The notes beneath the pieces are model-generated. The model had not been told where the DNA came from and ran no database searches. It saw only the letters and a list, made by a program, of their open reading frames with translations. From the NCBI RefSeq assembly GCF_017355955.1, contig NZ_JAFFID010000001.1, positions 2,356,001-2,420,000 of the forward strand: 64,000 bases of DNA, read 5' to 3'. The position numbers and the translations under genes are program-made. This DNA comes from Sabulibacter ruber (GTDB lineage Bacteria > Bacteroidota > Bacteroidia > Cytophagales > Hymenobacteraceae). Positions 1 to 64,000 of this stretch are shown in pieces; the stretch's first letter is position 1, and each line of letters begins with the position of its first letter.

Positions 1-2852
1 CTGTTCCAGTCATAGCCGGTTTCGGTGATGATGATCGGCATGTCGCCGTTGCTGATGAACTCTTTGTTGATCTGGTGGTAGTTGTTGATGTTGTTTGGCG
101 CCAGAGAAAGCTCTGGGGCTACTCCTACTCTACCGCCGTCGGCATACTGCTCACCGTCAAAGTTGTTGTTGTAGGCGTGGTAGTTGATCTCATCAAAGCA
201 AAGGTTCACTTTCCCGTTGGGCAGGTAGCCTCTGTTTTTCTTACACCAATCTACAAGGCCCTGGTAGAAAGCTGTTTTGGTAGTAGCAATACCGCCGCAA
301 ACCACAATCATGTTAGGGTCTGCCTGCTTCACACCTACGCCGGGGCCCATGGTGCCCATGTGTCCGTCATAGAAGGCGCTCAGGTACGCGGCATACTCAT
401 CACTGTTCTGGTTACCTGCGCGGCCTTTCCAATGGCGGTCTGGCTCGTTATTCGCCTCAATTTTCTTAACCAGGTTCAAACCAATCTTGGCCTGGGTGCC
501 AACTGCTTTCACCAAAGCCGGATTTACGCCGGTGTTGGAGCCATATCTGGCAGCAAACTGGAAGGCCATTCTGGCAATAGCAACGTACGTGGCCGGGGTT
601 TTCTTCGCCTTGTTGTACTCCTCGTTAAAGTAGTTGGTACCAGAGGCGGTAACAGTAGTATAAGAGCTCTTGTACGGCATTGGGGCGTTCTCATAAGACC
701 GGATAGCCGATGGATACGTGTTCACCATCCAGCCAGTAAGGTTCTTAAGACATACCACTACTTCTTTACCGTTGGCTTTGTGGCGGGCATAGATGTCATC
801 CAGTTTCCAGTTTCCTTTCATGGTTGGCTGGAAGGCATACAGTCCTTCTCCGTTGGTCTCCAGAATATTCCAGTCTACATAGTCTCTCACCACGTGGTAA
901 GGGGCAATAGCGGCAATCTTCCATTTCAATCTCTCAGGATCTGTGCTGGCGTTGTCTGAAGGGTACGTGTTAATCCCCAGCATTCTCTTGAGAGGATAAG
1001 CCGGCTTGGTGAAGGTTGGCGGGGTATAAGGCTTGTACTTGCCGTAGAACTTGATCTCGTCTGGCAGAGAAACGCCTCTTCTTTTCCGCAGAATCACGGC
1101 GCTTACTTTGATAGGCGTAGTAAGGGTATGGTCAATCCAGGCGAGGTACTTGTCGCCGTTGTACTGCGGACCAGTGATCTCGCGGCCGGTGCCTCTTTCT
1201 ACGTAAATCACTTTCACTTCATAGCCGGCTGGGATGGATCCCTGGCCATCATAGAAACTGATCTTCTGCAACTCCACTTCCATCTGGTCCGGGAAGTTCA
1301 GGACAATGTCTGACTCTGGCATCATCTCAGAAGTACCCATGTTCACCGTTTTCTGGATGATTCCGTCAAACAGACCTGCAATGTTCTGGTTGCTTTTGTC
1401 TTTGTGATAGCCCCAGTACGGTTTGTAAGGGATCTGACCTGTCACGAACGTACCGGTAGATGGTGCCGGGGTTGGAGCAGGTAATGTATTATTAGAGCTG
1501 CCAGAAGCCACTACCAGAGCTCTGGTAACGCTGGTAGCTGCTGCATACCCGTTACCAGCTGCCTGAGAGGCTGTAATGTTGGCGGTTCCGGCACCTACAA
1601 TGGTAGCTTTCCAACCAGAAGTAGTCTGGGCTACAGTAGCCACGGCCGTGTTGGAAGACCTGAAGGTGATAGGTGTTACGGTGTTGGTACTGGTGGCCTG
1701 CAGTAAGAAGGCGGCATCTCCTACGGTTTTGGAAGGCAGGGCCGCAAACGTGATCACTGCCGGAGTAGAAGGCGTTGTTGGGGTTGTGGTAGCTGTAGTG
1801 GAAATCACCAGGGTTCTGGTCACGCTGGTGGCGGCGGTGAATCCATTGCCGGCCACCTGAGAAGCCGTGATGTTCACAGACCCCGATTTTATGATGGTGA
1901 CCTGCCAGCCCGCTGAGGTCTTGGTTACAGATGCTACCCCCGCGTTAGAGGATTTGAACGTGATAGGCGTTACGGTATTGGTGCTGGTGGCGGAGATAAG
2001 AAACGGAGCATCTCCCAGACCTTTTTTAGGCAAGCCGTTGAAAGTAATCACCGCTTTAGGAGCAGTAGTAGTAGTGGTAGCAGAAACCGTTAACGCTCTG
2101 GTTACATTGGTGGCGGCAGCAAAACCATTGCCGGCGGGCTGTGAAGCCGTAATGTTGGCAGTACCAGCTCCTACAATGGTGGCTTTCCAGCCTTCTGTAG
2201 TTTTTGCCACGGTGGCTACCGCAGTGTTTGAAGATGAAAAGCTGATTGGTGTTACGGTGTTGGTGCTGGTGGCCTGCAATAAGAAGGCAGGATCACCCAC
2301 TTTTTTAGAAGGCAGAGTGGCAAAGGTGATGGCGGCCGGAGTGATTGCCGGAGCAATGGTATTGCTTAAGTCAGCATCAGAAGTGCCGTATACTCTTACT
2401 TTCTGCGGAATATTATTCCAGATTTTATGAACGATGATAGCGTCTGCGGTCACCGGTGTACTTAAGGTAATATTAACCCAGCTCTTGTACGATGTTCCGG
2501 TAAACTTACCCAACAGTACTCTCTGCGTGCCATTAAGGGCGTAGATGTAAGCGGGCTTGTCTGTGAAGGTTTTCTCGTGGTCGTATAAAGAAACTCTGGT
2601 TACGTTGCTTCTTCCCTCTAAAGGAAGCACCACATCAAAGTATAGGTTATTGGTAGCCTGATAGTTTGGCTGCACTAAATCATTCAGATCATCGGTCAGC
2701 CAGGGCGCATAGTTCTGTCCGGTATTAACGGCAGGCTTTATGGCCGTGATTTTAAGGTTTACCTCAGAAGCGTTCTGAGCAGATGATATAAATGGAGTAT
2801 AAAAGGTAAATAAGAAAAATAAGCTTAAAAGTATGGGTTTGGGTAGGTTCAT
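1..2852 (-). CDS. Large secreted modular glycoside hydrolase-like protein (C-terminus outside window)
   Basis: Read directly from the minus strand: an open frame of about 950 codons from the ATG at 2852 to the window edge, so the C-terminus is missing. A signal peptide of about 26 residues ends SSAQ. Next come a discoidin/jelly-roll-like segment, three bacterial Ig-like repeats of about 85-95 residues (roughly 2370-2090, 2060-1800 and 1765-1500), a second jelly-roll-like segment, and a probable TIM barrel. The barrel holds NEPD with Glu803 and ITETG with Glu944. This pair, about 140 residues apart, fits the acid/base and nucleophile of clan GH-A hydrolases. I infer a surface or secreted polysaccharide hydrolase, possibly with a type IX sorting domain in the missing end. 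Family and substrate cannot be assigned. No partner gene is adjacent. Confidence 0.8.
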   Translation of the reverse strand, partial: MNLPKPILLSLFFLFTFYTPFISSAQNASEVNLKITAIKPAVNTGQNYAPWLTDDLNDLVQPNYQATNNLYFDVVLPLEGRSNVTRVSLYDHEKTFTDKPAYIYALNGTQRVLLGKFTGTSYKSWVNITLSTPVTADAIIVHKIWNNIPQKVRVYGTSDADLSNTIAPAITPAAITFATLPSKKVGDPAFLLQATSTNTVTPISFSSSNTAVATVAKTTEGWKATIVGAGTANITASQPAGNGFAAATNVTRALTVSATTTTTAPKAVITFNGLPKKGLGDAPFLISATSTNTVTPITFKSSNAGVASVTKTSAGWQVTIIKSGSVNITASQVAGNGFTAATSVTRTLVISTTATTTPTTPSTPAVITFAALPSKTVGDAAFLLQATSTNTVTPITFRSSNTAVATVAQTTSGWKATIVGAGTANITASQAAGNGYAAATSVTRALVVASGSSNNTLPAPTPAPSTGTFVTGQIPYKPYWGYHKDKSNQNIAGLFDGIIQKTVNMGTSEMMPESDIVLNFPDQMEVELQKISFYDGQGSIPAGYEVKVIYVERGTGREITGPQYNGDKYLAWIDHTLTTPIKVSAVILRKRRGVSLPDEIKFYGKYKPYTPPTFTKPAYPLKRMLGINTYPSDNASTDPERLKWKIAAIAPYHVVRDYVDWNILETNGEGLYAFQPTMKGNWKLDDIYARHKANGKEVVVCLKNLTGWMVNTYPSAIRSYENAPMPYKSSYTTVTASGTNYFNEEYNKAKKTPATYVAIARMAFQFAARYGSNTGVNPALVKAVGTQAKIGLNLVKKIEANNEPDRHWKGRAGNQNSDEYAAYLSAFYDGHMGTMGPGVGVKQADPNMIVVCGGIATTKTAFYQGLVDWCKKNRGYLPNGKVNLCFDEINYHAYNNNFDGEQYADGGRVGVAPELSLAPNNINNYHQINKEFISNGDMPIIITETGYDWN

Positions 2853-4021
2853 GGGCGCGTAGTAAATGGATAATTAAGTCTTAAAATCAAGAGTTGACCT
2901 AAGGCTTTTAATGGCAGAGGAGTGACTTTAAACCGCTAATTCCTAGTTATTTAAAGAATTAAACAGGTATTTAAAGTAAAGAGAGAGCCTTCGCATTACC
3001 TGCGTCGCAAGAAAATTGGCAGCAAAACGCAAATTGACTTTTTTCAGGCAAAATAATCCCACCAAAGCGCTCTTTTTCAAGCACTTTGCACATCAGACTT
3101 AATACCGCAAAGAAATAATGCAATTTAGAGAAATACAGCCAGCATCCTTACTTCTGCTATAATTTCAATAACCTTGTTAAATTGAAACTATGACGGGGTC
3201 TGAATGTTATTTGTATCAGGAAGTTATCGTATAAACCGAAAGTTTAAGGGTTTGAACAAATACAAAGAGTACAATTGATCGGTGTATTAATACGGTTCAA
3301 AATTACAGTACAAAACCTAAACCCGCAACCCTCAGTTTTGCACTATTTCTACAAAAAGAGATTTATATCTGAAGAAATTTTGTGCTAATCCGTATACACC
3401 TTCGTTATAAACTTAAATTTCAAGGGAAATAACCTTGGAATTAATCATCCCACTTTAATCATTAATTATTTGGCATTTAATCAGATAAGCAATTTATAAT
3501 ATATAAAAAAGCTATATTCAAAAATATAATATTTCTAATCACCCACCTTTATAGACATTTCTTAGGAAATTGCACAATTATAGAATCAGCAGCTTTTAAC
3601 CCTCAGAGTCTACACTCTTTTCAATAATGAATTGAAATATTCGGCAATCAATATAGAATTGACAATATATAAGCATGCTCCTCTTATTAGATAGGCTGGC
3701 AAAGAGGCGCACCTGCTGCCTGTCATTAACTTCCTTTGATCAGAGCCAAAAACCAGGGAAACAGAAACAAATTCACCTTGGGCCTGCTTTGTCAATCACC
3801 CAGTGGCTTAAAGCAGAAGCATGAAAGAAGGACGGACACAAGCCGCCACGCTTACCAGGCAGGGTACATTCTTGTAATTACAGCTATATAAATTTCCTGC
3901 CCAGTGTCATTACCCTCGCCTGACAGTCCTGCATGATTGAAGGAGTTGCGTTACAGAAGTTCTTTAAACTTTTTTTGGGAAAGCGTCTTTGTATGATAGG
4001 TGGTGCGAAAGGTGTTCTCTC

Positions 4022-4059
4022 CGTTTCTGGCCTGGTTTCCGGAAAACAGGCCAAGAACG
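4022..4059. repeat. Dispersed intergenic palindrome (family copy 1)
   Basis: Imperfect palindrome CGTTTCTGGCCTGGTTT / AAAACAGGCCAAGAACG around a short loop. It matches the family consensus (arm GTTTTAGGCCTGTTTT, 4-base loop, complementary arm). Confidence 0.7.
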
Positions 4060-4088
4060 ATAAAGAACCGATTGGAAAAGGATAGAAA

Positions 4089-4139
4089 GCGAAAGCCCCG
4101 GGTAAACTCTATTATTAAGAGTTTACCCGGGGCTTTCGC
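4089..4139 (-). terminator. Strong hairpin downstream of PBP1A
   Basis: Perfect 22-bp stem (4089-4110 with 4118-4139) and a 7-base loop ATTATTA, starting 18 bases past the PBP1A stop. On the minus strand the stem is followed by a pyrimidine-rich run (TTTCTATCCTTTTCC), which supports termination of the PBP1A transcript. Confidence 0.75.
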
Positions 4140-4157
4140 AATGGGTAAGATTACCGC

Positions 4158-6482
4158 TTAGAATTGAGCCGAAACGCTGTCGTTTAGTTGCTCAAGCATC
4201 GTATCCACCGCAGTGGTGTCAACTTCTCTTCTTCTGCGCGGCACTACTGTAATACAGTTATACTGTTTATTGATCTTCACGGTAGGCTTAGGGAACGGCC
4301 CCAGTTTGATGCCCAGATTAGGATCACGGTACACTTTCTCCATGAACCGCCCAAAGATAGGAAGCGCCGTTTTAGAGCCTTCACCGGTTCCGGACGTCCG
4401 GAAGTGAATACTGCGGTCTTCGCCGCCCACCCAAACGCCGGTTACCAGGTCTTTGGTGACGCCTATGTACCAGCCATCGGAATGGTTAGAGGTAGTACCG
4501 GTTTTACCGCCAATCTGGTTTCCTTTCTTCCAGAGATCATATTCCCAAAGCGCCTGCGAGGTACCGCCTGGTTCCTCCATGGTTCCTTTGAGCATGTGCA
4601 CCATCAGGAAAGCGGTTTCTTCTGAGATCACCCTTTTCTGCTGCGGATTGAACTGGTCTACCACATTGCCGTTGCGGTCTTCTATCCGCATCACCAGCAT
4701 GGGTTTGTTCAGGAAACCGTGGTTAATGAAGGTACTGTAGGCGTTTACCATCTCGTAAACACTCACATCAGAAGACCCCAGACCAATGGAAGGAACCGCT
4801 TCAATGGGGCTGGTGATTCCTAACCTACGGGCAAACTTACGCACCGTGTCCCAACCGATGGCCTCGGTTAACTGGGCGGTTACGGTATTGATGGAGCGGC
4901 CCATGGCGTGGCGCAAAGTCATTTGCCGGCCAGAGATGGAATGATCTGCGTTATGGGGCGACCACTCCATGGGTTTTCCGTTCTCTACGTAGCGGATGGT
5001 TACCCGCTGGTCCTGGATCTTGTCACAGGGTGAGTAACCGCCGTCAATGGCAGCCGCGTACACAAATGGCTTAAAGGTAGAACCCGGCTGGCGCTTGGCT
5101 TGCTTTACATGGTCAAACTTGAAGTTATCGTAGTCAATGCCCCCTACCCAGGCTTTGATATGGCCGGTGTACGGATCCATGGTCATCATGCCCGCCCGCA
5201 GGAACCGCTTGTAGTACCGCAGCGAGTCCATAGAACTCATGGTTACTTCCTTAGGTCCTTTCCAGGAGAACACGGTCATCTTTTTAGGCGTGTTAAGCTC
5301 GCGGTTAATGGCGGCCGTGTCATCGCCGTACTTGTTTTTTAAAGACTCGTACACCGTGGCTCGTTTAATGGAGGCCTCAATAAAGCCCGGTATCTCTTTG
5401 TCTTTGTCATCTACCCACGGATTACGCCCCCGCCAGTGGTTCTCAAACCGGTTCTGCAGGGATTTCATCTTCTCCTTCAGGGCTTCTTCGGCCAGGAGCT
5501 GCATGCGGGAGTCAATAGTCAGGTAGATTTTAAGACCATCGGCGTAAATGTCCAGGCCTTTTTCCTCGGCCCAGTTACGCACAAACTCGTTTACTGCCTG
5601 GCGGTAGTAAGCCGGCACGCCATCTAAGTGCTGCTCAACGTGGTACTTCAGATCAATAGGCAACTGGCTCAGGGAATCGGCTTGGGCAGCGGTGATCACC
5701 TTGTTACGGGCCATTTGGTTCAGCACCACATTGCGGCGAGCCAGGGCATTTTTAGGATTGAACCGTGGGTTATAGGTAGTGGGCGCCTTGAGTACCCCCA
5801 CCAGCATGGCTGCCTCCTCGGGTTTCAGTTTGTCTGGCGTGGTGCTGAAGAATGTCTTGGAAGCCACCTTGATCCCGAAAGCATTGCTCCCGAAATCAAC
5901 GGTGTTTAGGTACATGCCCAGGATTTCGTCTTTGGTATACCGCTGCTCCAGTTTAATAGAGGTGTTCCACTCCTTGGTCTTGGCCACAATGGTAGAAACC
6001 AACGGCACGTGCCCCAAAATGCCTTTGGTATTCTTGGTACGGGTTTTATATAGGTTTTTGGCTAACTGCTGCGTCAGCGTGGATGCTCCACGCGATTCGC
6101 CGCGGAGGTTATCTTTCACCGCCGCCAGCACCGATACCGGGTCAATCCCCTGGTGCTCGTAGAAGCGCTCGTCTTCTGTGGCCACCAGCGCTTTCACCAT
6201 AATGGGGTTGATGCTGTCATACGGCACCAGGTCACGGTTCTCCCGGAAATACCGGCCCAGCAGAACCCCGTCTGACGAGTAAATCTCTGAAGGCAGGTTA
6301 TTCTGCGGATTTTCCAGGTCATCTAACCCCGGTGACTCCCCAAACAAGTAAAACAGGTTGAAGTCAACGGCGAGAAAATATAAGACAATGAACGTCGCCC
6401 CGAAGACAAAGGTCTTCCAGAGGGTACGAATCAATTTATTGTATTTGGTACGCGGGGGGTTAATCTTCTGTTCTTCTGGCAT
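4158..6482 (-). CDS. mrcA: Penicillin-binding protein 1A, bifunctional peptidoglycan synthase
   Basis: Class A PBP that polymerises lipid II into glycan strands and cross-links the peptides on the outer face of the inner membrane. The 774 residues fit the family. A cytoplasmic N-terminus and one membrane anchor (about residues 20-45) come first. The GT51 transglycosylase follows, with EDERFYEHQGID (catalytic Glu103) and GASTLTQQLAKN. The transpeptidase domain has all three motifs: STFK (Ser468, Lys471), SIN (Ser530) and KTGT (Lys660). It is transcribed alone, downstream of a TAnnTTTG box and upstream of a strong hairpin. The amidase gene beyond it, also minus, is another cell-wall gene but is separated by about 270 bases. 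Confidence 0.97.
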   Translation of the reverse strand: MPEEQKINPPRTKYNKLIRTLWKTFVFGATFIVLYFLAVDFNLFYLFGESPGLDDLENPQNNLPSEIYSSDGVLLGRYFRENRDLVPYDSINPIMVKALVATEDERFYEHQGIDPVSVLAAVKDNLRGESRGASTLTQQLAKNLYKTRTKNTKGILGHVPLVSTIVAKTKEWNTSIKLEQRYTKDEILGMYLNTVDFGSNAFGIKVASKTFFSTTPDKLKPEEAAMLVGVLKAPTTYNPRFNPKNALARRNVVLNQMARNKVITAAQADSLSQLPIDLKYHVEQHLDGVPAYYRQAVNEFVRNWAEEKGLDIYADGLKIYLTIDSRMQLLAEEALKEKMKSLQNRFENHWRGRNPWVDDKDKEIPGFIEASIKRATVYESLKNKYGDDTAAINRELNTPKKMTVFSWKGPKEVTMSSMDSLRYYKRFLRAGMMTMDPYTGHIKAWVGGIDYDNFKFDHVKQAKRQPGSTFKPFVYAAAIDGGYSPCDKIQDQRVTIRYVENGKPMEWSPHNADHSISGRQMTLRHAMGRSINTVTAQLTEAIGWDTVRKFARRLGITSPIEAVPSIGLGSSDVSVYEMVNAYSTFINHGFLNKPMLVMRIEDRNGNVVDQFNPQQKRVISEETAFLMVHMLKGTMEEPGGTSQALWEYDLWKKGNQIGGKTGTTSNHSDGWYIGVTKDLVTGVWVGGEDRSIHFRTSGTGEGSKTALPIFGRFMEKVYRDPNLGIKLGPFPKPTVKINKQYNCITVVPRRRREVDTTAVDTMLEQLNDSVSAQF

Positions 6483-6523
6483 GCTGCTATTACGGGCACA
6501 GAACCCGTCTTCTCACAAACGCC

Positions 6524-6531
6524 CAAAGTTA
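6524..6531 (-). promoter_or_regulatory. Candidate -7 box for PBP1A
   Basis: Minus-strand TAACTTTG matches the Bacteroidota -7 consensus TAnnTTTG exactly, about 42 bases before the PBP1A start codon. I see no good -33 TTG at the usual distance. Confidence 0.5.
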
Positions 6532-6566
6532 CGGGAAAGTGTTGGTTTTCGCGAAGTTGCAAAGCT

Positions 6567-6602
6567 GTTTAGGGGCTATTTTCCAGAAAACAACCCCTAA
6601 AC
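6567..6602. repeat. Dispersed intergenic palindrome (family copy 2)
   Basis: Outer arms GTTTAGGGG (6567-6575) and CCCCTAAAC (6594-6602) pair perfectly around a TTTT/AAAA inner stem. It lies upstream of PBP1A and downstream of the amidase gene. Confidence 0.75.
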
Positions 6603-6748
6603 GGCCCAACTTACCAGAAAAGCTTGTTCCTGAGGCCAAAGCCAAAGCCCTTTGGATCACTTAAAATGCCAAGGGATTTTGAACCAAAGTCGGACTTTCA
6701 TCAGTGCTCCTGCCAAGCCTGAGCATTAAAGATGAGGCAGGTTTCTGT

Positions 6749-7687
6749 TTACAGGCTCTTTTTATAAAGGTGATACAAAACCTTTTTATCATCATCGGTC
6801 AGAATCCCGTTTACTTCCTTCTGGATGAAATGGAGCTTGAAGGCCTTGATGGCGGCTTCCAGGTTCTTCACGTCATAGCCAATAATGCGCAGGGCATCTT
6901 TGGGCTGAAACGTGAGAGGGATAGTATCTACCGCCACCGTAGTGGTGGGCACCATTACGGGAGCCGGCACGGCGGCACTGTCTGGGCTTACGGCGGTAGA
7001 ATCCTGGTAAAGCGGAATGGTGGTCTCAAACACTGAATTGCGCACGGCTTCTTCATCGTACCAAATCCCGAACCCGGCATCGGCCAGTTGTTTCCACGGG
7101 AACGTGGGGTTGGGATCTACCTTCCGGCTGGGGGCAATGTCTGAGTGACCTATGAAATTGGCAGCGGGTATTCCGTGTGTTTTCTTCAAAATAGTCAGAA
7201 CCTGCAGCAAACTGGAGATCTGCGCCTCGGCGAAGGGCTCAGAGCCGTTATTATCCAGCTCAATACCAATGGACGTCGAATTCAGATCGGTGGTGTTGCC
7301 CCATTTACCGGCTCCTCCGTGCCAGGCGCGCAGGTAATCGCTGAGCATGTGGTACACCTTGCCATCGCGGCCAATCACGTAATGGGCACTCACCTGCGTT
7401 CTGGGGGTGGTAAAGGTTTTGAGCGTCTGCTCCGTTGAGTTCTGCGCCGTGTGGTGGATGACCACATAGTTGGGTTTGCGCATGTTAAAGTTGGTGGTTC
7501 CTACCCATTGGTCGCCCTGCTGCAGGCTGTCTTCGCCAGGATTGGTCACTGGGGTCTGGCGCAGGGTTTTGGCGTAGGTTTTCACCTGTTTCTTGTAGGC
7601 CCGGTTAGTGGTTGCGTACGGATTGCTGGTGCAGGCGGCCACTACCAACAGCACCGGCAAAAAGTGTTTGGAGGAGAAATGTTTCAT
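6749..7687 (-). CDS. N-acetylmuramoyl-L-alanine amidase, lipoprotein (Amidase_2)
   Basis: AmpD-like zinc amidase that cleaves the bond between MurNAc and L-Ala in peptidoglycan or muropeptides. I chose the ATG at 7687, seven codons inside the longest frame, because it begins a proper lipoprotein signal (lipobox VVAAC, Cys19). The core shows VVIHHTAQ with a zinc His, the AWHGG segment, SIGIELDNNG, and GHSDIAPSRKVDPNP with the second zinc His and the basic/Asp motif. A C-terminal segment of about 50 residues (NLEAAIKAFKLHF, then NGILTDDD) resembles a peptidoglycan-binding domain. The lipid anchor implies action in the periplasm. Confidence 0.92.
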   Translation of the reverse strand: MKHFSSKHFLPVLLVVAACTSNPYATTNRAYKKQVKTYAKTLRQTPVTNPGEDSLQQGDQWVGTTNFNMRKPNYVVIHHTAQNSTEQTLKTFTTPRTQVSAHYVIGRDGKVYHMLSDYLRAWHGGAGKWGNTTDLNSTSIGIELDNNGSEPFAEAQISSLLQVLTILKKTHGIPAANFIGHSDIAPSRKVDPNPTFPWKQLADAGFGIWYDEEAVRNSVFETTIPLYQDSTAVSPDSAAVPAPVMVPTTTVAVDTIPLTFQPKDALRIIGYDVKNLEAAIKAFKLHFIQKEVNGILTDDDKKVLYHLYKKSL

Positions 7688-7973
7688 AGCAATGGTTAGG
7701 AAGCCCAAATATGCTCATTTTCTGCGTACCACTGAATTCAGAAAACAACTTGATTAATACCCGGCCAACCTCTGGCTTGAAACAAAGCCTGTCAGTGCGC
7801 CTGCCATAGCTGACGCTCTATTATATAAAGGAGCCTTGCGTAAGTAAACAATTGATTCTTAGCTATTTTATTCACACCTTGTACCTACCCAGGCAGTTGG
7901 CCCGGGTAAAATTCCATGAGCGAAAGGCCTGCCAAGACTTACCTGTTTCTTCTAACCATAAATGCTTATTCCT

Positions 7974-8582
7974 ATGGAAAACACAAAGAAAATCCTGTTC
8001 CTGACCGGTGATTTCGCCGAGGATTATGAAACCATGGTTCCCTTCCAGATGCTGCTTATGGTGGGGTATGAAGTGCATGCCGTGTGCCCCGGCAAAAAGA
8101 AAGGCGATACCATCAAAACCGCTATCCATGACTTTGAGGGCGACCAGACCTACACTGAGAAACCCGGCCACAACTTCCAGCTCACCTACTCTTTTGCCGA
8201 TGTAAACCCCGCAGAATATGCCGGCCTGGTGATTGCCGGTGGTCGGGCCCCAGAATACCTTAGGCTGAACCAAACCGTGCTGGAGCTGGTGCAGCACTTT
8301 ATGAAAAAAGACAAACCGCTGGCCGCAGTTTGCCACGGAATCCAGATCCTTACCGCCGCCCGCGTGGTAGAAGGACGCCGGCTTACCGCTTATCCGGCCG
8401 TTGGCCCAGAGGTAAGTCTGGCCGGCGGCACTTTTGTGCCCGTTGACGCCACCGAAGCCGTAGTAGACGGCAATCTGGTTACTTCTCCTGCCTGGCCTGG
8501 CCACCCGGCCCTAATCAGGGAGTTCCTGAAAGTGATGGGCGCCAAAATTGAAATCAATGCCACTGCGGCAATGGAGTACTAA
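7974..8582 (+). CDS. DJ-1/PfpI family protein (class I glutamine amidotransferase-like)
   Basis: About 202 residues with the DJ-1/PfpI fold: conserved Glu16 in DFAEDYE and the nucleophile elbow AAVCHG with Cys120 and His121. Family members act as glyoxalase III/deglycases, chaperones or intracellular proteases, and sequence alone does not separate these. An upstream in-frame ATG at 7962 would add four residues (MLIP); I prefer 7974 because relatives begin directly before the first beta strand ([10 protein letters not shown]). It is monocistronic, followed within 25 bases by a dispersed palindrome. Confidence 0.88.
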
Positions 8583-8603
8583 CTCTGTTCACTGGCTATT
8601 TTC

Positions 8604-8643
8604 CTATTTCTGGCCTGTTTTCACAGAAACAGGCCAGAAATAG
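8604..8643. repeat. Dispersed intergenic palindrome (family copy 3)
   Basis: Perfect 17-bp arms (8604-8620 with 8627-8643), CTATTTCTGGCCTGTTT and its complement. It follows the DJ-1/PfpI gene by about 20 bases. No T-tract follows the stem. Confidence 0.85.
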
Positions 8644-8825
8644 CCTTTCTCAAAAAAATTTCAGACCCAGCCCTACTCTCTCGCTTATCCTTTTCTTTAA
8701 AAAACCCTCTAAACATTAAGCAAACAAACATTTTCAGTGCCTTTCAGGGCTGATATTGATTTAGGCTTATTAGAAGAAAATTACAATTAACATAAATTTT
8801 ACTTCCCTTCTGGTGCTCTTTGCTT

Positions 8826-8833
8826 TACCTTTG
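8826..8833 (+). promoter_or_regulatory. Candidate -7 box
   Basis: TACCTTTG matches TAnnTTTG exactly, 34 bases before the ATG at 8868. No clear -33 TTG is seen at the usual distance. Confidence 0.5.
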
Positions 8834-8867
8834 TAAGCTCTCTTTGCTTCATTTAAAAGTAGTTGCT

Positions 8868-9467
8868 ATGGATTTACCTCCTATTTACCTAGCAAATGAG
8901 TTTGAACCTCTTCCGGAAGAGCTTTATTCTGTAGAATCTGGCAAGCCTTTCCATTCATGCATCACGTGTCACCAGCCTCTGCTCCAGGACGGAGTTAATT
9001 ACCTGCTGGAGAAGGCCGTTCGGTATTATCCAGAGGCAAAGGTGCAAGACGTGATTTTTGAGTACGCTATGTGCATGAACTGCGCCCAGCAGTTACGGGA
9101 AGAGCTCTCGCAGGAGTCAAAAGCCAATATTGATGCCTTCTTTGCCGAGCGGGTAAACCTGGTTGCAAGGCGCGAAGCCCTGATGGCGCTGCCTGATCCT
9201 CTTCGGTTAGAGAACTGGATTTCGCATTGCCTCATTACGGGTATTCCGCGTACAGAATGCACCGAGTACCAGATTTATGCCCAGTGCGATGGCCACGACC
9301 TTCTCTACACCTACATGCCCTACATGATCAGCAGCCAGGCCATGGAGGAAATCCAGGAACTGATCTCGGCGCACACCCGCCAGGTCCTGGATGATTTCAT
9401 GGATCAGCACTTTGGCTTACCGCCAGAACTCCGCTCCCTGCTGCAGGATAAGTTGGTGTTGATTTAG
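8868..9467 (+). CDS. Conserved hypothetical protein with paired Cys motifs
   Basis: About 199 residues from the ATG at 8868. The longer frame from 8820 would begin inside the predicted promoter, so I reject it. The N-terminal half contains CITCHQPL (CxxC) and, about 50 residues later, CMNC (CxxC), a spacing that would suit one zinc site. The rest is acidic and probably helical, with no signal peptide or membrane segment. I do not recognise the family; a small cytosolic zinc-binding protein is the most that can be said. The next gene on the same strand is 77 bases away. Confidence 0.75.
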   Translation: MDLPPIYLANEFEPLPEELYSVESGKPFHSCITCHQPLLQDGVNYLLEKAVRYYPEAKVQDVIFEYAMCMNCAQQLREELSQESKANIDAFFAERVNLVARREALMALPDPLRLENWISHCLITGIPRTECTEYQIYAQCDGHDLLYTYMPYMISSQAMEEIQELISAHTRQVLDDFMDQHFGLPPELRSLLQDKLVLI

Positions 9468-9544
9468 AAGTTTCGTTTCTGGCTTTGTATGGAGTAGGTT
9501 TCTATCTTTCCGAAGTAGAACCAAACCAGTTAACCTGAACCAGA

Positions 9545-10066
9545 ATGCGCCAATCTCTCCTACTGCTTTTCTGCCTGTGTTTATCGGCAACGACCTTTTC
9601 TCAGTCCAGGAAGACCGCCAAAACCACCGTTTCTCCCGATGACAAAGCGGTAGAGGCCGCCGTTGTGCGTTTCTTTGACGGCATGCGGGCCGGCGACAGC
9701 ACCATGGCAAGGTCTGTACTGGCACCAAACGCCCGGCTGTTCTCAGTAAGCGCAGACAAAACCGGCAAGGTACTACCCCGGGAAACGCCCATGAATAAGT
9801 TTGTGGAGATGATTGCGCAGCCGCACCCGCAGGTGTTGGATGAGCGCATCTGGGACGTGAAAGTAAGCATTGACGGAGATCTGGCTACGCTTTGGTGCGA
9901 ATACGCCTTCTATATCGGCGATACCTTCAGCCACTGCGGCGTAGATGCGTTCCAATTGTACCGCAGCCCCGAGGGCTGGAAAATTTTTGTCATCTCTGAT
10001 ACCCGCCGAAAGGAGAATTGCGACCTGAAAGCCGCACAGGCAGCTAAAAGCAAATCGACTCCCTAA
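9545..10066 (+). CDS. Secreted NTF2-like (SnoaL/DUF4440-type) protein
   Basis: About 173 residues with a signal peptide ending TTFSQ. The mature part starts with a helix (AVEAAVVRFFDGMRAGD), followed by DLATLWCEYAFYIGD and VDAFQLYRSPEGWKIFVISDTRR. That is the order of elements in the NTF2/SnoaL fold used by DUF4440 and similar periplasmic proteins of Bacteroidota. These bind small ligands or act as simple enzymes, but no catalytic residues can be assigned here. A palindrome copy follows the stop by about 12 bases. Confidence 0.75.
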   Translation: MRQSLLLLFCLCLSATTFSQSRKTAKTTVSPDDKAVEAAVVRFFDGMRAGDSTMARSVLAPNARLFSVSADKTGKVLPRETPMNKFVEMIAQPHPQVLDERIWDVKVSIDGDLATLWCEYAFYIGDTFSHCGVDAFQLYRSPEGWKIFVISDTRRKENCDLKAAQAAKSKSTP

Positions 10067-10077
10067 CCCTATTTATA

Positions 10078-10117
10078 TCGTTTTAGACCTTTTCTTTAGG
10101 AAAGAGGCCTAAAACGA
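10078..10117. repeat. Dispersed intergenic palindrome (family copy 4)
   Basis: TCGTTTTAGACCTTTTCTTT opposite AGGAAAGAGGCCTAAAACGA, lying between two convergent genes (stops at 10066 and 10128). Confidence 0.8.
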
Positions 10118-10127
10118 CAGCTTCTCT

Positions 10128-10565
10128 TTAGAAGGAGACTTTGGTTTTATTCTTCAACTGGCAGGATTTAAGCCAGGCTAGCGCATCTTCACGGTTGTTG
10201 AACATACAGTATTCCAGTTGTCGGCCGATCTGGCTTATTTTCATGACCTGGCCGGCCGCATCACCGTAGGAATGTTCCTGGGCTACATGGGCCAGGTACC
10301 GCAACCCGTATTTCATGGCCCGGGGCAACCAGTCTTTCTCCAGCCAGGCCACGGCATCGGCCCAGGGACCGGTATGCTCGGTATTATCGTTCAGTTTGTA
10401 AGGGCATCCTGTTTGGGCCAGCACCTCCAGGCCAATCTCGCACGCTTTGCGCAGATCATTCTGCGAGGCGTACCCGAACCATTTGGTGTCTATCACGTCC
10501 AGGCTAGGGTTGTGTTCTATTACATAATACACTCTATCAAAAGAGTTTTTGGCTTCTTGGTACAT
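10128..10565 (-). CDS. Conserved hypothetical protein, STAS/SEC14-like
   Basis: 145 residues without signal peptide or membrane segment. The pattern, an N-terminal strand (RVYYVIEHNPSLDVIDTKWFGYAS), a helix (NDLRKACEIGLEVLAQTG), an Asp/Trp-rich middle (WADAVAWLEKDWLPRA) and a final strand/helix (YCMFNNREDALAWLK), resembles small SpoIIAA/STAS-like proteins common in Hymenobacteraceae. Function unknown. It is converged on by the NTF2-like gene with a palindrome in between. Confidence 0.65.
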   Translation of the reverse strand: MYQEAKNSFDRVYYVIEHNPSLDVIDTKWFGYASQNDLRKACEIGLEVLAQTGCPYKLNDNTEHTGPWADAVAWLEKDWLPRAMKYGLRYLAHVAQEHSYGDAAGQVMKISQIGRQLEYCMFNNREDALAWLKSCQLKNKTKVSF

Positions 10566-10779
10566 GACAGGACCTATTTGGGACGGGGTTTAGATAGAAA
10601 GAGCACACAGGTGACGAGGGGCTACAATAAAAGTAGGTCTATTTTGCATGGCTTCAAACTACCCATGCCAATAAACTTGCGGCATAATAACAGATTGATT
10701 TGCTCCAGGCACTTCGTTCCACTTTACCCGTGAACAACCTTGCTCACCGTTTGTTTAAGCAGTGTCAGGAAAACCCTGA

Positions 10780-10820
10780 AAAAAAATCCGGCAGATGCAA
10801 TCAAAGTGCCATCTGCCGGA
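10780..10820 (-). terminator. Rho-independent terminator of the GNAT gene
   Basis: 11-bp stem TCCGGCAGATG (10787-10797) with CATCTGCCGGA (10810-10820). On the minus strand it is followed by a run of seven T. It starts 8 bases beyond the stop of the acetyltransferase gene. Confidence 0.85.
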
Positions 10821-10827
10821 AACATGA

Positions 10828-11355
10828 TTACCTGGTTAGCCGCCAACGAAGTCCTTCTTCGGTTTCTCCGTCTTGCTTAAAGCCGTTTTTCTGCAGCACC
10901 CGCTGGGAAGCCACGTGCTGCACCAGGGTGTCTGCGATGACAGATGTTACGTCTGGGTGCCTGAAAAGCCAGGAAAGCAGTCCCTGCACTGCCTCGGTGG
11001 CGATGCCCTGTCCTTCAAACTTGCGGTCAATGAAATAACCAAGCATGGTTTCTCCTTTGGTGGTAGGCTTGCCGGCTACTCCAATGCCTCCTACCGTCAG
11101 GTTCAATTGCTCATGGATGATGAGCCAATGGGTATACCAGGCATATTCCTCTGGATTAGCTTCTACTTTGGGCAGCACGTACTCAGAGATAGCCACCTCA
11201 AACTCCTGTAAGAAACCAGGATCGGCGTTCAGCTCAAACTTCGAGGGTGCAAGGCCCAGCATCTGCTCCAGTTGCTGCCTGCTCTGCACCAGGGCCCGCA
11301 AGTGAGTGAGGGTAAGGGGGAATAACTGTAAACGGGGTGTTTTTATAGGTAACAT
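10828..11355 (-). CDS. GNAT family N-acetyltransferase
   Basis: 175-residue acetyl-CoA dependent acetyltransferase of the RimJ/RimL-like type. Visible GNAT elements are the N-terminal IKTPRLQLFPLT strand, GGIGVAGKPTTKGETMLGYFID for beta 3-4, the acetyl-CoA loop region GQGIATEAVQGLLSWLF, and the VLQKNGFKQDG end. The substrate, which could be a protein N-terminus, an amino acid or a small amine, cannot be predicted. It is monocistronic with its own terminator. Confidence 0.88.
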   Translation of the reverse strand: MLPIKTPRLQLFPLTLTHLRALVQSRQQLEQMLGLAPSKFELNADPGFLQEFEVAISEYVLPKVEANPEEYAWYTHWLIIHEQLNLTVGGIGVAGKPTTKGETMLGYFIDRKFEGQGIATEAVQGLLSWLFRHPDVTSVIADTLVQHVASQRVLQKNGFKQDGETEEGLRWRLTR

Positions 11356-11550
11356 GGTTTTTGCTTAACATTGAAAAAATAAAGACAATACTTACTTAGC
11401 CTTCCCTGAAAGAAAGGCGAGCAAAGCCTTAAAGGCATTTTGTTAAGCAATGCCAGGCATTATGAAAGAAGAAATCTGCGTGAACAGAGGCGTTAGTTGA
11501 ATATTTAAGTAAACTTAGCAAATATTCGCTTCCGTTATCCTTTTTGCGGC

Positions 11551-12348
11551 ATGAACACACCCGCCTTCTTCCTTCTGGCGCTTGCCTTGCTTCTTCCTTT
11601 TCTGGCTCCGGCCCAGGACCTGCAGAAACCTTTTAAAGAATGTGGTCTGGAAGGCAGCACCACCGTGTATGACACCCGCCAAAACCGCTGGACCTTCACC
11701 AATCAGCAGGATACCCAGAGAGCTACTCTGCCCGCCTCTACCTTCAAAATCCTGAACTCTCTGATTCTGCTGGAGGAGAAAGCCGTGCGCGATGAACACG
11801 AGGTGTTGAAATGGGATGGCCAGCAACGCAGCATTTCTGCCTGGAACGCCGATACCGACATGAAAAATGCCTTCGCTAATTCCACGGTTTGGTTTTACGT
11901 GCGGCTGGCCGAGCAGATTGGCAAAGACAAATACCGGGCTTACCTGAAACGATGCGGCTACGGAAACGGCAAACTGACCAATGGGCAAGGCGCTGATTTC
12001 TGGAACTACGGCGACTTTGCCATCTCGCCCAAAGAGCAGATTGAATTCCTCCGGAAGTTTTACCGCGAGCAACTGCCGTTTTCCAAAGAGAGCATCAGAA
12101 AGGTAAAACAGATGATGGTGGCCGAGCAGACTCCCGCTTACACCTTACGCGGCAAAACCGGCTGGACTTCTTACGGCGGCATAGACAATGGCTGGTGGGT
12201 AGGCTATCTGGAAACCAAAGACAACGTCTATTTCTTTGCCACGCGGGTCCACAAAGACAAGAATACCGCAAACGACAATTTCGCTTCCTGCCGGAAGACC
12301 ATCACCAAACAAATCCTGCAGCAGTTGGGCATTTTACCAGCCGCCTGA
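11551..12348 (+). CDS. Class D (OXA-type) beta-lactamase
   Basis: Serine beta-lactamase, periplasmic, 265 residues with a signal peptide ending APAQ. All class D signatures are present: STFK (Ser63, Lys66), STV (Ser111), YGN (Tyr137-Asn139), the DFWN Trp151 region and KTG (Lys202-Gly204) followed by W. Lys66 would be the carbamylated base. It hydrolyses penicillins and possibly other beta-lactams; the spectrum cannot be read from sequence. Base composition matches its neighbours and no mobile element, integron site or regulator is adjacent, so this looks like a resident chromosomal gene and not a recent acquisition. A VOC gene follows 78 bases downstream. Confidence 0.95.
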   Translation: MNTPAFFLLALALLLPFLAPAQDLQKPFKECGLEGSTTVYDTRQNRWTFTNQQDTQRATLPASTFKILNSLILLEEKAVRDEHEVLKWDGQQRSISAWNADTDMKNAFANSTVWFYVRLAEQIGKDKYRAYLKRCGYGNGKLTNGQGADFWNYGDFAISPKEQIEFLRKFYREQLPFSKESIRKVKQMMVAEQTPAYTLRGKTGWTSYGGIDNGWWVGYLETKDNVYFFATRVHKDKNTANDNFASCRKTITKQILQQLGILPAA

Positions 12349-12426
12349 TCTCGGTTTTTATCCTGCTTTATTTAAAACAAGCTTAAAACAACAGCCAATA
12401 AACCAACTCCCAAACCCAGAAAGTCA

Positions 12427-12849
12427 ATGGAACCCAGAATCACCCTTATCACCTTAGGCGTAGCCAACGTTGCGGCCGCCACCCAGTTTTATGAATCGGT
12501 TTTCGGGTGGAAGCGTACGGCTGACAGCCAGGAAGGCATCTCGTTTTTCCAGCTCAATGGCCTGCAACTCGCGCTTTTCCCAACGGAGGACCTGGCGCAG
12601 GATGCTCGTGTTCCCGCAGACGGTACCGGGTTCAAAGGGTTCAGCCTGGCGCACAACCTGCGCAGCGAGCAAGAGGTGGATGCGCTCTTTCTGGAACTGC
12701 AATCCAGGGGAGTCATCATTCTAAAGCAGCCCGAGAAAGTATTCTGGGGAGGCTACAGCGGCTACTTCTCAGACCTGGATGGGCACCTGTGGGAAGTTGC
12801 CTACAACCCATTTCTGCCGCTGGATGAAAAGGGCAACACGGCTCCCTAA
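12427..12849 (+). CDS. VOC (glyoxalase/bleomycin-resistance) family protein
   Basis: 140 residues with the two beta-alpha-beta3 modules of the vicinal oxygen chelate fold. It starts PRITLITLGVANVAAATQFY, then ESVFGWKR, the strand GISFFQLNGLQLALFP, and the closing module with GYSGYFSDLDGHLWEVAYNP, where the final Glu is a usual metal ligand. Members include glyoxalases, dioxygenases and binding proteins for antibiotics; none can be chosen here. It may be cotranscribed with the beta-lactamase gene, but the 78-base spacing is not decisive. Confidence 0.88.
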   Translation: MEPRITLITLGVANVAAATQFYESVFGWKRTADSQEGISFFQLNGLQLALFPTEDLAQDARVPADGTGFKGFSLAHNLRSEQEVDALFLELQSRGVIILKQPEKVFWGGYSGYFSDLDGHLWEVAYNPFLPLDEKGNTAP

Positions 12850-12928
12850 AGGCTGTGCATGAAAGCGCATACACTTCTCTACCTTCGCGGCAGAATCCTT
12901 CCCCGTAAGAATTTGCGTATGTTTTCAC

Positions 12929-13579
12929 ATGGATAAAAAGGCGCTCCTTCCCTTGTTTCTGCTGCTTCTCCTGTTTATTTCTGTACAGGCCCAGCATGCA
13001 AAAAGAATTGAAATTGGCCTGCAGCTAGGCCCCAACTATACCTTCTTACGGGGAAACAAAGCGGTAAACCAGGTAAAAGGCGAAGCCAGAATTGCCGGGG
13101 GCGCCTACCTTAGGTACGCGGTGGGAAAGGTATTTCTGAGAACGGCGTTCCTGTACGAAAACAAGAGCAATAAGCAGGAAGAGGTCTCCCTGAGCTATGA
13201 TGCTGACGGAAACGTGGTTGGTGAAACACCTTATTCGCTGCGGCAGGAGTTTCATTACCTTACCGTACCGGCCTTACTAGAAGTGCCTCTTCCCCTGAAA
13301 GGATTTCACGTTCTGGCCGGACCATATTTCAGCTTTCTGCTGGGGCAGGACATAACGGCTCATGGCGAATCTCTGGAGTATACCTCCTTCTACCGAAGAA
13401 TTGACACAGGGCTTTCCGGGGGAGTTTCCTACTACAAGCCCATTTCTGCTTTCTTCAACCTGAAAGCAGAGTTACGGCATAATCTGGGCCTGCTGAACAT
13501 CAACAAAGACCAGGAGGAATCCGCCGCCGTCAGGACCAATGCCACTAACCTCCTGTTAGGGGTTGGGTACAGTTTCTAA
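12929..13579 (+). CDS. Outer-membrane beta-barrel protein (OmpW/PorT-like)
   Basis: 216 residues with a signal peptide ending VQAQ. Alternating amphipathic strands end in aromatic residues (KRIEIGLQLGPNYTFL, GAYLRYAVGKVFLRTAFLYE, FHVLAGPYFSFLLGQ), and a terminal strand LLLGVGYSF ends in Phe, as in small 8-strand outer-membrane barrels (beta-barrel domain family OMP_b-brl). No specific ligand or partner is suggested. A near match to the -7 box, TACCTTCG, lies at 12880-12887. Confidence 0.85.
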   Translation: MDKKALLPLFLLLLLFISVQAQHAKRIEIGLQLGPNYTFLRGNKAVNQVKGEARIAGGAYLRYAVGKVFLRTAFLYENKSNKQEEVSLSYDADGNVVGETPYSLRQEFHYLTVPALLEVPLPLKGFHVLAGPYFSFLLGQDITAHGESLEYTSFYRRIDTGLSGGVSYYKPISAFFNLKAELRHNLGLLNINKDQEESAAVRTNATNLLLGVGYSF

Positions 13580-13631
13580 GCCAGTTCACCTAAGATCTCC
13601 GCATTCAGAAGCTAACTCCTGCTGAAAAGCT

Positions 13632-13667
13632 GTTTTGGGGCTGTTTTTCAGAAAACAGCCCCAAAAC
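13632..13667. repeat. Dispersed intergenic palindrome (family copy 5)
   Basis: Perfect 16-bp arms GTTTTGGGGCTGTTTT (13632-13647) and AAAACAGCCCCAAAAC (13652-13667) around TCAG. The centre of each arm differs from the consensus (GGGGCTG against AGGCCTG) but both arms changed together, so pairing is kept. It lies between two convergent genes. Confidence 0.9.
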
Positions 13668-13671
13668 TACT

Positions 13672-14553
13672 CTACCCGATGGTAATGGTATAAGCGGTTT
13701 CAAATGTTTCGCCGGAGCCCAGAGACTGAATTCCCTCTTTCTCGCTTAGTTCAATGGGACCGCCGGTGCTGCCCGCCACTCCGCACCAGGGTTCAATGCA
13801 AAGGAAAGGCGCGCCCACGCGTTTGGTCCAGATGCCCAGGTACGGGAAGTTAGGGAAGCTTACCTGCACGAAATGCGGATGCTGATCGGTTTTGATGGTG
13901 ACGCGGTCTGAGCGGAAAGCCTTGAACACCATGGCGTCTTTTTCATACTGCTCGTAACGGAGCGGCAGAATGGCCATGTTGTCCAGCACGGGCTCGGTTT
14001 GGCCGTTCTGCAAACCGGTGCCGTCTTCCAGCAGGTAGCGGGCTAAGGTCTCGGGTTGGGAGAACTCCAGGTAGTAGTCTTCAAACGCGCCGCCGGGTTG
14101 CATGGGCACATTAAAAGCCGGGTGTGCGCCAATTGAGAACAGCATCTCGCCCTGGCCGGTGTGCTCTACCTGCCATCTTACCTCCAGCGTTTGATCCTGC
14201 AATGTGTAGCTAATGCGCAGCGCGAAATCAAAGGGGTAAATTTTCTTGGTTTCGTCTGAAGACCTTAGCTCGTACACCAACCGGTTTTCTTCTTCCTGCA
14301 CCAATTCAAACTCTTTGTCCCGGGCAAAACCGTGCTGCGGCAAGGAATAGGTTTGTCCCTTGTGCAGGTACTGGTCTTGCGGCAAACGGCCCACAATTGG
14401 GAACAGCACCGGGGCGTGCCGGTTCCAGAACTCGGGGCTGGCCTGCCAGATGTACTCGCGTTCGCCGTCTTTTTTCAGGAAGCTGCACAGCTCGGCGCCC
14501 GCAGTTTTCACTCCCACGCGCACGTATTCGTTTTCCAGGAAAGAGGTTTTCAT
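13672..14553 (-). CDS. Aldose 1-epimerase family protein
   Basis: 293 residues of the galactose-mutarotase-like fold. Visible blocks are YIWQASPEFWNRHAPVLFPI, LPQHGFARDKEFE (the His and Arg of the family), GAHPAFNVP (second catalytic-type His) and FLCIEPWCGV with the Glu of the active site. It interconverts anomers of aldoses or hexose-6-phosphates in the cytosol (no signal peptide). It closes a minus-strand run with the NadR-like kinase; the start is 12 bases after the kinase stop, so the two are likely cotranscribed. Confidence 0.9.
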   Translation of the reverse strand: MKTSFLENEYVRVGVKTAGAELCSFLKKDGEREYIWQASPEFWNRHAPVLFPIVGRLPQDQYLHKGQTYSLPQHGFARDKEFELVQEEENRLVYELRSSDETKKIYPFDFALRISYTLQDQTLEVRWQVEHTGQGEMLFSIGAHPAFNVPMQPGGAFEDYYLEFSQPETLARYLLEDGTGLQNGQTEPVLDNMAILPLRYEQYEKDAMVFKAFRSDRVTIKTDQHPHFVQVSFPNFPYLGIWTKRVGAPFLCIEPWCGVAGSTGGPIELSEKEGIQSLGSGETFETAYTITIG

Positions 14554-14565
14554 AGTGATTCAGTT

Positions 14566-15132
14566 TTATGGGTGAAGAACCTGATCAACGGCTCTGATGG
14601 CGTTGCGCAGCCGTTCATCGGCGGAGCCGGAAATCTCTACGAACGGAACTCCCAACTGTTCCAGCTCCCGCCGGTACCAGTCATGGAAAAACTGGCGCAG
14701 GTGCGGGTGCTCGCGCTGAGGGTCTGGTTGCCACGGCAGGTCAATGTCCATGAACAGGTACAGGTCAACGTCCTGTTTTCTGAGCTCTTTCACAATAAAG
14801 GGCGCTACTTCATCATAGGCGTGCTCAGACCAGATTTTAAGTACCAGCAGTTCCGTATCCAGGAAAAGCAGCGGCGGATTCTTCTCTGCCTCGGCTTTCC
14901 AAAGGGCAAGCTGCCCGCGCGCGATGGCCTCCAGATCTGAGGCTTCGTACGCCCTCCCCAATGAGTCAAGGTAGGTACGGGCGTATTCCGGCACCCAGGG
15001 CGCTCCGTAATGATGGGCCAACTGGCTCGCCAGGGTAGATTTCCCGGTACTCTCGGGGCCGGTGATCGCTATTTTAACCAAACTACTGGGGTTTAATGGA
15101 AACCTGTTTGGGGCCTGTTTTTCCGAAATCAA
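14566..15132 (-). CDS. NadR-like ATPase/nicotinamide riboside kinase (AAA_28)
   Basis: 188 residues. KIAITGPESTGKST is the P-loop of the NadR kinase domain, followed by VPEYARTYLDSLG and LLFLDTELLVLKIWSEHAY (Walker-B-like), then a lid region rich in Arg and Asp. In Bacteroidota such proteins pair with PnuC and phosphorylate imported nicotinamide riboside to NMN; pnuC lies two genes upstream here. The start is uncertain: the ATG at 15132 falls inside a dispersed palindrome (15104-15143), and a TTG at codon 18 (just before VKIAITG) would give a more usual N-terminus. Confidence 0.82.
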   Translation of the reverse strand: MISEKQAPNRFPLNPSSLVKIAITGPESTGKSTLASQLAHHYGAPWVPEYARTYLDSLGRAYEASDLEAIARGQLALWKAEAEKNPPLLFLDTELLVLKIWSEHAYDEVAPFIVKELRKQDVDLYLFMDIDLPWQPDPQREHPHLRQFFHDWYRRELEQLGVPFVEISGSADERLRNAIRAVDQVLHP

Positions 15133-15143
15133 GCCCTAAACAG
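15104..15143. repeat. Dispersed intergenic palindrome (family copy 6)
   Basis: CTGTTTGGGGCCTGTTTT opposite AAATCAAGCCCTAAACAG. It overlaps the first codons of the longest frame of the NadR-like gene, which argues for a later start there. Confidence 0.75.
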
Positions 15144-15232
15144 TTGATGAAGCGAAAGTAGGTAAAATTCAGCTGTGCCTTCGTTTCTCAAAAACGAGCC
15201 AGAAAAGGCAGGCTCCTGTGGGAAGCAAAGTT

Positions 15233-15985
15233 CTACTGAGCGGTGGTGGTTTTCTTCCGGAAATCCAGGTTGTAGGTTAGGCCTACTTGCAGGGTGTGGT
15301 TGTTTTCAAACCAAACGCCGTTGCGTTGCGCCACGTGCTGGTGCAGGTAACCCACCTCCAGCGTGGCGTCTTTGTGGAAACGGTACCCTACTGCGGCGTA
15401 AGCGCGGTTCTGGTCAAAGATGTTGTTGGTCACGTTCGGCCCGAAGTTAACGAACACCTCATCATACAAGCCCAGGTAAAACTCTTTGTCTTCCAGGGTT
15501 GGGCCCGCCAAAGGAATTGTGGTGCGGAACTGGTAACGAACGCGGTTCATGTAGGTGTAGTCCTCGGCCCCGGCGAACTTAATCCAGCGCTGCTCCAACC
15601 GGAACCGGTGCTGCAAACCAAAGATGCCTTGCTGGTCTTTCAGTTGCAGCTGCTGGTAGGTGCGCTGCTCCGGAAAATCATCGCTGGCGGGGTTGTCTCC
15701 GTACGGATAGGTGTGCACATACGCGTACCCGCCCGCTATTGAAGCTCTTTCTGAGAGGTTATACACCAACGCCACCCGGGGCATGAACTGCTGAGGCTCC
15801 GTGATTACTTTATATCTACGCAACTGGAATTCTGTGTGCAGGCCCCATTTGTGGGAAAGGTGGTGCGTACCGTAGTACATGAACCAGCCATTGTAGTTGG
15901 TGTCATGTCGCCGATTGTTCTGGGCAATTACGTCTGAAAGCGAAAGAGTGAGAAGCAGGAAGCTTACAAGTAAGAGTTTTTTCAT
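15233..15985 (-). CDS. DUF2490 domain outer-membrane protein
   Basis: About 250 residues from the ATG at 15985, which starts a signal peptide (KKLLLVSFLLLTLSLSDVIAQ). The mature part is a beta-barrel-like series with typical DUF2490 features: NGWFMYYGTHHLSHKWGLHTE, RHRFRLEQRW-type strands (GLQHRFRLEQRWIKF) and the repeated YxxGY pattern (YAAVGYRFHKDATLEVGYLH). Function unknown. It sits between a PAP2 phosphatase and the NadR-like kinase on the same strand. The longer frame from 16072 adds an unlikely leader and is rejected. Confidence 0.88.
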   Translation of the reverse strand: MKKLLLVSFLLLTLSLSDVIAQNNRRHDTNYNGWFMYYGTHHLSHKWGLHTEFQLRRYKVITEPQQFMPRVALVYNLSERASIAGGYAYVHTYPYGDNPASDDFPEQRTYQQLQLKDQQGIFGLQHRFRLEQRWIKFAGAEDYTYMNRVRYQFRTTIPLAGPTLEDKEFYLGLYDEVFVNFGPNVTNNIFDQNRAYAAVGYRFHKDATLEVGYLHQHVAQRNGVWFENNHTLQVGLTYNLDFRKKTTTAQ

Positions 15986-16082
15986 AGTTGTACTGGGCAG
16001 TCTACCGGGCGATGGGTGTTCACCCGCGGGGTTAAGGTTGCAAATCAAAAGGTAAAATCTGATTACGGCCAATTGAAGCAGT

Positions 16083-16119
16083 AGTTTTTAGGTTATTTTC
16101 TGAAAAAGAGGCTAGAATC
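16083..16119. repeat. Degenerate dispersed palindrome (family copy 7)
   Basis: AGTTTTTAGGTTATTTTCTG then AAAAAGAGGCTAGAATC. It follows the family layout but with several unpaired positions. It lies between the PAP2 and DUF2490 genes. Confidence 0.4.
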
Positions 16120-16133
16120 CACAAACAAGAGGC

Positions 16134-16175
16134 AAAAAAAGCAGAAAACCCGCCACAAAAGCAGCGGGTTTTCTG
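16134..16175 (-). terminator. Rho-independent terminator of the PAP2 gene
   Basis: 12-bp stem CAGAAAACCCGC (16142-16153) with GCGGGTTTTCTG (16164-16175). On the minus strand it is followed by CTTTTTTT. It lies about 40 bases past the PAP2 stop. Confidence 0.85.
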
Positions 16176-16211
16176 GGGAAGTATATTTTAAAATCAGGTT
16201 ATGAAAGCAAG

Positions 16212-17078
16212 CTAGTTTACCAGGCTATGGTAGCTTTGGCTCTTCTTGCGGTTGCCGTAATCATCCAGGTTCATGCGCAGGGCAAAGCCAGGCACTCCGT
16301 AAATGTACGTTGGAGACACCTGCACAATGGATGGTTTACGGCCCCAGCGGTTCCGGTGCGACAGGTAAGCCAAGTGCGAGGACAACATACCAATACCCGC
16401 TCCCACAAACACATCAGACTGCCAGTGCTTGTTGTTGAGCATCCGGAAAGCGCCTACGCTGGTGGCAATGGTGTACGCGCCAATGCCGTACCACGGGCTT
16501 TTGTGCTTCAATTCTGAGTTCAGGATAGACGCCGCCAAAAAAGCCTGCGCCGTGTGCCCCGAGGGCATTGATTCTCTGTTCTCTCCGTTAGGCCGCTCCA
16601 GGTTAGAGACCTGTTTGATCCCAAACACCGTGACCGCAAAGATGGCTTCGGCTTTCAGGATAAGGATGGAGGTGTTCAGGAAATCATTGTTGGACTTGAC
16701 GTTGAAGAGGTTGGCGGCGGCTAATTCTACGTACGGCGCAATGAGTAGCGCATCGTCAACCCTCGTTCGGAAATTAGGAAAATGCTTCTGTATGTCGCGT
16801 TTAGCATCATAGCTGCTGTAGATACCGTTGTCCTTGATGGTGGTGAGACCATAGGCAATCAGGATGGTGGGAATAATGGTGGCTCTGAATGCTTTTGACT
16901 TGAAAAAGGGGGCTTTGGTATCAGGAGCGGTAACCGGATCCTGGTATTTTTTCAAAGTATCGGTGACTACAGGGTCTTGGTACTTTTTCAGGGTGTCTGC
17001 CTCCTGAGCCATCAGCTCCTGGCCAGACAAGCCAATGCAAAAGGTAAGCGCAAGCCAAAGACGTACAATATTTTTCAT
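16212..17078 (-). CDS. PAP2 superfamily phosphatase
   Basis: About 288 residues from the ATG at 17078, which begins a signal peptide (NIVRLWLALTFCIGLSG, then MAQ). The three PAP2 motifs are present: KQVSNLERP (K-x6-RP), PSGH, and RMLNNKHWQSDV with the last His and Asp. The family removes phosphate from lipid phosphates or other phosphomonoesters, here on the periplasmic side. Odd feature: just after the signal the sequence DTLKKYQDPV occurs twice in tandem. It lies between pnuC and the DUF2490/NadR-like genes; a role in dephosphorylating a pyridine nucleotide is only a guess. It has its own terminator. Confidence 0.9.
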   Translation of the reverse strand: MKNIVRLWLALTFCIGLSGQELMAQEADTLKKYQDPVVTDTLKKYQDPVTAPDTKAPFFKSKAFRATIIPTILIAYGLTTIKDNGIYSSYDAKRDIQKHFPNFRTRVDDALLIAPYVELAAANLFNVKSNNDFLNTSILILKAEAIFAVTVFGIKQVSNLERPNGENRESMPSGHTAQAFLAASILNSELKHKSPWYGIGAYTIATSVGAFRMLNNKHWQSDVFVGAGIGMLSSHLAYLSHRNRWGRKPSIVQVSPTYIYGVPGFALRMNLDDYGNRKKSQSYHSLVN

Positions 17079-17314
17079 AATCCGATTATTGAGTGAGAAT
17101 GTTATCATCTGCTTAATCGTTAGAAAAATTGAAAGGGTTGCCCCTAACGCACACTTTTTTATTGGCTTCTTTTTAAAGTGGTACCAATTCAAAATCTAAG
17201 CTCCGGGAAATCAATCAACTCCCTTCTGACTAGCTTTTGTTTGGACAATACCGGTAAGACCACCGCTTGACCTTCCTTAATCTGCCACCCACTTACCAGA
17301 TTTTTTCAGGTTTC

Positions 17315-17926
17315 TCAGGCGGCTTTTTCTGCTTGATTCTGCTGCAGGCTTTTCTTCCAGTCCACGTAGCCCCACCACGCCAGGGCAAGGTACAGAAAGT
17401 ATAAAACGGCGGTAGGATAAAGCTCTTTGTAGATATAGATAGGCACGTACACGGCATCCACGGCAATCCAGATCAGCCAGTTTTCCAGTTTTTTCCGGCT
17501 CATGAGCCATTGGGCTCCCAGGCTTACCGCAGTGGTGGCGGCATCCCAGTAGGCTAAATCGGCATCGGTGTTATTCTTGAGGTAGGTACCCAGGCCAATG
17601 GTAAACAAGGGCACAAACACCAGCAGCCACACCCACTGCCGGGACGTCATCTTAGACACGGGGCGCTCTGCCCGCTGGTTGCCTTTGTGCAGCCACATGT
17701 ACCACCCGTAAAAGTTGAGCCCGGCAAACATGACCTGCAGGCCCATATCGGCGTAGAGGCGGGCATCGTAGAAAATGATAATGTACAGGGTCACGCTGAT
17801 GAGCGCGATGGGAAAGGTCCAGATGTTCTGCCGGGCAGCCAGCCACACGCACAGCAAACCCGTGATTACGCCTGTCACCTCGGTGACAGTGGCCAGATCC
17901 CATTGGCTTGGGGAGAAAAGATCCAT
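17315..17926 (-). CDS. pnuC: Nicotinamide riboside transporter PnuC
   Basis: 203 residues with about seven membrane segments, as in the PnuC (SWEET-like) family. Recognisable parts are the N-terminal TEVTGVITGLLCVWLAARQN, WTFPIALISVTLYIIIFYDA, the GLNFYGWYMWLH segment and the later LENWLIWIAVDAVYVPIYIY, which carries the W/N residues that line the riboside site. It lets nicotinamide riboside diffuse across the inner membrane, and uptake is driven by phosphorylation. The NadR-like kinase is downstream on the same strand, separated by two genes. No TPP-riboswitch-like leader was noticed, which favours PnuC over the thiamine-linked PnuT. Confidence 0.92.
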   Translation of the reverse strand: MDLFSPSQWDLATVTEVTGVITGLLCVWLAARQNIWTFPIALISVTLYIIIFYDARLYADMGLQVMFAGLNFYGWYMWLHKGNQRAERPVSKMTSRQWVWLLVFVPLFTIGLGTYLKNNTDADLAYWDAATTAVSLGAQWLMSRKKLENWLIWIAVDAVYVPIYIYKELYPTAVLYFLYLALAWWGYVDWKKSLQQNQAEKAA

Positions 17927-17944
17927 AGAAAGCTTTTTTGCCGG

Positions 17945-17990
17945 CTTCTGTTTTAGGGCTGTTTTTCAGATTAGTGCCTCAAAACAGAAG
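17945..17990. repeat. Dispersed intergenic palindrome (family copy 8)
   Basis: Outer arms CTTCTGTTTT (17945-17954) and AAAACAGAAG (17981-17990) pair perfectly, with an imperfect inner stem. It lies between the divergent pnuC and rhodanese genes. Confidence 0.7.
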
Positions 17991-18074
17991 AAAGCATGGG
18001 TAAAGGTCACAAAAATAGAAGCTTCAGAGTTGGTTGTACCTGGCAGGAACCCTTTCCGTCAAAATAATTTGGGG

Positions 18075-18082
18075 TATCTTTG
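18075..18082 (+). promoter_or_regulatory. -7 box directly before the rhodanese start codon
   Basis: TATCTTTG matches TAnnTTTG and ends only four bases before the ATG at 18087. Transcription starting the usual few bases downstream would give a leaderless mRNA. Confidence 0.55.
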
Positions 18083-18086
18083 CCCT

Positions 18087-18407
18087 ATGCTACCCGAGAT
18101 CACGCCCCAACAACTGAAAGAACGCTTGGACCGCCAGGAACCGCTGCAACTCATTGACGTGCGCGAACCGCAGGAGTGGGCAATCTGCAATCTGGGCGGC
18201 CAACTGATTCCCCTTGGTGAGATTCCCAAACAAGCAGCTAGCCTAGACAAGGAAACGCCCACGGTGCTCATCTGCCACCACGGTTTCAGAAGTGCGCAGG
18301 CGTTGATGTTCCTGCAACAGCGCCACGGCTTCAACAACCTGCTGAACCTCAAGGGCGGCGTACATGCCTGGGCGCAGGAAGTAGACCCTACTTTTCCGGT
18401 ATACTAA
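18087..18407 (+). CDS. Rhodanese-like domain protein
   Basis: Single-domain rhodanese, 106 residues and cytosolic. QLIDVREPQEW is the CH2A-type motif and LICHHGFRSAQA is the active-site loop with Cys63, so it should be catalytically competent. It transfers sulfane sulfur from a donor such as thiosulfate, or from a persulfide carrier. I use the ATG at 18087, because the longer frame from 17775 runs backwards through pnuC's upstream region and the palindrome. It is followed within 6 bases by another palindrome copy and then guaB. Confidence 0.92.
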   Translation: MLPEITPQQLKERLDRQEPLQLIDVREPQEWAICNLGGQLIPLGEIPKQAASLDKETPTVLICHHGFRSAQALMFLQQRHGFNNLLNLKGGVHAWAQEVDPTFPVY

Positions 18408-18412
18408 ACGAA

Positions 18413-20014
<1,602 letters not shown>

Positions 20015-20049
20015 TCACCTCTTTTGGTAGTTTCTTTCAGAAAATACTC

Positions 20050-20087
20050 AGCTCTGCTCAATTCTTTTTGGGCAGAGCTTTTTCTTT
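20050..20087 (+). terminator. Rho-independent terminator of guaB
   Basis: 8-bp stem AGCTCTGC (20050-20057) with GCAGAGCT (20072-20079), followed by TTTTTCTTT. Confidence 0.85.
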
Positions 20088-20630
20088 AAGATTATCGCGG
20101 AGAGATTAGCATCTAATTAACCCATGTACCTTTTATTCTACCGGGAAGTCAAGAAGATAATAAGCTTCAGCACTTTAACCACCCTGCATCTGCGGCTTTC
20201 CTGAATACTAAAATGCAGGTGTTAATCAAGCGCTCCGTTGGCAGTAGCCTTTTTCCAAGCCTCTGCTATATCAGGCCACATTTCCCACAAGACATTTATT
20301 CATAGCAACTTGAAGAAATAAAAGCGATCAATCCCGTCAAAAACCAGGCGTAAAAGCGGGTTTGAGCAGCCAGATCATCTTTGCTCCCACCTTTGCGCAA
20401 CCTGAGAATTTTTCTTTTCGGCTTTGTGTTTTCTAGTTACCCCTGCGCTCATTTTTTTGGAATCCTTTCTATTTTTATTGGCTCAATGCATTTACCAGAG
20501 CAATTGAATCACTAGAAAAATCTGATTTCGGACAGGTTTGAAGAACATAACTTTTTTTTAGTTACTTTTAAAAAATTCTCGTATTCACCCAAATCTAACA
20601 CCTAAACACCACCAGCAGGCAACGTCACCA
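20088..20630. other. Intergenic region upstream of the partner-switching genes
   Basis: About 540 bases, AT-rich, without a convincing frame. It must contain the promoter of the phosphatase gene, but no exact TAnnTTTG box was found close to 20631. A weak stem CCTGCAT/ATGCAGG near 20185-20220 is all I see. Confidence 0.5.
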
Positions 20631-22709
20631 ATGCCCCAAGACACAACTATAAAGCGGTTATCTTTTTTTACCGGATGCGTGAGCTGGGTGCTTCTATTGG
20701 TGAATGTGTTGTTTTTGGCCCGCCAAGGGCATGAGGGAGTTGCCAATGCCGCAGTCCCTTACCTGAACAACGTGCTTTCTGTGCTCTTCATTCTTTCTGT
20801 GTTTCTGTACCAGCGGTGCAACGTGCCGGTGCAGCGTAACGCAGAGTTCACGTCTCCGCTTTGGAACCTCTTTGTAAAAGGAGGCCTGGGTGCGTACGTC
20901 TGTATGCTGCTGTACATTGGCTACCCCGGCCTGAACCAACAATGGATCAACAGCCCTTACCTGCTGGATATCATTTACCAGATCCTCTTTGGGTTTCTGG
21001 TGTATTTTTTGGGAAAAGGGTTCTATACGTGGCGGCAATTCATTCTTTACCACAAGACCAAAGACCTGCAAGCGCAATGGAAATGGTTTGAGATACTGGT
21101 TTATCTCACGCTGTTGGTGCCTTTACTGAACGTGAAGTACATGCAGCACATCTTCCTGATCCTGGATCTGGGCCTGCTTCTGCTGTACAGCCTGTACATG
21201 AGTGTGCACCTCAGGTGGGTGGCCCTCCTAAGCCTGGACAAGAAATGGGGAAGCATTTTCCTGCTCACGGCCATTTTGCTTTCTGGGGTACTGTTTGTCA
21301 ACTTCCTCTTCCGCTATGCAGACTCTCCTGAACTGGTGGTAGACTACACAGACAATCCGTTCATCCTGCTTACCCTTGCGTTCGTGCTGCTCTATGCCTT
21401 GGCGTCTTTGCTGGTGGCCTTGTTCAGTTTGCCCACTTCTAAAGTATTTGAGCAGAAAAACGCCGACCTGCTGAGTTTCCAACGGTTGAGCCACACTATT
21501 CAGCAAGGCCAGAGCGAACAGGAAGTGTATCAGCTTCTGTTTGAAAGCGCCACCAAAGCCACCGGGGCAGATGCGGGCTGGCTGGAGATAGGTGAGCAAA
21601 AGTATACAGACCCCTCCAGGTTCAGAGAGATTGCCCCCGATGACGATGTACAGGCCATGGTGAAAGCCATTGTCACCCTGGTGCATGAGGAGGACAAAAC
21701 CGCCCGAGACAATGTGTACATCAACGGAGACCTTAACCTACACCCAGAGTTCAGGAACCTGAACAGCCCGTACAACTCATTGCTGGTAGTTCCCTTGGCC
21801 TCCACCAAGCGCCGGTATGGCTACTTATACCTTTTGCTGGAAGTAGAGCAGGGTTTTGATCCAGATACCGTGAGCGTGGTGCAATCTTTTGCAAACCAAA
21901 CGGTGCTTACCATTGAGAACCTGCGGCTCATGGAAGAATCATTGCAGAACGAGCGCTACAAAGAAGAACTCAAGATTGCCAGTTTGGTACAGGACCGCCT
22001 GAACCCCAAGACCTTCCCCACCGATACCTGGTTTGAGATCAGCACCTACTCCCAGGCCGCCAAAGAAGTGGGAGGCGACTTCTATGATTACCTGCAACTG
22101 AGCGAGTCGCGCATTGCCATCATCATTGGAGACGTGTCTGGGAAAGGGATTTCCGCGGCGTTTCACATGGCCCAGATGAAAGGGATTTTCCACGGCCTCA
22201 TGCAGCAGGACCTGTTGCCAGACGAGTTCATGGTGCAGGCCAACAGTGCCCTGAGCCGTTGCCTGGAGAGAACATCGTTCATCACCTCAGCCTTGTATAT
22301 CATTGATTACAAGATGCAGGGGGTTTCCTTTGCCCGGGCGGGCCATTGCCACACACTTTACTACAACTCTATGATGGAAGATACGTTCTATTTCCAGACA
22401 GAAGGGTTGGGTCTGGGCATTATCAGGGATGCCTCCTACGCCAAGCGCATTCACCGCCTCCACTATGATTACAACCCCGGAGATGTGATGGTCATCTACA
22501 CAGATGGCATTGTGGAAGCCCGCAATGAACGGCAGGATGAATACGGCGAGGAACGTCTCAAATACATGCTTTCCCAAACGTATCATTTAGAGGCAGAGGA
22601 CATTAAAAGCGCTATCATCAACGATGTCAACGACTTCAGCAATGACACCCTGCACGATGACCAGACTCTGCTCGTAATCAAGTTTAAACACCGTCAACCT
22701 AATATTTAG
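20631..22709 (+). CDS. Membrane SpoIIE/PP2C-type serine phosphatase with GAF domain
   Basis: 692 residues. Several hydrophobic helices in residues 1-265 form a membrane sensor, a GAF domain follows (about 275-440, ending NQTVLTIENLRLMEE), a short coiled linker comes next, and the C-terminal PP2C/SpoIIE phosphatase (about 465-690) shows AKEVGGDFYDYLQL, IIIGDVSGKGISAAFHMA, FARAGHCHTLYYN and VMVIYTDGIVEARN with its metal-binding Asp residues. Enzymes of this class dephosphorylate a STAS antagonist, and a STAS gene follows at once, then a HATPase kinase gene, so this is the activating phosphatase of a partner-switching module. The input is unknown. Confidence 0.93.
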   Translation: MPQDTTIKRLSFFTGCVSWVLLLVNVLFLARQGHEGVANAAVPYLNNVLSVLFILSVFLYQRCNVPVQRNAEFTSPLWNLFVKGGLGAYVCMLLYIGYPGLNQQWINSPYLLDIIYQILFGFLVYFLGKGFYTWRQFILYHKTKDLQAQWKWFEILVYLTLLVPLLNVKYMQHIFLILDLGLLLLYSLYMSVHLRWVALLSLDKKWGSIFLLTAILLSGVLFVNFLFRYADSPELVVDYTDNPFILLTLAFVLLYALASLLVALFSLPTSKVFEQKNADLLSFQRLSHTIQQGQSEQEVYQLLFESATKATGADAGWLEIGEQKYTDPSRFREIAPDDDVQAMVKAIVTLVHEEDKTARDNVYINGDLNLHPEFRNLNSPYNSLLVVPLASTKRRYGYLYLLLEVEQGFDPDTVSVVQSFANQTVLTIENLRLMEESLQNERYKEELKIASLVQDRLNPKTFPTDTWFEISTYSQAAKEVGGDFYDYLQLSESRIAIIIGDVSGKGISAAFHMAQMKGIFHGLMQQDLLPDEFMVQANSALSRCLERTSFITSALYIIDYKMQGVSFARAGHCHTLYYNSMMEDTFYFQTEGLGLGIIRDASYAKRIHRLHYDYNPGDVMVIYTDGIVEARNERQDEYGEERLKYMLSQTYHLEAEDIKSAIINDVNDFSNDTLHDDQTLLVIKFKHRQPNI

Positions 22710-22729
22710 AGGATTCGTAAAGAAGCACG

Positions 22730-23068
22730 ATGAAGATAAAACATACTATTACCGACAACACTATCACCATCAGCCTGGATGGTGAGTTAGATGCCAGTTC
22801 CTCTGTGCTGCTGGATGAAGAGCTTTCCAATCCCAGCATCATGATGTTTGGCAAAATTCTGGTTGACTGCAAGAACCTCAACTACATTTCCTCTGCGGGC
22901 CTGGGCGTGTTCATCTCGCATTTGCAGCGCTTTGAAGACGCGCAGATCAAGCTGATCTTCTTTAACATGCAAGAGAAGGTACGTAACGTATTTGAGATTC
23001 TGGGATTAGATCTGCTTATGACCATTGTCTCTTCCTATGAAGAAGCTGTGACCATAGCCAATGACTAA
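22730..23068 (+). CDS. STAS domain anti-sigma-factor antagonist-like protein
   Basis: 112 residues of the SpoIIAA/RsbV type. ISLDGELDASSS is the first strand-turn, and NYISSAGLGVFISHL contains the phosphorylatable Ser (54 or 55). It should be phosphorylated by the next gene's kinase and dephosphorylated by the preceding phosphatase; the unphosphorylated form binds the kinase and frees its other partner. It starts 20 bases after the phosphatase stop and overlaps the kinase gene by 8 bases, which indicates cotranslation. Confidence 0.93.
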   Translation: MKIKHTITDNTITISLDGELDASSSVLLDEELSNPSIMMFGKILVDCKNLNYISSAGLGVFISHLQRFEDAQIKLIFFNMQEKVRNVFEILGLDLLMTIVSSYEEAVTIAND

Positions 23069-23471
23069 CAAGATCCGGGTCAGTTGTGACAGGAAGAACC
23101 TAAAGACCATCCGCGCGTTTGTGACGGAAACACTCTTACCTGCCCATTTGTCTGAGATCACGTTAAACCAGATCATCCTGGCCGTAGACGAGATCTGCGC
23201 CAACCTGATCATCCACTCCAACCAGGAAGACAGCCGTAAATTCATTTGTCTTTCCATCCATTATGATAAGAAGGAAATCGTGATTGAGCTGGAAGACAAC
23301 GGCACCCCTTTTGTGAAGGCAAACTATAAGGAACCTAATATCCATGACAACATCAGGTCAGGGAAAAAAGGGGGCGTGGGGGTGGCTCTGGTTAACCGCA
23401 TTATGGACAAAGTAGAATACAGCGTGAACGGCTCCACCAATATTTGCCGGCTTCACAAATACCTGCAATAA
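23061..23471 (+). CDS. Anti-sigma regulatory factor (RsbW-like serine kinase, HATPase_c_2)
   Basis: 136 residues of the GHKL fold. The N box is AVDEICANLIIHSN, the G1 box ELEDNGTPF, and the G2 region KKGGVGVALVNRIMDKVEY. By homology with RsbW/SpoIIAB it phosphorylates the STAS protein encoded just upstream. In Firmicutes the second partner is a sigma factor; no sigma factor is encoded nearby and the output in this organism is unknown. It is the last gene of a three-gene operon and is followed by a dispersed palindrome. Confidence 0.93.
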   Translation: MTNKIRVSCDRKNLKTIRAFVTETLLPAHLSEITLNQIILAVDEICANLIIHSNQEDSRKFICLSIHYDKKEIVIELEDNGTPFVKANYKEPNIHDNIRSGKKGGVGVALVNRIMDKVEYSVNGSTNICRLHKYLQ

Positions 23472-23511
23472 GCCACCCCGTAAATTTTTGATCCTTTGCA
23501 CAATAAAAACA

Positions 23512-23546
23512 GTTTTTGGGCTGTTTTGAGCAAAAGATGCCAAAAA
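23512..23546. repeat. Dispersed intergenic palindrome (family copy 10)
   Basis: GTTTTTGGGCTGTTTT then GAGC and AAAAGATGCCAAAAA. It lies 40 bases after the partner-switching operon. Confidence 0.65.
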
Positions 23547-23684
23547 TGGGGTGGGTTCTCCCCTCTCCTTTTTCTATGGCACTATGTTTTTCAATAGTAG
23601 CCCATTCTCTCCAAAAAAATGAGTAAAATTGCATAATGTTAGGGAAGCCTTGACACCCAGACATCCTGCATTTTGCTGATACCT

Positions 23685-25979
23685 ATGCGAGTTTCTTCTT
23701 TGTATGTGGGCCTAAGCGCCCTGCTCCTCTTCCAGTGTACTTCTCAAAAGAAGTCAGCTGAACCCGCTCTGCTTACCATTGGCCCAGAAAAGGTTCCTGT
23801 ATCTGAGTTTGCCTATGTCTATGAAAAAAACAACGGCTCAGCAGACAGTGCCTATACCAGCGCCAGCGTAAATGAGTACCTCAACCTCTACACCAATTTC
23901 AAACTGAAGGTGGCCGAGGCCAAAAGCCGGGGATTGGATACAACCCAGTCTTTCAGAACCGAGCTGAACGGGTATAAAGATCAACTGGCGCAACCCTACT
24001 TAACAGAGAAAAGTGTTACCGACCAGCTGGTGCGGGAAGCCTACGAGCGCCTGAAAAAAGAAGTAAACGCCACCCACATCTTGGTGACCGTAGATGCAGA
24101 AGCCGATCCTAAAGACACGCTGGCGGCTTTCCAAAAGATCTCTGATTTAAGAAACCAGGCCATAAACGGAACCTCGTTTGAAGCACTGGCCCAACGGTTC
24201 TCAGAAGACCCATCGGCCAGGGAAAACAACGGCAACCTGGGATATTTCACGGCGCTGCAGATGGTGTATCCGTTTGAGAACGCCGCCTACAATACCCCCG
24301 CCGGGCAGATTTCTCAGCCGGTAAGAACCCGCTTTGGGTACCACATCATCAAAGTGAACGAGGTACGTCCGGCCCAGGGTGAAATCAAAGTGGCCCACAT
24401 CATGGTGCGTGCTCAGCAGGGTTTGCCTAAGGCAGACTCAGTGACCGCCAAGAAAAAAATAGACGAGATCTACAGCCGCGTACAGCGCAAGGAAGACTGG
24501 AACAGATTAGCTTCCCAGTTCTCTGAAGACGCAGCCTCAGCTGACAACGGTGGGGAGCTGCCATGGTTTGGCACCGGCCGCATGATTCCTTCTTTTGAGG
24601 AAGCCGCCTTTGCCTTGGCCAAGCCAGGAGCAATCTCAGCGCCAGTGCAAACTCCGTACGGCTGGCACATCATCAAATTGCTGGAGCGCAAAGAACTGCC
24701 TACGTATGAGGAGATGGAAACCTCGCTCCGTAACCGCATTGCCAAAGATTCCCGTTCAGAACTGAACAAAGCTGCGTTCCTGCGCCGCATCAAAACCGAA
24801 AACAAATTCCAGGAGAACCAGACCATCAAAGAAGCTACCCTTCGCCTGGCAGATTCTACTTTGTTAAGTGGCAAATGGAAATTCAACGTTCCGGCAGAGC
24901 CAAAGAACCTGCCTGCTGCTACGTTGTTCACCATCAGCGGCCAACCTTACACCGTAGGCAACTTTGCTACCTACATTGAGGCAAACCAACGCCCAAGACA
25001 GAACGCTTCTCCCGCTCACGCCATGAACCTGCTGTACGACCGCTTTGTGGAAGCCAGCTTGCTTAACTATGAGCGCGAGCACCTGGAGGAAAAACACAAA
25101 GACTACAGAATGCTGGTGAACGAGTACCATGACGGTATTCTGCTGTTCCAGCTGATGGAAGAGAAGGTATGGGCCAAGGCGGTGGAAGACACCACAGGTT
25201 TGAAAGCCTACTTTGAGGCCAACAAAGACAAATACATGTGGGGTGAGCGTGCCCAGGCTACTATTCTGAGCGCTGCCACCCCGGCAATTCTGGAGCAGGC
25301 CAAAGCCCAGTTGGAGCAAGGCAGATTCCAGTCGGTGCGCAACAGGCAGGCAGATCTTACCTTCACCTTTGGGAACGATGATCTTTCTAAGGCCGGGAAA
25401 GCCCAGTTAGACCAATTAGCAACCGCCATGCAGGCAGACACATCGCTTTCCCTGGAGTTAACCGGCTACCTGGATTCCCGCGAGGCCACCAACAAAAAGA
25501 ACGCGAACCTGCCCACCCGCCGGGCCACTGCCGTGAAGAACTATTTGCTGCAGAAAGGAGTTGACAAAGAGAAAATTGAGTTGGTGCCAGCCGCTGGCCA
25601 GTCTGCCAGTTCCCGTAACGCCCGCAGAGTAGCCCTCACTGTATATTCTTCAGATCTGCAGGCCCTGGCAGAGCAACTGAACCAAAGCAACCCACTGGCC
25701 CTGCAAGTTACCTCGCGTAAGTTCCAGCGCGGCGAAAACAAGATGCTGGATGGCGTTACCTGGAAACCGGGCACCTACAACCTCACTCATGAAGGCAGAC
25801 CAACCTGGGTGAAGATTGAGCAGGTAGAGGCTCCAACTCCTAAGAAGTTGAGTGAAACCCGCGGGGTGGTCATCTCAGATTACCAGAACTTCCTGGAGCA
25901 GGAATGGATCAAAGAACTGCGCCAGAAATATCCGGTGAGTGTCAATCAGCCAGAAGTGCAGAAGCTTATTAAGAAGTAA
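23685..25979 (+). CDS. Lipoprotein peptidyl-prolyl isomerase with two parvulin domains and an OmpA-like insert
   Basis: About 764 residues. I use the ATG at 23685 (the frame before it starts only with TTG); it begins a lipoprotein signal with LLLFQC, Cys18. Two PpiC rotamase domains are clear, about residues 127-227 (NATHILV to YHIIKVNE) and 233-336 (VAHIMVR to WHIIKLLER). After a helical segment, residues about 557-652 look like an OmpA C-terminal peptidoglycan-binding domain (FTFGNDDLSKAGKAQLDQLA, NLPTRRATAVKNYL), then a further C-terminal part. The isomerase domains would help fold outer-membrane proteins in the periplasm. An OmpA module inside such a protein is unusual. Two genes downstream extend the run. 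Confidence 0.9.
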   Translation: MRVSSLYVGLSALLLFQCTSQKKSAEPALLTIGPEKVPVSEFAYVYEKNNGSADSAYTSASVNEYLNLYTNFKLKVAEAKSRGLDTTQSFRTELNGYKDQLAQPYLTEKSVTDQLVREAYERLKKEVNATHILVTVDAEADPKDTLAAFQKISDLRNQAINGTSFEALAQRFSEDPSARENNGNLGYFTALQMVYPFENAAYNTPAGQISQPVRTRFGYHIIKVNEVRPAQGEIKVAHIMVRAQQGLPKADSVTAKKKIDEIYSRVQRKEDWNRLASQFSEDAASADNGGELPWFGTGRMIPSFEEAAFALAKPGAISAPVQTPYGWHIIKLLERKELPTYEEMETSLRNRIAKDSRSELNKAAFLRRIKTENKFQENQTIKEATLRLADSTLLSGKWKFNVPAEPKNLPAATLFTISGQPYTVGNFATYIEANQRPRQNASPAHAMNLLYDRFVEASLLNYEREHLEEKHKDYRMLVNEYHDGILLFQLMEEKVWAKAVEDTTGLKAYFEANKDKYMWGERAQATILSAATPAILEQAKAQLEQGRFQSVRNRQADLTFTFGNDDLSKAGKAQLDQLATAMQADTSLSLELTGYLDSREATNKKNANLPTRRATAVKNYLLQKGVDKEKIELVPAAGQSASSRNARRVALTVYSSDLQALAEQLNQSNPLALQVTSRKFQRGENKMLDGVTWKPGTYNLTHEGRPTWVKIEQVEAPTPKKLSETRGVVISDYQNFLEQEWIKELRQKYPVSVNQPEVQKLIKK

Positions 25980-26091
25980 GCCGGACAGAAGTTTCCTTTA
26001 GTGGAGCGGTTTACCTAGCTTTGTCTGTTCACGACTATACTATTTTGCAAGAGAAGCGGTTCTATAGAAAGCTACCGCTATACAGAGTAAC

Positions 26092-27444
26092 ATGAAAATC
26101 AGAATATCTATTTCTTCTTTTTTTAAAACCATTCTAACTGTTTGCGTTCTGGCCTCCTTTGCGCAACAGGCAGAAGCCCAGCAGGCCACGTTGGTAGACA
26201 ACATTGTGGCCAAGGTGGGAGGACACATCATTCTGCGTTCAGAGTTGGAGTTCCAGCACGCCAACGCGGTGAGCCAGGGCTACAAGTCTCCAACCCTGCG
26301 TTGCGAGATTCTGCGGTCTTTGGTGCAGAACAAACTGTTGCTAGCCCGTGCCGAGGTGGATTCTGTGATTGTAGAGGAAAGCACCATCAACGCTGAGTTG
26401 GAAGGACGTTTAAACCAGTTTGTTGCCCAGATTGGTAGCCCAGAGCGCCTGGAGGAGTACTACAACAAGCCCATGAGCGAGATCAGAAGCGATCTGCGCC
26501 GCAGCCTGACCGAGCAATTGACCGTGCAGAAAATGGAGCGGGAGATTGCCGGTAAAATCAAGGTGACGCCTAAAGAGGTACAACGCTATTTCAACCGTAT
26601 TCCTAAAGACAGCTTACCATACTTTTCTACCGAGGTGGAAGTTGGGCAGATTGTGAAGATCGCGCAGATTGGAACCGCTCAGAAGCAAGCCGCCCGTGAG
26701 CAGTTAGAAGCCATCCGGAAGCGCATTGTAGCCGGAGAAGACTTTGCCACGCTGGCCCGCCAGTATTCACAGGACCCTGGTTCTGGTGCGCAGGGCGGAG
26801 AGTTGGGCTTCTTCAAGAAACGTGAACTGGTACCTGAGTACGAAGCAGCAGCCTTGAAACTGCAGCCCGGCGAGATATCTCCGGTGATTGAGTCAATGTT
26901 CGGGTTCCACGTTATCCAGCTGATTGAGCGCCGCGGCGAAGAATTCAACACGCGCCATATCCTCATCAAACCGGCCACTGCCCAGGTAGACGTGCAGCAA
27001 ACCGCTCACTTGCTGGACAGCATCCGTACCCGTATTCAGGCAGACAGCATCTCTTTCGCCAAAGCGGCCAAAGAATTTTCAGACGACATGGCTACCAAAG
27101 GCAACGGTGGGATGATCACTTTGCCCAACAGCCCTACCACCTACATTCCGGTAGACAAGCTGGACCCGTCTGTTTTCTTCGTGATTGATACCATGCAGGT
27201 AGGTTCTATCAGCGGGCCGCTTCCGTACCGTACCGAGGATGGCAAAGAGGCCATGCGTATTCTTTACCTCAAGTCAAAGTCTACGCCGCACCAGGCCAAC
27301 TTGCAAGACGACTATCAAAAGATTGCCGCTGCCGCCCTGGCCGACAAGCGTAACCGAGCCATTAACGAGTGGTTTGAAAAAAATAAAGAAACGGTGTTTA
27401 TTGACATCGTTCCAGATTTCAAAACCTGTAGTTTAGACGACTAA
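26092..27444 (+). CDS. surA: SurA-like periplasmic peptidyl-prolyl isomerase
   Basis: 450 residues with a signal peptide ending AEAQ. The N-terminal SurA chaperone region (LVDNIVAKVGGHIILRSELE, then a helical part) is followed by two parvulin domains: about residues 180-285 (EVEVGQIVKIAQ to GFHVIQLIERR) and 290-400 (NTRHILIKPA to ILYLKSKSTP). SurA carries unfolded outer-membrane proteins to the BAM complex. It lies 112 bases after the lipoprotein isomerase gene and 10 bases before moxR, so the three may form one operon. The symbol is by domain layout; orthology with E. coli surA is not proven. Confidence 0.9.
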   Translation: MKIRISISSFFKTILTVCVLASFAQQAEAQQATLVDNIVAKVGGHIILRSELEFQHANAVSQGYKSPTLRCEILRSLVQNKLLLARAEVDSVIVEESTINAELEGRLNQFVAQIGSPERLEEYYNKPMSEIRSDLRRSLTEQLTVQKMEREIAGKIKVTPKEVQRYFNRIPKDSLPYFSTEVEVGQIVKIAQIGTAQKQAAREQLEAIRKRIVAGEDFATLARQYSQDPGSGAQGGELGFFKKRELVPEYEAAALKLQPGEISPVIESMFGFHVIQLIERRGEEFNTRHILIKPATAQVDVQQTAHLLDSIRTRIQADSISFAKAAKEFSDDMATKGNGGMITLPNSPTTYIPVDKLDPSVFFVIDTMQVGSISGPLPYRTEDGKEAMRILYLKSKSTPHQANLQDDYQKIAAAALADKRNRAINEWFEKNKETVFIDIVPDFKTCSLDD

Positions 27445-27454
27445 ATCCCCTATT

Positions 27455-28420
27455 ATGCCTTCATTTGCCTCTGACAAAGAAGCTGCAGATGCGCTTCACC
27501 ATGCCTACAAGCGTCTGACCACCGAGATTTCCCAAACCATTATTGGCCAGGAAGAAGTGGTAAAACTGGTGCTGACTGCTGTTTTTTGTCAGGGGCATTG
27601 TCTTTTAGTGGGAGTACCGGGTCTGGCCAAGACCCTCCTGATCCAGACCATCTCCAACTCCCTGGATCTTTCGTTCAACCGGGTTCAGTTCACCCCAGAT
27701 TTGATGCCTTCTGACATTTTGGGCTCAGAAACGCTGGACCAGAACCGCCATTTCCAGTTTGTGAAAGGCCCGGTGTTCGCCAACATCGTTCTAGCCGATG
27801 AGATCAACCGGACGCCGCCTAAAACCCAGGCGGCGCTGTTGGAGGCCATGCAGGAATACTCGGTAACGGTAGCCGGGCACCATTACAACCTGCCTCGTCC
27901 GTTCTTTGTGCTGGCCACCCAGAACCCCATTGAGCAAGAAGGAACCTACCCATTGCCAGAGGCTCAGCTAGACCGCTTCATGTTCCATGTGGCCCTCTCC
28001 TACCCTAGCTACGAGGCCGAGCTGCAGATTGTCAAGAACACCACCGGTGACCGCAAGCATACCCCTACTGTTATCTTACACGCCGAGGAAATCACCGCTT
28101 TTCAGCAATTGGTACGCCGCGTGCCGGTAACCGACAACGTGGTGGAATATGCGGTGAAGCTGGTACATAAAACCCGGCCTAATACCCAAATGGCGGGTAC
28201 GCAAACAAACCAGTACCTGGAATGGGGTGCCGGGCCACGCGCCTCGCAGCACCTGATTATGGGCGCTAAGTGCAATGCTCTCATCAGGGGCAAGTACTCC
28301 CCAGATATTGAAGACGTGCAGGCCGTGGCCGTGCCAATTCTGCGCCACCGTTTGGTTCGAAACTTCAAAGCTGAGGCAGAAGGCATTACCGTAGAGCAGA
28401 TCATCCAAGGGTTACTCTAA
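27455..28420 (+). CDS. MoxR family AAA+ ATPase
   Basis: 321 residues. Walker A GVPGLAKT, Walker B IVLADEINR, the MoxR signature TPPKTQAALLEAMQE and sensor ATQNPIEQEGTYPLPEAQLDRF are all intact. MoxR proteins are chaperone-like ATPases that usually act with a DUF58 and a von Willebrand domain partner in metal or cell-envelope protein activation. Here no such partner follows; the gene is instead coupled to surA (10-base gap), so a link with envelope protein folding is inferred. A palindrome begins 4 bases after the stop. Confidence 0.95.
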   Translation: MPSFASDKEAADALHHAYKRLTTEISQTIIGQEEVVKLVLTAVFCQGHCLLVGVPGLAKTLLIQTISNSLDLSFNRVQFTPDLMPSDILGSETLDQNRHFQFVKGPVFANIVLADEINRTPPKTQAALLEAMQEYSVTVAGHHYNLPRPFFVLATQNPIEQEGTYPLPEAQLDRFMFHVALSYPSYEAELQIVKNTTGDRKHTPTVILHAEEITAFQQLVRRVPVTDNVVEYAVKLVHKTRPNTQMAGTQTNQYLEWGAGPRASQHLIMGAKCNALIRGKYSPDIEDVQAVAVPILRHRLVRNFKAEAEGITVEQIIQGLL

Positions 28421-28423
28421 ACT

Positions 28424-28459
28424 GTTTTTGCGCCTTTTTGAAGAAAGCAGGCGCAAAAC
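28424..28459. repeat. Dispersed intergenic palindrome (family copy 11)
   Basis: GTTTTTGCGCCTTTTTG opposite AAGAAAGCAGGCGCAAAAC. The central GCGCCT/AGGCGC change is paired. It starts 4 bases after the moxR stop. Confidence 0.8.
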
Positions 28460-28544
28460 CAAAGGGTGCATCGGCGTTAGCAGGAAACCACCTGCCGGGT
28501 TGCTCTATTGGCTAACTGGCTAAAGCAAAAGAAGAGCAGTTTCC

Positions 28545-28580
28545 GTTTCAGTCCTCTTTTTCAGAAAACAACTTTAAAAC
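28545..28580. repeat. Degenerate dispersed palindrome (family copy 12)
   Basis: GTTTCAGTCCTCTTTT, TCAG, AAAACAACTTTAAAAC: the layout and inner TTTT/AAAA are kept, but the middle of the arms no longer pairs well. Confidence 0.5.
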
Positions 28581-28582
28581 AG

Positions 28583-28636
28583 CAAAGCTTCCTCTGCCTT
28601 TCACCGTAATGGGTTAGTGAAAAAGAGGAAGCTTTG
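28583..28636 (+). terminator. Terminator after the surA-moxR genes
   Basis: 13-bp outer stem (28583-28595 with 28624-28636) plus an inner stem TTTCAC/GTGAAA, followed by TTTATTTTTG. The T-rich tail also supplies the -7 box of the next gene. Confidence 0.7.
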
Positions 28637-28638
28637 TT

Positions 28639-28646
28639 TATTTTTG
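28639..28646 (+). promoter_or_regulatory. -7 box within the terminator tail
   Basis: TATTTTTG matches TAnnTTTG, 28 bases before the start codon at 28674. Confidence 0.5.
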
Positions 28647-28673
28647 TCCCTGATTTAAAATCTATTCTACCTC

Positions 28674-29102
28674 ATGGAAGCAGCAGCTCTGTACGAACGC
28701 TTTGAAAGAAACCTGGAAACCATCTTCTCCTACATTAAGCGAGGGCTGGATGTACGCACCACTCCTTACCACATCTCCATGCCATTGGAGGTGAACCTGC
28801 TGTGCGATGTCCTGACCAACGCTGGCTTTCCCTGCCAGGTAACCCGGGGTGGTTTTGACGCACTGGTTGAATTCCATGACCTGTACATGAGAGAGGGCAA
28901 ACGCGTGTCTGAGGTAATGCACAGAATTCTGGAAGACAAACGGGCTTACATCCGCACTCCAGAGGGAACCGTACTGATGAAAGAGCAACTGATCCGCCGG
29001 TTAGAATACTTCAATGAAATTGCCCACTCTATGGAAGTAATTGCCCGCCTGCAGCAACTGGGCAGCCCTCTGCAATACAACTACCCTTTCCTGAAACAAT
29101 AA
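28674..29102 (+). CDS. Conserved hypothetical protein
   Basis: 142 residues, no signal peptide, no membrane segment, mixed alpha/beta composition. It has an N-terminal helix (YERFERNLETIFSYI), a strand-loop region around TPYHISMPLEVNLLCDVL, and a C-terminal helical part (LIRRLEYFNEIAHSMEVIAR). I do not recognise the family. It is expressed from its own promoter and ends at a strong hairpin shared with the convergent TIGR02588 gene. Confidence 0.7.
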   Translation: MEAAALYERFERNLETIFSYIKRGLDVRTTPYHISMPLEVNLLCDVLTNAGFPCQVTRGGFDALVEFHDLYMREGKRVSEVMHRILEDKRAYIRTPEGTVLMKEQLIRRLEYFNEIAHSMEVIARLQQLGSPLQYNYPFLKQ

Positions 29103-29142
29103 GGCAACAAATTACAGAGGAACTGACCTCTGCATAGATACC

Positions 29143-29193
29143 AAACGGGCTGGGGGTTGAAGATTCAGTTGATCTTCAACCCCCAGCCCGTTT
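29143..29193. terminator. Bidirectional terminator between convergent genes
   Basis: Perfect 22-bp stem (29143-29164 with 29172-29193) and a 7-base loop, flanked by AAA on the left and TTT on the right. It overlaps the stop codon of the minus-strand gene by two bases. Confidence 0.85.
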
Positions 29194-29581
29194 ATGGCTT
29201 ATTATACCCCAGAATCTGCACTTTCAGTTTTTGTCCTTCCTGCCGCTCTGCCCGGAACGTGACCCAAGCCTCCTGCTTACTTTCTTTGGGTGCCAATGGG
29301 AAAGTGGTTTCTGCCTTGTCTACTTCTCTTCCGTTCTGTTGCAGCGTGATTTCCACGGTTACATTCTCGGCGGTTTGCTCTCCTACATTGATGAGTTCTA
29401 AGCGGTAGATATTCCGGTTGAGTTTATCCTGCTCGGGTTGGGCTTTCACCCGCAGATCGGGCGGGGTGTCTTTGTAGGAAACGGCTTTTACTCCCAGGTA
29501 TCCAATCAAGGCAAGAATAAGCAGGGCACTGGCGCCAAACACCACCCACTCCAGCTTATTCTTATTCATTTGTGCTTGCAT
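29192..29581 (-). CDS. TIGR02588 family membrane-anchored protein
   Basis: 129 residues: a short cytoplasmic N-terminus (KNKLEW), one transmembrane helix (about residues 12-34) and a beta-sandwich-like exterior domain with NIYRLELINVGEQTAENVTV and KLKVQILGY. This matches TIGR02588, a family found next to TIGR02587 membrane proteins. Its start is 3 bases after the stop of that partner, so they are cotranscribed. Function unknown; the domain looks like a small adhesion or cargo-binding module on the periplasmic face. Confidence 0.8.
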   Translation of the reverse strand: MQAQMNKNKLEWVVFGASALLILALIGYLGVKAVSYKDTPPDLRVKAQPEQDKLNRNIYRLELINVGEQTAENVTVEITLQQNGREVDKAETTFPLAPKESKQEAWVTFRAERQEGQKLKVQILGYNKP

Positions 29582-29584
29582 CTA

Positions 29585-30472
29585 TTATTTATATTCCTGG
29601 TCTAATAAGAAACGCCCGGCCGCTGCCCCTAAGGCAGAAGCCATGGCCAGTACTACTGTTGCTTCAACACATATTTGGAAACCGTTTCCTTCAAACCGCC
29701 CGAAAAACCACAACGCTCCCGCAGAAACGCAAAAAGCCGAGGCATACGTGATGCTTAGCCCCCAGATGACCTCTAATGCGCTAGGAAGTTCATTGGCCGG
29801 CGTTTCATAAGCTCCCCTGAACCCCACGTAAAACAGAATGCCCCCGGTTATAAGCAAGGATACCAAAAACATCAGCAGCAACTGAAGCGGCGTGACATCT
29901 GTGGCAATGACCATTACCTCATCTGTGGGGGCAATGTGGGCTCCAAACAACATGCCGGCGCAAGTGGCCAGGAAAATCTGCTCCTTGGTAGAAGACTGCC
30001 CGCCGTCTTGCTTGAAAAACTCACTGGCGGTGGGCGCTTTCTCTGTGTCTTCCTCTTCTTCGTCTTCCCCTGCCGAACCCAACTGAGCCGTTCCCACAGA
30101 CACTCCAATGGCCACGGGCATGGCTTCTATGACGGTCATGTACACAATCCGCTCCAATGACATCTCGTCTAAATCAACCTGCCCCAGCAACCACAGGAAC
30201 AGAAAAGACAGCACCAGCCCAATGCCCATCTCCTCCACCGAGTCTACCACCACTTCTTCCCAACAGGCACTGGCTCTTAGTCCGGCATAGGTATTGTAGC
30301 CCAGCAACAAGACAAAGGTGACCACCACATAGAGCACCAGTTGCCACGGAGACACCTCAAAGCTGGTCCACCAGACTTCCATGGTGTACAGCATAGGCAA
30401 GCTGAACAACAGGCCTCCTATGATTCCCCTTCCGTACTCCTTCAATGATTGCGTAGTGCTTTTTACCCGCAT
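29585..30472 (-). CDS. TIGR02587 (DUF2391) family integral membrane protein
   Basis: About 295 residues with around seven membrane helices: GIIGGLLFSLPMLYTMEVWW, LVLYVVVTFVLLLGY and GLVLSFLFLWLLG, then a loop rich in Glu/Asp (about residues 140-155) and a second helical block containing ATCAGMLFGAHIAPTDEVMVIA. Matches TIGR02587. I chose the ATG at 30472 (MRVKSTTQSLKEYGRG); an in-frame ATG at 30508 would add 12 Gly-rich residues. Paired with TIGR02588 downstream. No transport or enzymatic function is established. Confidence 0.82.
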   Translation of the reverse strand: MRVKSTTQSLKEYGRGIIGGLLFSLPMLYTMEVWWTSFEVSPWQLVLYVVVTFVLLLGYNTYAGLRASACWEEVVVDSVEEMGIGLVLSFLFLWLLGQVDLDEMSLERIVYMTVIEAMPVAIGVSVGTAQLGSAGEDEEEEDTEKAPTASEFFKQDGGQSSTKEQIFLATCAGMLFGAHIAPTDEVMVIATDVTPLQLLLMFLVSLLITGGILFYVGFRGAYETPANELPSALEVIWGLSITYASAFCVSAGALWFFGRFEGNGFQICVEATVVLAMASALGAAAGRFLLDQEYK

Positions 30473-30637
30473 GCCCCAGCCTCCGTTTAAACCGTAACCC
30501 CCATCCAAGTTCTGGCAAGGACGGGTGTTGTCTACGTTTATTCGGCTACTGGTGTTCTTTTACAGTGTGTTGGCAGGTAAGAGACGAACTCTGCAAAGCC
30601 CTACACAAATTCTCTATTTTAAGAATCTGCGCGGGAC

Positions 30638-30666
30638 TTGTCTCGTACAAACAAGTCTTAAGTTTG
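30638..30666 (+). promoter_or_regulatory. Bacteroidota promoter of the GNAT gene
   Basis: TTG (30638-30640), an 18-base spacer, then TAAGTTTG (30659-30666), a full match to the Bacteroidota consensus. The box ends 7 bases before the ATG, so the message is probably leaderless or nearly so. Confidence 0.7.
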
Positions 30667-30673
30667 TATTTCT

Positions 30674-31267
30674 ATGCAGTCATCGCTTACTACTTCTGCC
30701 ACCAGCACGGAACTTTCTACCGAAAGGCTTTGGATACGGCCCTACACCCAGGAGATGGCGTTGGAGTTTTGGCAACTGTTGCAGAAAAACCGGGAACGGC
30801 TCATGCCCGATTTCCCCGACCGTACCACGGCCGTCATTTCTTTAGAAGATGCCCAGAACAGGCTCAGGGTGTTCACCTCCCAGCACAAGGTAGGTGACAT
30901 GTACAGCTTTGGGATCTGGCGGAAAGAGGGCGGCGAATATATTGGCGACATCACCTTACGCCGGCTGGCCCGCGGGAAACCCTTTGCCGAGGTAGGCTAT
31001 TACTTAGGTGCCCAGGCCGAGGGCAAAGGATTTGCCACCGAGGCCCTTAAAGCCATCATGCGCTACGCTTTTCAGGTGTTGCACATGGAGGCAGTGAATC
31101 TGCGCTGCGCCGAGGAAAACAACCGGAGCCAGGGCGTGGCAAAACGCTCGGGCTTTACCCTCATCAAGTCTTACACGCCCGTAGTATCAGATCATCCCAC
31201 GCTGCCGCCTCGGCCGCTCCAGGTGTATCAATTGAAAAAAGAAGACGCTATGGTAACTCTGCTTTAG
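30674..31267 (+). CDS. GNAT family N-acetyltransferase (RimJ/RimL-like)
   Basis: 197 residues. Family elements are STERLWIRPYTQEMALEFWQ, SFGIWRKEGGEYIGDITLR, FAEVGYYLGAQAEGKGFATE (acetyl-CoA loop Q/R-x-x-G-x-G/A), ALKAIMRYAF and AEENNRSQGVAKRSGF. This is the pattern of ribosomal-protein N-acetyltransferase-like enzymes; the substrate is not predictable. Unrelated to the GNAT gene at 10828 beyond the fold. It converges on an outer-membrane protein gene with a palindrome between them. Confidence 0.9.
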   Translation: MQSSLTTSATSTELSTERLWIRPYTQEMALEFWQLLQKNRERLMPDFPDRTTAVISLEDAQNRLRVFTSQHKVGDMYSFGIWRKEGGEYIGDITLRRLARGKPFAEVGYYLGAQAEGKGFATEALKAIMRYAFQVLHMEAVNLRCAEENNRSQGVAKRSGFTLIKSYTPVVSDHPTLPPRPLQVYQLKKEDAMVTLL

Positions 31268-31271
31268 CGGG

Positions 31272-31307
31272 GTTTTAGAGGTCTTTCCCGAAAATCAGCC
31301 CTGAAAC
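31272..31307. repeat. Dispersed intergenic palindrome (family copy 13)
   Basis: GTTTTAGAGGTCTTTC then CCGAAAATCAGCCCTGAAAC; some central mismatches. It fills the gap between two convergent stops (31267 and 31312). Confidence 0.6.
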
Positions 31308-31311
31308 AGAG

Positions 31312-32481
31312 CTACCTTTTCCGGAGCCTGGCCAGGAAGAAGTCTGAGTTGAAGTTCAGATACAAGCTGTTGGAAAACTCCAGCGCCGGGTTCTCCAGAT
31401 CAAGGTACGGCTCAAGCCTCAGGGTCAAAGACAACCCCTGAATGAGTTGGATGTCATGCATGAACCGTACAATCAGAACGTGCCGTAGTTTATTGGTGTA
31501 ATCCGGGGTTTTGAAGTTGGTGGAAACCGATTGGAAGAGCTTGCCGCCTAACTCAGCGTAATAGCCGTTGCCGCGCCAGTAACTCAGCATCACGTTCTGG
31601 TATTTGGTATCAATGCCCGCGTTCAGGTACAGCCCGGTCCCCTGCTGAAAAGGCCGGTTCTTCTCATTAGAGAAATCTTTCCAGCCCACCACGTACGGCT
31701 GAAAATGCAGCGCCTTCAGAAACTTCTTGTCATAATTCTTCCGGATGACCAGACCGGCGGCTCCGTTTACCAAAGTAACCAGCGGCAGCTCAGTATCGTC
31801 AATCTGGCCGCCGCGGTGCTGGGCGGTGAACTGCAGCGGCAGACCGATGTACGTTTCCGTTTCGGGGCTGTTTCCCGATGAACCCAAAGAAACCGGCGTT
31901 CTGTAGAGCGTGATTTCAGAAGAAGCTCCGCCGGCAACCTCTTCCTGGAACGGATCCATGCGCCGGATGTACCGCTGCCAGTCAATCCAGGCATCCAGCT
32001 TCACGCCCGGCTTGTTCAGGAGGAACTGGATCCCGTTCTCCAGCCGGTTGGTGATCACGCGCTCAAAGTCATACAGCGGCTCTATGTACCCGTGGTTGAC
32101 GTTGGCTTCCAGGTTCCCGAACAGCAGCGCCATGTCATCTTTCTCGTACCGGATGGTGAACGTGGGCTGCACCAATGAGTACTTGCGTGTCCCGAAGTCT
32201 TTCTGCAACTGCACCCCGGCGTCTATGCGCACGGTAGACGAAGCAAAATAAACCAGGCGCGGGTTTAAGTGGTACCCAAATAAGGTATACCCCTCGGCGA
32301 TGTCATTGAAGTACTCGTTGTTCTTCTGGTAGCCAAAAGCATTGATCCCCAACTGCAGCTCACCGGCCTGCTCTGGTTTTACCGGTTGCCTGAACTCCAG
32401 GGCTTGGTTGTTTAACTGCGCAAAGGAAGTCTGACCCGCAAATAATGCTCCTACCGCTATCAGAAGCCACTTTTTAGACAT
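31312..32481 (-). CDS. Probable outer-membrane beta-barrel protein of unknown function
   Basis: About 389 residues from the ATG at 32481, which starts a signal peptide (KKWLLIAVGALFAGQTSFAQ). The mature sequence consists of many amphipathic strands with aromatic ends (NPRLVYFASSTVRIDAGVQL, HVLIVRFMHDIQL, LTLRLEPYLDL) and ends in a strand plus RLRKR. This resembles a medium-sized outer-membrane barrel. I do not recognise a named family. The longer frame (from 32673) adds 64 unlikely residues. Expression is monocistronic. Confidence 0.78.
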   Translation of the reverse strand: MSKKWLLIAVGALFAGQTSFAQLNNQALEFRQPVKPEQAGELQLGINAFGYQKNNEYFNDIAEGYTLFGYHLNPRLVYFASSTVRIDAGVQLQKDFGTRKYSLVQPTFTIRYEKDDMALLFGNLEANVNHGYIEPLYDFERVITNRLENGIQFLLNKPGVKLDAWIDWQRYIRRMDPFQEEVAGGASSEITLYRTPVSLGSSGNSPETETYIGLPLQFTAQHRGGQIDDTELPLVTLVNGAAGLVIRKNYDKKFLKALHFQPYVVGWKDFSNEKNRPFQQGTGLYLNAGIDTKYQNVMLSYWRGNGYYAELGGKLFQSVSTNFKTPDYTNKLRHVLIVRFMHDIQLIQGLSLTLRLEPYLDLENPALEFSNSLYLNFNSDFFLARLRKR

Positions 32482-33038
32482 AGCAATACGTTTGTGCCCT
32501 ATTCTGTACAGGGATCCACTAAAAGAGAGAAAGGTGAGACCTGTCCTGGAAATCTGGCCCACCGTATCTCGAAAGGTAGACAAAAACAGGAAGAAAAGAA
32601 AAGAGGCGGCATTCCGCCAGGCCGTCTCAGCCTTGGTGCCAGGCTTGTTTCTGGCCCGGTTTACCCAAACCAAGCCTAAAAAAGAACGCCATGCTACGCC
32701 TGCTTTTTGGGCGCTCCAGAAGCAAAATAACTGCTGAGTCTTGTAACTAATATGCCTCCAGATTTGTTGAGAAAGAAGCCAGGAAAAGCTTTTTTACGTA
32801 ACTTCCTGCTTACCTGTGGGTTCCTCTGGAGCCTATTGTTTGCTATTTTAGATAGCAATGAAGCAGAAAAAATAACTAAAAAAACTAGTAAATCTTGGCA
32901 CAAATCCGGTACTTTGGGTGTTTCCTATATACACCTCCGGAATAAGTCTGGAAAGCAGCTGAAACGCCGCGGTTAGCGCTTGCAGATTGGCTCAGGAAGT
33001 CGTAAATTCATCAAAAATTAAGCAAAGAAAACACAGAC
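32482..33038. other. Divergent intergenic region upstream of recA
   Basis: About 560 bases between two divergent genes. It holds a degenerate palindrome copy (32647-32682) and an inverted repeat TTGCTAT-TTTAG-ATAGCAA (32840-32858) about 180 bases before recA. The inverted repeat could be an operator (an SOS site is possible but untested) or chance. No gene is convincing here. Confidence 0.5.
32647..32682. repeat. Degenerate dispersed palindrome (family copy 14)
   Basis: GTTTCTGGCCCGGTTT, ACCC-type loop, AAACCAAGCCTAAAAA. It pairs over most of its length. Confidence 0.55.
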
Positions 33039-34073
33039 ATGAGTGTAAACAGCGAAAAATTGAAAGCGCTCCAACTCACTATCGACAAGCTGGACAAGAC
33101 CTACGGTAAAGGTACGGTTATGAAGCTGAGCGATAACCAGGTGGAGGACGTTCCAGCCATTTCTACTGGCTCCCTGGGCTTGGACATTGCCCTGGGTATT
33201 GGAGGTCTTCCTCGCGGCCGTGTGGTGGAGATCTACGGACCAGAATCTTCCGGTAAAACCACCCTTACCATGCACTGCATTGCAGAAGCACAGAAGCAAG
33301 GTGGCCTGGCCGCGTTCATTGATGCCGAGCACGCTTTCGACAAAACCTACGCTGAGAAATTAGGAATAGATACGGAGAACCTGCTGATTGCCCAGCCAGA
33401 CAATGGTGAGCAAGCGCTGGAAATCGCCGACCATTTGATCCGCTCAGGTGCTATCGATATCATCGTGATTGACTCAGTGGCCGCTCTGGTTCCTAAAGGT
33501 GAACTGGAAGGCGACATGGGTGAGAGCAAAATGGGTCTTCAGGCTCGTTTGATGTCTCAGGCCCTGCGTAAACTGACAGGTACCATCAACAAAACCAACT
33601 GCTTGTGTATCTTCATCAACCAGTTGCGTGAGAAGATTGGGGTGATGTTCGGGAACCCAGAAACCACTACCGGTGGTAACGCCCTGAAGTTCTACGCTTC
33701 TGTGCGTCTGGATATCCGCCGCATTGGCCAGATCAAAGAAGGCCCTGATAGCATCACCGGTAACCGCACCAAAGTAAAAGTGGTGAAAAACAAGGTGGCG
33801 CCTCCGTTTAAAGTAGTGGAGTTTGACATCATGTACGGCGAAGGTATCTCCAAAGTAGGCGAGATTCTTGACCTGGGTGTTGAACTGGGCGTAGTACAGA
33901 AATCAGGTTCCTGGTTCTCTTACAACGGCGACCGTTTAGGCCAAGGCCGCGACGCTGTGAAGCAGTTCTTGCTGGACAACGAGGAACTGATGCAGGAAAT
34001 TGAGACCAAGATTCGTAACATGGTGAAAGGTGAGCCTGAGAAAGTGGCCGCCGCCCTGGAAGACAACGAATAA
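33039..34073 (+). CDS. recA: Recombinase RecA
   Basis: 344 residues, the standard length. RecA forms filaments on single-stranded DNA, catalyses strand exchange and triggers LexA-type self-cleavage. Walker A is GPESSGKTT (Gly67-Thr75). Other conserved blocks are [10 protein letters not shown], the Walker B region [20 protein letters not shown], loop L1 [16 protein letters not shown] and loop L2 [21 protein letters not shown]. The acidic C-terminal tail (AAALEDNE) is short. Monocistronic with its own terminator. Confidence 0.99.
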
Positions 34074-34092
34074 GCTCATACATTTTTTTACA

Positions 34093-34118
34093 AAACGGCA
34101 CCTTTTAAGGTGCCGTTT
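34093..34118 (+). terminator. Terminator of recA
   Basis: Stem AAACGGCACC (34093-34102) with GGTGCCGTTT (34109-34118) and a TTTTAA-type loop, followed by CTGTTT. It starts 20 bases after the stop. Confidence 0.8.
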
Positions 34119-34127
34119 CTGTTTAAA

Positions 34128-34157
34128 TTGAGTTCCACCTGAAAACCTATACATTTG
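34128..34157 (+). promoter_or_regulatory. Bacteroidota promoter of the DUF3108 gene
   Basis: TTG (34128-34130), 19-base spacer, TACATTTG (34150-34157): both elements match the consensus. The leader would be about 70 bases. Confidence 0.7.
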
Positions 34158-34231
34158 TGTACATGGCCTCACCCACCGCCGGGTTTGGTACGACATTTGA
34201 ATAGCCGCAGGTATACAGGAAAGATTGGCTT

Positions 34232-35041
34232 ATGCGAATTAAACATCAACTACTACTAGTATTACCTTTATTGGGATTGGTTTTGAGTGGCTTCGCCCTG
34301 AATGATACCATGCGAACTGTCAAGAACGACAGCTTTGGTCCCGGCGAGGTGTTGCAATACAAAGTGCATTACGGCATCATCAATGCCGGTGAGGCTACCA
34401 TCCACGTGGCCAATAATCTTCAGCGCATCAACAACCGCCCCTGCTACCAGGCTACGGTAACGGGTAAAACCGTTGGCTCCTTTGACTTCTTCCACCGCGT
34501 GCGCGACACCTGGAGCTCGTTCATTGACACTTCCTCCATGTTGCCGCTGCGCTTCTACCGCAACATTGAAGAAGGCCGGTACCGCCGCAAAGAGACCACC
34601 GACTTTGACCACCAGAAAGACCTGGTAACGGTGAATGACAGCCGTGACGAGAAGAAAAACCAGGTGTTCAAAGTGCCAGACAACGCCCAGGATATGGTAA
34701 GCGGCTTTTACTACCTGCGCACCCTTAACCTGGACAGTTACAAACCCGGCCAAACCATTAAGATGCAAGGCTTTCTGGGCGATGAGGTGTTTGACATGAC
34801 TGTAACGTACCGCGGTGTAACCACCGTAGACACCAAAGCCGGTAAAATCAGAGCCCACCGCCTAGTTCCCAGAATGCCCAGAAACAAATTGTTTGACGGC
34901 GAAGATGCTATCTCTGTGTACTTCTCTGATGACGTAAACAAAATCCCGGTGATGTTCCAGGCCGAGATGTTTGTGGGTTCCGTGAAAGTGGACCTGTACA
35001 AATACAGCGGCTTGAAAGGCAAACTGAACGTGGTTAAATAG
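34232..35041 (+). CDS. DUF3108 domain-containing protein
   Basis: 269 residues with an N-terminal signal peptide (LLLVLPLLGLVLSGFA). The domain order is typical of DUF3108: FGPGEVLQYKVHYGIINAGEA, then VRDTWSSFIDTSSMLPLRFYRNI, DFDHQKDLVTV, MVSGFYYLRTLNL and IKMQGFLGDEVFDMTVTYRG, ending with EMFVGSVKVDLYKYSG. Family members are predicted beta-rich periplasmic proteins that may bind lipids or lipoprotein parts; the function is not established. It is preceded by a clear promoter and followed by a small secreted protein gene 55 bases away. Confidence 0.9.
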   Translation: MRIKHQLLLVLPLLGLVLSGFALNDTMRTVKNDSFGPGEVLQYKVHYGIINAGEATIHVANNLQRINNRPCYQATVTGKTVGSFDFFHRVRDTWSSFIDTSSMLPLRFYRNIEEGRYRRKETTDFDHQKDLVTVNDSRDEKKNQVFKVPDNAQDMVSGFYYLRTLNLDSYKPGQTIKMQGFLGDEVFDMTVTYRGVTTVDTKAGKIRAHRLVPRMPRNKLFDGEDAISVYFSDDVNKIPVMFQAEMFVGSVKVDLYKYSGLKGKLNVVK

Positions 35042-35096
35042 CGGATTTGATAGTTGGTCTAATTTATGCTTGGTTCATCCCAAACTATATTAGACT

Positions 35097-35483
35097 ATGA
35101 AAAACTGCTTTACCTTACTCGTATTTACCTTTTTTCTGTTGATTGTTGGGAACGCCAGCGCCCAGAGTAGTGCCACCGCTTTTCTGTCTGAAAGAGGCGA
35201 TATAAGCTTCAAGGTAGAAAAAACTGACTTTCACATCTTACTGTCCCAGGAAGGAAAGATAACAGGTTACGCTATCAAGGCCAATGGAGAAATTGACTAT
35301 GATATACACGGTCGTGTCCGGAAGATAGGGCAAGTAGAGATCGCCTACGACATCCATGGACGTATCAACAAAATAGGGTCGGAAGAGATATCCTACAATA
35401 TAGATGGGCGACTGACCAAAATTGGAAGGACTGAAATTTCATATAGTTTCTTCAACGGCAAGATTGCCAGCATCAGAGACTGA
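35097..35483 (+). CDS. Small secreted protein with tandem 16-residue YD-like repeats
   Basis: 128 residues with a signal peptide ending NASAQ. The C-terminal half is built from about four tandem units of 16-17 residues, such as YDIHGRINKIGSEEIS and YNIDGRLTKIGRTEIS, at roughly residues 65-128. They resemble YD/RHS-type beta repeats in miniature. I do not recognise the family. It probably folds into a small beta-sheet or solenoid on the cell surface or in the periplasm. A strong terminator follows. Confidence 0.75.
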   Translation: MKNCFTLLVFTFFLLIVGNASAQSSATAFLSERGDISFKVEKTDFHILLSQEGKITGYAIKANGEIDYDIHGRVRKIGQVEIAYDIHGRINKIGSEEISYNIDGRLTKIGRTEISYSFFNGKIASIRD

Positions 35484-35505
35484 CCATTCCCCTCCCCCAT
35501 AAAAA

Positions 35506-35543
35506 CAGAAAGACGCTGCAAACAACCTTGCAGCGTCTTTCTG
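35506..35543 (+). terminator. Terminator after the repeat-protein gene
   Basis: 16-bp perfect stem (35506-35521 with 35528-35543) and a 6-base loop ACAACC. A TTTT run follows. That run is also the first arm of a dispersed palindrome that begins on the last base of the stem. Confidence 0.85.
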
Positions 35544-35578
35544 TTTTAGGCCTCTTTTCTGGGAAACAGGCTTAAAAT
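35543..35578. repeat. Dispersed intergenic palindrome (family copy 15)
   Basis: GTTTTAGGCCTCTTTTC then GGGAAACAGGCTTAAAAT. The palindrome abuts the preceding terminator. Confidence 0.75.
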
Positions 35579-35674
35579 AAACCTGCCTTGCGCTACAGAA
35601 GTCGTTTAAGATTAAGAAATTGTTACTAAATGGTTCATAGCAGGTAAAAGAAATGGCGGCCACTAACTAATCCC

Positions 35675-35682
35675 TATATTTG
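35675..35682 (+). promoter_or_regulatory. Candidate -7 box of the two-component operon
   Basis: TATATTTG matches TAnnTTTG about 110 bases before the response regulator start. No clear TTG element at -33. Confidence 0.45.
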
Positions 35683-35792
35683 TTTCGGAATTAAGAGGAA
35701 GCGCTTTTCATGTTTCGCTTTGAGCGCTGTTTCCTGAGGTTTCAAAGAGACTAGCCACGAGAGAAACGCATTTCCCATTTAACGCATGTTTT

Positions 35793-36482
35793 ATGCAAAC
35801 GCAGGCTAAATACAAGATTCTGGTAGTAGACGATGATCCGGACATCGTGGAACTGCTGCAGTACAACCTGGAGAAAGAAGGCTACGAAGTAGCCCACGCT
35901 GAGAACGGCCAGCAGGCCCTGGACGTGGCCAAAAAAGTAGATCCAGACATCATTCTCCTGGACGTGATGATGCCCGTGATGGACGGCATTACCGCTTGCC
36001 GCCAACTGCGCGAGAACCCCAAGTTCAAAGATACCCACATTCTGTTCCTTACGGCCCGCTCCGAGGAGTTCTCTGAGGTAGCCGCTTTTGACGCCGGTGC
36101 CGATGACTTCATTGTGAAGCCCATCAAGCCCAGAGCCCTCATTAGCCGGTTGGGCGCCTACGTTCGCCGCGACAACAATCAACCAGAGCAGGCGCAGGTC
36201 ATTGAGATTGGCGGCTTGCGCATTGACCGTACCAGTTTCATTGTGCATAAAGGCGATCAGAAAATCACCCTGCCTAAAAAGGAATTTGAATTACTAGCGT
36301 TTCTGGCCAATACCCCTAACAAAGTGTTTAGCCGTGACGAGTTGCTGAACAACGTCTGGGGGAACGATGTGTTTGTGATTGCCCGTACCGTAGACGTGCA
36401 CATCAGGAAAGTGAGGGAGAAAATTGGTGAAGACCAGATCAAAACCATCAAAGGAGTTGGATACAAATTCAACACAGATTAA
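35793..36482 (+). CDS. OmpR/PhoB family response regulator
   Basis: 229 residues. The receiver domain has the acidic pocket DDD (13-15), phospho-acceptor Asp57 in ILLDVMMPVMDG, the FLTARS Thr, and Lys in FIVKPIKP. The C-terminal winged helix (about 135-229) has LPKKEFELLAFLA and RTVDVHIRKVREKIGE, then GVGYKF, which is the OmpR/PhoB type. A histidine kinase gene overlaps its end. By arrangement it is PhoB-like, and phosphate control is possible, but no Pst genes are nearby. Confidence 0.95.
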   Translation: MQTQAKYKILVVDDDPDIVELLQYNLEKEGYEVAHAENGQQALDVAKKVDPDIILLDVMMPVMDGITACRQLRENPKFKDTHILFLTARSEEFSEVAAFDAGADDFIVKPIKPRALISRLGAYVRRDNNQPEQAQVIEIGGLRIDRTSFIVHKGDQKITLPKKEFELLAFLANTPNKVFSRDELLNNVWGNDVFVIARTVDVHIRKVREKIGEDQIKTIKGVGYKFNTD

Positions 36483-37593
36483 GCAGGTTTCGGCAAAAAC
36501 ACCGCCTAAACCTGCTGCCCCGGCGGTATCGGCCAACACGCAGAAAGAACTGAAACTGAGTTCTCAGAAAATTGCCCTTATCATCTCGGTACTGGTGGCG
36601 TTGATCATTGCTACCTACTTGGGCGTTTCGCCTTACCTGGAGTTCAAGCAGCGGGTATTGGCCCTGGCGCTTACCTTCTCATCTTGTTTCCTGCTGGTGT
36701 ACTTCTCCTATGAAGCGCTCATCTTCCGGGAAATCAACAACATTTACGCCGGTCTGGAGAAATTCAAACGGAAGGAATTCAAGCGCATGAGCAGCAAATT
36801 CCTTTTCCGGCCAGATCCTTTGCAGCGCATCAAAGACGAGATCTACCTCTTGGCTGAGCGTAACCAGAAAGAGATTGAGGAACTGAAACGCCTGCAGGCC
36901 ATGCGCCGCGAGTTCCTGGCCGATGTCTCCCACGAACTCAAAACCCCCATCTTTGCCGCCCAAGGCTTTATTCACACGCTGCTGGACGGTGCCATGGACG
37001 ATGAGCGCGTGCGCGATAAATTCCTGAAAAAAGCCGCCCGCAGCCTTGATGGACTGGACACCTTGGTGCAGGACCTGATCACCATCTCGCAGCTGGAGAA
37101 AGGCGTGATCCAGATGAAGAAAACGCCCTTTGACCTGAATGAAATTGGCCAGGAGGTGTTTGAGCAACTGGAGGGCAAGGCCGGCTCCCGTAACATTACC
37201 GTTCACCTCACCAACTCACCGGAGGAAACCTTTGAGGTGTTCGCTGACCGGGGCCGTATCAAACAAGTCCTGATCAACCTGATTGACAACGCTATTAAGT
37301 ACGGCCTGGAAAACGGGAACATCTGGCTCTCGTTCCAGGATGGCAAAAAGAAAACCATGGTGACCGTGCGCGATGACGGCCCGGGTATTCCCAAAGAGCA
37401 CCTCAACCGCATTTTTGAGCGTTTCTACCGCATAGACAAAAGCCGCACCCGTGATGTCTCGGGCGGAGGCTCGGGTCTGGGACTAGCCATCTCCAAGCAC
37501 ATTGTGGAGGCGCACAAATCTACCATTGTGGTTACCAGTGAGGTAGGCCAGGGCACCACTCTGCGGTTCAAGCTCACCAAGATGAAGTATTGA
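36424..37593 (+). CDS. Sensor histidine kinase (PhoR-like)
   Basis: Two membrane helices (about residues 48-70 and 78-100 of the longest frame) bracket a very short periplasmic loop. Then come a linker, the HisKA domain with FLADVSHELKTPIF (His170), and HATPase with the N box LINLIDNAIKYGL and G boxes RDDGPGIP and GGSGLGLAISKHIVE. It phosphorylates the regulator encoded just upstream. The start is unusual: no in-frame ATG exists before the membrane helices. The frame opens with TTG at 36424, overlapping the regulator by 59 bases, and TTG near 36460 is another option. Relatives usually begin at the KLSSQKIAL segment, which here has only CTG codons. Confidence 0.9.
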   Translation: MVKTRSKPSKELDTNSTQIKQVSAKTPPKPAAPAVSANTQKELKLSSQKIALIISVLVALIIATYLGVSPYLEFKQRVLALALTFSSCFLLVYFSYEALIFREINNIYAGLEKFKRKEFKRMSSKFLFRPDPLQRIKDEIYLLAERNQKEIEELKRLQAMRREFLADVSHELKTPIFAAQGFIHTLLDGAMDDERVRDKFLKKAARSLDGLDTLVQDLITISQLEKGVIQMKKTPFDLNEIGQEVFEQLEGKAGSRNITVHLTNSPEETFEVFADRGRIKQVLINLIDNAIKYGLENGNIWLSFQDGKKKTMVTVRDDGPGIPKEHLNRIFERFYRIDKSRTRDVSGGGSGLGLAISKHIVEAHKSTIVVTSEVGQGTTLRFKLTKMKY

Positions 37594-37595
37594 TT

Positions 37596-37635
37596 CTGTT
37601 TCTGGCTTGTTTAGGGTAAACCAGGCCAGAAACAG
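37596..37635. repeat. Dispersed intergenic palindrome (family copy 16)
   Basis: CTGTTTCTGGCTTGTTTA opposite TAAACCAGGCCAGAAACAG; 18-bp arms with few mismatches. It starts 3 bases after the kinase stop. Confidence 0.8.
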
Positions 37636-37662
37636 CCATGGTCAGAAGCCAAAAATAATAGG

Positions 37663-37670
37663 TACCTTTG
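37663..37670 (+). promoter_or_regulatory. -7 box upstream of the RluA-family gene
   Basis: TACCTTTG matches TAnnTTTG. The following palindrome copy (37690-37731) would then be inside the 5' untranslated region. Confidence 0.5.
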
Positions 37671-37689
37671 TGGTCAATTCAGCCTGGTC

Positions 37690-37731
37690 GCCGTTTTAGG
37701 CCTGCTTTCGTAAAAGCAGAGCAAAAACGGC
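37690..37731. repeat. Dispersed intergenic palindrome (family copy 17)
   Basis: GCCGTTTTAGGCCTGCTTTC opposite GTAAAAGCAGAGCAAAAACGGC-type arm. The outer GCCGTTTT/AAAACGGC pairs are perfect apart from one inserted base. Confidence 0.75.
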
Positions 37732-37761
37732 TAATCGGTTGGCTGTCACACATCCATTTCT

Positions 37762-38475
37762 ATGAAGGTACCCGCATTCCGCGACTTAATTATTTTTGAA
37801 AACGACGATTACATTGTAGTCAACAAACCTCCTTTTCTGGCCACGCTGGAAGACCGCTCCCTTAACGCCACCAACTTACTTACGCTAGCCCGCCAATACC
37901 ACTCAGATGCCCAGGCCTGCCACCGGCTGGATAAGGAAACCTCGGGCTGTCTGGCCATCGCGAAGAACCCGGAGGCGTACCGCCACCTTTCTCTGCAGTT
38001 TGAGAACCGCCAGGTGCAGAAAATTTACCATGCGGTAGCCTGGGGAAGCCATGATTATGAGAACCAATTGGTAGACCGCGCCATCCAGCCCGGCCTGAAA
38101 GGAATTGCCAAACTGTCTCCCAAGGGCAAACCGGCCCAGACCTATTTCACCACCTTGGAGAAATTCGGGCGTCATACGCTGGTGGAGTGCAAGCCTATCA
38201 CCGGCCGCATGCACCAAATAAGGCTGCACCTTTCTTACCTGAAAGCTCCCATTGTGCAGGATGAGATGTACGGCGGCGAACCGCTTTACCTTTCCAGCCT
38301 GAAACGCAAATTCAACCTGGCCAAGAACACCGAGGAACAGCCTTTGATCAAGCGCTTCGCCCTCCACTCCTACCAACTAGGCTTTACTTTACTAAATGGC
38401 GAGCCCATTTTAGTCACCGCAGACTACCCCAAGGATTTTGATGTCTTGCTGAAGCTGCTCCGGAAGAACGGGTAA
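37762..38475 (+). CDS. RluA family pseudouridine synthase
   Basis: 237 residues converting uridine to pseudouridine in rRNA or tRNA. IIFENDDYIVVNKPP is the usual first strand, CHRLDKETSG contains the catalytic Asp57, and GRMHQIRLHLSYLKAPIVQDEMYGG is the conserved C-terminal block. No S4 domain is present, as in the short RluA subtype. Target base not predictable. It ends just before a region of repeats (38484-38975). Confidence 0.93.
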   Translation: MKVPAFRDLIIFENDDYIVVNKPPFLATLEDRSLNATNLLTLARQYHSDAQACHRLDKETSGCLAIAKNPEAYRHLSLQFENRQVQKIYHAVAWGSHDYENQLVDRAIQPGLKGIAKLSPKGKPAQTYFTTLEKFGRHTLVECKPITGRMHQIRLHLSYLKAPIVQDEMYGGEPLYLSSLKRKFNLAKNTEEQPLIKRFALHSYQLGFTLLNGEPILVTADYPKDFDVLLKLLRKNG

Positions 38476-38483
38476 GAGCCTGG

Positions 38484-38517
38484 TTGTTGATTGTTGATTG
38501 TTGATTGTTGATTGTTG
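38484..38517. repeat. Tandem heptamer repeat TTGTTGA
   Basis: Nearly five exact copies of TTGTTGA beginning eight bases after the RluA-family stop codon. A related heptamer array lies before ureC (50025-50052). Confidence 0.9.
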
Positions 38518-38543
38518 TAATAACCTTTTCAATAATTTTCGCT

Positions 38544-38612
38544 GGCGCGAGTCTCTGACTCGTGCCTACAGATGCAGGGTAGTCTCTGACTACCCTCGCT
38601 GCACCGCAGCGA
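38544..38612. repeat. Cluster of three adjacent tri-loop hairpins
   Basis: Three hairpins in a row: GGCGCGAGTC-TCT-GACTCGTGCC (38544-38566), GGGTAGTC-TCT-GACTACCC (38577-38595) and TCGCTGC-ACC-GCAGCGA (38596-38612). The first two share the core AGTC-TCT-GACT. They resemble REP-type elements. Confidence 0.75.
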
Positions 38613-38807
38613 AACCAGGTTTGCTGGGCGACTTCACCCGATTAACTTTCTTGAATCAGCTTTCAATTACCACTAAGGAAGCAAAGTACCATTGTGTAAA
38701 GTCAATAACTCTGATTTGACGCAATAAGGCGCATTTCCGGATTCATTAATTTGAATTCAGCCTCAGCGTCACTCCAGATAAAACGGACTATTAACCAGTG
38801 GTCCCCG

Positions 38808-38860
38808 GCGAGTCTGGAGACTCGCATTATCCTTTGTCACAAGATTTCAATCTCGCGCCA
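38808..38860. repeat. REP-like palindromes
   Basis: GCGAGTCT-GG-AGACTCGC (38808-38825) is a perfect palindrome related to the hairpins at 38544. An imperfect one, CAAGATTTCAATCTCGCGCC, follows at 38840-38859. No gene in the 690 bases between 38476 and 39168 is convincing. Confidence 0.65.
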
Positions 38861-38939
38861 GTCAAAAGAGAAGGTAACGGAATAGACTCAGGTCATCTTG
38901 CTTTCAAGGATGAGATCCCTAATCTGGTGAGCCCAGATG

Positions 38940-38975
38940 GTTTTGAGCTCCTTTTCGGGAAAACGGGCGTAAAAC
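38940..38975. repeat. Degenerate dispersed palindrome (family copy 18)
   Basis: GTTTTGAGCTCCTTTTC then GGGAAAACGGGCGTAAAAC; the layout is kept with central mismatches. Confidence 0.5.
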
Positions 38976-39084
38976 GCCTACTCCTTTGAACTTAACTTCT
39001 TCATCCTTAGCCTGTCTATAACATCTGGCTGTGCGTACGCGGGGCAAATTCCCTTGATTTTCAGGGGAATAAATTAGTTTACTG

Positions 39085-39115
39085 TTGCACGCCAAAAATA
39101 AAGCTTGTATCTTTG
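39085..39115 (+). promoter_or_regulatory. Promoter of the rplM-rpsI-rpsB genes
   Basis: TTG (39085-39087), 20-base spacer, TATCTTTG (39108-39115). It matches the Bacteroidota consensus and leaves a leader of about 47 bases. Confidence 0.7.
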
Positions 39116-39168
39116 TGACCATTTTTAAGAAAAAGCATTCAAATTTTTTCACTTGTTAACCATTTACA

Positions 39169-39618
39169 ATGGACCATTTAAGTTATAAGACGCTATCAGT
39201 TAATAAGGCGGCCGCTTCTAAAGGCTGGGTAGTGATAGACGCCGGAGACTCAACCCTTGGCCGTGTGGCCTCTCAGATCGCGATGATCCTTCGCGGTAAA
39301 ACCAAACCTTCTTTCACGCCTAACGCTGACTGCGGCGATAACGTGATCGTGATCAATGCTGACAAAGTTCGCATGACCGGTAAGAAGTGGGACAAAAAGA
39401 CTTTCGTGACGCACACTGGTTATCCAGGTGGTCAGCGCACGTTCACTCCTCGTGAGCTGAAAGCTAAATCTTCTACTTTGTTGGTAGAGCGCGCGGTGAA
39501 AGGTATGTTGCCTAAGAACCGTCTGGGCCGTGAGTTGTTCCGCAATCTGTACGTGTATGCCAGCGCTGAGCATCCACATGAGGCACAACAGCCTGTTCAA
39601 GTAAAAATTACAAAATAA
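39169..39618 (+). CDS. rplM: 50S ribosomal protein L13
   Basis: 149 residues, standard length. Signature parts are WVVIDAGDSTLGRVASQIA, DCGDNVIVINADKVRMTGKKW, HTGYPGGQRTF and the C-terminal VKGMLPKNRLGRELFRNLYVY. L13 binds 23S rRNA early in assembly of the large subunit. First gene of the rplM-rpsI-rpsB group, 13 bases before rpsI. The 5' leader is short, and I saw no obvious autoregulatory structure in it. Confidence 0.99.
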   Translation: MDHLSYKTLSVNKAAASKGWVVIDAGDSTLGRVASQIAMILRGKTKPSFTPNADCGDNVIVINADKVRMTGKKWDKKTFVTHTGYPGGQRTFTPRELKAKSSTLLVERAVKGMLPKNRLGRELFRNLYVYASAEHPHEAQQPVQVKITK

Positions 39619-39631
39619 CTAGACATATTTA

Positions 39632-40018
39632 ATGGAAGTTCTCAATACATCTGGTAGAAGAAAAACCTCGGTGGCGCGCATTTACATGACGTCAGGGCAA
39701 GGGAATATCACTATTAACGATAGAGATATTAAGGAATACTTCCCTAGTGAAGTGTTGCAAACCATTGTTCAGCAGCCTCTGGCGCTGATTGATGCGGTTG
39801 GCAAATACGACATTAAGGCGAACATCAAAGGCGGTGGCGTTGCCGGTCAGGCAGAGGCCCTTCGTTTGGCTATCACCAAAGCATTGGTAGAAGACAACGC
39901 AGAGACCCGTCCGGCCCTGAAAAAAGAAGGATTCTTAACGCGTGACCCACGTATGGTGGAGCGTAAGAAATTCGGTAAGCGTAAAGCCCGTCGTTCCTTC
40001 CAGTTCTCTAAACGTTAA
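39632..40018 (+). CDS. rpsI: 30S ribosomal protein S9
   Basis: 128 residues. It starts EVLNTSGRRKTSVARIYM, has the conserved IKGGGVAGQAEALRLAI, and ends in the basic tail KKFGKRKARRSFQFSKR. That terminal Lys/Arg reaches the P-site tRNA. Cotranscribed with rplM (13-base gap) and rpsB (24-base gap). Confidence 0.99.
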   Translation: MEVLNTSGRRKTSVARIYMTSGQGNITINDRDIKEYFPSEVLQTIVQQPLALIDAVGKYDIKANIKGGGVAGQAEALRLAITKALVEDNAETRPALKKEGFLTRDPRMVERKKFGKRKARRSFQFSKR

Positions 40019-40042
40019 TATATCATCAGCTGTATCAATATC

Positions 40043-40804
40043 ATGGCTAATACAACTTATAAAGATTTACTGGATGCTGGTGTGCACTTTGGCCACCTTA
40101 CCAGAAAATGGGATCCTAAAATGGCTCCGTACATTTTCATGGAGAAAAACGGTATCCACATCATTGACCTGAACAAAACGCTTGCTTCTCTGGATGAGGC
40201 TACTGCCGCTATCAAGCAGATTGCTAAGTCTGGCCGTAAGATTTTGTTTGTTGCCACTAAAAAACAAGCTCAGGACATTGTAGCAGAAGAGGCAAAACGC
40301 CTTAAAATGCCTTACGTGACTGACCGTTGGTTAGGTGGTATGTTGACTAACTTCCAGACTGTACGCAAGTCTTTGAAGAAAATGTCAACTATTGACAAAA
40401 TGGTGAAAGACAACACCGCTTACGCCGCTATGGCGAAACGTGAGCGTCTGATGTTGAACCGCGAGCGTGAGAAACTGGAGCGTGTGTTGGGCGGTATCGC
40501 TGACCTGTCACGTCTCCCAGCTGCTCTGTTCGTAGTAGACGTGAAGCGTGAGGCTATCGCTATCAAAGAAGCACAGAAACTGAACTTGCCAGTATTTGCC
40601 ATTGTAGATACTAACTCTAACCCAGAGACTGTAGACTTCCCAATTCCGGCAAACGATGACGCTTCTAAGTCTATCTCTCTGATCACTTCTCTGATTGGCC
40701 GCGCCATTGAAGAAGGTCTGTCTGAGCGTAAAGTAGACAAAGAAGATACAGACAGAAAACGTGCCGAGGAAGAAGGCATCCAGGAGAAAATTGACGCTGA
40801 ATAA
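40043..40804 (+). CDS. rpsB: 30S ribosomal protein S2
   Basis: 253 residues. Conserved blocks are [64 protein letters not shown] and [22 protein letters not shown]. The acidic C-terminal tail (residues about 228-253) is common in Bacteroidota. It lies between rpsI and tsf, a usual order in this phylum, with an attenuator-like hairpin before tsf. Confidence 0.99.
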
Positions 40805-40836
40805 GCTTCTGTCTCTTTAGATTTAGATAAAGATTT

Positions 40837-40883
40837 GAAACTGAACATTAGGAAGCTTAGCCACTGATGTTCAGTTTCTTTTT
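40837..40883 (+). terminator. Terminator or attenuator between rpsB and tsf
   Basis: 12-bp stem GAAACTGAACAT (40837-40848) with ATGTTCAGTTTC (40867-40878), followed by TTTTTAACC. Either partial termination or an independent tsf promoter downstream is implied. Confidence 0.75.
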
Positions 40884-40952
40884 AACCAAACCGGTGCCGC
40901 AAAGGCCCCTCCCAATAAAAACTCATTAACCGTAATTCTTAATAAAAGAACA

Positions 40953-41786
40953 ATGGCTATTACAGCACAAGATGTAAACAGACTTCGTCAGGAAACTGGC
41001 GCTGGTATGATGGACTGCAAAAAAGCGCTGACCGAAGCAAACGGTGACTTTGAAGCAGCCAAAGATATTCTTCGTAAGCAAGGTCAGAAAATTGCCAGCA
41101 AACGTGCTGACAACGTAACTTCTGAAGGCGTTGTGTTAACACAAGTAAACGCGGAAGGAACAGTAGGTAAAGTGATTGCGCTTGCCTGCGAAACTGAGCC
41201 TGTTTCTAAAGTAGCTGACTTCCAGACATTGGCTCAAGCTGTTCTGGATGCTGCTGTTTCTACCAACGCTACCAGCAAAGAAGAGTTATTGGCTACTACC
41301 CAAGCTGATGGCCGTTCTCTGCAAGACCACATCACTGACCTGATGGGTAAAATTGGAGAGAAAATTGACGTAGTTTCTTACGAGACTGTGAATGCTGAGA
41401 AAGTTGTTTCTTACAACCACTCTAATGGTAAATTGGGTGTGTTAGTAGGTCTTGTAAACACAAACGGTAGCGAAGTAACTGAAGTAGGAAAAGACGTTGC
41501 CATGCAGATTGCGGCAATGCGCCCTATCGCCGTTGACAAAGACGGTGTTGATGCAGAAACTATCCAGCGCGAAATTGAGATCGGGAAAGAACAAGCCCGT
41601 CAGGAAGGCAAGCCAGAGGCTATGTTAGAGAAAATTGCTCAGGGTAAACTGAACAAGTTCTACAAAGAAAGCACTCTGTTGAACCAGGAGTTCGTGAAAG
41701 ATTCTTCTTTGACTATTGCTCAGCTGCTAGATAAAACTTCTAAAGGCATGACTGTTTCTGAGTTCAAGAGAGTAGCTATTGGCTAA
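40953..41786 (+). CDS. tsf: Elongation factor Ts
   Basis: 277 residues. It recharges EF-Tu by exchanging GDP for GTP. The N-terminal UBA-like part has VNRLRQETGAGMMDCKKALTE and EAAKDILRKQGQKIASKR, and the core has GKVIALACETEPVSK and AMQIAAMRPIAVDKD; the C-terminal part reaches LLNQEFVKDSSLTIAQLL. It is separated from rpsB by about 150 bases containing a hairpin and is followed by its own terminator. Confidence 0.99.
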   Translation: MAITAQDVNRLRQETGAGMMDCKKALTEANGDFEAAKDILRKQGQKIASKRADNVTSEGVVLTQVNAEGTVGKVIALACETEPVSKVADFQTLAQAVLDAAVSTNATSKEELLATTQADGRSLQDHITDLMGKIGEKIDVVSYETVNAEKVVSYNHSNGKLGVLVGLVNTNGSEVTEVGKDVAMQIAAMRPIAVDKDGVDAETIQREIEIGKEQARQEGKPEAMLEKIAQGKLNKFYKESTLLNQEFVKDSSLTIAQLLDKTSKGMTVSEFKRVAIG

Positions 41787-41819
41787 TCTTTTAGAACCAG
41801 CCTTACCTATAAATGCTTT

Positions 41820-41857
41820 AAGCCCCACTGCTAACGCGGTGGGGCTTCATTTTTTTG
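41820..41857 (+). terminator. Rho-independent terminator of tsf
   Basis: 9-bp stem AAGCCCCAC (41820-41828) with GTGGGGCTT (41839-41847), then CATTTTTTTG. Confidence 0.9.
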
Positions 41858-42852
41858 AATTCAATCTTGATTCAAATATTTGATAAAATAGCTTGTACTG
41901 GGCAAGGGTAAGCTTTACCCTCAAAAATCTGCGTACTGGCTGTAGTAAATAGTTTGTCTATATAGTTTTGGTTATAGGTTATTTCTCTTGCGTAGGTTCA
42001 GTTCACATGCACAGGCACAGCTTTGCCTTCATCAGTTACCTGCAGTCATTGTTCCTCTGTTCTCAAGCTGGGCAACTTGTTCAACGTGGGTCTTGTTCAT
42101 CTTAGCAGCGTTCTTCAACTTAGATTGTTCTTTTCTCAATCTCTTTTCTGCAGAGATGTAGCTTAAAAAGGTAGCTTTAGCTTTCATGGCGTAGGAATTA
42201 CTGATTTAACAATTAAATAACTTATTATGGGGTTTGACATTCAAATAACTAAAGTGTCCAAATCTGGATAAATCAGGTCAGTAAACCTTCTGCTTACTCC
42301 CTTCTACCCCATCTCTAAACACGTACTGAAATAAACTAAGATTAAATATAATCTTCAGCTTCAGGAACAACACAAGATTAGCAACTAGTTCAATAAAATC
42401 ACTAAACTTTTACATTGACCAAAAGAACACCCTGAATGATGAATATGAATTTGTTTATCTAATATAGAGCTTTATTTATCAACTGCAAAATTTTTTGTAC
42501 TAATTATTCTTAGAAAGAAGATATTACCTAAAAGTAAGTATAAACAACATTAAATTTCAACATTGAACAGTCCAAATTAATTCTTCAACATAGTATTTAT
42601 ACTTACCGCAATTGAACTTATTCAACTCGCACTTGTATACATTTAAAGTTCTTTCAAAAGGTGCGTAAAAAGGCAGCTTCAGGGAGGGAGACTTAGAGGA
42701 AGAATCAGCGTCTTTTTAAATATTTTAAAATTATAAGGCTCAAAAACCTACAGGAATTATCCAATTGCTTCCATTTTACCCCAGTGCTTGTTGGGTTTTA
42801 TTCCTATTATGGAAAAGGAAGGCAAAAACAACTCAAAAGTTGCTTAAAAAGA
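41858..42852. other. AT-rich intergenic region with one small candidate gene
   Basis: About 1 kb, distinctly AT-rich from 42190 onwards. Apart from the small minus-strand frame at 42032-42187, I find no coherent coding, RNA gene or repeat. The frame at 42765-43007 runs through a terminator and into NDH-2 and is rejected. Confidence 0.5.
42032..42187 (-). CDS. Small basic hypothetical protein (51 residues)
   Basis: Found by reading the minus strand: ATG at 42187 to TGA at 42034-42032. The sequence starts MKAKATFLSYISAEKRLRKE and continues as one Lys/Arg-rich helix (QSKLKNAAKMNKTHVEQVAQ). The block has regular codon use (AAG, GAA, ACC, GTT), unlike the AT-rich surroundings, which supports real coding. 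No family is recognised. It could be a small nucleic-acid- or ribosome-associated protein, but that is a guess. It is isolated on its strand. Confidence 0.45.
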   Translation of the reverse strand: MKAKATFLSYISAEKRLRKEQSKLKNAAKMNKTHVEQVAQLENRGTMTAGN

Positions 42853-42877
42853 AAAGACCTGCAATTCGCAGGCCTTT
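42853..42877 (-). terminator. Terminator of the NDH-2 gene
   Basis: 10-bp stem AAAGACCTGC (42853-42862) with GCAGGCCTTT (42868-42877), one G-T pair. On the minus strand it is followed by TCTTTTT, about 60 bases past the stop. Confidence 0.7.
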
Positions 42878-42933
42878 CCTAGTAACTATCCTTAAAGTGC
42901 TTTCTTCTTATATGTCCTGTATAACCCAGTGCA

Positions 42934-44280
42934 TCAGTCCAGGTCGGCTTGCCGCCGGACAAACTCATGGCCAGCCACATCGTCTTTCCGCAAGAACGGA
43001 CGAATGATCAACCTGTTGCCGTTTTCACGGGTGAAGAACTTATAAACCCAGTTAGCCAACACTACCAGCTTGTTCCTGAAGCCAATAAGATAGTAGATGT
43101 GCACAAAGAGCCAGGTCACCCAGGCCAAAAAGCCTTTTAGGTGCATATCTTTAGGCAAATCTGCCACGGCCCTGTTGCGCCCTATGATAGCCAGTGATCC
43201 TTTGTCAAAGTACTCAAATGGCTGCATGGGCTCTTTGCGGATCAAGCGGTGCAGGTTCTTGGCTAAGTGTTGCCCTTGCTGGATGGCAGGTTGCGCTACG
43301 CCCGGATGCCCGCGGGGCCATTTCTCGGTCTTCATAGCCGCTACGTCGCCAATGGCGAAAATATCCGTGAAGCCGTTCACCTGATTGAAGGTATTCACCA
43401 GATATCGGCCGCGTTCACTGGCTTCGGGAGGCAAACCGGCAATCTGGGCTCCGGAAACTCCCGCAGCCCAGATCAGGGTTTGGGTTCTAATGGTTTCTCC
43501 GCCTTTAAAGGTTACCAGTTGGCCGTCATAAGACTCTACCAGGGTATTCAGTTTCACCACCACCCCGGCGCCTTCCAGGTACTCTTTGGTAGCCTGGCTG
43601 GATTTTGGAGACATTGGGGGCAACACTCTGTCCAGGCCTTCTACCAGGATGATGTTCATCTGGTTGAAATCTAGTCCCGGGTAATCGCCGGGAAGAATGT
43701 GTTTCCGCATCTCGGCCAAAGCACCGGCCAGTTCCACGCCGGTAGGTCCACCACCCACAATGACAAAGTTCAGGAGGCTTTGGCGCACATCAGGGTCTTT
43801 GATCATGGTAGCCTGCTCAAAGGCCTGCAGCATCTGGCTCCGGAGGTTCAGGGCATCAGGTATCTGCTTGAGTGGGAAAGAAAACTTCTTGATTTGCTCG
43901 TTCCCGAAGTAATTGGACTTGGTACCGGTGGCGATGATCAGGAAATCATATGGCAGATCTCCCACCAGCGTGGTCACCGTTTTAGTGGCCGGATTGATGC
44001 CTGTCACCTTCACCTGCCGGAAGTGGAAGTCTTCATAGTCTTCGTCAAACATTTTCCGGAGGGGCTCGGCAATGGAGTCTGGTTCCAGACCCGCGGTTGC
44101 TACCTGGTACAGCAACGGCCAGAACCCATGATAGTTCTGCCGGTCAAACAGCACCACCTGAAAATCTTTTCCAGACAGTTTCCTGATCAAATTCACACCC
44201 CCAAATCCGCCGCCAATTACTACTACCCTGGGTTTGGTAGTCTCCGGAATGTTGAGGGTAAGCTCGTTTATATGAAGCAT
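42934..44280 (-). CDS. ndh: Type II NADH:quinone oxidoreductase (NDH-2)
   Basis: About 448 residues from the ATG at 44280; the frame's earlier start (44337) is less likely. FAD-binding motif VVVIGGGFGGVNL at the N-terminus, NAD-binding motif FVIVGGGPTGVELAGAL in the middle, then TLIWAAGVSG, IFAIGDVAAM and the quinone-side AQPAIQQGQHLAKN. A C-terminal hydrophobic stretch (FLAWVTWLFVHIYYLIGF) anchors the enzyme to the inner membrane. It passes electrons from NADH to quinone without pumping protons. Monocistronic. Confidence 0.95.
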   Translation of the reverse strand: MLHINELTLNIPETTKPRVVVIGGGFGGVNLIRKLSGKDFQVVLFDRQNYHGFWPLLYQVATAGLEPDSIAEPLRKMFDEDYEDFHFRQVKVTGINPATKTVTTLVGDLPYDFLIIATGTKSNYFGNEQIKKFSFPLKQIPDALNLRSQMLQAFEQATMIKDPDVRQSLLNFVIVGGGPTGVELAGALAEMRKHILPGDYPGLDFNQMNIILVEGLDRVLPPMSPKSSQATKEYLEGAGVVVKLNTLVESYDGQLVTFKGGETIRTQTLIWAAGVSGAQIAGLPPEASERGRYLVNTFNQVNGFTDIFAIGDVAAMKTEKWPRGHPGVAQPAIQQGQHLAKNLHRLIRKEPMQPFEYFDKGSLAIIGRNRAVADLPKDMHLKGFLAWVTWLFVHIYYLIGFRNKLVVLANWVYKFFTRENGNRLIIRPFLRKDDVAGHEFVRRQADLD

Positions 44281-44420
44281 AGTTTCTCTGTAGAGGGTTG
44301 CACGGCCCGGGATGTCTCCAAAGCCTTTATATCTCAATAGCCTTATACTGATTTTCCAGTATATAAGATGTTCTATTTACTTAGAAGAGAAGACTAGGGT
44401 TGAGGCAACGCCTAAAAGAA

Positions 44421-44466
44421 AAAGTGTTTTAGGCCTGATTAGAGAAAACCAGCCCTAAAACACTTT
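44421..44466. repeat. Dispersed intergenic palindrome (family copy 19)
   Basis: AAAGTGTTTTAGGCCTGATT opposite GAAAACCAGCCCTAAAACACTTT-type arm. Ten outer pairs AAAGTGTTTT/AAAACACTTT are perfect. It lies between the NDH-2 start and the esterase stop. Confidence 0.85.
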
Positions 44467-44510
44467 CAGGAACGATGCTTAAAGGAAAATGGCGGTGAAT
44501 TTACTCTGCT

Positions 44511-45386
44511 TTACCGGTGGAAGGTGTCCCCTACAAACTTGAGGACTTCGGGCAGAGCGGTGCGCCAATAGGTCCAGGTATGGCCGCCATCCCGTACCCT
44601 GAACTCGTGCGGAACATGACGGTCCAGCATTGCCGCGTGCAGAGCCATATTGCCTTTGATCAGAAAATCATCATCACCGCAGTCAATGTAGTACTTCACC
44701 TTTTTCAGGGTATCAGCGGGGGTGGTTTCCACCAGCTTAAGGATAGAATTCTGGTTCCAATGGGAGCTCAGGCGTTCTTTTCCTTTGGGGTGCTGCCCAA
44801 AGATGTTGGCGAAGATCCGGTTGTAGTTATCATCGGGCATGTTCTGGAAATCTTCATCGGTGAAGACGGCCGAGCTTAACGGTGCCGCCGCCGCAAACAA
44901 CTCAGGGTGTTTCATAGCCAGAATGAGGGTTCCGTAGCCTCCCATGGAAAGCCCCGCCACCGCCCGGTACTCTTTGCTGCTGCGACTACGGTAAAGCTTG
45001 TCTATGTGCGGGATAAACTCTTTGACAAAGAAGTTCTCGTACTTTTCCTTGCCTGAAACATTGTTGATATACCAGGTAACGCCGGCATCTGGCATGACAA
45101 TGAGCATAGGCGGAATCTGACCGGCCTGCATGAGGCGGTCGGCAATGAGGTGCGCCTCGCCAAACTGGGTCCAACCGGTTTCATTGTCGGTGTAGCCGTG
45201 CAAGAGGTATAGCATCGGGTAGCGCCGGTTAGAGGCAGCATAATCAGGGGGAAAGTAGATGGAGTATTTCACATCATAGCCCAGGATTTTGCTTTTGGTA
45301 GAGAGGCTTTCCTTCAAGAGGCCTTGCTGCTGGGCAATGGCCTGCCAGGAAAGCAAAAGGAACAGAAGAGATAGAAGTTTGCGCAT
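44511..45386 (-). CDS. Secreted alpha/beta hydrolase (esterase D/feruloyl-esterase-like)
   Basis: About 291 residues from the ATG at 45386, which opens a signal peptide (RKLLSLLFLLLSWQAIAQ). YPMLYLLHGYTDNETGW is the oxyanion strand-loop, GLSMGGYGTLILAMKHP carries the nucleophile Ser, DCGDDDFL the acid Asp, and RDGGHTWTYWR the His. It matches the esterase family (PF00756) that includes XynZ-type feruloyl esterases and enterochelin esterases. Substrate is likely an acylated carbohydrate or siderophore; nothing nearby decides. Confidence 0.9.
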   Translation of the reverse strand: MRKLLSLLFLLLSWQAIAQQQGLLKESLSTKSKILGYDVKYSIYFPPDYAASNRRYPMLYLLHGYTDNETGWTQFGEAHLIADRLMQAGQIPPMLIVMPDAGVTWYINNVSGKEKYENFFVKEFIPHIDKLYRSRSSKEYRAVAGLSMGGYGTLILAMKHPELFAAAAPLSSAVFTDEDFQNMPDDNYNRIFANIFGQHPKGKERLSSHWNQNSILKLVETTPADTLKKVKYYIDCGDDDFLIKGNMALHAAMLDRHVPHEFRVRDGGHTWTYWRTALPEVLKFVGDTFHR

Positions 45387-45495
45387 GTACATGAGGTTAG
45401 GTAGGTACGGCAACGGATGTCATGCCCCGAAGCACGTCTCAAGTATAATGGCTTTCTGCTAATTCTTCTCTATTTTAAAGCTGAAAACAAAATTG

Positions 45496-46353
45496 ATGGA
45501 GAATACAACCCACTGGAGCGAAGTAGAGGTGGCCCTAGTCAACGGCAAGTCACGGCTTATTTCCAGCAAGAACCTGCAGCCGCTGAAAATCCTGAATCCC
45601 GGCTCTTTTTATGACAGCTGCCACGTGGTGCTGTCTAGTTACGGGGGCGGCATGGTTTCCGGCGACCAAATCAACCTGCGGATTACCTGCGGTGCACACG
45701 CCCGGCTTTTCCTGAGCACCCAAGCCAACACCAAGATCTTCAAAAGCACCAATCAGGCCGATGCCGAGCAGCATTTCAACGCGCACGTAGGTGAAAACGG
45801 ATTGGCGGTCTCGTTCCCAGACCCAGTGGTGCCGCAGGAGAAAAGCCGCTACAAACAGACGCAGCATTGGCACTTGCACCCCTCGGCGGTGTTGCTGGTG
45901 GTGGATTGGTTTCACTCCGGCCGCATGGACCAGGGCGAGCAGTTCGTTTTTGAGGCGTTTTCCTCAGAACTGAAGGTAAGCGTGGGAAACAGGCTGGTGC
46001 TGTTGGACCGGTTCGGGTTCACGCCGGAGGAACACATCGCCTCCTCCCCCGCCAATTTTGATGCGTACCAGACCATGTTCTCGGCCTATCTGGTAGGTTC
46101 GCCGGAGAACAGCCGGTTCTGCCAACTTGCCCAAACGCTACATGAACTGAAGATGCCGGGCAGCACGGGTTTGGACTTCACCATGACGGAGAAAGACTAT
46201 GTGCTTTCCGTCTCAGAGGCGAAAGAAGGCGTTTACGTGCTCCGCGCCATGGGCAAAACCCGCCAGGACCTGGAGCCGCTGTGCCAGCATCTGCTGGAAA
46301 CCTTGAGCCAGGAAGAATTCTTCGGCTACAATCCGCTGGAACGGAAATATTAG
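45496..46353 (+). CDS. ureD: Urease accessory protein UreD
   Basis: About 285 residues from the ATG at 45496. UreD is the scaffold that binds apo-urease and channels nickel from UreG through UreF. Conserved parts are FLSTQANTKIFKS, FPDPVVPQEKSRYKQ, LVVDWFHSGRMDQGE and FGFTPEEH. It is on the plus strand and converges on the other urease genes, which run on minus from ureH to ureG, so it is expressed separately. Its stop is 120 bases from the ureG stop, with a palindrome between. Confidence 0.95.
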   Translation: MENTTHWSEVEVALVNGKSRLISSKNLQPLKILNPGSFYDSCHVVLSSYGGGMVSGDQINLRITCGAHARLFLSTQANTKIFKSTNQADAEQHFNAHVGENGLAVSFPDPVVPQEKSRYKQTQHWHLHPSAVLLVVDWFHSGRMDQGEQFVFEAFSSELKVSVGNRLVLLDRFGFTPEEHIASSPANFDAYQTMFSAYLVGSPENSRFCQLAQTLHELKMPGSTGLDFTMTEKDYVLSVSEAKEGVYVLRAMGKTRQDLEPLCQHLLETLSQEEFFGYNPLERKY

Positions 46354-46361
46354 CCACAGAG

Positions 46362-46400
46362 CACGCCTGTTTTTAATCTGATTTCCTGAAAACAGGCGTG
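46362..46400. repeat. Dispersed intergenic palindrome (family copy 20)
   Basis: CACGCCTGTTTT (46362-46373) and AAAACAGGCGTG (46389-46400) pair perfectly around a longer, 15-base loop. The copy separates the convergent ureD and ureG genes. Confidence 0.8.
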
Positions 46401-46473
46401 AAACAGCCTTTCGCCTGCCGAATAGGAACTTGCGGGAGCCGCCGGTATCCTTGGGATTACTGAGTGCGCCAGC

Positions 46474-47226
46474 CTACCGCCTATCCTCCCGCACCGATTG
46501 CAGCGCTCTTTCCTTCGCCTGGAAAATATGGTTGATAATCACATCCAGGTTATAGCCGTCCAGCGCGCGGGCAAACACAAACGGACCATCGCCGCGCATC
46601 TTGAGGGAGTCGCGCTCCATCACGCCCAAATCAGCGCGCACCAGAGCCGCGATGTCAATTTTGTTGATCACCAGCAAGTCTGACTGCGTGATGCCCGGCC
46701 CACCCTTGCGCGGAATTTTATCGCCGCCCGAGACATCGATCACATAAATGGAATAATCTACCAACTCGCGGCTGAAGTGGGCCGCCAGGTTATCGCCGCC
46801 GCTTTCCACGAACAGCAGGTCAATCTGGTTATCGAACCGGGCCATAAGGCCTTCCAGCGCATCCATATTCAGGGAGATATCTTCCCTAATAGCGGCGTGC
46901 GGGCACCCGCCGGTCTCCACGCCCACAATGCGGTCGGCGGAGAGGGCGCTGTTCCGGATGAGGAACTCGGCATCCTCGCGGGTAAAGATGTCGTTGGTGA
47001 CCACGCCCAGCTTGTAGTCGTTGCGCAGGCGCTCGCACAGGGCTTTGAGCAGGGCGGTTTTGCCCGTGCCTACCGGTCCGCCGATGCCCACGGTGAACGC
47101 CCGCTTCCGGAAGTTGCGGTAGGGCGGCAGTTTGCGGGTCTCGCGTTCGTCAAAGTTGCCCGGCGATTCATAGAACTCGTGGGTGTGTCCGTGCAGCAGC
47201 AGCGCTAGTTTATCTACAAAAGGCAT
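46474..47226 (-). CDS. ureG: Urease accessory GTPase UreG
   Basis: 250 residues. SIMIBI GTPase that carries nickel and uses GTP hydrolysis to activate urease. P-loop [14 protein letters not shown] (Gly50-Thr57), the metal-binding GGCPH (Cys108, His110) with [16 protein letters not shown], and [17 protein letters not shown] His-containing N-terminal stretch (LHGHTHEF) is longer than in minimal UreG and may add nickel binding. Last gene of the minus-strand operon, after ureF. Confidence 0.97.
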
Positions 47227-47232
47227 AGGATA

Positions 47233-47264
47233 ATGAGTGAATGAGTGGTTGAGTGAATGAGTGA
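47233..47264. repeat. Tandem octamer repeat ATGAGTGA
   Basis: Four near-exact copies of ATGAGTGA fill most of the 43-base gap between the ureF stop and the ureG start. Confidence 0.85.
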
Positions 47265-47269
47265 GTAAT

Positions 47270-47947
47270 TTAATTCTGGAACAGTTTGGAGTAAATGTCT
47301 TCCTGCAAGACCTGTGCGGTGTCCAGCATGAAAGCCGATCTGGTGGCTAGGGTGTACTCTTTGCTTGTTTGGTTTTGGAGCAGATTTTCGAAAATCGAGT
47401 AAAAATTGTGCTGCAGCTTATGCCCTTCCATGGGGCCGATGAAGCCCAGCCGGATGGCGGCGCTCACCTGGTCCCGCAGCGCCATGTGCAGGTACATGGT
47501 TTGGACATCGGAAAGCTCAAACTCCACCCGTTTGAGGCACAGCGCGAACACCAGCACAAAATGCGTGGGCAAGTCCTGCGCCTCAAACCAACGCCGCACC
47601 TCCGGCATGCCCGAGGCCGGGTAGAATGACTCCAGGAGTTTCAGCCAGTTCTTGCCCTGCACCACGCTGGCCTTCCGGATGGTAGGCACCAGCATCATGG
47701 CGTCGTATTCTTCGGCAATGGTTTGGAGGTTGGCGTTCAGATCAGGCGTTGGCAGGTGGCAGCATGAGTTCAGAAACGGAATTTCCATGCCCACCACCTG
47801 CTGCAGGTACGAGTACAGGTAATGCCGCAGCCCCAACCGGTCCTTGATCAGCCCGAACGTGATGCTGCTCTCCAGCCCGTAGGAATAGGCAAACGAGCCA
47901 GTAGGAATGGAAGAATCCACAAGGTGCAGCAGCCGGGCGAATTTCAT
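47270..47947 (-). CDS. ureF: Urease accessory protein UreF
   Basis: 225 residues, all-helical. [22 protein letters not shown] near the N-terminus is the family signature, followed by [16 protein letters not shown]. UreF bridges UreD and UreG in the maturation complex and gates GTPase activity. It lies between ureC (about 350 bases of repeat-rich DNA upstream) and ureG. Confidence 0.94.
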
Positions 47948-47983
47948 TTATGAGATGCTAAAGGTAGCTGTAAGATGGTAGTT

Positions 47984-48018
47984 CTGTTTTGGTGCCGTTT
48001 TGGCGAAAAAAGGCATAA
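47984..48018. repeat. Degenerate dispersed palindrome (family copy 21)
   Basis: GTTTTGGTGCCGTTTTGG then CGAAAAAAGGCATAAAG. It is the weakest-pairing copy in the urease region. Confidence 0.45.
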
Positions 48019-48165
48019 AGTGCATTGGATTAGGAACGATGATCGGGAAACGTGAAGACAAGGCAGTGCCTGGTCTCTACAGGATAACAGAATACCATAT
48101 ATCTGCCGTTGGTCAACCATTCTTAATTCGCAGTCCAATTTGAGATTTCCCGATGTTGAGAATCA

Positions 48166-48277
48166 ACCCACCCCTACCCCTCCGAGGAGGGGAATTCCTA
48201 ATACAGTTAAGATTTAGGCTAAAGCTTCCTTTGAACTACTAGCGGAAAATCCCCTCCTCGGAGGGGTAGGGGTGGGT
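48166..48277. repeat. 28-bp perfect inverted repeat between ureC and ureF
   Basis: Arms at 48166-48193 and 48250-48277 are exact complements; the loop is 56 bases. Each arm also holds its own short palindrome CCCCTCC-GA-GGAGGGG. The GC-rich arms contrast with the AT-rich loop. It lies 23 bases after the ureC stop, so it could stop or protect the ureC transcript. Confidence 0.9.
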
Positions 48278-48299
48278 AAATCGCGTTCCGAATGAATAA

Positions 48300-50021
48300 T
48301 TAAAACAGGTTGTACAGTTGGGCCAGGGGCAGTTTTTCGGCGGGTTCGCAGGTGAGGTGCACGCCGTCCACAGTGACTTTGTAGGTCTCGGGGTCTACCT
48401 CAATGTTGGGCAGGTAGTCGTTCAGGGCCATGTCTTTCTTGGTGACGCTGCGGCAGCCTTTCACGGCCACTACCTGCTTCTGTAAGCCGTAATGCTGCTG
48501 CACATACTCCACCGAGGCCTGCGACACAAACACCATAGACGTCTGCCCGATGGCCTTGCCGAAGGAACCGAACATAGGTCTTGACAAGACCGGCTGCGGC
48601 GTGGGGATAGACGCGTTGGCATCGCCCATCTGCGACTGCACAATGATGCCGCCTTTGATGATCATCTCGGGCCGGGAGCCGAAGAACGCGGGTTTCCAGA
48701 GCACCAGATCGGCCAGTTTACCCAGTTCTACGGAGCCGATTTCCTCGGAGAAGCCGTGCGCTCGGGCCGGGTTTATGGTGTATTTGGCCACGTAGCGCTT
48801 CGCCCGGAAGTTATCGGCCTCTATGTCTTTGCCGTTGTCTTCGGGCAGCAAACCGCGCTGCTGTTTCATTTTATGGGCTGTCTGCCAGGTACGGGTAATC
48901 ACTTCGCCCACCCTGCCCATCGCCTGCGAGTCTGACGAGATAATGGACAAGGCGCCCATGTCATGCAGGATATCCTCCGCGGCGATAGTCTCACCCCGGA
49001 TGCGGCTCTCGGCAAAGGCCACGTCCTCGGGGATGTTTTTATCCAGGTGGTGGCAGACCATGAGCATGTCCAGGTGTTCGTCGATGGTGTTGACCGTGAA
49101 CGGCCGCGTGGGGTTGGTGCTGGACGGAATCACGTTGGGCTCGCCGCAGATCTTGATGATGTCAGGGGCGTGCCCGCCGCCCGCGCCCTCGGTGTGGTAG
49201 GCGTGGATGGTGCGGCCCTTGAACGCCGCTGTGGAGGTCTCCACGAAACCGCTCTCGTTCAAAGTATCGGTGTGGATGCAGACCTGCACGTCGTACTGCT
49301 CGGCAATGGAAAGGCAGGTATCAATGGCCGCGGGCGTGGTGCCCCAGTCCTCGTGGAGTTTGAAGCCCAGCGCGCCGGCCTCCACCTGCTCTATCAGCCC
49401 CTCGGGTTTGGACGAGTTGCCCTTGCCCAGAACCCCGAAGTTCAGCGGATAGGCTTCCGTGGCTTGCATCATCATCTTAATATAGAACTCGCCGGGCGTA
49501 CAGGTGGTAGCCGTCGTGCCCGCCGCCGGACCCGTGCCGCCGCCCACCATGGTGGTCACCCCCGAGGCCAGCGCCTCGTTGATCTGCTGCGGGCTGATGA
49601 AGTGGATGTGGCAGTCAATGCCGCCCGCCGTCAGAACCAGGCCTTCGCCCGCTACTACTTCGGTGGTCACGCCCACCACCATGCCTGAGGTGACGCCCGG
49701 CATGATGTGCGGATTGCCTCCTTTCCCGATGCCGGAGATGCGCCCGTTCTTCACCCCGATATCGGCTTTGTAGATACCGGTGTAGTCCAGGACTAGCGCA
49801 TTGGTGATGATAAGGTCCAGTGCCTCAGCCTGCCCGATGCCGGCTGCCTGGCCCATTCCGTCGCGGAGCACCTTCCCGCCCCCGAACTTGCATTCCTCGC
49901 CGTAGACGGCGTAATCCTTTTCTACCTGGATCACCAGATCGGTGTCTCCAAGGCGAACGCGGTCGCCCACGGTGGGTCCGTACATCTCGGCATAGGCGCG
50001 GCGGTCAAGGGGAAGGCTCAT
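48300..50021 (-). CDS. ureC: Urease subunit alpha (catalytic)
   Basis: 573 residues from the ATG at 50021. Hydrolyses urea to ammonia and carbamate at a two-nickel centre. Nickel ligands and catalytic residues are all present: His138, His140, Lys221 (carbamylated, in GFKLHEDWG), His250, His276, Cys323-His324 and Asp364, each four higher than in Klebsiella. The longer frame from 50084 runs through a tandem heptamer repeat and a palindrome, giving the low-complexity leader [10 protein letters not shown], so I reject it. The flap MVCHHL is intact, so an active enzyme is expected. Confidence 0.98.
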
Positions 50022-50024
50022 ATT

Positions 50025-50052
50025 TTGATTGTTGGTTGCTGGTTGTTGATTG
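50025..50052. repeat. Tandem heptamer repeat before ureC
   Basis: Four units: TTGATTG, TTGGTTG, CTGGTTG, TTGATTG. It ends three bases from the ureC start codon and is transcribed in the leader. Confidence 0.8.
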
Positions 50053-50085
50053 TTTTTGGGCTTTTTTGAGGAAAACAGGCTCAAG
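50052..50085. repeat. Dispersed intergenic palindrome (family copy 22)
   Basis: GTTTTTGGGCTTTTTTG then AGGAAAACAGGCTCAAG; moderately degenerate. It sits directly beside the heptamer array. Confidence 0.6.
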
Positions 50086-50125
50086 CGGAAGTTCGGTTTT
50101 TCTGGTTTGCCAGCGTTCTTTTCTG

Positions 50126-50195
50126 CTATGGCGCGGAGGTTACTTCCGTGCCTTGCCTGTGTTCAAAAGTCACGGAAGTAACTTCCGCGCCATAG
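50126..50195. repeat. 25-bp inverted repeat between ureAB and ureC
   Basis: Arms 50126-50150 and 50171-50195 are complementary with one mismatch and a 20-base loop. Each arm contains GGCGCGGA and TTACTTCCGTG elements, with an inner palindrome GGAAGTAACTTCC in the second arm. Confidence 0.9.
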
Positions 50196-50258
50196 TAGGT
50201 AGATTCAAATGCAACTCATTTCAGGTTCGTTTTCAGAAAAACTGACCATAAACGAAGC

Positions 50259-51014
50259 TTAAGGAGTACTAAAAAAATTCTGCTGACTCGCCTTCTCCAG
50301 AGCTTCGGCTTTGTGGTCATCAGAAAGTTGCCCGTCTACCAGCTTATTACCGCAGTAGCTGATTCTTTCACCTGAGAGTTCCACCAAGGTCACCCGTTTC
50401 CGTTCGCCGGGCTCAAAGCGCACGGCCGTGCCAGCCGGAATGTTGAGGCGGAATCCGTAGGCTTTTGCGCGGTCAAACTGCAAAAGGGCATTGGTTTCGA
50501 AGAACGGATAATGGGAACCCACCTGCACCGGCCGGTCGCCCATGTTGGTGACTTCCACTTCTATTGTAGTGCGGTCCTGGTTGAGCGTGAGCTTGTCTTC
50601 TCCCAGCAGGTACTCGCCGGGATTGGGTTGAATGAGCGTGTCTAGCGGGGCGGTTTGCGCGGTTTTGGTGAGCCCGGAGCCGTACAGGGCCAGTTCAGGA
50701 GCGCCTTGTTCCCGGCAGATGGGATGGTGCACGGTGACCAGTTTGGTACCATCGGGAAAAGTGCCTTCCACCTGCACCTCGTGGATCAGCTCGGCCACGC
50801 CTTCCATGACATCGGCGAAGCCCAGGAGCTTTTTGCCTTTGTCCATGAGGGTGGCCACCCGCTCGCCGTCCCGGATGAACTCCAGCAACTGTGTGGCGAT
50901 GAGGGCCACCGCCTCGGGGTAGTTGAGCTGCAGGCCGCGGGCGTAGCGTTTCTGGGCCACGAAACCGGCATTGTGCAGCACCAGTTTGTCTATGTCTTTG
51001 GGCAAAAGATGCAT
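50259..51014 (-). CDS. ureAB: Urease gamma-beta fusion subunit
   Basis: 251 residues combining the gamma subunit (about 1-100: [39 protein letters not shown] to [21 protein letters not shown]) with the beta subunit (about 130-240: [58 protein letters not shown]). Helicobacter has the same kind of fusion (its UreA), and gamma-beta fusions occur in some other lineages. It forms the scaffold around the UreC active site. It lies between the SelW-like gene and ureC on the same strand. Confidence 0.96.
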
Positions 51015-51020
51015 GAGAGG

Positions 51021-51055
51021 GAGTTCTGAGTCTTGAGTTCTGAGTCTAGAGTCTG
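51021..51055. repeat. Tandem heptamer repeat before ureAB
   Basis: Five units: GAGTTCT, GAGTCTT, GAGTTCT, GAGTCTA, GAGTCTG. They fill nearly all of the 42-base gap between the SelW-like stop (51057) and the ureAB start (51014). Confidence 0.85.
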
Positions 51056-51056
51056 G

Positions 51057-51335
51057 TTATTTTTTATCTGAGTGGCCGAGGCTTTTCTCGGGGTTCACCT
51101 GGTCACGGACGAGTTGCTTGAGTTCCTTGATCTCGGGGAAGCGTCCAGCAGTTTTCCGGTCAAAAATCACCTGATCGTTGACCCGGATGATATAGGAGCC
51201 GCTGGTCTCGCTGGGTTCCAGGAGCACGCCTTTCAGGTCCTCTGTGAAAGTGGTGAGCAGTTCCTGGGCCATGTAGGCGGCGCGCAGCATCCAGCCGCAT
51301 TTGGGGCAATATTCTATGCTGACGGTAGGTTTCAT
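51057..51335 (-). CDS. SelT/SelW/SelH (Rdx) family thioredoxin-like protein in the urease operon
   Basis: 92 residues with the Rdx fold: SIEYCPKCGWMLRAAYMAQE at the N-terminus with the CxxC pair Cys10/Cys13, then the strand SGSYIIRVNDQVIFDRKTAGRFPEIKELK, characteristic of SelW-like proteins. In animals the second position is selenocysteine; here it is Cys. The family has redox or oxidoreductase roles. It lies between ureH and ureAB on the same strand with small gaps, so it is coexpressed with urease. No ureE is present, so a metal- or thiol-related helper role is a reasonable but unproven idea. Confidence 0.85.
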   Translation of the reverse strand: MKPTVSIEYCPKCGWMLRAAYMAQELLTTFTEDLKGVLLEPSETSGSYIIRVNDQVIFDRKTAGRFPEIKELKQLVRDQVNPEKSLGHSDKK

Positions 51336-51369
51336 TTAGGGGCTAGTTTTGGGAAAAGAGGAAGAAAAC
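51336..51369. repeat. Very degenerate dispersed palindrome (possible family copy 23)
   Basis: TTTAGGGGCTAGTTTT then GGGAAAAGAGGAAGAAAAC. It keeps the family layout in the 45-base gap before the SelW-like gene, but pairs poorly. Reported as a weak candidate. Confidence 0.3.
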
Positions 51370-51380
51370 GACCATCAAGG

Positions 51381-52007
51381 TTACAGAATCAGGTTTTCGT
51401 ACATCATCCAGCCGCCGTAGGTCACGCACAGCACCGAGGAAACCACCACCATGCCCATCCGTACGCTTCGGCCAATTTTCATGCGCTGGGTGAAAGGGAT
51501 GTTTACCAGTCCGGCGGCTACAAACATGCCCAGAATGGAGCCCAACCCAAACATGACCAAGTACGCCACGCCCAGCCACGGATTCTCGATCTTGCCCATG
51601 ATGGAAATCACTAAGGCCCCGCTGCCAGCCAAGCCGTGGATCAGGCCCACGGTGTAGGCATAGCTGTGCTGGTAGCGCGGGGTTCTGGTTCTTGAGAAGT
51701 TCTGTTTGTTAGTCAACCGGCTGATGCCCATGATCACGAGCATCAATCCAACCCCGGCCTCAAAATACCCGAAGCCAGCTTCATAATTAGTAGAGTGCAG
51801 GAAAATAACCTGGCTCAGAATGATGAGCGAGCCCAGCAGCACAATGGTGGTGGTATGGCCCAGGCCCCAGAACAAGCCGTCTTTCATGGCCAGGAGCCAA
51901 CTGTCGCGCTTGGAGACAATGTTGCCCACGGCAATGAGGTGGTCTGCCTCAAACGCGTGGCCCATTCCCACCAGAGAAGCGAACATGAGAGGCAACAAAG
52001 TCTGCAT
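51381..52007 (-). CDS. ureH: UreH-like nickel permease (HX4DH type)
   Basis: 208 residues with six to seven membrane helices. The NiCoT/UreH signature is GMGHAFEADHLIAV, with His17-x4-Asp22-His23 forming the nickel site; GLFWGLGHTTTIVLLG is the second conserved motif. It probably imports nickel for urease across the inner membrane. It is the first gene of the operon ureH, SelW-like, ureAB, ureC, ureF, ureG. Confidence 0.92.
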   Translation of the reverse strand: MQTLLPLMFASLVGMGHAFEADHLIAVGNIVSKRDSWLLAMKDGLFWGLGHTTTIVLLGSLIILSQVIFLHSTNYEAGFGYFEAGVGLMLVIMGISRLTNKQNFSRTRTPRYQHSYAYTVGLIHGLAGSGALVISIMGKIENPWLGVAYLVMFGLGSILGMFVAAGLVNIPFTQRMKIGRSVRMGMVVVSSVLCVTYGGWMMYENLIL

Positions 52008-52016
52008 GGATTTTTA

Positions 52017-52028
52017 AAGTATGTACTT
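52017..52028. promoter_or_regulatory. Short palindrome upstream of ureH
   Basis: AAGTA-TG-TACTT, a 12-base perfect palindrome 10 bases upstream of the ureH start codon. It could be an operator for the urease operon, but so short a palindrome may be chance. Confidence 0.25.
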
Positions 52029-52317
52029 CCTAAAATTTTATGGAAAACAATTTAAGAAACACAGCCAAAGAAACAAAGGCCAGCATTTTCGGCAAAGAAG
52101 AACAGTGATAATCAAATTTTCCTTAAAAGGACAATCCCACTCAAATTCCCGAGGTTCTTTCTTCTTTTTGAGAGAATGCATTTCTAACCGAAGCTTTTTT
52201 CATGCTCCAAAGGCAAGAAACTGGATGGAATCAGAGAAAGAAAGATTTTCCAGAAAAGAGAGAAAAAATGAGAAATGGCAGGAGAAGTCGAGCCAAACCG
52301 AAGAGATCAAGCAAAGA

Positions 52318-52353
52318 GTTTCCGGCCTGTTTTACCTAAAACAGGCCGGAAAC
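52318..52353. repeat. Dispersed intergenic palindrome (family copy 24), perfect
   Basis: GTTTCCGGCCTGTTTT (52318-52333), loop ACCT, AAAACAGGCCGGAAAC (52338-52353): 16 perfect pairs. It is the best-preserved member and lies 31 bases beyond the end of the LacI regulator gene. Confidence 0.95.
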
Positions 52354-52383
52354 AGAAATCAGCAGTACCTATAATCGGAGGGA

Positions 52384-53454
52384 CTATAGATCAGCCTCTA
52401 TATAATAGTGTAGGTTCTCTTTGGTGATAATGTCTAGGGGCAGGTATTTGATAGGGCTAACCTTCTTCTTGAACACCAGTTTATCGGCCAAGCCATAAAT
52501 GCCCCAGTAGCCCTGCCCTTTGGGGTTTTGGTTGATCAGGAATTCAATCAAGCCTGCGTTCAGAAAGTGAAGATTCCTTTCCATGAGGTCATAGCCGATC
52601 AACTTGATGTGGGAAACGCCTCTTAGTTGCAGATAATGGGCTACGGTATGGGCTTTGGAATTGGTGACAAAGATGCCCCTGATTGTGGGATTATCCTGCA
52701 GCAACTGATCTAACTGCTTATGGAAATCAATTGAAGAGGAATTGTGCAGATCGGCCTGCAGCAGCGGGTACTGCGTTTCTGAGCCAGTTTGGGTAAAATA
52801 GTCAAAGAACCCCTGCTCCTTATTGATCAGGTGGGAGGAGTTGGATAGGTCAACGTCTATGTGGGCAACCAGAAAAGTGGCTCCCTGCGGATGCCCGTAG
52901 TGCAGCAATTTAGCTGCCAGAAATCCGCTTTGGTAAGAGTCCTGCCCAATATAAATGAGGGGCTCGTAATCGGGGATGTGCGTGTTGAAAAGCGCGAAAG
53001 GAATGCCCAGTTCTTTCCATTTCTTGAAGAAAGGGAGCGACTCGCGGTAAAAAATGGGCGCCACCAAGATGGCATCGGGGCTCATAGTAATGACTTCGTT
53101 CGCTTTTTCCCGGTAAGAGGCGGCTTCATAGGGATCAAAAATGAATTGTGTCACCCTTACCCCGTACTGAGCTAACTCAGCCTGGGCTTTCTCCACCCCG
53201 GTTTTAGGAGCCTGCCAATAAACATCCTGGCCAGGATCTGGTAAGAGCGCAGCTATCTCGTACACGCGGTTGTTCACCAAGGTGCGGGCCAGCAGGTTGG
53301 GTTGGTAGTTGAGTTCCTGGGCTATTTCCAAGACTTTCTGCCGCACGTCCTCGGCCACGCGCCCTCGCTCATGCAGAACTCGGTCTACGGTACCTGTTGA
53401 AACTCCTGCTTTTTCCGCAATATCTTTTATCCGTACGATGCCTTTCTTTACCAT
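52384..53454 (-). CDS. LacI family transcriptional regulator
   Basis: 356 residues. N-terminal helix-turn-helix (about residues 8-27: IKDIAEKAGVSTGTVDRVLH) and hinge (YQPNLLARTLVNNR), then a periplasmic-binding-protein-like ligand domain with YEIAALLPDPGQDVYW and DAILVAPIFYRESL, then GIFVTNSKAHTVAHYL and LIGYDLMERNL. It binds a sugar or sugar derivative and controls nearby genes. It is followed by a DUF5009 gene on the same strand and lies upstream of the divergent susC/susD genes, so it is the likely local regulator of this locus. Confidence 0.94.
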   Translation of the reverse strand: MVKKGIVRIKDIAEKAGVSTGTVDRVLHERGRVAEDVRQKVLEIAQELNYQPNLLARTLVNNRVYEIAALLPDPGQDVYWQAPKTGVEKAQAELAQYGVRVTQFIFDPYEAASYREKANEVITMSPDAILVAPIFYRESLPFFKKWKELGIPFALFNTHIPDYEPLIYIGQDSYQSGFLAAKLLHYGHPQGATFLVAHIDVDLSNSSHLINKEQGFFDYFTQTGSETQYPLLQADLHNSSSIDFHKQLDQLLQDNPTIRGIFVTNSKAHTVAHYLQLRGVSHIKLIGYDLMERNLHFLNAGLIEFLINQNPKGQGYWGIYGLADKLVFKKKVSPIKYLPLDIITKENLHYYIEADL

Positions 53455-53640
53455 TGATAGAATTTCTGGTTCAATCTATTATAGATTACAAGCTTGCTGT
53501 AACATTCAAGAACCGCACTGGTACCAACAAAGATGTCTTAGGGCTAAACAAGCAGGGAGATTATACAACACTAGGTCTCCGGGCAAATATACTAATAACC
53601 GCTTACCTTCCTTTTTATGCTGTATCCTTGGCTCTTTCTG

Positions 53641-54741
53641 CTAAACCCGCAGGAATATGCGTCTTTGGTACAGCCAATAGCAGATATACCACTCTACCGC
53701 CAACGTAACAACAGAAGCCACTACCGCCAGCACTTGAACTGGCAGACTGAGCCAATTGGTAAACCCGTTGGTGAAAATGGCCACTGTTCCGTTTAACCAT
53801 TGCAGGCCTACGGTTTCAAAGAACAGATAGATAAATATTGGGTTCATGCCTACTACGGTGAAAAACAGTACCCAAGGTCCGGCTTTTCTTACGTCAATGC
53901 ACCAGTAGCACAAAGCCAATAGCAGGAATACCCAACCGCCTGAGGCAATGACAAAGGAAGCCGTGCAGGTACGCTTAATGATGGGGTCTACCCCCATTGA
54001 ATCCAGCGCATGTCCTATCACCACTCCCACCACACCTGTCAGCACCAAAACCTTGATCTTAAATGATGCTGTTTTACTGGAGGCTAATATTTTACCTATC
54101 AGGCTTCCCCAGATGGTGTGGGCTGCCGATGGCAAGAAGTTCATGGCAATCCAATGATCACTGTTCAGTTTGCCCATCAGGACTAGATCCATCCAGGAAC
54201 CGAAGTTCTTGCCTGGGGTGAAGGGCTGGTCAAACTCCGGAATGTGGGCAAAGCGGTACAACGCCTCACTTACTCCTATACATAGAAAAGAAACCAACAA
54301 CTGCGTTCGTGCCGAGTAAGGAAGCAGCACATACGCTACCAACAGCGTAACCGATAGCTGACTGAGCACATTCCACAGTTCCCACACCAACCTACCGGCG
54401 TATACGCAATGAAGCGCCACCCCAAACAGCAGAAGCTTCAGACTTCGCTTCAGCACATGCCCAGTAATCACCGCCCGGGCATCGCCTTTCTGGAACCGAT
54501 TCTGGACAGAAAAATATAGCGAGGTACCTGCAATAGTCATAAAGGCCGGTTGAACCAAATCCCAGAAATGAAGCCCTCGCCAAGGCACGTGGAAGAACTG
54601 CTGCACCAGGGCTCCTGCGACTCCCTCGCGGCCAGTTAGTTCCTGTAACCGCACATACAACAAGGTGCTTTCGGCCGCCAATAGCACCATGATCACTCCT
54701 CGCAAGAAATCAAGAGAAAGAAGGCGGTTGCTTGTCTTCAT
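53641..54741 (-). CDS. DUF5009/heparan-alpha-glucosaminide N-acetyltransferase-like membrane protein
   Basis: 366 residues with about ten membrane helices. SLDFLRGVIMVLLAAES at the N-terminus is typical for the COG4299/HGSNAT group, with the loop WRGLHFWDLVQPAFMTIAGTSLYFS (His, Asp), then AGRLVWELWNVLSQLS and later NPIFIYLFFETVGLQWL. The bacterial family (including NagX) is tied to amino-sugar catabolism in Bacteroidota, and the human enzyme acetylates glucosamine residues across the membrane. This hints that the glycan handled here contains an amino sugar. Neighbours are the LacI regulator and the susC/susD pair. Confidence 0.85.
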   Translation of the reverse strand: MKTSNRLLSLDFLRGVIMVLLAAESTLLYVRLQELTGREGVAGALVQQFFHVPWRGLHFWDLVQPAFMTIAGTSLYFSVQNRFQKGDARAVITGHVLKRSLKLLLFGVALHCVYAGRLVWELWNVLSQLSVTLLVAYVLLPYSARTQLLVSFLCIGVSEALYRFAHIPEFDQPFTPGKNFGSWMDLVLMGKLNSDHWIAMNFLPSAAHTIWGSLIGKILASSKTASFKIKVLVLTGVVGVVIGHALDSMGVDPIIKRTCTASFVIASGGWVFLLLALCYWCIDVRKAGPWVLFFTVVGMNPIFIYLFFETVGLQWLNGTVAIFTNGFTNWLSLPVQVLAVVASVVTLAVEWYICYWLYQRRIFLRV

Positions 54742-55624
54742 AGGGAATACTTGTATGCCTTTAGTGAATAATATTCTATTAGCCCAGATCTAACTCCATA
54801 TTATTACAGATAGAGTGGGACAGCATTTTTAGCTTCCTTTTCTTAAATTAAGGCAAAAGCCAAGCCCTTATTATTTGGCCCGAATCCTCAAAACAGGAAA
54901 ATTCTTCTACTTCCTTGTGCATTTAGACTCTCCCCATATTCTTTTCTAGCCATCAACTAAGGTGCTTTGAACCCAATATTATCTTAAATATGAGAATATA
55001 AAAACAGCAAACAAGTTTTTTACCTTTCCTTTATGTGTTCGAGCACATATATGAAAAATCTTTGCGTCTACGAACACATTTCATATTAAAGTTCTTGCTA
55101 ATCTAATTTATAGTAGCTATGTTTAAGACACAGAGACAAAAAATCTCCATAAAAGAGAGGTAGCTGGTAACCTAAAGACACCCGTCTAATGGTTGCAGAG
55201 CAAGGGCCAGAGGGCGAATTGGAGAGAGTAGTACCGATCAATAGCGGAGTTAACCCTAGTAAAGGTAGAATAACTCCCTTGCGACAATCTTAAGAAAGTG
55301 ACAGCTTCATTTGCTTGTGGCGTGCCAACCGTCTAAGATATTTCCTGCGCTTACAACAGAACCAGACTAATACCTAACAAACAAACCTTTATGGAACCTA
55401 ATTTCAATACTTTGTCTCCTTTCAGGCACGTAGCCTTGCCTGCTCCTTCCTGACCAGAGCTTCTTCCTATATCACCTCATCACTTCTAATAGATCAGCTA
55501 TTGCAGACTAAAGTCTGATACTTTTTGCTTTTCCTTTAGAACGGCTCCCGATATCTCCTTTCCTCAAGGGGTTTACCCTATTTCCATTCTTTTTGCCCAC
55601 ACCTCACCCATAAAATGCATCTAC
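54742..55624. other. Long regulatory region upstream of susC
   Basis: About 880 bases, AT-rich, with no convincing gene. Its most structured part is the palindrome cluster at 55032-55079. The remaining 540 bases to the susC start hold no clear box or terminator that I can name. Confidence 0.6.
55032..55079 (+). promoter_or_regulatory. Candidate LacI-type operator and -7 box upstream of susC
   Basis: TATGTGTTCGAGCACATA (55032-55049) is an 18-base palindrome with one mismatched pair and a central CG, the layout of LacI-family operators. Its left half ATGTGTTCG recurs inverted as CGAACACAT at 55071-55079. Between them, AATCTTTG (55057-55064) is one base from the TAnnTTTG box. A bound repressor would cover the promoter. 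Confidence 0.5.
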
Positions 55625-58600
55625 ATGAAAAAATTGGTACACACATTTCTGAAGCTAACGCTACTGGTGCTTCTCCCGGTGCTGCAAGCGGCCGCCCAGG
55701 GCCGTACGGTGACGGGTACCGTAACAGCTAAAGAAGACGGTCAGGCCTTAACCGGTGTCAGCGTAGTGGTAAAAGGAACTACCACCGGTACCACTACCGA
55801 CACAAACGGAGCTTTCAGCATACAGGTACCCCCTTCAGGGGCAACTCTGGTGTTCTCCTTTATTGGTTTACTTTCACAGGAAGTAGCGGTCAGCAGTGAA
55901 CCCACCGTGAATGTGCAGATGGCTCAGGATAGAAAAGCCTTGGATGAGGTAGTGGTGGTGGGCTACGGCACCCAGAAGAAAAGGGACTTAACCGGAGCCA
56001 TCAGTTCTGTGAAAGCAGAAGACCTGGTGGTGAATTCCGGTGCCGCGTCTATCGGGCACATGCTAAAGGGCAAAGCGGCCGGTTTAATGATTCGGGAGAA
56101 CAGTGCTCAACCCGGTGGCGGACTTGACATTCTGATCCGGGGTGCCGGTTCTATCAACGCCAGCAACGCTCCTCTGATTGTAGTAGACGGCTTCCCCATC
56201 TCAGATTTACAGCAACCCGGGAGCGGCGGACGCTACCAGGCCGGCACCCAAAGCATATTGAACTCCTTCAACCCCAATGATATTGAGTCCATTGAGGTAC
56301 TCAAAGACGCCAGCGCCACCTCTATCTATGGCGCACGGGCCGCCAACGGGGTTATTCTCATCACCACCAAAAGAGGAAAAACCGGCAAAGCAGAGGTGCA
56401 ATACTCCAACACCTTTTCCATTCAGAAATACAACAATCCTTTTGATGTATTGCCTTTGAACGAGTGGATGCAGGTGCGCAACGAAGCCGCCTGGGAGCGC
56501 TGGAACTTTGACAACAACGTGATTCCTTATGGCAATAGAACACTGGAGGAAGCACAGGCCGATCCTATTAATGGGCCGTTTCGCCGATTATACACCCAAA
56601 ATGCCATCAATAACGTGGGCCGGGGCACCGACTGGATTGGTTTGGTGACCCGTGATGGCTCCATTCAGCAGCACAACCTATCCTTGACGGGCGGCACAGA
56701 ATCTACCAAGTTCCTGCTTTCGGGTAATTACTACAAGCACAACGGAGTCATCAAAAACTCCGGCATTGAAAGGTTTACTGTACGGGCCAATGTAGACCAG
56801 GACGTAAACAAATACATCAAGTTCGGCCTGAACCTTACGGCAAGCCGCATCAATAATGACAACAGCCAGTTAGGAGGTGATCAGTTTGAGAACTCAGGCA
56901 TCATTCGGGCCGCCATGCAGATGGGGCCGCACATCAAACCCATTGATGAAAACGGCAACTACCCCGTAAACCCGCTCCTGGCTCTGCAGCCCAATCCATA
57001 CTCCCTGCTCACCATTTCAGATGAAGGCCGCATTGAGCGCATGTTGCTCAACTCATTTATAGACATTATTCCCATCCCAGACCTCACCATCCGGTTGAAA
57101 GGAGGCATGGACCGCGGCATTACCAAGCGCTGGAATTACCTTCCCAAAACCACCATCCACGGGGCACTGGAATTTGGCCGGGCTTCCATTGCCGAGATTG
57201 ATAAAAACGAATACCTGATGGAGGCAACTGCCTCCTATGTCAAGACGATTGCTACCCACCACCGCATTAATTTATTAGCCGGTGCCTCGCAGCAGAATTT
57301 CTACAATGACTTTACTAACGTTGGCAACACCAACTTTATCTCAGACGCTTTCCTGTGGAACAACCTGGGGGCGGGCAGCAGCACCAAAACCGTAGGCTCT
57401 TCCCGCTCAGAAAACGTAATGGCCTCCTACTTTGGTCGCTTGAACTACACCCTGAAAGACCGCTACCTGCTCACCCTGACCGTGCGGACCGATGGGGCCA
57501 GCGTGTTTGCCCGAAACAATAAGTGGGGTACTTTCCCGTCGGTAGCCGTGGGCTGGAACATAGCAGAGGAGCCGTTCTTCGGGGGCTTGGCTAACACCGT
57601 CTCGCAGTTTAAACTGAGAGCCAGTTATGGTCAGACCGGGAACGCCTCTATTGGCAGCAACGCCTTTGCGGCCTATTATGCTTACCCCGCCTGGCTTTCG
57701 GGTAATGATACCAGAGAGATCGGGGTATCCCTATCCCGCCTGGAAAACCCTGATCTTAAATGGGAAACCACCACTGAGGCCAACTTTGGTCTGGACTTCT
57801 CAATCTTTAACGGGCGCATAGACGGCTCCTTGGAGGTGTACAACCGGGTAATTTCAGACCTGCTGGCCTTCAAACCCATCAACTCCTACCACCCCATCAA
57901 CACCATCATGGCCAACGTGGGCAAGACTCAGAGCAAAGGCTTTGAACTGACCGTAAGCACCCGCAACTTCCAGCGCAATGACTTTGAGTGGAGATCCATC
58001 TTCACGTTCTCAAGGTTCAAAGACACCTGGAAAGAAAGAGCCCCAGACTGGAAGCCTGCCGTGTACGAGAACGTCAATGATCCTATCAGAGCCATTTACG
58101 CGCGGGTAGCAGATGGTATCATGCAGGTGGGCGAAGAGGTGCCTTCTCAGCCAGAATTGAGACCCGGCATGATCAAGATCAAAGACATCAACGGCTACCA
58201 GCGTGACGCCAATGGCAACCCCATGGTAGACGAGAATGGCCGTTTCATGCGCACCGGTGCCCCAGACGGAATCATTGATGATGCCGATACCAGACTCATC
58301 GGGACCTCAGACCCTAGCCTGATTGTGGGCATGACCAACATCTTCACCTACAAAGGATTCAGCCTCAACTTTGATTTTAATGGCATGTTCGGGCGTAAAA
58401 TGGCCGATCCTAATTACACCACCTACGGCATCAGTGCCGATGGTATTTACACCTACGGGTACAATGCCTTACGCACCGTGAAGAACCGCTGGACTCCGGA
58501 AAATCCATCCACTACCCAGCCCAGCTCCTTTTATGGCTGGTCTCCGTACAGCGTAGGCGATTTCTTCCTGCAGGATGCCTGGTTTGTCCGGTTGCAGAAC

Positions 58601-58789
58601 GTTGCGCTGGCCTATACCCTGCCTACCAAGTGGACCGGCAAAGTGTTCTCCAGAGCCTCCATCCACGTGACCGCTCAAAACCTGTTCGTGATCACGCCTT
58701 ATGAGGGCATTGATCCCGAGACCGATGCCTACACAGCGGCTTACCCCAATGTAAAAACGTTCACCACCGGCATTAACCTGACTTTCTAA
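55625..58789 (+). CDS. SusC/RagA family TonB-dependent outer-membrane transporter
   Basis: 1054 residues with signal peptide (ending LQAAAQ), a carboxypeptidase-like regulatory domain (about 27-115: RTVTGTVTAKEDGQALTGVSVVVKG), the DEVVVVGYGTQKKRDLTGAISSV plug start, plug IEVLKDASATSIYGARAANGVILITTK, and a 22-strand barrel to the C-terminal GINLTF. It imports oligosaccharides across the outer membrane together with the SusD partner, energised by TonB. The SusD gene follows directly (stop and start overlap by one base if the first ATG is used). Substrate is unknown. Confidence 0.97.
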   Translation: MKKLVHTFLKLTLLVLLPVLQAAAQGRTVTGTVTAKEDGQALTGVSVVVKGTTTGTTTDTNGAFSIQVPPSGATLVFSFIGLLSQEVAVSSEPTVNVQMAQDRKALDEVVVVGYGTQKKRDLTGAISSVKAEDLVVNSGAASIGHMLKGKAAGLMIRENSAQPGGGLDILIRGAGSINASNAPLIVVDGFPISDLQQPGSGGRYQAGTQSILNSFNPNDIESIEVLKDASATSIYGARAANGVILITTKRGKTGKAEVQYSNTFSIQKYNNPFDVLPLNEWMQVRNEAAWERWNFDNNVIPYGNRTLEEAQADPINGPFRRLYTQNAINNVGRGTDWIGLVTRDGSIQQHNLSLTGGTESTKFLLSGNYYKHNGVIKNSGIERFTVRANVDQDVNKYIKFGLNLTASRINNDNSQLGGDQFENSGIIRAAMQMGPHIKPIDENGNYPVNPLLALQPNPYSLLTISDEGRIERMLLNSFIDIIPIPDLTIRLKGGMDRGITKRWNYLPKTTIHGALEFGRASIAEIDKNEYLMEATASYVKTIATHHRINLLAGASQQNFYNDFTNVGNTNFISDAFLWNNLGAGSSTKTVGSSRSENVMASYFGRLNYTLKDRYLLTLTVRTDGASVFARNNKWGTFPSVAVGWNIAEEPFFGGLANTVSQFKLRASYGQTGNASIGSNAFAAYYAYPAWLSGNDTREIGVSLSRLENPDLKWETTTEANFGLDFSIFNGRIDGSLEVYNRVISDLLAFKPINSYHPINTIMANVGKTQSKGFELTVSTRNFQRNDFEWRSIFTFSRFKDTWKERAPDWKPAVYENVNDPIRAIYARVADGIMQVGEEVPSQPELRPGMIKIKDINGYQRDANGNPMVDENGRFMRTGAPDGIIDDADTRLIGTSDPSLIVGMTNIFTYKGFSLNFDFNGMFGRKMADPNYTTYGISADGIYTYGYNALRTVKNRWTPENPSTTQPSSFYGWSPYSVGDFFLQDAWFVRLQNVALAYTLPTKWTGKVFSRASIHVTAQNLFVITPYEGIDPETDAYTAAYPNVKTFTTGINLTF

Positions 58790-58818
58790 TGAACCAGCAC
58801 CCATTAATTTATAAGACC

Positions 58819-60282
58819 ATGCGCAAAGTATTTCTTTCTCTTGCACTACTCTTCCTGCTGGGCGGTTGCACAGATGATTTAGAGTCTGTTGAATATTCTG
58901 AGATAAACCCCAGCATTTTCCCGCAGTCTGAGGCAGACGTGGAAGCCATGGTGAATGCCTGCTACTATCCTCTGCGTGGCTCGTGGGGTGACGGTATCCA
59001 TACCACCTCTGAGAACGGCATCATGTACATCAACGATGCCACCACTGAGATCCTGAACGGTTCCTACGGTCCTCAGTTGGCGGCTTCCCTCCACAACTAC
59101 AAACCCACAGATGCGGGCATCACCCGTTTCTACGATGTTTTCTACAACAAAATCAGTTTGATGACGCTGACCATTGACTTGATCAACCGGTCAGAGGTGA
59201 GCGAGGCGGTGAAGAAGAGAGCCATTGCCGAAATCCGGTGCGCTCGCGGCTTACTCGCCTATGAGTTGTTTGACATGTATGGCCCCATTGTGATTGCTCC
59301 GTTGGAAGTACTGCAGAAACCAATGGAAGAAGTGCCGCTGGCCCGCCTGTCACATGAAGAAACGGTAGCCTTCATTGAGGCAGACCTGGTGGCCGCCGCT
59401 GAGGACCTGCCGCATCCTGCTCAGGCAGAATACGGCCGTTTTAGCAAAGGTTTGGCGAAAATGGTGCAAATACGGCTCAACCTGCACGAGAAGAAGTGGA
59501 ACAAGGTAGTGGAACTGGCGAATGATATCATCGGCTATAACTACTACACCCTTACCCAGGACTACGAGAGCATGTGGGACCTGGAAGGTGCCAAAAACAG
59601 CCGCGAGGTGATCTGGGCAGTTCCGTGCGACTACGAAGGCACCAGTGAAAACCAGTGGCAGTTGATGGTGCTGCCGTCTAACTATCCGGTGAAAGGCGGT
59701 TGGGGCACCATCCAAAGCACCTGGTGGTTCTATGACACCTTTGAAGAAAATGACGAGCGGAAAACTATGCTGATTGCCGAATACACCGGCACCGATGGCA
59801 ACACTTACAACCGGGCTAACCCGGGTACGGTCATGAACCTGGGCCCTATTCCGCTGAAAATGAACCCAGACGCTAACAGAACCACCGCCGTCTCTACCGT
59901 TGACATTATCATGTACCGCTACGCCGATGTGCTGCTGTCAAAGGCTGAAGCCCTGGCGAACGCCACCGGTGCCCCAACTGCCGAAGCCATGGAGTTGGTA
60001 AACGTCATCAGAAGAAGAGCTGATCTGCCGAACAAAGACCTGGCAGACTATAATTCCCTGGCGGCCTTCAATGACCTCATCCTGACGGAGAGAAGCCATG
60101 AGTTCTGGTGCGAGAACGGCCAATATCGGGCAGACCTTATCCGCCATGGCAAGTTCGTGGAGCGGGCCCGGGAGGTGAAAGGCTCTGTCTACACCAACGA
60201 GGACAAGGTCCTCTATCCGTTCTCCTTGAGAACCGTGAGCGAAGGCAAAGGGAAATTCATCCAAAACAAAGGGTACAATTAA
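58819..60282 (+). CDS. SusD/RagB family nutrient-binding lipoprotein
   Basis: About 487 residues from the ATG at 58819, which starts a lipoprotein signal (RKVFLSLALLFLLGGC, Cys17). An upstream ATG at 58789 would hide the signal. Internal TPR-like helices and the typical C-terminal VDIIMYRYADVLLSKAEALANA, ELVNVIRRRADLP and LILTERSHEFWCENGQYRADLIRHGKF identify SusD. It sits as a lid on SusC and captures the glycan at the cell surface. A 13-bp hairpin follows. Confidence 0.95.
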   Translation: MRKVFLSLALLFLLGGCTDDLESVEYSEINPSIFPQSEADVEAMVNACYYPLRGSWGDGIHTTSENGIMYINDATTEILNGSYGPQLAASLHNYKPTDAGITRFYDVFYNKISLMTLTIDLINRSEVSEAVKKRAIAEIRCARGLLAYELFDMYGPIVIAPLEVLQKPMEEVPLARLSHEETVAFIEADLVAAAEDLPHPAQAEYGRFSKGLAKMVQIRLNLHEKKWNKVVELANDIIGYNYYTLTQDYESMWDLEGAKNSREVIWAVPCDYEGTSENQWQLMVLPSNYPVKGGWGTIQSTWWFYDTFEENDERKTMLIAEYTGTDGNTYNRANPGTVMNLGPIPLKMNPDANRTTAVSTVDIIMYRYADVLLSKAEALANATGAPTAEAMELVNVIRRRADLPNKDLADYNSLAAFNDLILTERSHEFWCENGQYRADLIRHGKFVERAREVKGSVYTNEDKVLYPFSLRTVSEGKGKFIQNKGYN

Positions 60283-60287
60283 CAACC

Positions 60288-60328
60288 CTTCGGGGGAGAA
60301 ACTAGCTTTACCGGGTTCTCCCCCGAAG
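60288..60328 (+). terminator. Hairpin between susD and the DUF4874 gene
   Basis: Perfect 13-bp stem CTTCGGGGGAGAA (60288-60300) with TTCTCCCCCGAAG (60316-60328) and a 15-base loop, 5 bases after the susD stop. No T-tract follows, so it may instead stabilise the 3' end of the susCD message or attenuate. Confidence 0.7.
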
Positions 60329-60413
60329 CCTAGCCCAAAGCGCTGCTCCCAAGCCCTTGGCAGAAAGCCACTACTACCCTTACTAAAAGATCAATTAAGT
60401 GAATTTGACTGCA

Positions 60414-61793
60414 ATGAGAGGAAGAAACATGCTTACGGTACTCGCCTTACATTTCCTGCTGGTTTGGTTTTCCGGTTGCTCTGGCAGCAAGGAAGAATCA
60501 GAACCAACGCCGGAAACCAAGCCCAATATAACCTATGCCGCGTCTAACGAGATCTTCCCCAACCCGGAAAGAGGTTTCATGCGCCTGTTCTCGGTTTATT
60601 CAGAAGGAACCCCGTTAAACGTTACTACACTCGGTTCTCTCAAGAGTAACAACATCACGCTTGTTCACCGGGTTTATTACCTGGAGAAGTTCAAAGACGC
60701 TCCGCTCAGTGCCGCTCAACTTGCCCTTATCCAGACCGACATGGACTTGATCAGGCAGGCTGGCCTTAAATGCGTGCTCCGGTTTGCCTATACCGACCAG
60801 ATGAACGGCACCGATGCTCCACTGGCCATCATTGAGCAACACCTGGATCAGTTAAAACCGGCTTTTGAAGCCAACAAAGACGTGATTGCCTTTGTGCAGG
60901 CTGGCTTCATTGGGGCCTGGGGCGAGTGGCACGGGTCTACCAACGGCCTCAACACCACCGAAAACGAAAGAAAGGTGCTGTTCAAACTGCTGGATGTGCT
61001 GCCTACTGAGCTGATGGTGCAGGTAAGGACTCCTACCAAAAAGCAGCAGATTTTTGGCACCACTACTCCCGTAAGCCAGGCAATGGCCTACACAGCCGAG
61101 AAAATGGCCCGAGTAGGCCACCACAACGACTGCTTCATGTCTGGGGGCACCAACTACGGTACCTACACCAACATTCAGCCAGAGAAAAACTACATCAGCA
61201 ACGAAGCCCTGTACGTGCCCACCGGTGGAGAAACCTGCCCTCCGCAGAACGGCTACAATCCTACCTGCCCCGAGGGCCGCACCGAAATGCAGCTTCTGAA
61301 GTGGACGTACCTGAACCTGGACTATTACCAGCCTACCCTCAACGCCTGGCGGAATTCGGGCTGTTTTGACGAATTCCAGCGAAATCTGGGGTACCGGTTA
61401 GCTTTGGTAGATGCCACGTTAGCCACTCAGGTGGGGCTCAACCAAGCTTATCAGGTAAAGATCAACCTCACCAACAAAGGGTACGCGCCGGTCTACAAGC
61501 AAAAGAATACCTTTCTGGTACTCAGAAATAAGGCCTCCGGCGCTCTCCACCAGGTACAACTCCCCGTTGATGTTCGCGCTTGCAAGCCGGGCACCAACCT
61601 TACCATTGACCAAAGCGTGAGCTTAACGGGCATTCCGGCAGGCAATTATGACGTGTTTCTCAAGATTACTGACCGGGCAGAAGCGCTGCAAAACAGACCG
61701 GAATACAACATCAGGCTGGCCAACCCGCAGGCATGGGAAGCAGAGACCGGCCTGAATAACCTCAAGCATCAATTAACCATCGGGAATCTCTAA
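60414..61793 (+). CDS. DUF4874/DUF4832 lipoprotein (putative glycan-active barrel)
   Basis: About 460 residues from the ATG at 60414; a GTG at 60399 and an ATG at 60429 are alternatives. Lipoprotein signal with VWFSGC, Cys22. DUF4874 signature NPERGFMRLFSVYSEG starts the barrel; GFIGAWGEWHGS holds Glu171 and TGGETCPPQ holds Glu273, both kept in the second copy at 62832. DUF4832 follows with ARVGHHNDCFMSGGTNYG and NLGYRLALVDA, then a beta domain. A TIM-barrel-type hydrolase of the PUL glycan is an inference; family activity is not something I can state. It is on the cell surface or periplasm. Confidence 0.8.
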   Translation: MRGRNMLTVLALHFLLVWFSGCSGSKEESEPTPETKPNITYAASNEIFPNPERGFMRLFSVYSEGTPLNVTTLGSLKSNNITLVHRVYYLEKFKDAPLSAAQLALIQTDMDLIRQAGLKCVLRFAYTDQMNGTDAPLAIIEQHLDQLKPAFEANKDVIAFVQAGFIGAWGEWHGSTNGLNTTENERKVLFKLLDVLPTELMVQVRTPTKKQQIFGTTTPVSQAMAYTAEKMARVGHHNDCFMSGGTNYGTYTNIQPEKNYISNEALYVPTGGETCPPQNGYNPTCPEGRTEMQLLKWTYLNLDYYQPTLNAWRNSGCFDEFQRNLGYRLALVDATLATQVGLNQAYQVKINLTNKGYAPVYKQKNTFLVLRNKASGALHQVQLPVDVRACKPGTNLTIDQSVSLTGIPAGNYDVFLKITDRAEALQNRPEYNIRLANPQAWEAETGLNNLKHQLTIGNL

Positions 61794-61843
61794 GCTGGCT
61801 CCCGTTCCGGCAGACCTAATCGAACTTTTAAAGCATCAGCGAC

Positions 61844-62692
61844 ATGAAAAACAAACTTTTACTCTTCTTGGGCTTGGGCTTTTTGCTGCTGGCCACTTTC
61901 TCCTGCGAGGAAGACGACGAAAACTCAGGACCTAAAGCGGTGTTCAGCTATGTGGCCGATGGCTTTGTGGTAAATTTCACTGATTTCTCGCAAAACGCAT
62001 CAGAATACCTCTGGGACTTCGGTGACGATAGCGAGCAGTCCCTCCAGTCCAACCCCACGCACATTTACTCCAAGAAAGGCGACTACCTGGTTACACTCAC
62101 AGTGAAGAGCAATGGCCAGACCAGCACCTTCCAGGACTCTGTGTATGTGCTGGGGCCTAACATCAAAATTGACGGCGATTTCACCGATTGGGAACACGTG
62201 GCCTACACCCACACCAATAACGAGGGCACCGGCGGTACCCTGTTGGCCGTGAAAACCTTTGCCTCTGCCGGACACCTCAACTTCTACTTAGAAGGCACTC
62301 AAGACTTCTCGCTGGCAGTAATGGACCTGTACCTGGATGCCGACAACAACCCCGAAACCGGATTTAAAACCTGGATGTATCCAGCCGCTTCTGGCGCCGA
62401 TTTCCTCTTTGAGGGCAACCCTACTGGGGGCAGTGTCTTTGCGCACGTGGGTCCCGGCAATGGCTGGTCCTGGAACGAGGTAGCCAACTTTGGTGAGCGC
62501 ATGCAGTTCTCGGCCATCAAAACCGTTGGTGGGAAAAAAGTGGTGGAGTTCTCCATCAAGCGCGAAGGTTTGGGCAGCATGAGGAATGCCGCTAATTTCG
62601 CCATCCTGGAAATGAACTCCGGCTGGACTGAGGTGGGCAACATTCCTCACAGCCAGCAGGCCAGCTCTAAGTTTGCCTCCATAGATTTATAA
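61844..62692 (+). CDS. PKD-domain lipoprotein with a CBM9-like domain
   Basis: 282 residues. Lipoprotein signal LLLATFSC (Cys21), then a PKD domain (about 30-105: KAVFSYVADGFVVNFTDFSQ, EYLWDFGDDSEQ, GDYLVTLTVKS). The C-terminal part (about 115-282) begins IKIDGDFTDWEHVAYTHTNN and has LDADNNPETGFKTW and FSIKREGLGS, a jelly roll like CBM9/DOMON-type carbohydrate-binding modules, with calcium-site-like acidic residues. I infer a surface glycan-binding protein of the PUL. It lies 51 bases after the DUF4874 gene. Confidence 0.83.
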   Translation: MKNKLLLFLGLGFLLLATFSCEEDDENSGPKAVFSYVADGFVVNFTDFSQNASEYLWDFGDDSEQSLQSNPTHIYSKKGDYLVTLTVKSNGQTSTFQDSVYVLGPNIKIDGDFTDWEHVAYTHTNNEGTGGTLLAVKTFASAGHLNFYLEGTQDFSLAVMDLYLDADNNPETGFKTWMYPAASGADFLFEGNPTGGSVFAHVGPGNGWSWNEVANFGERMQFSAIKTVGGKKVVEFSIKREGLGSMRNAANFAILEMNSGWTEVGNIPHSQQASSKFASIDL

Positions 62693-62719
62693 TCACCAGT
62701 TACCTCCTACCCTGATCAG

Positions 62720-62755
62720 GATTTGGGCTTATCTTCCTGAAAACAGGCCCAAATC
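62720..62755. repeat. Dispersed intergenic palindrome (family copy 25)
   Basis: GATTTGGGCTTATCTTCC opposite TGAAAACAGGCCCAAATC. The outer arms GATTTGGGC and GCCCAAATC pair perfectly. It is 28 bases after the PKD lipoprotein stop. Confidence 0.8.
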
Positions 62756-62831
62756 CCGGCTGTGTGTCCGTCTGTTCCAGAACCGGCACCGGGTGCTTCG
62801 TTCGTTTTGTTCCAACCAACTCCCCTGCTTC

Positions 62832-64000
62832 ATGGCCTTAAATTCTACTCCCCCGCCCCTCTGGAAAAGCATTGCTGCGCTGTGCCTCTTGCTTACGGTG
62901 CATTTAACCATCTCTCCTTCGGTTCTTGCCCAAAACCGGAAAATCACTTACGTGGAGAGTTCAGAGGATTTTGCCAACCCCGAGAGAGGCTTTTACCTGG
63001 CCTCCGGGGGCAAACCCGGCACGCTCTCTGCAGAGGAATTGGTGAAGCTGAGAACCCTTCCCGCTAATCAGAACATTAACAACAGCGCCAAGTACTCGGC
63101 CAAACTCTCGTTGGTGTACCGCGGCTACCTGCTCGCTGATTTCAAAAACAAGCCGCTCAGCCCTGAATTCCTGGAAAACCTGCAGAAGGATCTGGACGCT
63201 ACCAGAACAGCGGGTATGAAAATGATTCTGCGGTTTGCGTACACCAATGACACCAAAGCCGGCGACTGCAAAGACGACTACAAAATTTGCCCACCATACG
63301 GCGATGCGCCCAAAGCTATTGTGCTGCAGCATATCTCTCAGCTGAAACCGGTTTTCCAAAAGAACGCCGATGTCATTGCCGTACTGCAACAAGGCTTTAT
63401 TGGCATCTGGGGCGAGAATTACTTTACAGATTATTTCGGGGATGCCTCTACCAACGGCCTGGGCGTAGTGGCAGACAGCAGTTGGCAAGACCGCAACGAC
63501 ATGCTGAAAGCCTTGCTGGATGCTTTGCCTCAGGACCGCATGGTGCAGGTAAGAACGCCCCAGATCAAGCAGCGGTTTGTGTACGGCCCCAAAGCTCCGG
63601 TGACCTCGGCGGCTATCACGGAGCAGGAAGCATTTACCAACGCAGACCGTGCGCGGGTAGGCTTGCACAATGACTGCTTTTTGGCCAGCGAAGATGATTA
63701 CGGCACTTTCTATGACTACGGCAACTCTTCCTCCAAAAGAGGCCCGGCCAAAGAAACGCTCCGTAAATACTTTGAAGCCGAAAGCAAGTACGTTGCCGTA
63801 GGCGGAGAAACCTGCGACAACGCCTATAGCCCCCAGAACGATTGCGCTCCCGCCGGACGCGCCGAGCAGGAAATGGCCGCTATGCACTACAGCTATCTCA
63901 ATAGTTCTTACAACAACCAAGTGAATAATGACTGGGTAACCGGCGGCTGCATGGACAACATCAAACGTCGGTTAGGCTACAGGTTCACCTTGAAATCAGC
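62832..64000 (+). CDS. DUF4874/DUF4832 secreted protein, second copy (C-terminus outside window)
   Basis: At least 389 residues, open to the window edge. I read the frame from the ATG at 62832, which gives a signal peptide ending SVLAQ. The order of motifs matches the paralogue at 60414: NPERGFYLASGGKPG, LILRFAYTN-type strand (MKMILRFAYTND), VLQQGFIGIWGEN with Glu195, RMVQVRTPQIKQRF, ARVGLHNDCFLAS, VGGETCDNAY with Glu326, and RRLGYRFTL at the edge. The repeated pair suggests action on one glycan with different fine specificity. No lipobox here: this copy looks secreted or periplasmic. Confidence 0.85.
   Translation, partial: MALNSTPPPLWKSIAALCLLLTVHLTISPSVLAQNRKITYVESSEDFANPERGFYLASGGKPGTLSAEELVKLRTLPANQNINNSAKYSAKLSLVYRGYLLADFKNKPLSPEFLENLQKDLDATRTAGMKMILRFAYTNDTKAGDCKDDYKICPPYGDAPKAIVLQHISQLKPVFQKNADVIAVLQQGFIGIWGENYFTDYFGDASTNGLGVVADSSWQDRNDMLKALLDALPQDRMVQVRTPQIKQRFVYGPKAPVTSAAITEQEAFTNADRARVGLHNDCFLASEDDYGTFYDYGNSSSKRGPAKETLRKYFEAESKYVAVGGETCDNAYSPQNDCAPAGRAEQEMAAMHYSYLNSSYNNQVNNDWVTGGCMDNIKRRLGYRFTLKS

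Follow-up and report, generated by a model that had tools for sequence, protein, structure and literature searches.

The degenerate tandem arrays that precede ureG, ureC and the fused ureAB gene in this urease operon are start-edge members of a genus-wide class of degenerate 7- and 8-bp arrays. Across the genus, members of this class occupy gene edges in a set orientation and at places common to species, and their unit number changes. The usual interpretation of tandem repeats in bacterial non-coding DNA is slippage noise or the switching of single genes, and the result warns against supposing that arrays ahead of a single operon serve to tune that operon alone. An earlier note had described the repeats as a feature of the urease operon, a view that is not supported, as similar arrays also flank genes elsewhere in the genome. 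The features are listed in Table 1, with positions counted along the window, the whole 64,000-nucleotide stretch of DNA that was analysed.

Table 1. Genes, arrays and inverted repeats of the urease operon
Feature	Position	Strand	Details
ureG	46474..47226	-	Pfam cobW/HypB/UreG
Octamer array 5' of ureG	47232..47264	-	TRF; coding strand TCACTCATTCACTCAACCACTCATTCACTCATT; occupies most of the 43-nt ureF-ureG gap
ureF	47270..47947	-	Pfam UreF
Inverted repeat I1, ureC-ureF gap	48166..48277	.	31-nt arms, 50-nt loop
ureC	48300..50021	-	ATG at 50021; Pfam urease alpha (query began one codon early)
Degenerate heptamer array 5' of ureC	50025..50054	-	TRF; coding strand AACAATCAACAACCAGCAACCAACAATCAA
Inverted repeat I2, ureAB-ureC gap	50123..50198	.	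32-nt arms, 12-nt loop
ureAB, gamma and beta subunits fused	50259..51014	-	Pfam Urease_gamma and Urease_beta
Heptamer array 5' of ureAB	51021..51054	-	TRF; coding strand AGACTCTAGACTCAGAACTCAAGACTCAGAACTC; occupies most of the 42-nt gap
Rdx family (SelW-like) gene	51057..51335	-	Pfam Rdx
NicO-like membrane protein ('ureH')	51381..52007	-	Pfam, under family cut-off

Pfam likewise confirmed UreD in the operon, while the 'ureH' match to NicO scored 21 bits against a family cut-off of 27.7. The start codon of ureC is kept in relatives by sequence comparison. Three congeners have a match to the SelW-like gene in their urease loci, and none was found in 17 other urease loci searched (12 kb each). 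Among the five gaps within the operon, three carry a 7- or 8-mer array and two a strong inverted repeat, with one gap having both. The claim that every gap is filled by a repeat was thus too strong: the 45-nt SelW-ureH gap, where a weak palindrome had been described, has no repeat of at least 14 nt in our repeat search. At the same threshold, the separate 'degenerate palindrome' described for the ureF-ureC gap was also absent from the repeat list. The octamers and both sets of heptamers were recovered by TRF where the earlier note had seen them, directly 5' of the three start codons, and the two inverted repeats were found as well.

The array 5' of ureG is an 8-mer in 4.1 copies that ends 5–6 nt from the start codon, that of ureC a 7-mer in 4.3 copies ending 3 nt from the ATG, and that of ureAB a 7/14-mer ending 6 nt from the start codon (periods and copies by TRF, distances by sequence). 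Copies within the three arrays match at 76–84% (7/8-mer, TRF), so these are not pure repeat tracts. A gain or loss of units would not alter the bases adjoining the start codon. The octamer pattern has three matches in the window against 0.08 expected, and none of 100 shuffles reached three. The clustering of arrays in the operon was noticed first and counted afterwards.

The window is from Rufibacter, and congeners carry the arrays 5' of ureC and ureG, the latter at other lengths. Counted by hand from the sequence, the SelW-ureAB gap measures 42 nt in the window, 35 in R. sediminis, 21 in R. hautae and 41 in Rufibacter sp. SYSU D00344, differing by steps of 7 and 14 nt in two of the three congeners; the ureF-ureG gap measures 43, 31, 40 and 23 nt in the window and the three congeners, with no clean steps of 8. 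Array and gap lengths therefore vary between related species and are not identical in all relatives. These changes in urease-leader length are probably close to neutral.

In the parts of the genome sampled, the arrays are biased in period and position. Under strict period criteria, 464 kb yielded three intergenic arrays at lag 7 and four at lag 8, with single arrays at lags 12 and 17 besides the multiples of 7 and 8; lags 4–6, 9–11 and 13 had none, and a single shuffled copy of the sequence had none at all lags scanned. In 1.06 Mb with 689 gaps, we counted 17 period-7 and 7 period-8 arrays, and nine arrays for periods 5, 6, 9, 10, 11 and 13 together. Twenty of the 24 period-7/8 arrays lie no more than 12 nt from a gene edge (7.9 expected) and four are mid-gap. 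The strand running into the gene has more C than G in 17 of the 20 edge arrays; two of the three exceptions are window arrays that fill whole gaps of 42–43 nt and were counted as stop-edge in this tally. None of the 136 divergent gaps in the 1.06 Mb sample holds an array. Mean autocorrelation over 215 gene leaders has no excess at lags 7 or 8, and most genes are therefore without arrays.

The octamers, picked by pattern with up to one mismatch, follow the same rule against uncurated longest-ORF gene calls, with arrays inside an ORF of the simple caller excluded (one here, five in congeners, six elsewhere). In 41 of 45 cases their C-rich strand leads into a start or stop codon no more than 12 nt away; the trailing end does so in 3 of 45. 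Stop codons are the commoner site (29 vs 17 start codons), the arrays frequently include the stop codon itself (negative distances), and octamers occur between convergent genes too, where no translation starts. Both gene edges carry an octamer in 12 of 34 places, and one array stands alone in the other 22. Inverted pairs run in the order reverse complement then forward in 30 cases and never in the other (73 loci, some of them orthologous and not independent). Certain positions inside the octamer word are fixed, and several different words with two periods coexist in one genome. The reverse octamer contains TGA, and the stop-edge pattern was considered as an artefact of ORF calling; this was rejected as a general account because several orthologous proteins align over their full length up to the array (440/440, 379/379 and 399/399 residues).

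The same placement is found in other species. In three congeners, octamers point at a gene edge in 40 of 47 cases and trail in one of 47, and three of the 47 arrays are in divergent gaps. Outside the genus, a hand count gave 15 of 23 pointing and one of 22 trailing, with 4/6, 11/15 and 0/2 pointing in genomes G025, G117 and G322. Of 40 congener octamer loci examined, 28 are orthologous to octamer loci here: 15 of 19 in G004, for which every octamer place but the urease one was taken; 8 of 14 in G014, these being places among the matches listed; and 5 of 7 in G006, chosen from the places listed with perfect matches and paired sites favoured. Units change fast between species while the sites stay common, and octamer matches range from 0 to 100 per genome across 16 Rufibacter genomes. 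A mobile element with array ends was rejected as a general account: the stretch between the arms differs in orthologous gaps and the arms remain in several.

The inverted repeats I1 and I2 form a separate class of mid-gap palindromes, unlike the 7/8-mer arrays. The arms of I1 (48166–48196 and 48247–48277), which the earlier note had called a perfect inverted repeat, match at 97% (repeat search); I1 has eight matches at three genome places and is missing from the ureC-ureF gap in the three congeners. The arms of I2 (50123–50154 and 50167–50198) match at 91%. I2 is an interspersed palindrome with at least 86 matches at no fewer than 40 genome places, a lower bound as 40 of 82 candidates were scored. 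It is common to the window and R. sediminis at the ureAB-ureC gap, and is missing there in the two other congeners. None of 20 I2 loci lies within 12 nt of a gene edge.

The flanking sequence differs at array edges in the stop and start codons it presents. Within 35 nt downstream of the stop codon, all three frames contain a stop at 8 of 12 array edges and 54 of 615 others (Fisher p 2e-6), and at 24 of 26 octamer stop edges. The 35 nt upstream of the start codon are free of further start codons at 7 of 9 array edges and 265 of 648 others (p 0.04), a difference that rests on 9 arrays; the same is true of 14 of 15 octamer start edges. We prefer these figures, taken from equal 35-nt stretches outside the codon, in which the two gap-filling window arrays were counted at both edges. 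A comparison of unequal lengths (arrays of 29–60 nt against a 35-nt background) gave all-frame stops in 10 of 11 against 61 of 621, but it favours arrays and some included the gene's own stop codon. Read on the outward strand, start-edge arrays also carry all-frame stops in 7 of 9 cases, with the two gap-filling arrays counted here as start-edge. The fraction of unpaired positions from -30 to -1 is 0.82 for the ureG leader and 0.80 for that of ureC (region taken 3 nt off), where 318 leaders have a median of 0.54 and a 90th percentile of 0.73. Many leaders are at least as unpaired as that of ureAB (0.66), and the value for the array-free ureF is 0.62.

The reading we favour, though tentatively and at somewhat less than even chances, is that the arrays are translation-boundary spacers made by slippage and filtered by selection. 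Slippage would make the degenerate 7- and 8-bp arrays, and selection would keep them where they suit translation boundaries, with a G-poor strand into the gene and a stop-codon-rich strand out of it. Ahead of a start codon, the array could serve as a leader with little structure and, for the most part, no further start codons; after a stop codon, its reverse complement would tend to supply stops in all frames, since neither 7 nor 8 is divisible by three. To our knowledge, Shine-Dalgarno pairing is not used in this phylum. Initiation in F. johnsoniae is favoured by low structure, and AUG is under-represented immediately 5' of its start codons (PMC6847099). The period bias, edge placement, strand bias and one-way inverted pairs agree with such spacers, as do the all-frame stops at stop edges, the start-free leaders, the unpaired ureG and ureC leaders and the orthologous places. 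Several observations count against them. The sampled divergent gaps held no array, though leaders there should need them equally; separate start and stop roles leave the octamers often found at a second gene edge unexplained; and the outward all-frame stops of start-edge arrays fall where they would serve no evident purpose. The wide range of octamer matches among the 16 Rufibacter genomes is odd for a needed feature, the ureAB leader is not unusually open, and the flat leader autocorrelation leaves few genes with arrays. A broader proposal, that species-specific 7- and 8-nt words act as orientation-locked gene punctuation in Rufibacter and related Cytophagales, giving a start-free leader one way and an all-frame stop cassette the other, with words renewed by slippage and places kept, is speculative and rather improbable as it stands. 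If true, the rule of edge, strand and place would offer a testable handle on how boundaries are marked without Shine-Dalgarno pairing.

Rho-dependent termination or a polar roadblock was set aside, as start-edge arrays would halt their own gene's transcript. An RNA hairpin, in which a stop-side array pairs with an inverted one that precedes the following start or stop codon and the stem-loop spans the gap to protect the upstream message, end transcripts or couple translation, is the nearest competitor, although we consider it unlikely. It would account for the single order of inverted pairs and for the lean of octamer gaps towards convergent (10/35, Fisher p 0.055) and away from divergent ones (2/35, p 0.097). 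Compared with shuffles, folding is more stable in gaps that have two octamer arms (mean z -8.5, 10 gaps; one-armed -2.1, 22 gaps), and edge-to-edge arms scoring at least 14 are in excess in tandem gaps (four vs 0.3 expected here, five vs 0.0 in relatives), though also in convergent gaps (10 here and eight in relatives, many resembling ordinary terminators) and in divergent gaps of relatives (three vs 0.1 expected). The frequent lone octamer arrays do not fit a hairpin, and neither do the urease arrays, which have no partner arm. Selection on paired arms was unsupported in three tests: arms from one gap are no better matched than swapped ones (p 0.11 and p 0.21), and hence not beyond the common word, and a comparison of species showed no covariation of arms (p 0.94).

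That unit-number changes 5' of ureC, ureAB and ureG alter urease translation and create variation, the role suggested for the arrays in the earlier note, seems improbable, and slippage-based tuning of translation is possible but unproven. The arrays do end 3–6 nt from start codons and have different lengths in different species, the ureAB leader being 7 and 14 nt shorter in two congeners, and copy number of Moraxella repeat tracts between promoter and start codon is reported to change expression (PMC4679880). The degeneracy of the arrays should however lower slippage, length differences 5' of ureG do not come in multiples of 8, and octamers are commoner at stop codons and lie between convergent genes. 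Less probable still are binding sites for a trans-acting RNA- or DNA-binding factor, one per unit, as suggested for TAACTGA repeats in PMC4679880; a single genome-wide word with fixed positions, the orientation rule and species-specific abundance would suit such a factor, but several words and two periods coexist, and an RNA-binding factor would meet two motifs, since the message contains the C-rich word near a start but the complementary word near a stop. At least as doubtful, and slightly the least probable, is neutral growth of repeats between genes, the pattern of edges and strands being what remains after removal of arrays that harm a neighbouring gene. Fast-changing units and the 0–100 octamer matches among congeners agree with it, and heptamers are the commonest longer-unit class in most genomes surveyed (Mrazek 2007, as reported in PMC4679880). 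Yet mid-gap positions, free of such removal pressure, hold few arrays (4/24), whereas I2 palindromes sit there, and the places are common to species (28/40).

Among known systems, cyanobacterial STRR repeats are intergenic heptamer arrays like those here, and we know of no edge or orientation rule for them. Our literature search found no paper on Rufibacter intergenic repeats. I2 resembles REP elements and interspersed palindromes (PMC3733652) in being a short palindrome with numerous intergenic copies; it differs in its 0–86 matches per genome among 16 congeners (lower bounds in five). The genome also has four Y1_Tnp matches, candidates for an associated RAYT-type transposase. Contingency loci such as the uspA2 AGAT tract of Moraxella (PMC4679880) likewise place short tandem units between promoter and start in arrays of variable length, a variation seen here between species; the units here, however, are degenerate and lie also at other loci and stop codons. 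For heptamer and octamer repeats, the sole close precedent among the matches listed is the TAACTGA paper (MacGregor 2015, PMC4679880), which describes intergenic heptamer repeats in Beggiatoaceae, cyanobacteria and five Bacteroidetes. Of 170 sets, 132 and a further 15 run toward a start codon and 12 toward a stop codon, the sets hold related unit variants, and strains differ by 7 nt in length. The TAACTGA unit is absent from the three urease arrays (sequence and TRF, those three arrays only). Common to both are tandem intergenic heptamers in one orientation ending within nucleotides of a gene edge; the arrays here differ in having several words, in including octamers, which favour stop edges, in forming inverted pairs that span gaps, in occurring in convergent gaps too, and in having places common to species.

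The window belongs to a Rufibacter genome, its ureF having named relatives at 90–95% identity in Rufibacter sp. SYSU D00344, R. sediminis and R. hautae; its urease operon is laid out in the table below. Each of ureC, ureAB and ureG has a short array of degenerate 7- or 8-nt tandem repeats that ends 3–6 nt before its start codon, and there are two strong inverted repeats, I1 in the ureC–ureF gap and I2 in the ureAB–ureC gap. The earlier note, which had every gap of the operon filled by a different kind of repeat, was largely right about the arrays before three urease starts, but its framing as a urease matter was too narrow, the class being genus-wide. The weak palindrome it placed between the SelW-like gene and ureH was not recovered, with no repeat of at least 14 nt found in that gap.

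Urease genes (in operon order), repeats and neighbouring features in the window
Feature	Window position	Strand	Remark
NicO-like gene ('ureH')		minus	
Rdx (SelW-like) gene	51057-51335	minus	matched in three congeners only, among 20 relatives' urease loci
fused ureAB		minus	
ureC		minus	
ureF		minus	
ureG		minus	
ureD		plus	convergent to the minus-strand urease genes
I1	48166-48277		inverted repeat
I2	50123-50198		inverted repeat
Octamer match	47249-47264		perfect in the window search, absent from the whole-genome list
Heptamer array	38484-38517		perfect (TTGTTGA)x4.9 in a gap of 693 nt, with a stop codon 5 nt away; class member
Hairpin-like stretch	46362-46401		AAAACAGGC kind, between ureG and ureD, spotted by eye
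I3	52318-52353		inverted repeat, hairpin-like, AAAACAGGC kind, upstream of the NicO-like gene

The repeats in the urease gaps are of two classes, interspersed palindromes and 7/8-mer arrays, the arrays behaving differently from the palindromes. In this genome I2 has at least 86 matches, spread over about 40 places (40 of 82 candidates scored, every palindrome counting on both strands); across 16 Rufibacter genomes the number runs from 0 to 86, five of these counts being lower bounds. It sits mid-gap, all 20 loci lying more than 12 nt from the nearest gene edge (two places entered twice, once per strand), and occupies the urease gap in R. sediminis but not in the other two congeners. The R. sediminis copy continues into a stretch of N. 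I1 has eight matches at three places and is missing from the urease gap of all three congeners compared. Stretches resembling AAAACAGGC-kind hairpins recur in many other listed gaps.

A survey of 689 gaps, drawn from 664 kb of sequence here and 400 kb from relatives, gave 17 arrays of period 7 and seven of period 8, versus nine in total over six other periods. Twenty of these 24 were no more than 12 nt away from a gene edge, where uniform placement expects 7.9, and the 136 divergent gaps of the survey held no array. Of the 20 edge arrays, 17 had more C than G when read in the direction that runs into the gene; two of the three exceptions are window arrays that fill the entire gap, leaving the nearer edge ambiguous.

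A whole-genome pattern search for the octamer word (consensus of 426 units, T-C-[A/T]-[C/T]-T-C-A-[A/T]) found 46 arrays at 34 places, in site lists that may omit the window. These face 29 stop and 17 start codons. The C-rich strand is aimed at such a codon within 12 nt in 41/45 arrays (one inside an ORF left out), the trailing end being so close in 3/45. In three congeners the leading end is at a gene edge in 40/47 and the trailing end in 1/47; outside the genus the counts are 15/23 (G025 4/6, G117 of another family 11/15, G322 0/2) and 1/22. Gaps with two arrays always had the order rc...fwd (30, against 0 fwd...rc; 73 loci, orthologous gaps included). A long run of TCAC tetramers (G000:C111:131875-131934) is among the pattern matches.

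The arrays vary between species. The gap before ureAB measures 42 nt in the window, 35 nt in R. sediminis, 21 nt in R. hautae and 41 nt in SYSU D00344; before ureG the corresponding lengths are 43, 31, 40 and 23 nt. At 28 of the 40 octamer loci examined in three congeners, the neighbours are orthologous to those of an octamer locus here, with the order of units and the inter-arm stretch differing between species. For L160/L327, L176/L309 and L344/L322, the 5′ arm matches the other species' 3′ arm better than its own partner, and by this sequence comparison the gaps look as if inverted through recombination between arms. The 16 Rufibacter genomes have between 0 and 100 octamer matches each (reversed control pattern, 0–3). 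The word is patchy across 296 sampled Bacteroidota genomes: 100 matches here (control 0), 96 in G025 (49), 38 in G117 (2), 15 in G259 (3), 9 in G322 (0) and at most 5 in the remainder. Since reversed control patterns are plentiful in G025 (49 matches in one search, 19 in another), this genome may use further words.

We tentatively read the urease arrays as spacers at translation boundaries, a preferred reading held at somewhat under even confidence. All three frames are stopped in the 35 nt following the stop codon at 8/12 array edges versus 54/615 others, and the 35 nt before the start codon lack ATG, GTG and TTG at 7/9 versus 265/648; octamer edges alone give 24/26 and 14/15. Upstream of the start, ureG has a predicted unpaired probability of 0.82, ureC of 0.80 (taken 3 nt off) and ureAB of 0.66; the array-free ureF leader has 0.62 and the median of 318 leaders is 0.54. 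A spacer role fits these features, as it does initiation in F. johnsoniae, which is reported to need low structure and bases close to the start codon, with AUG depleted just upstream (PMC6847099). It is weakened by start-edge arrays being absent or rare between divergent genes and by the occurrence of two arrays together at 12/34 octamer places. That joint occurrence would be accounted for by an RNA hairpin, which paired inverted arrays may form across the gap, as would the finding that two-armed gaps fold strongly (mean z −8.5 vs −2.1 for one-armed). However, arms of the same gap are not specially matched to each other and lack covariation between species, and none of the urease arrays has a partner arm.

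The urease arrays remain for us candidate translation-boundary spacers, and they belong to a class spread throughout the genus and seen outside it. Among titles and abstract openings on heptamer and octamer repeats, no description was found of the octamer stop-edge majority, the inverted pairs or the shared places. The TAACTGA repeats are the closest precedent, reported with 147 of 170 sets oriented toward a start codon and 12 toward a stop codon (PMC4679880); these orientations obey the same rule as the arrays described here.
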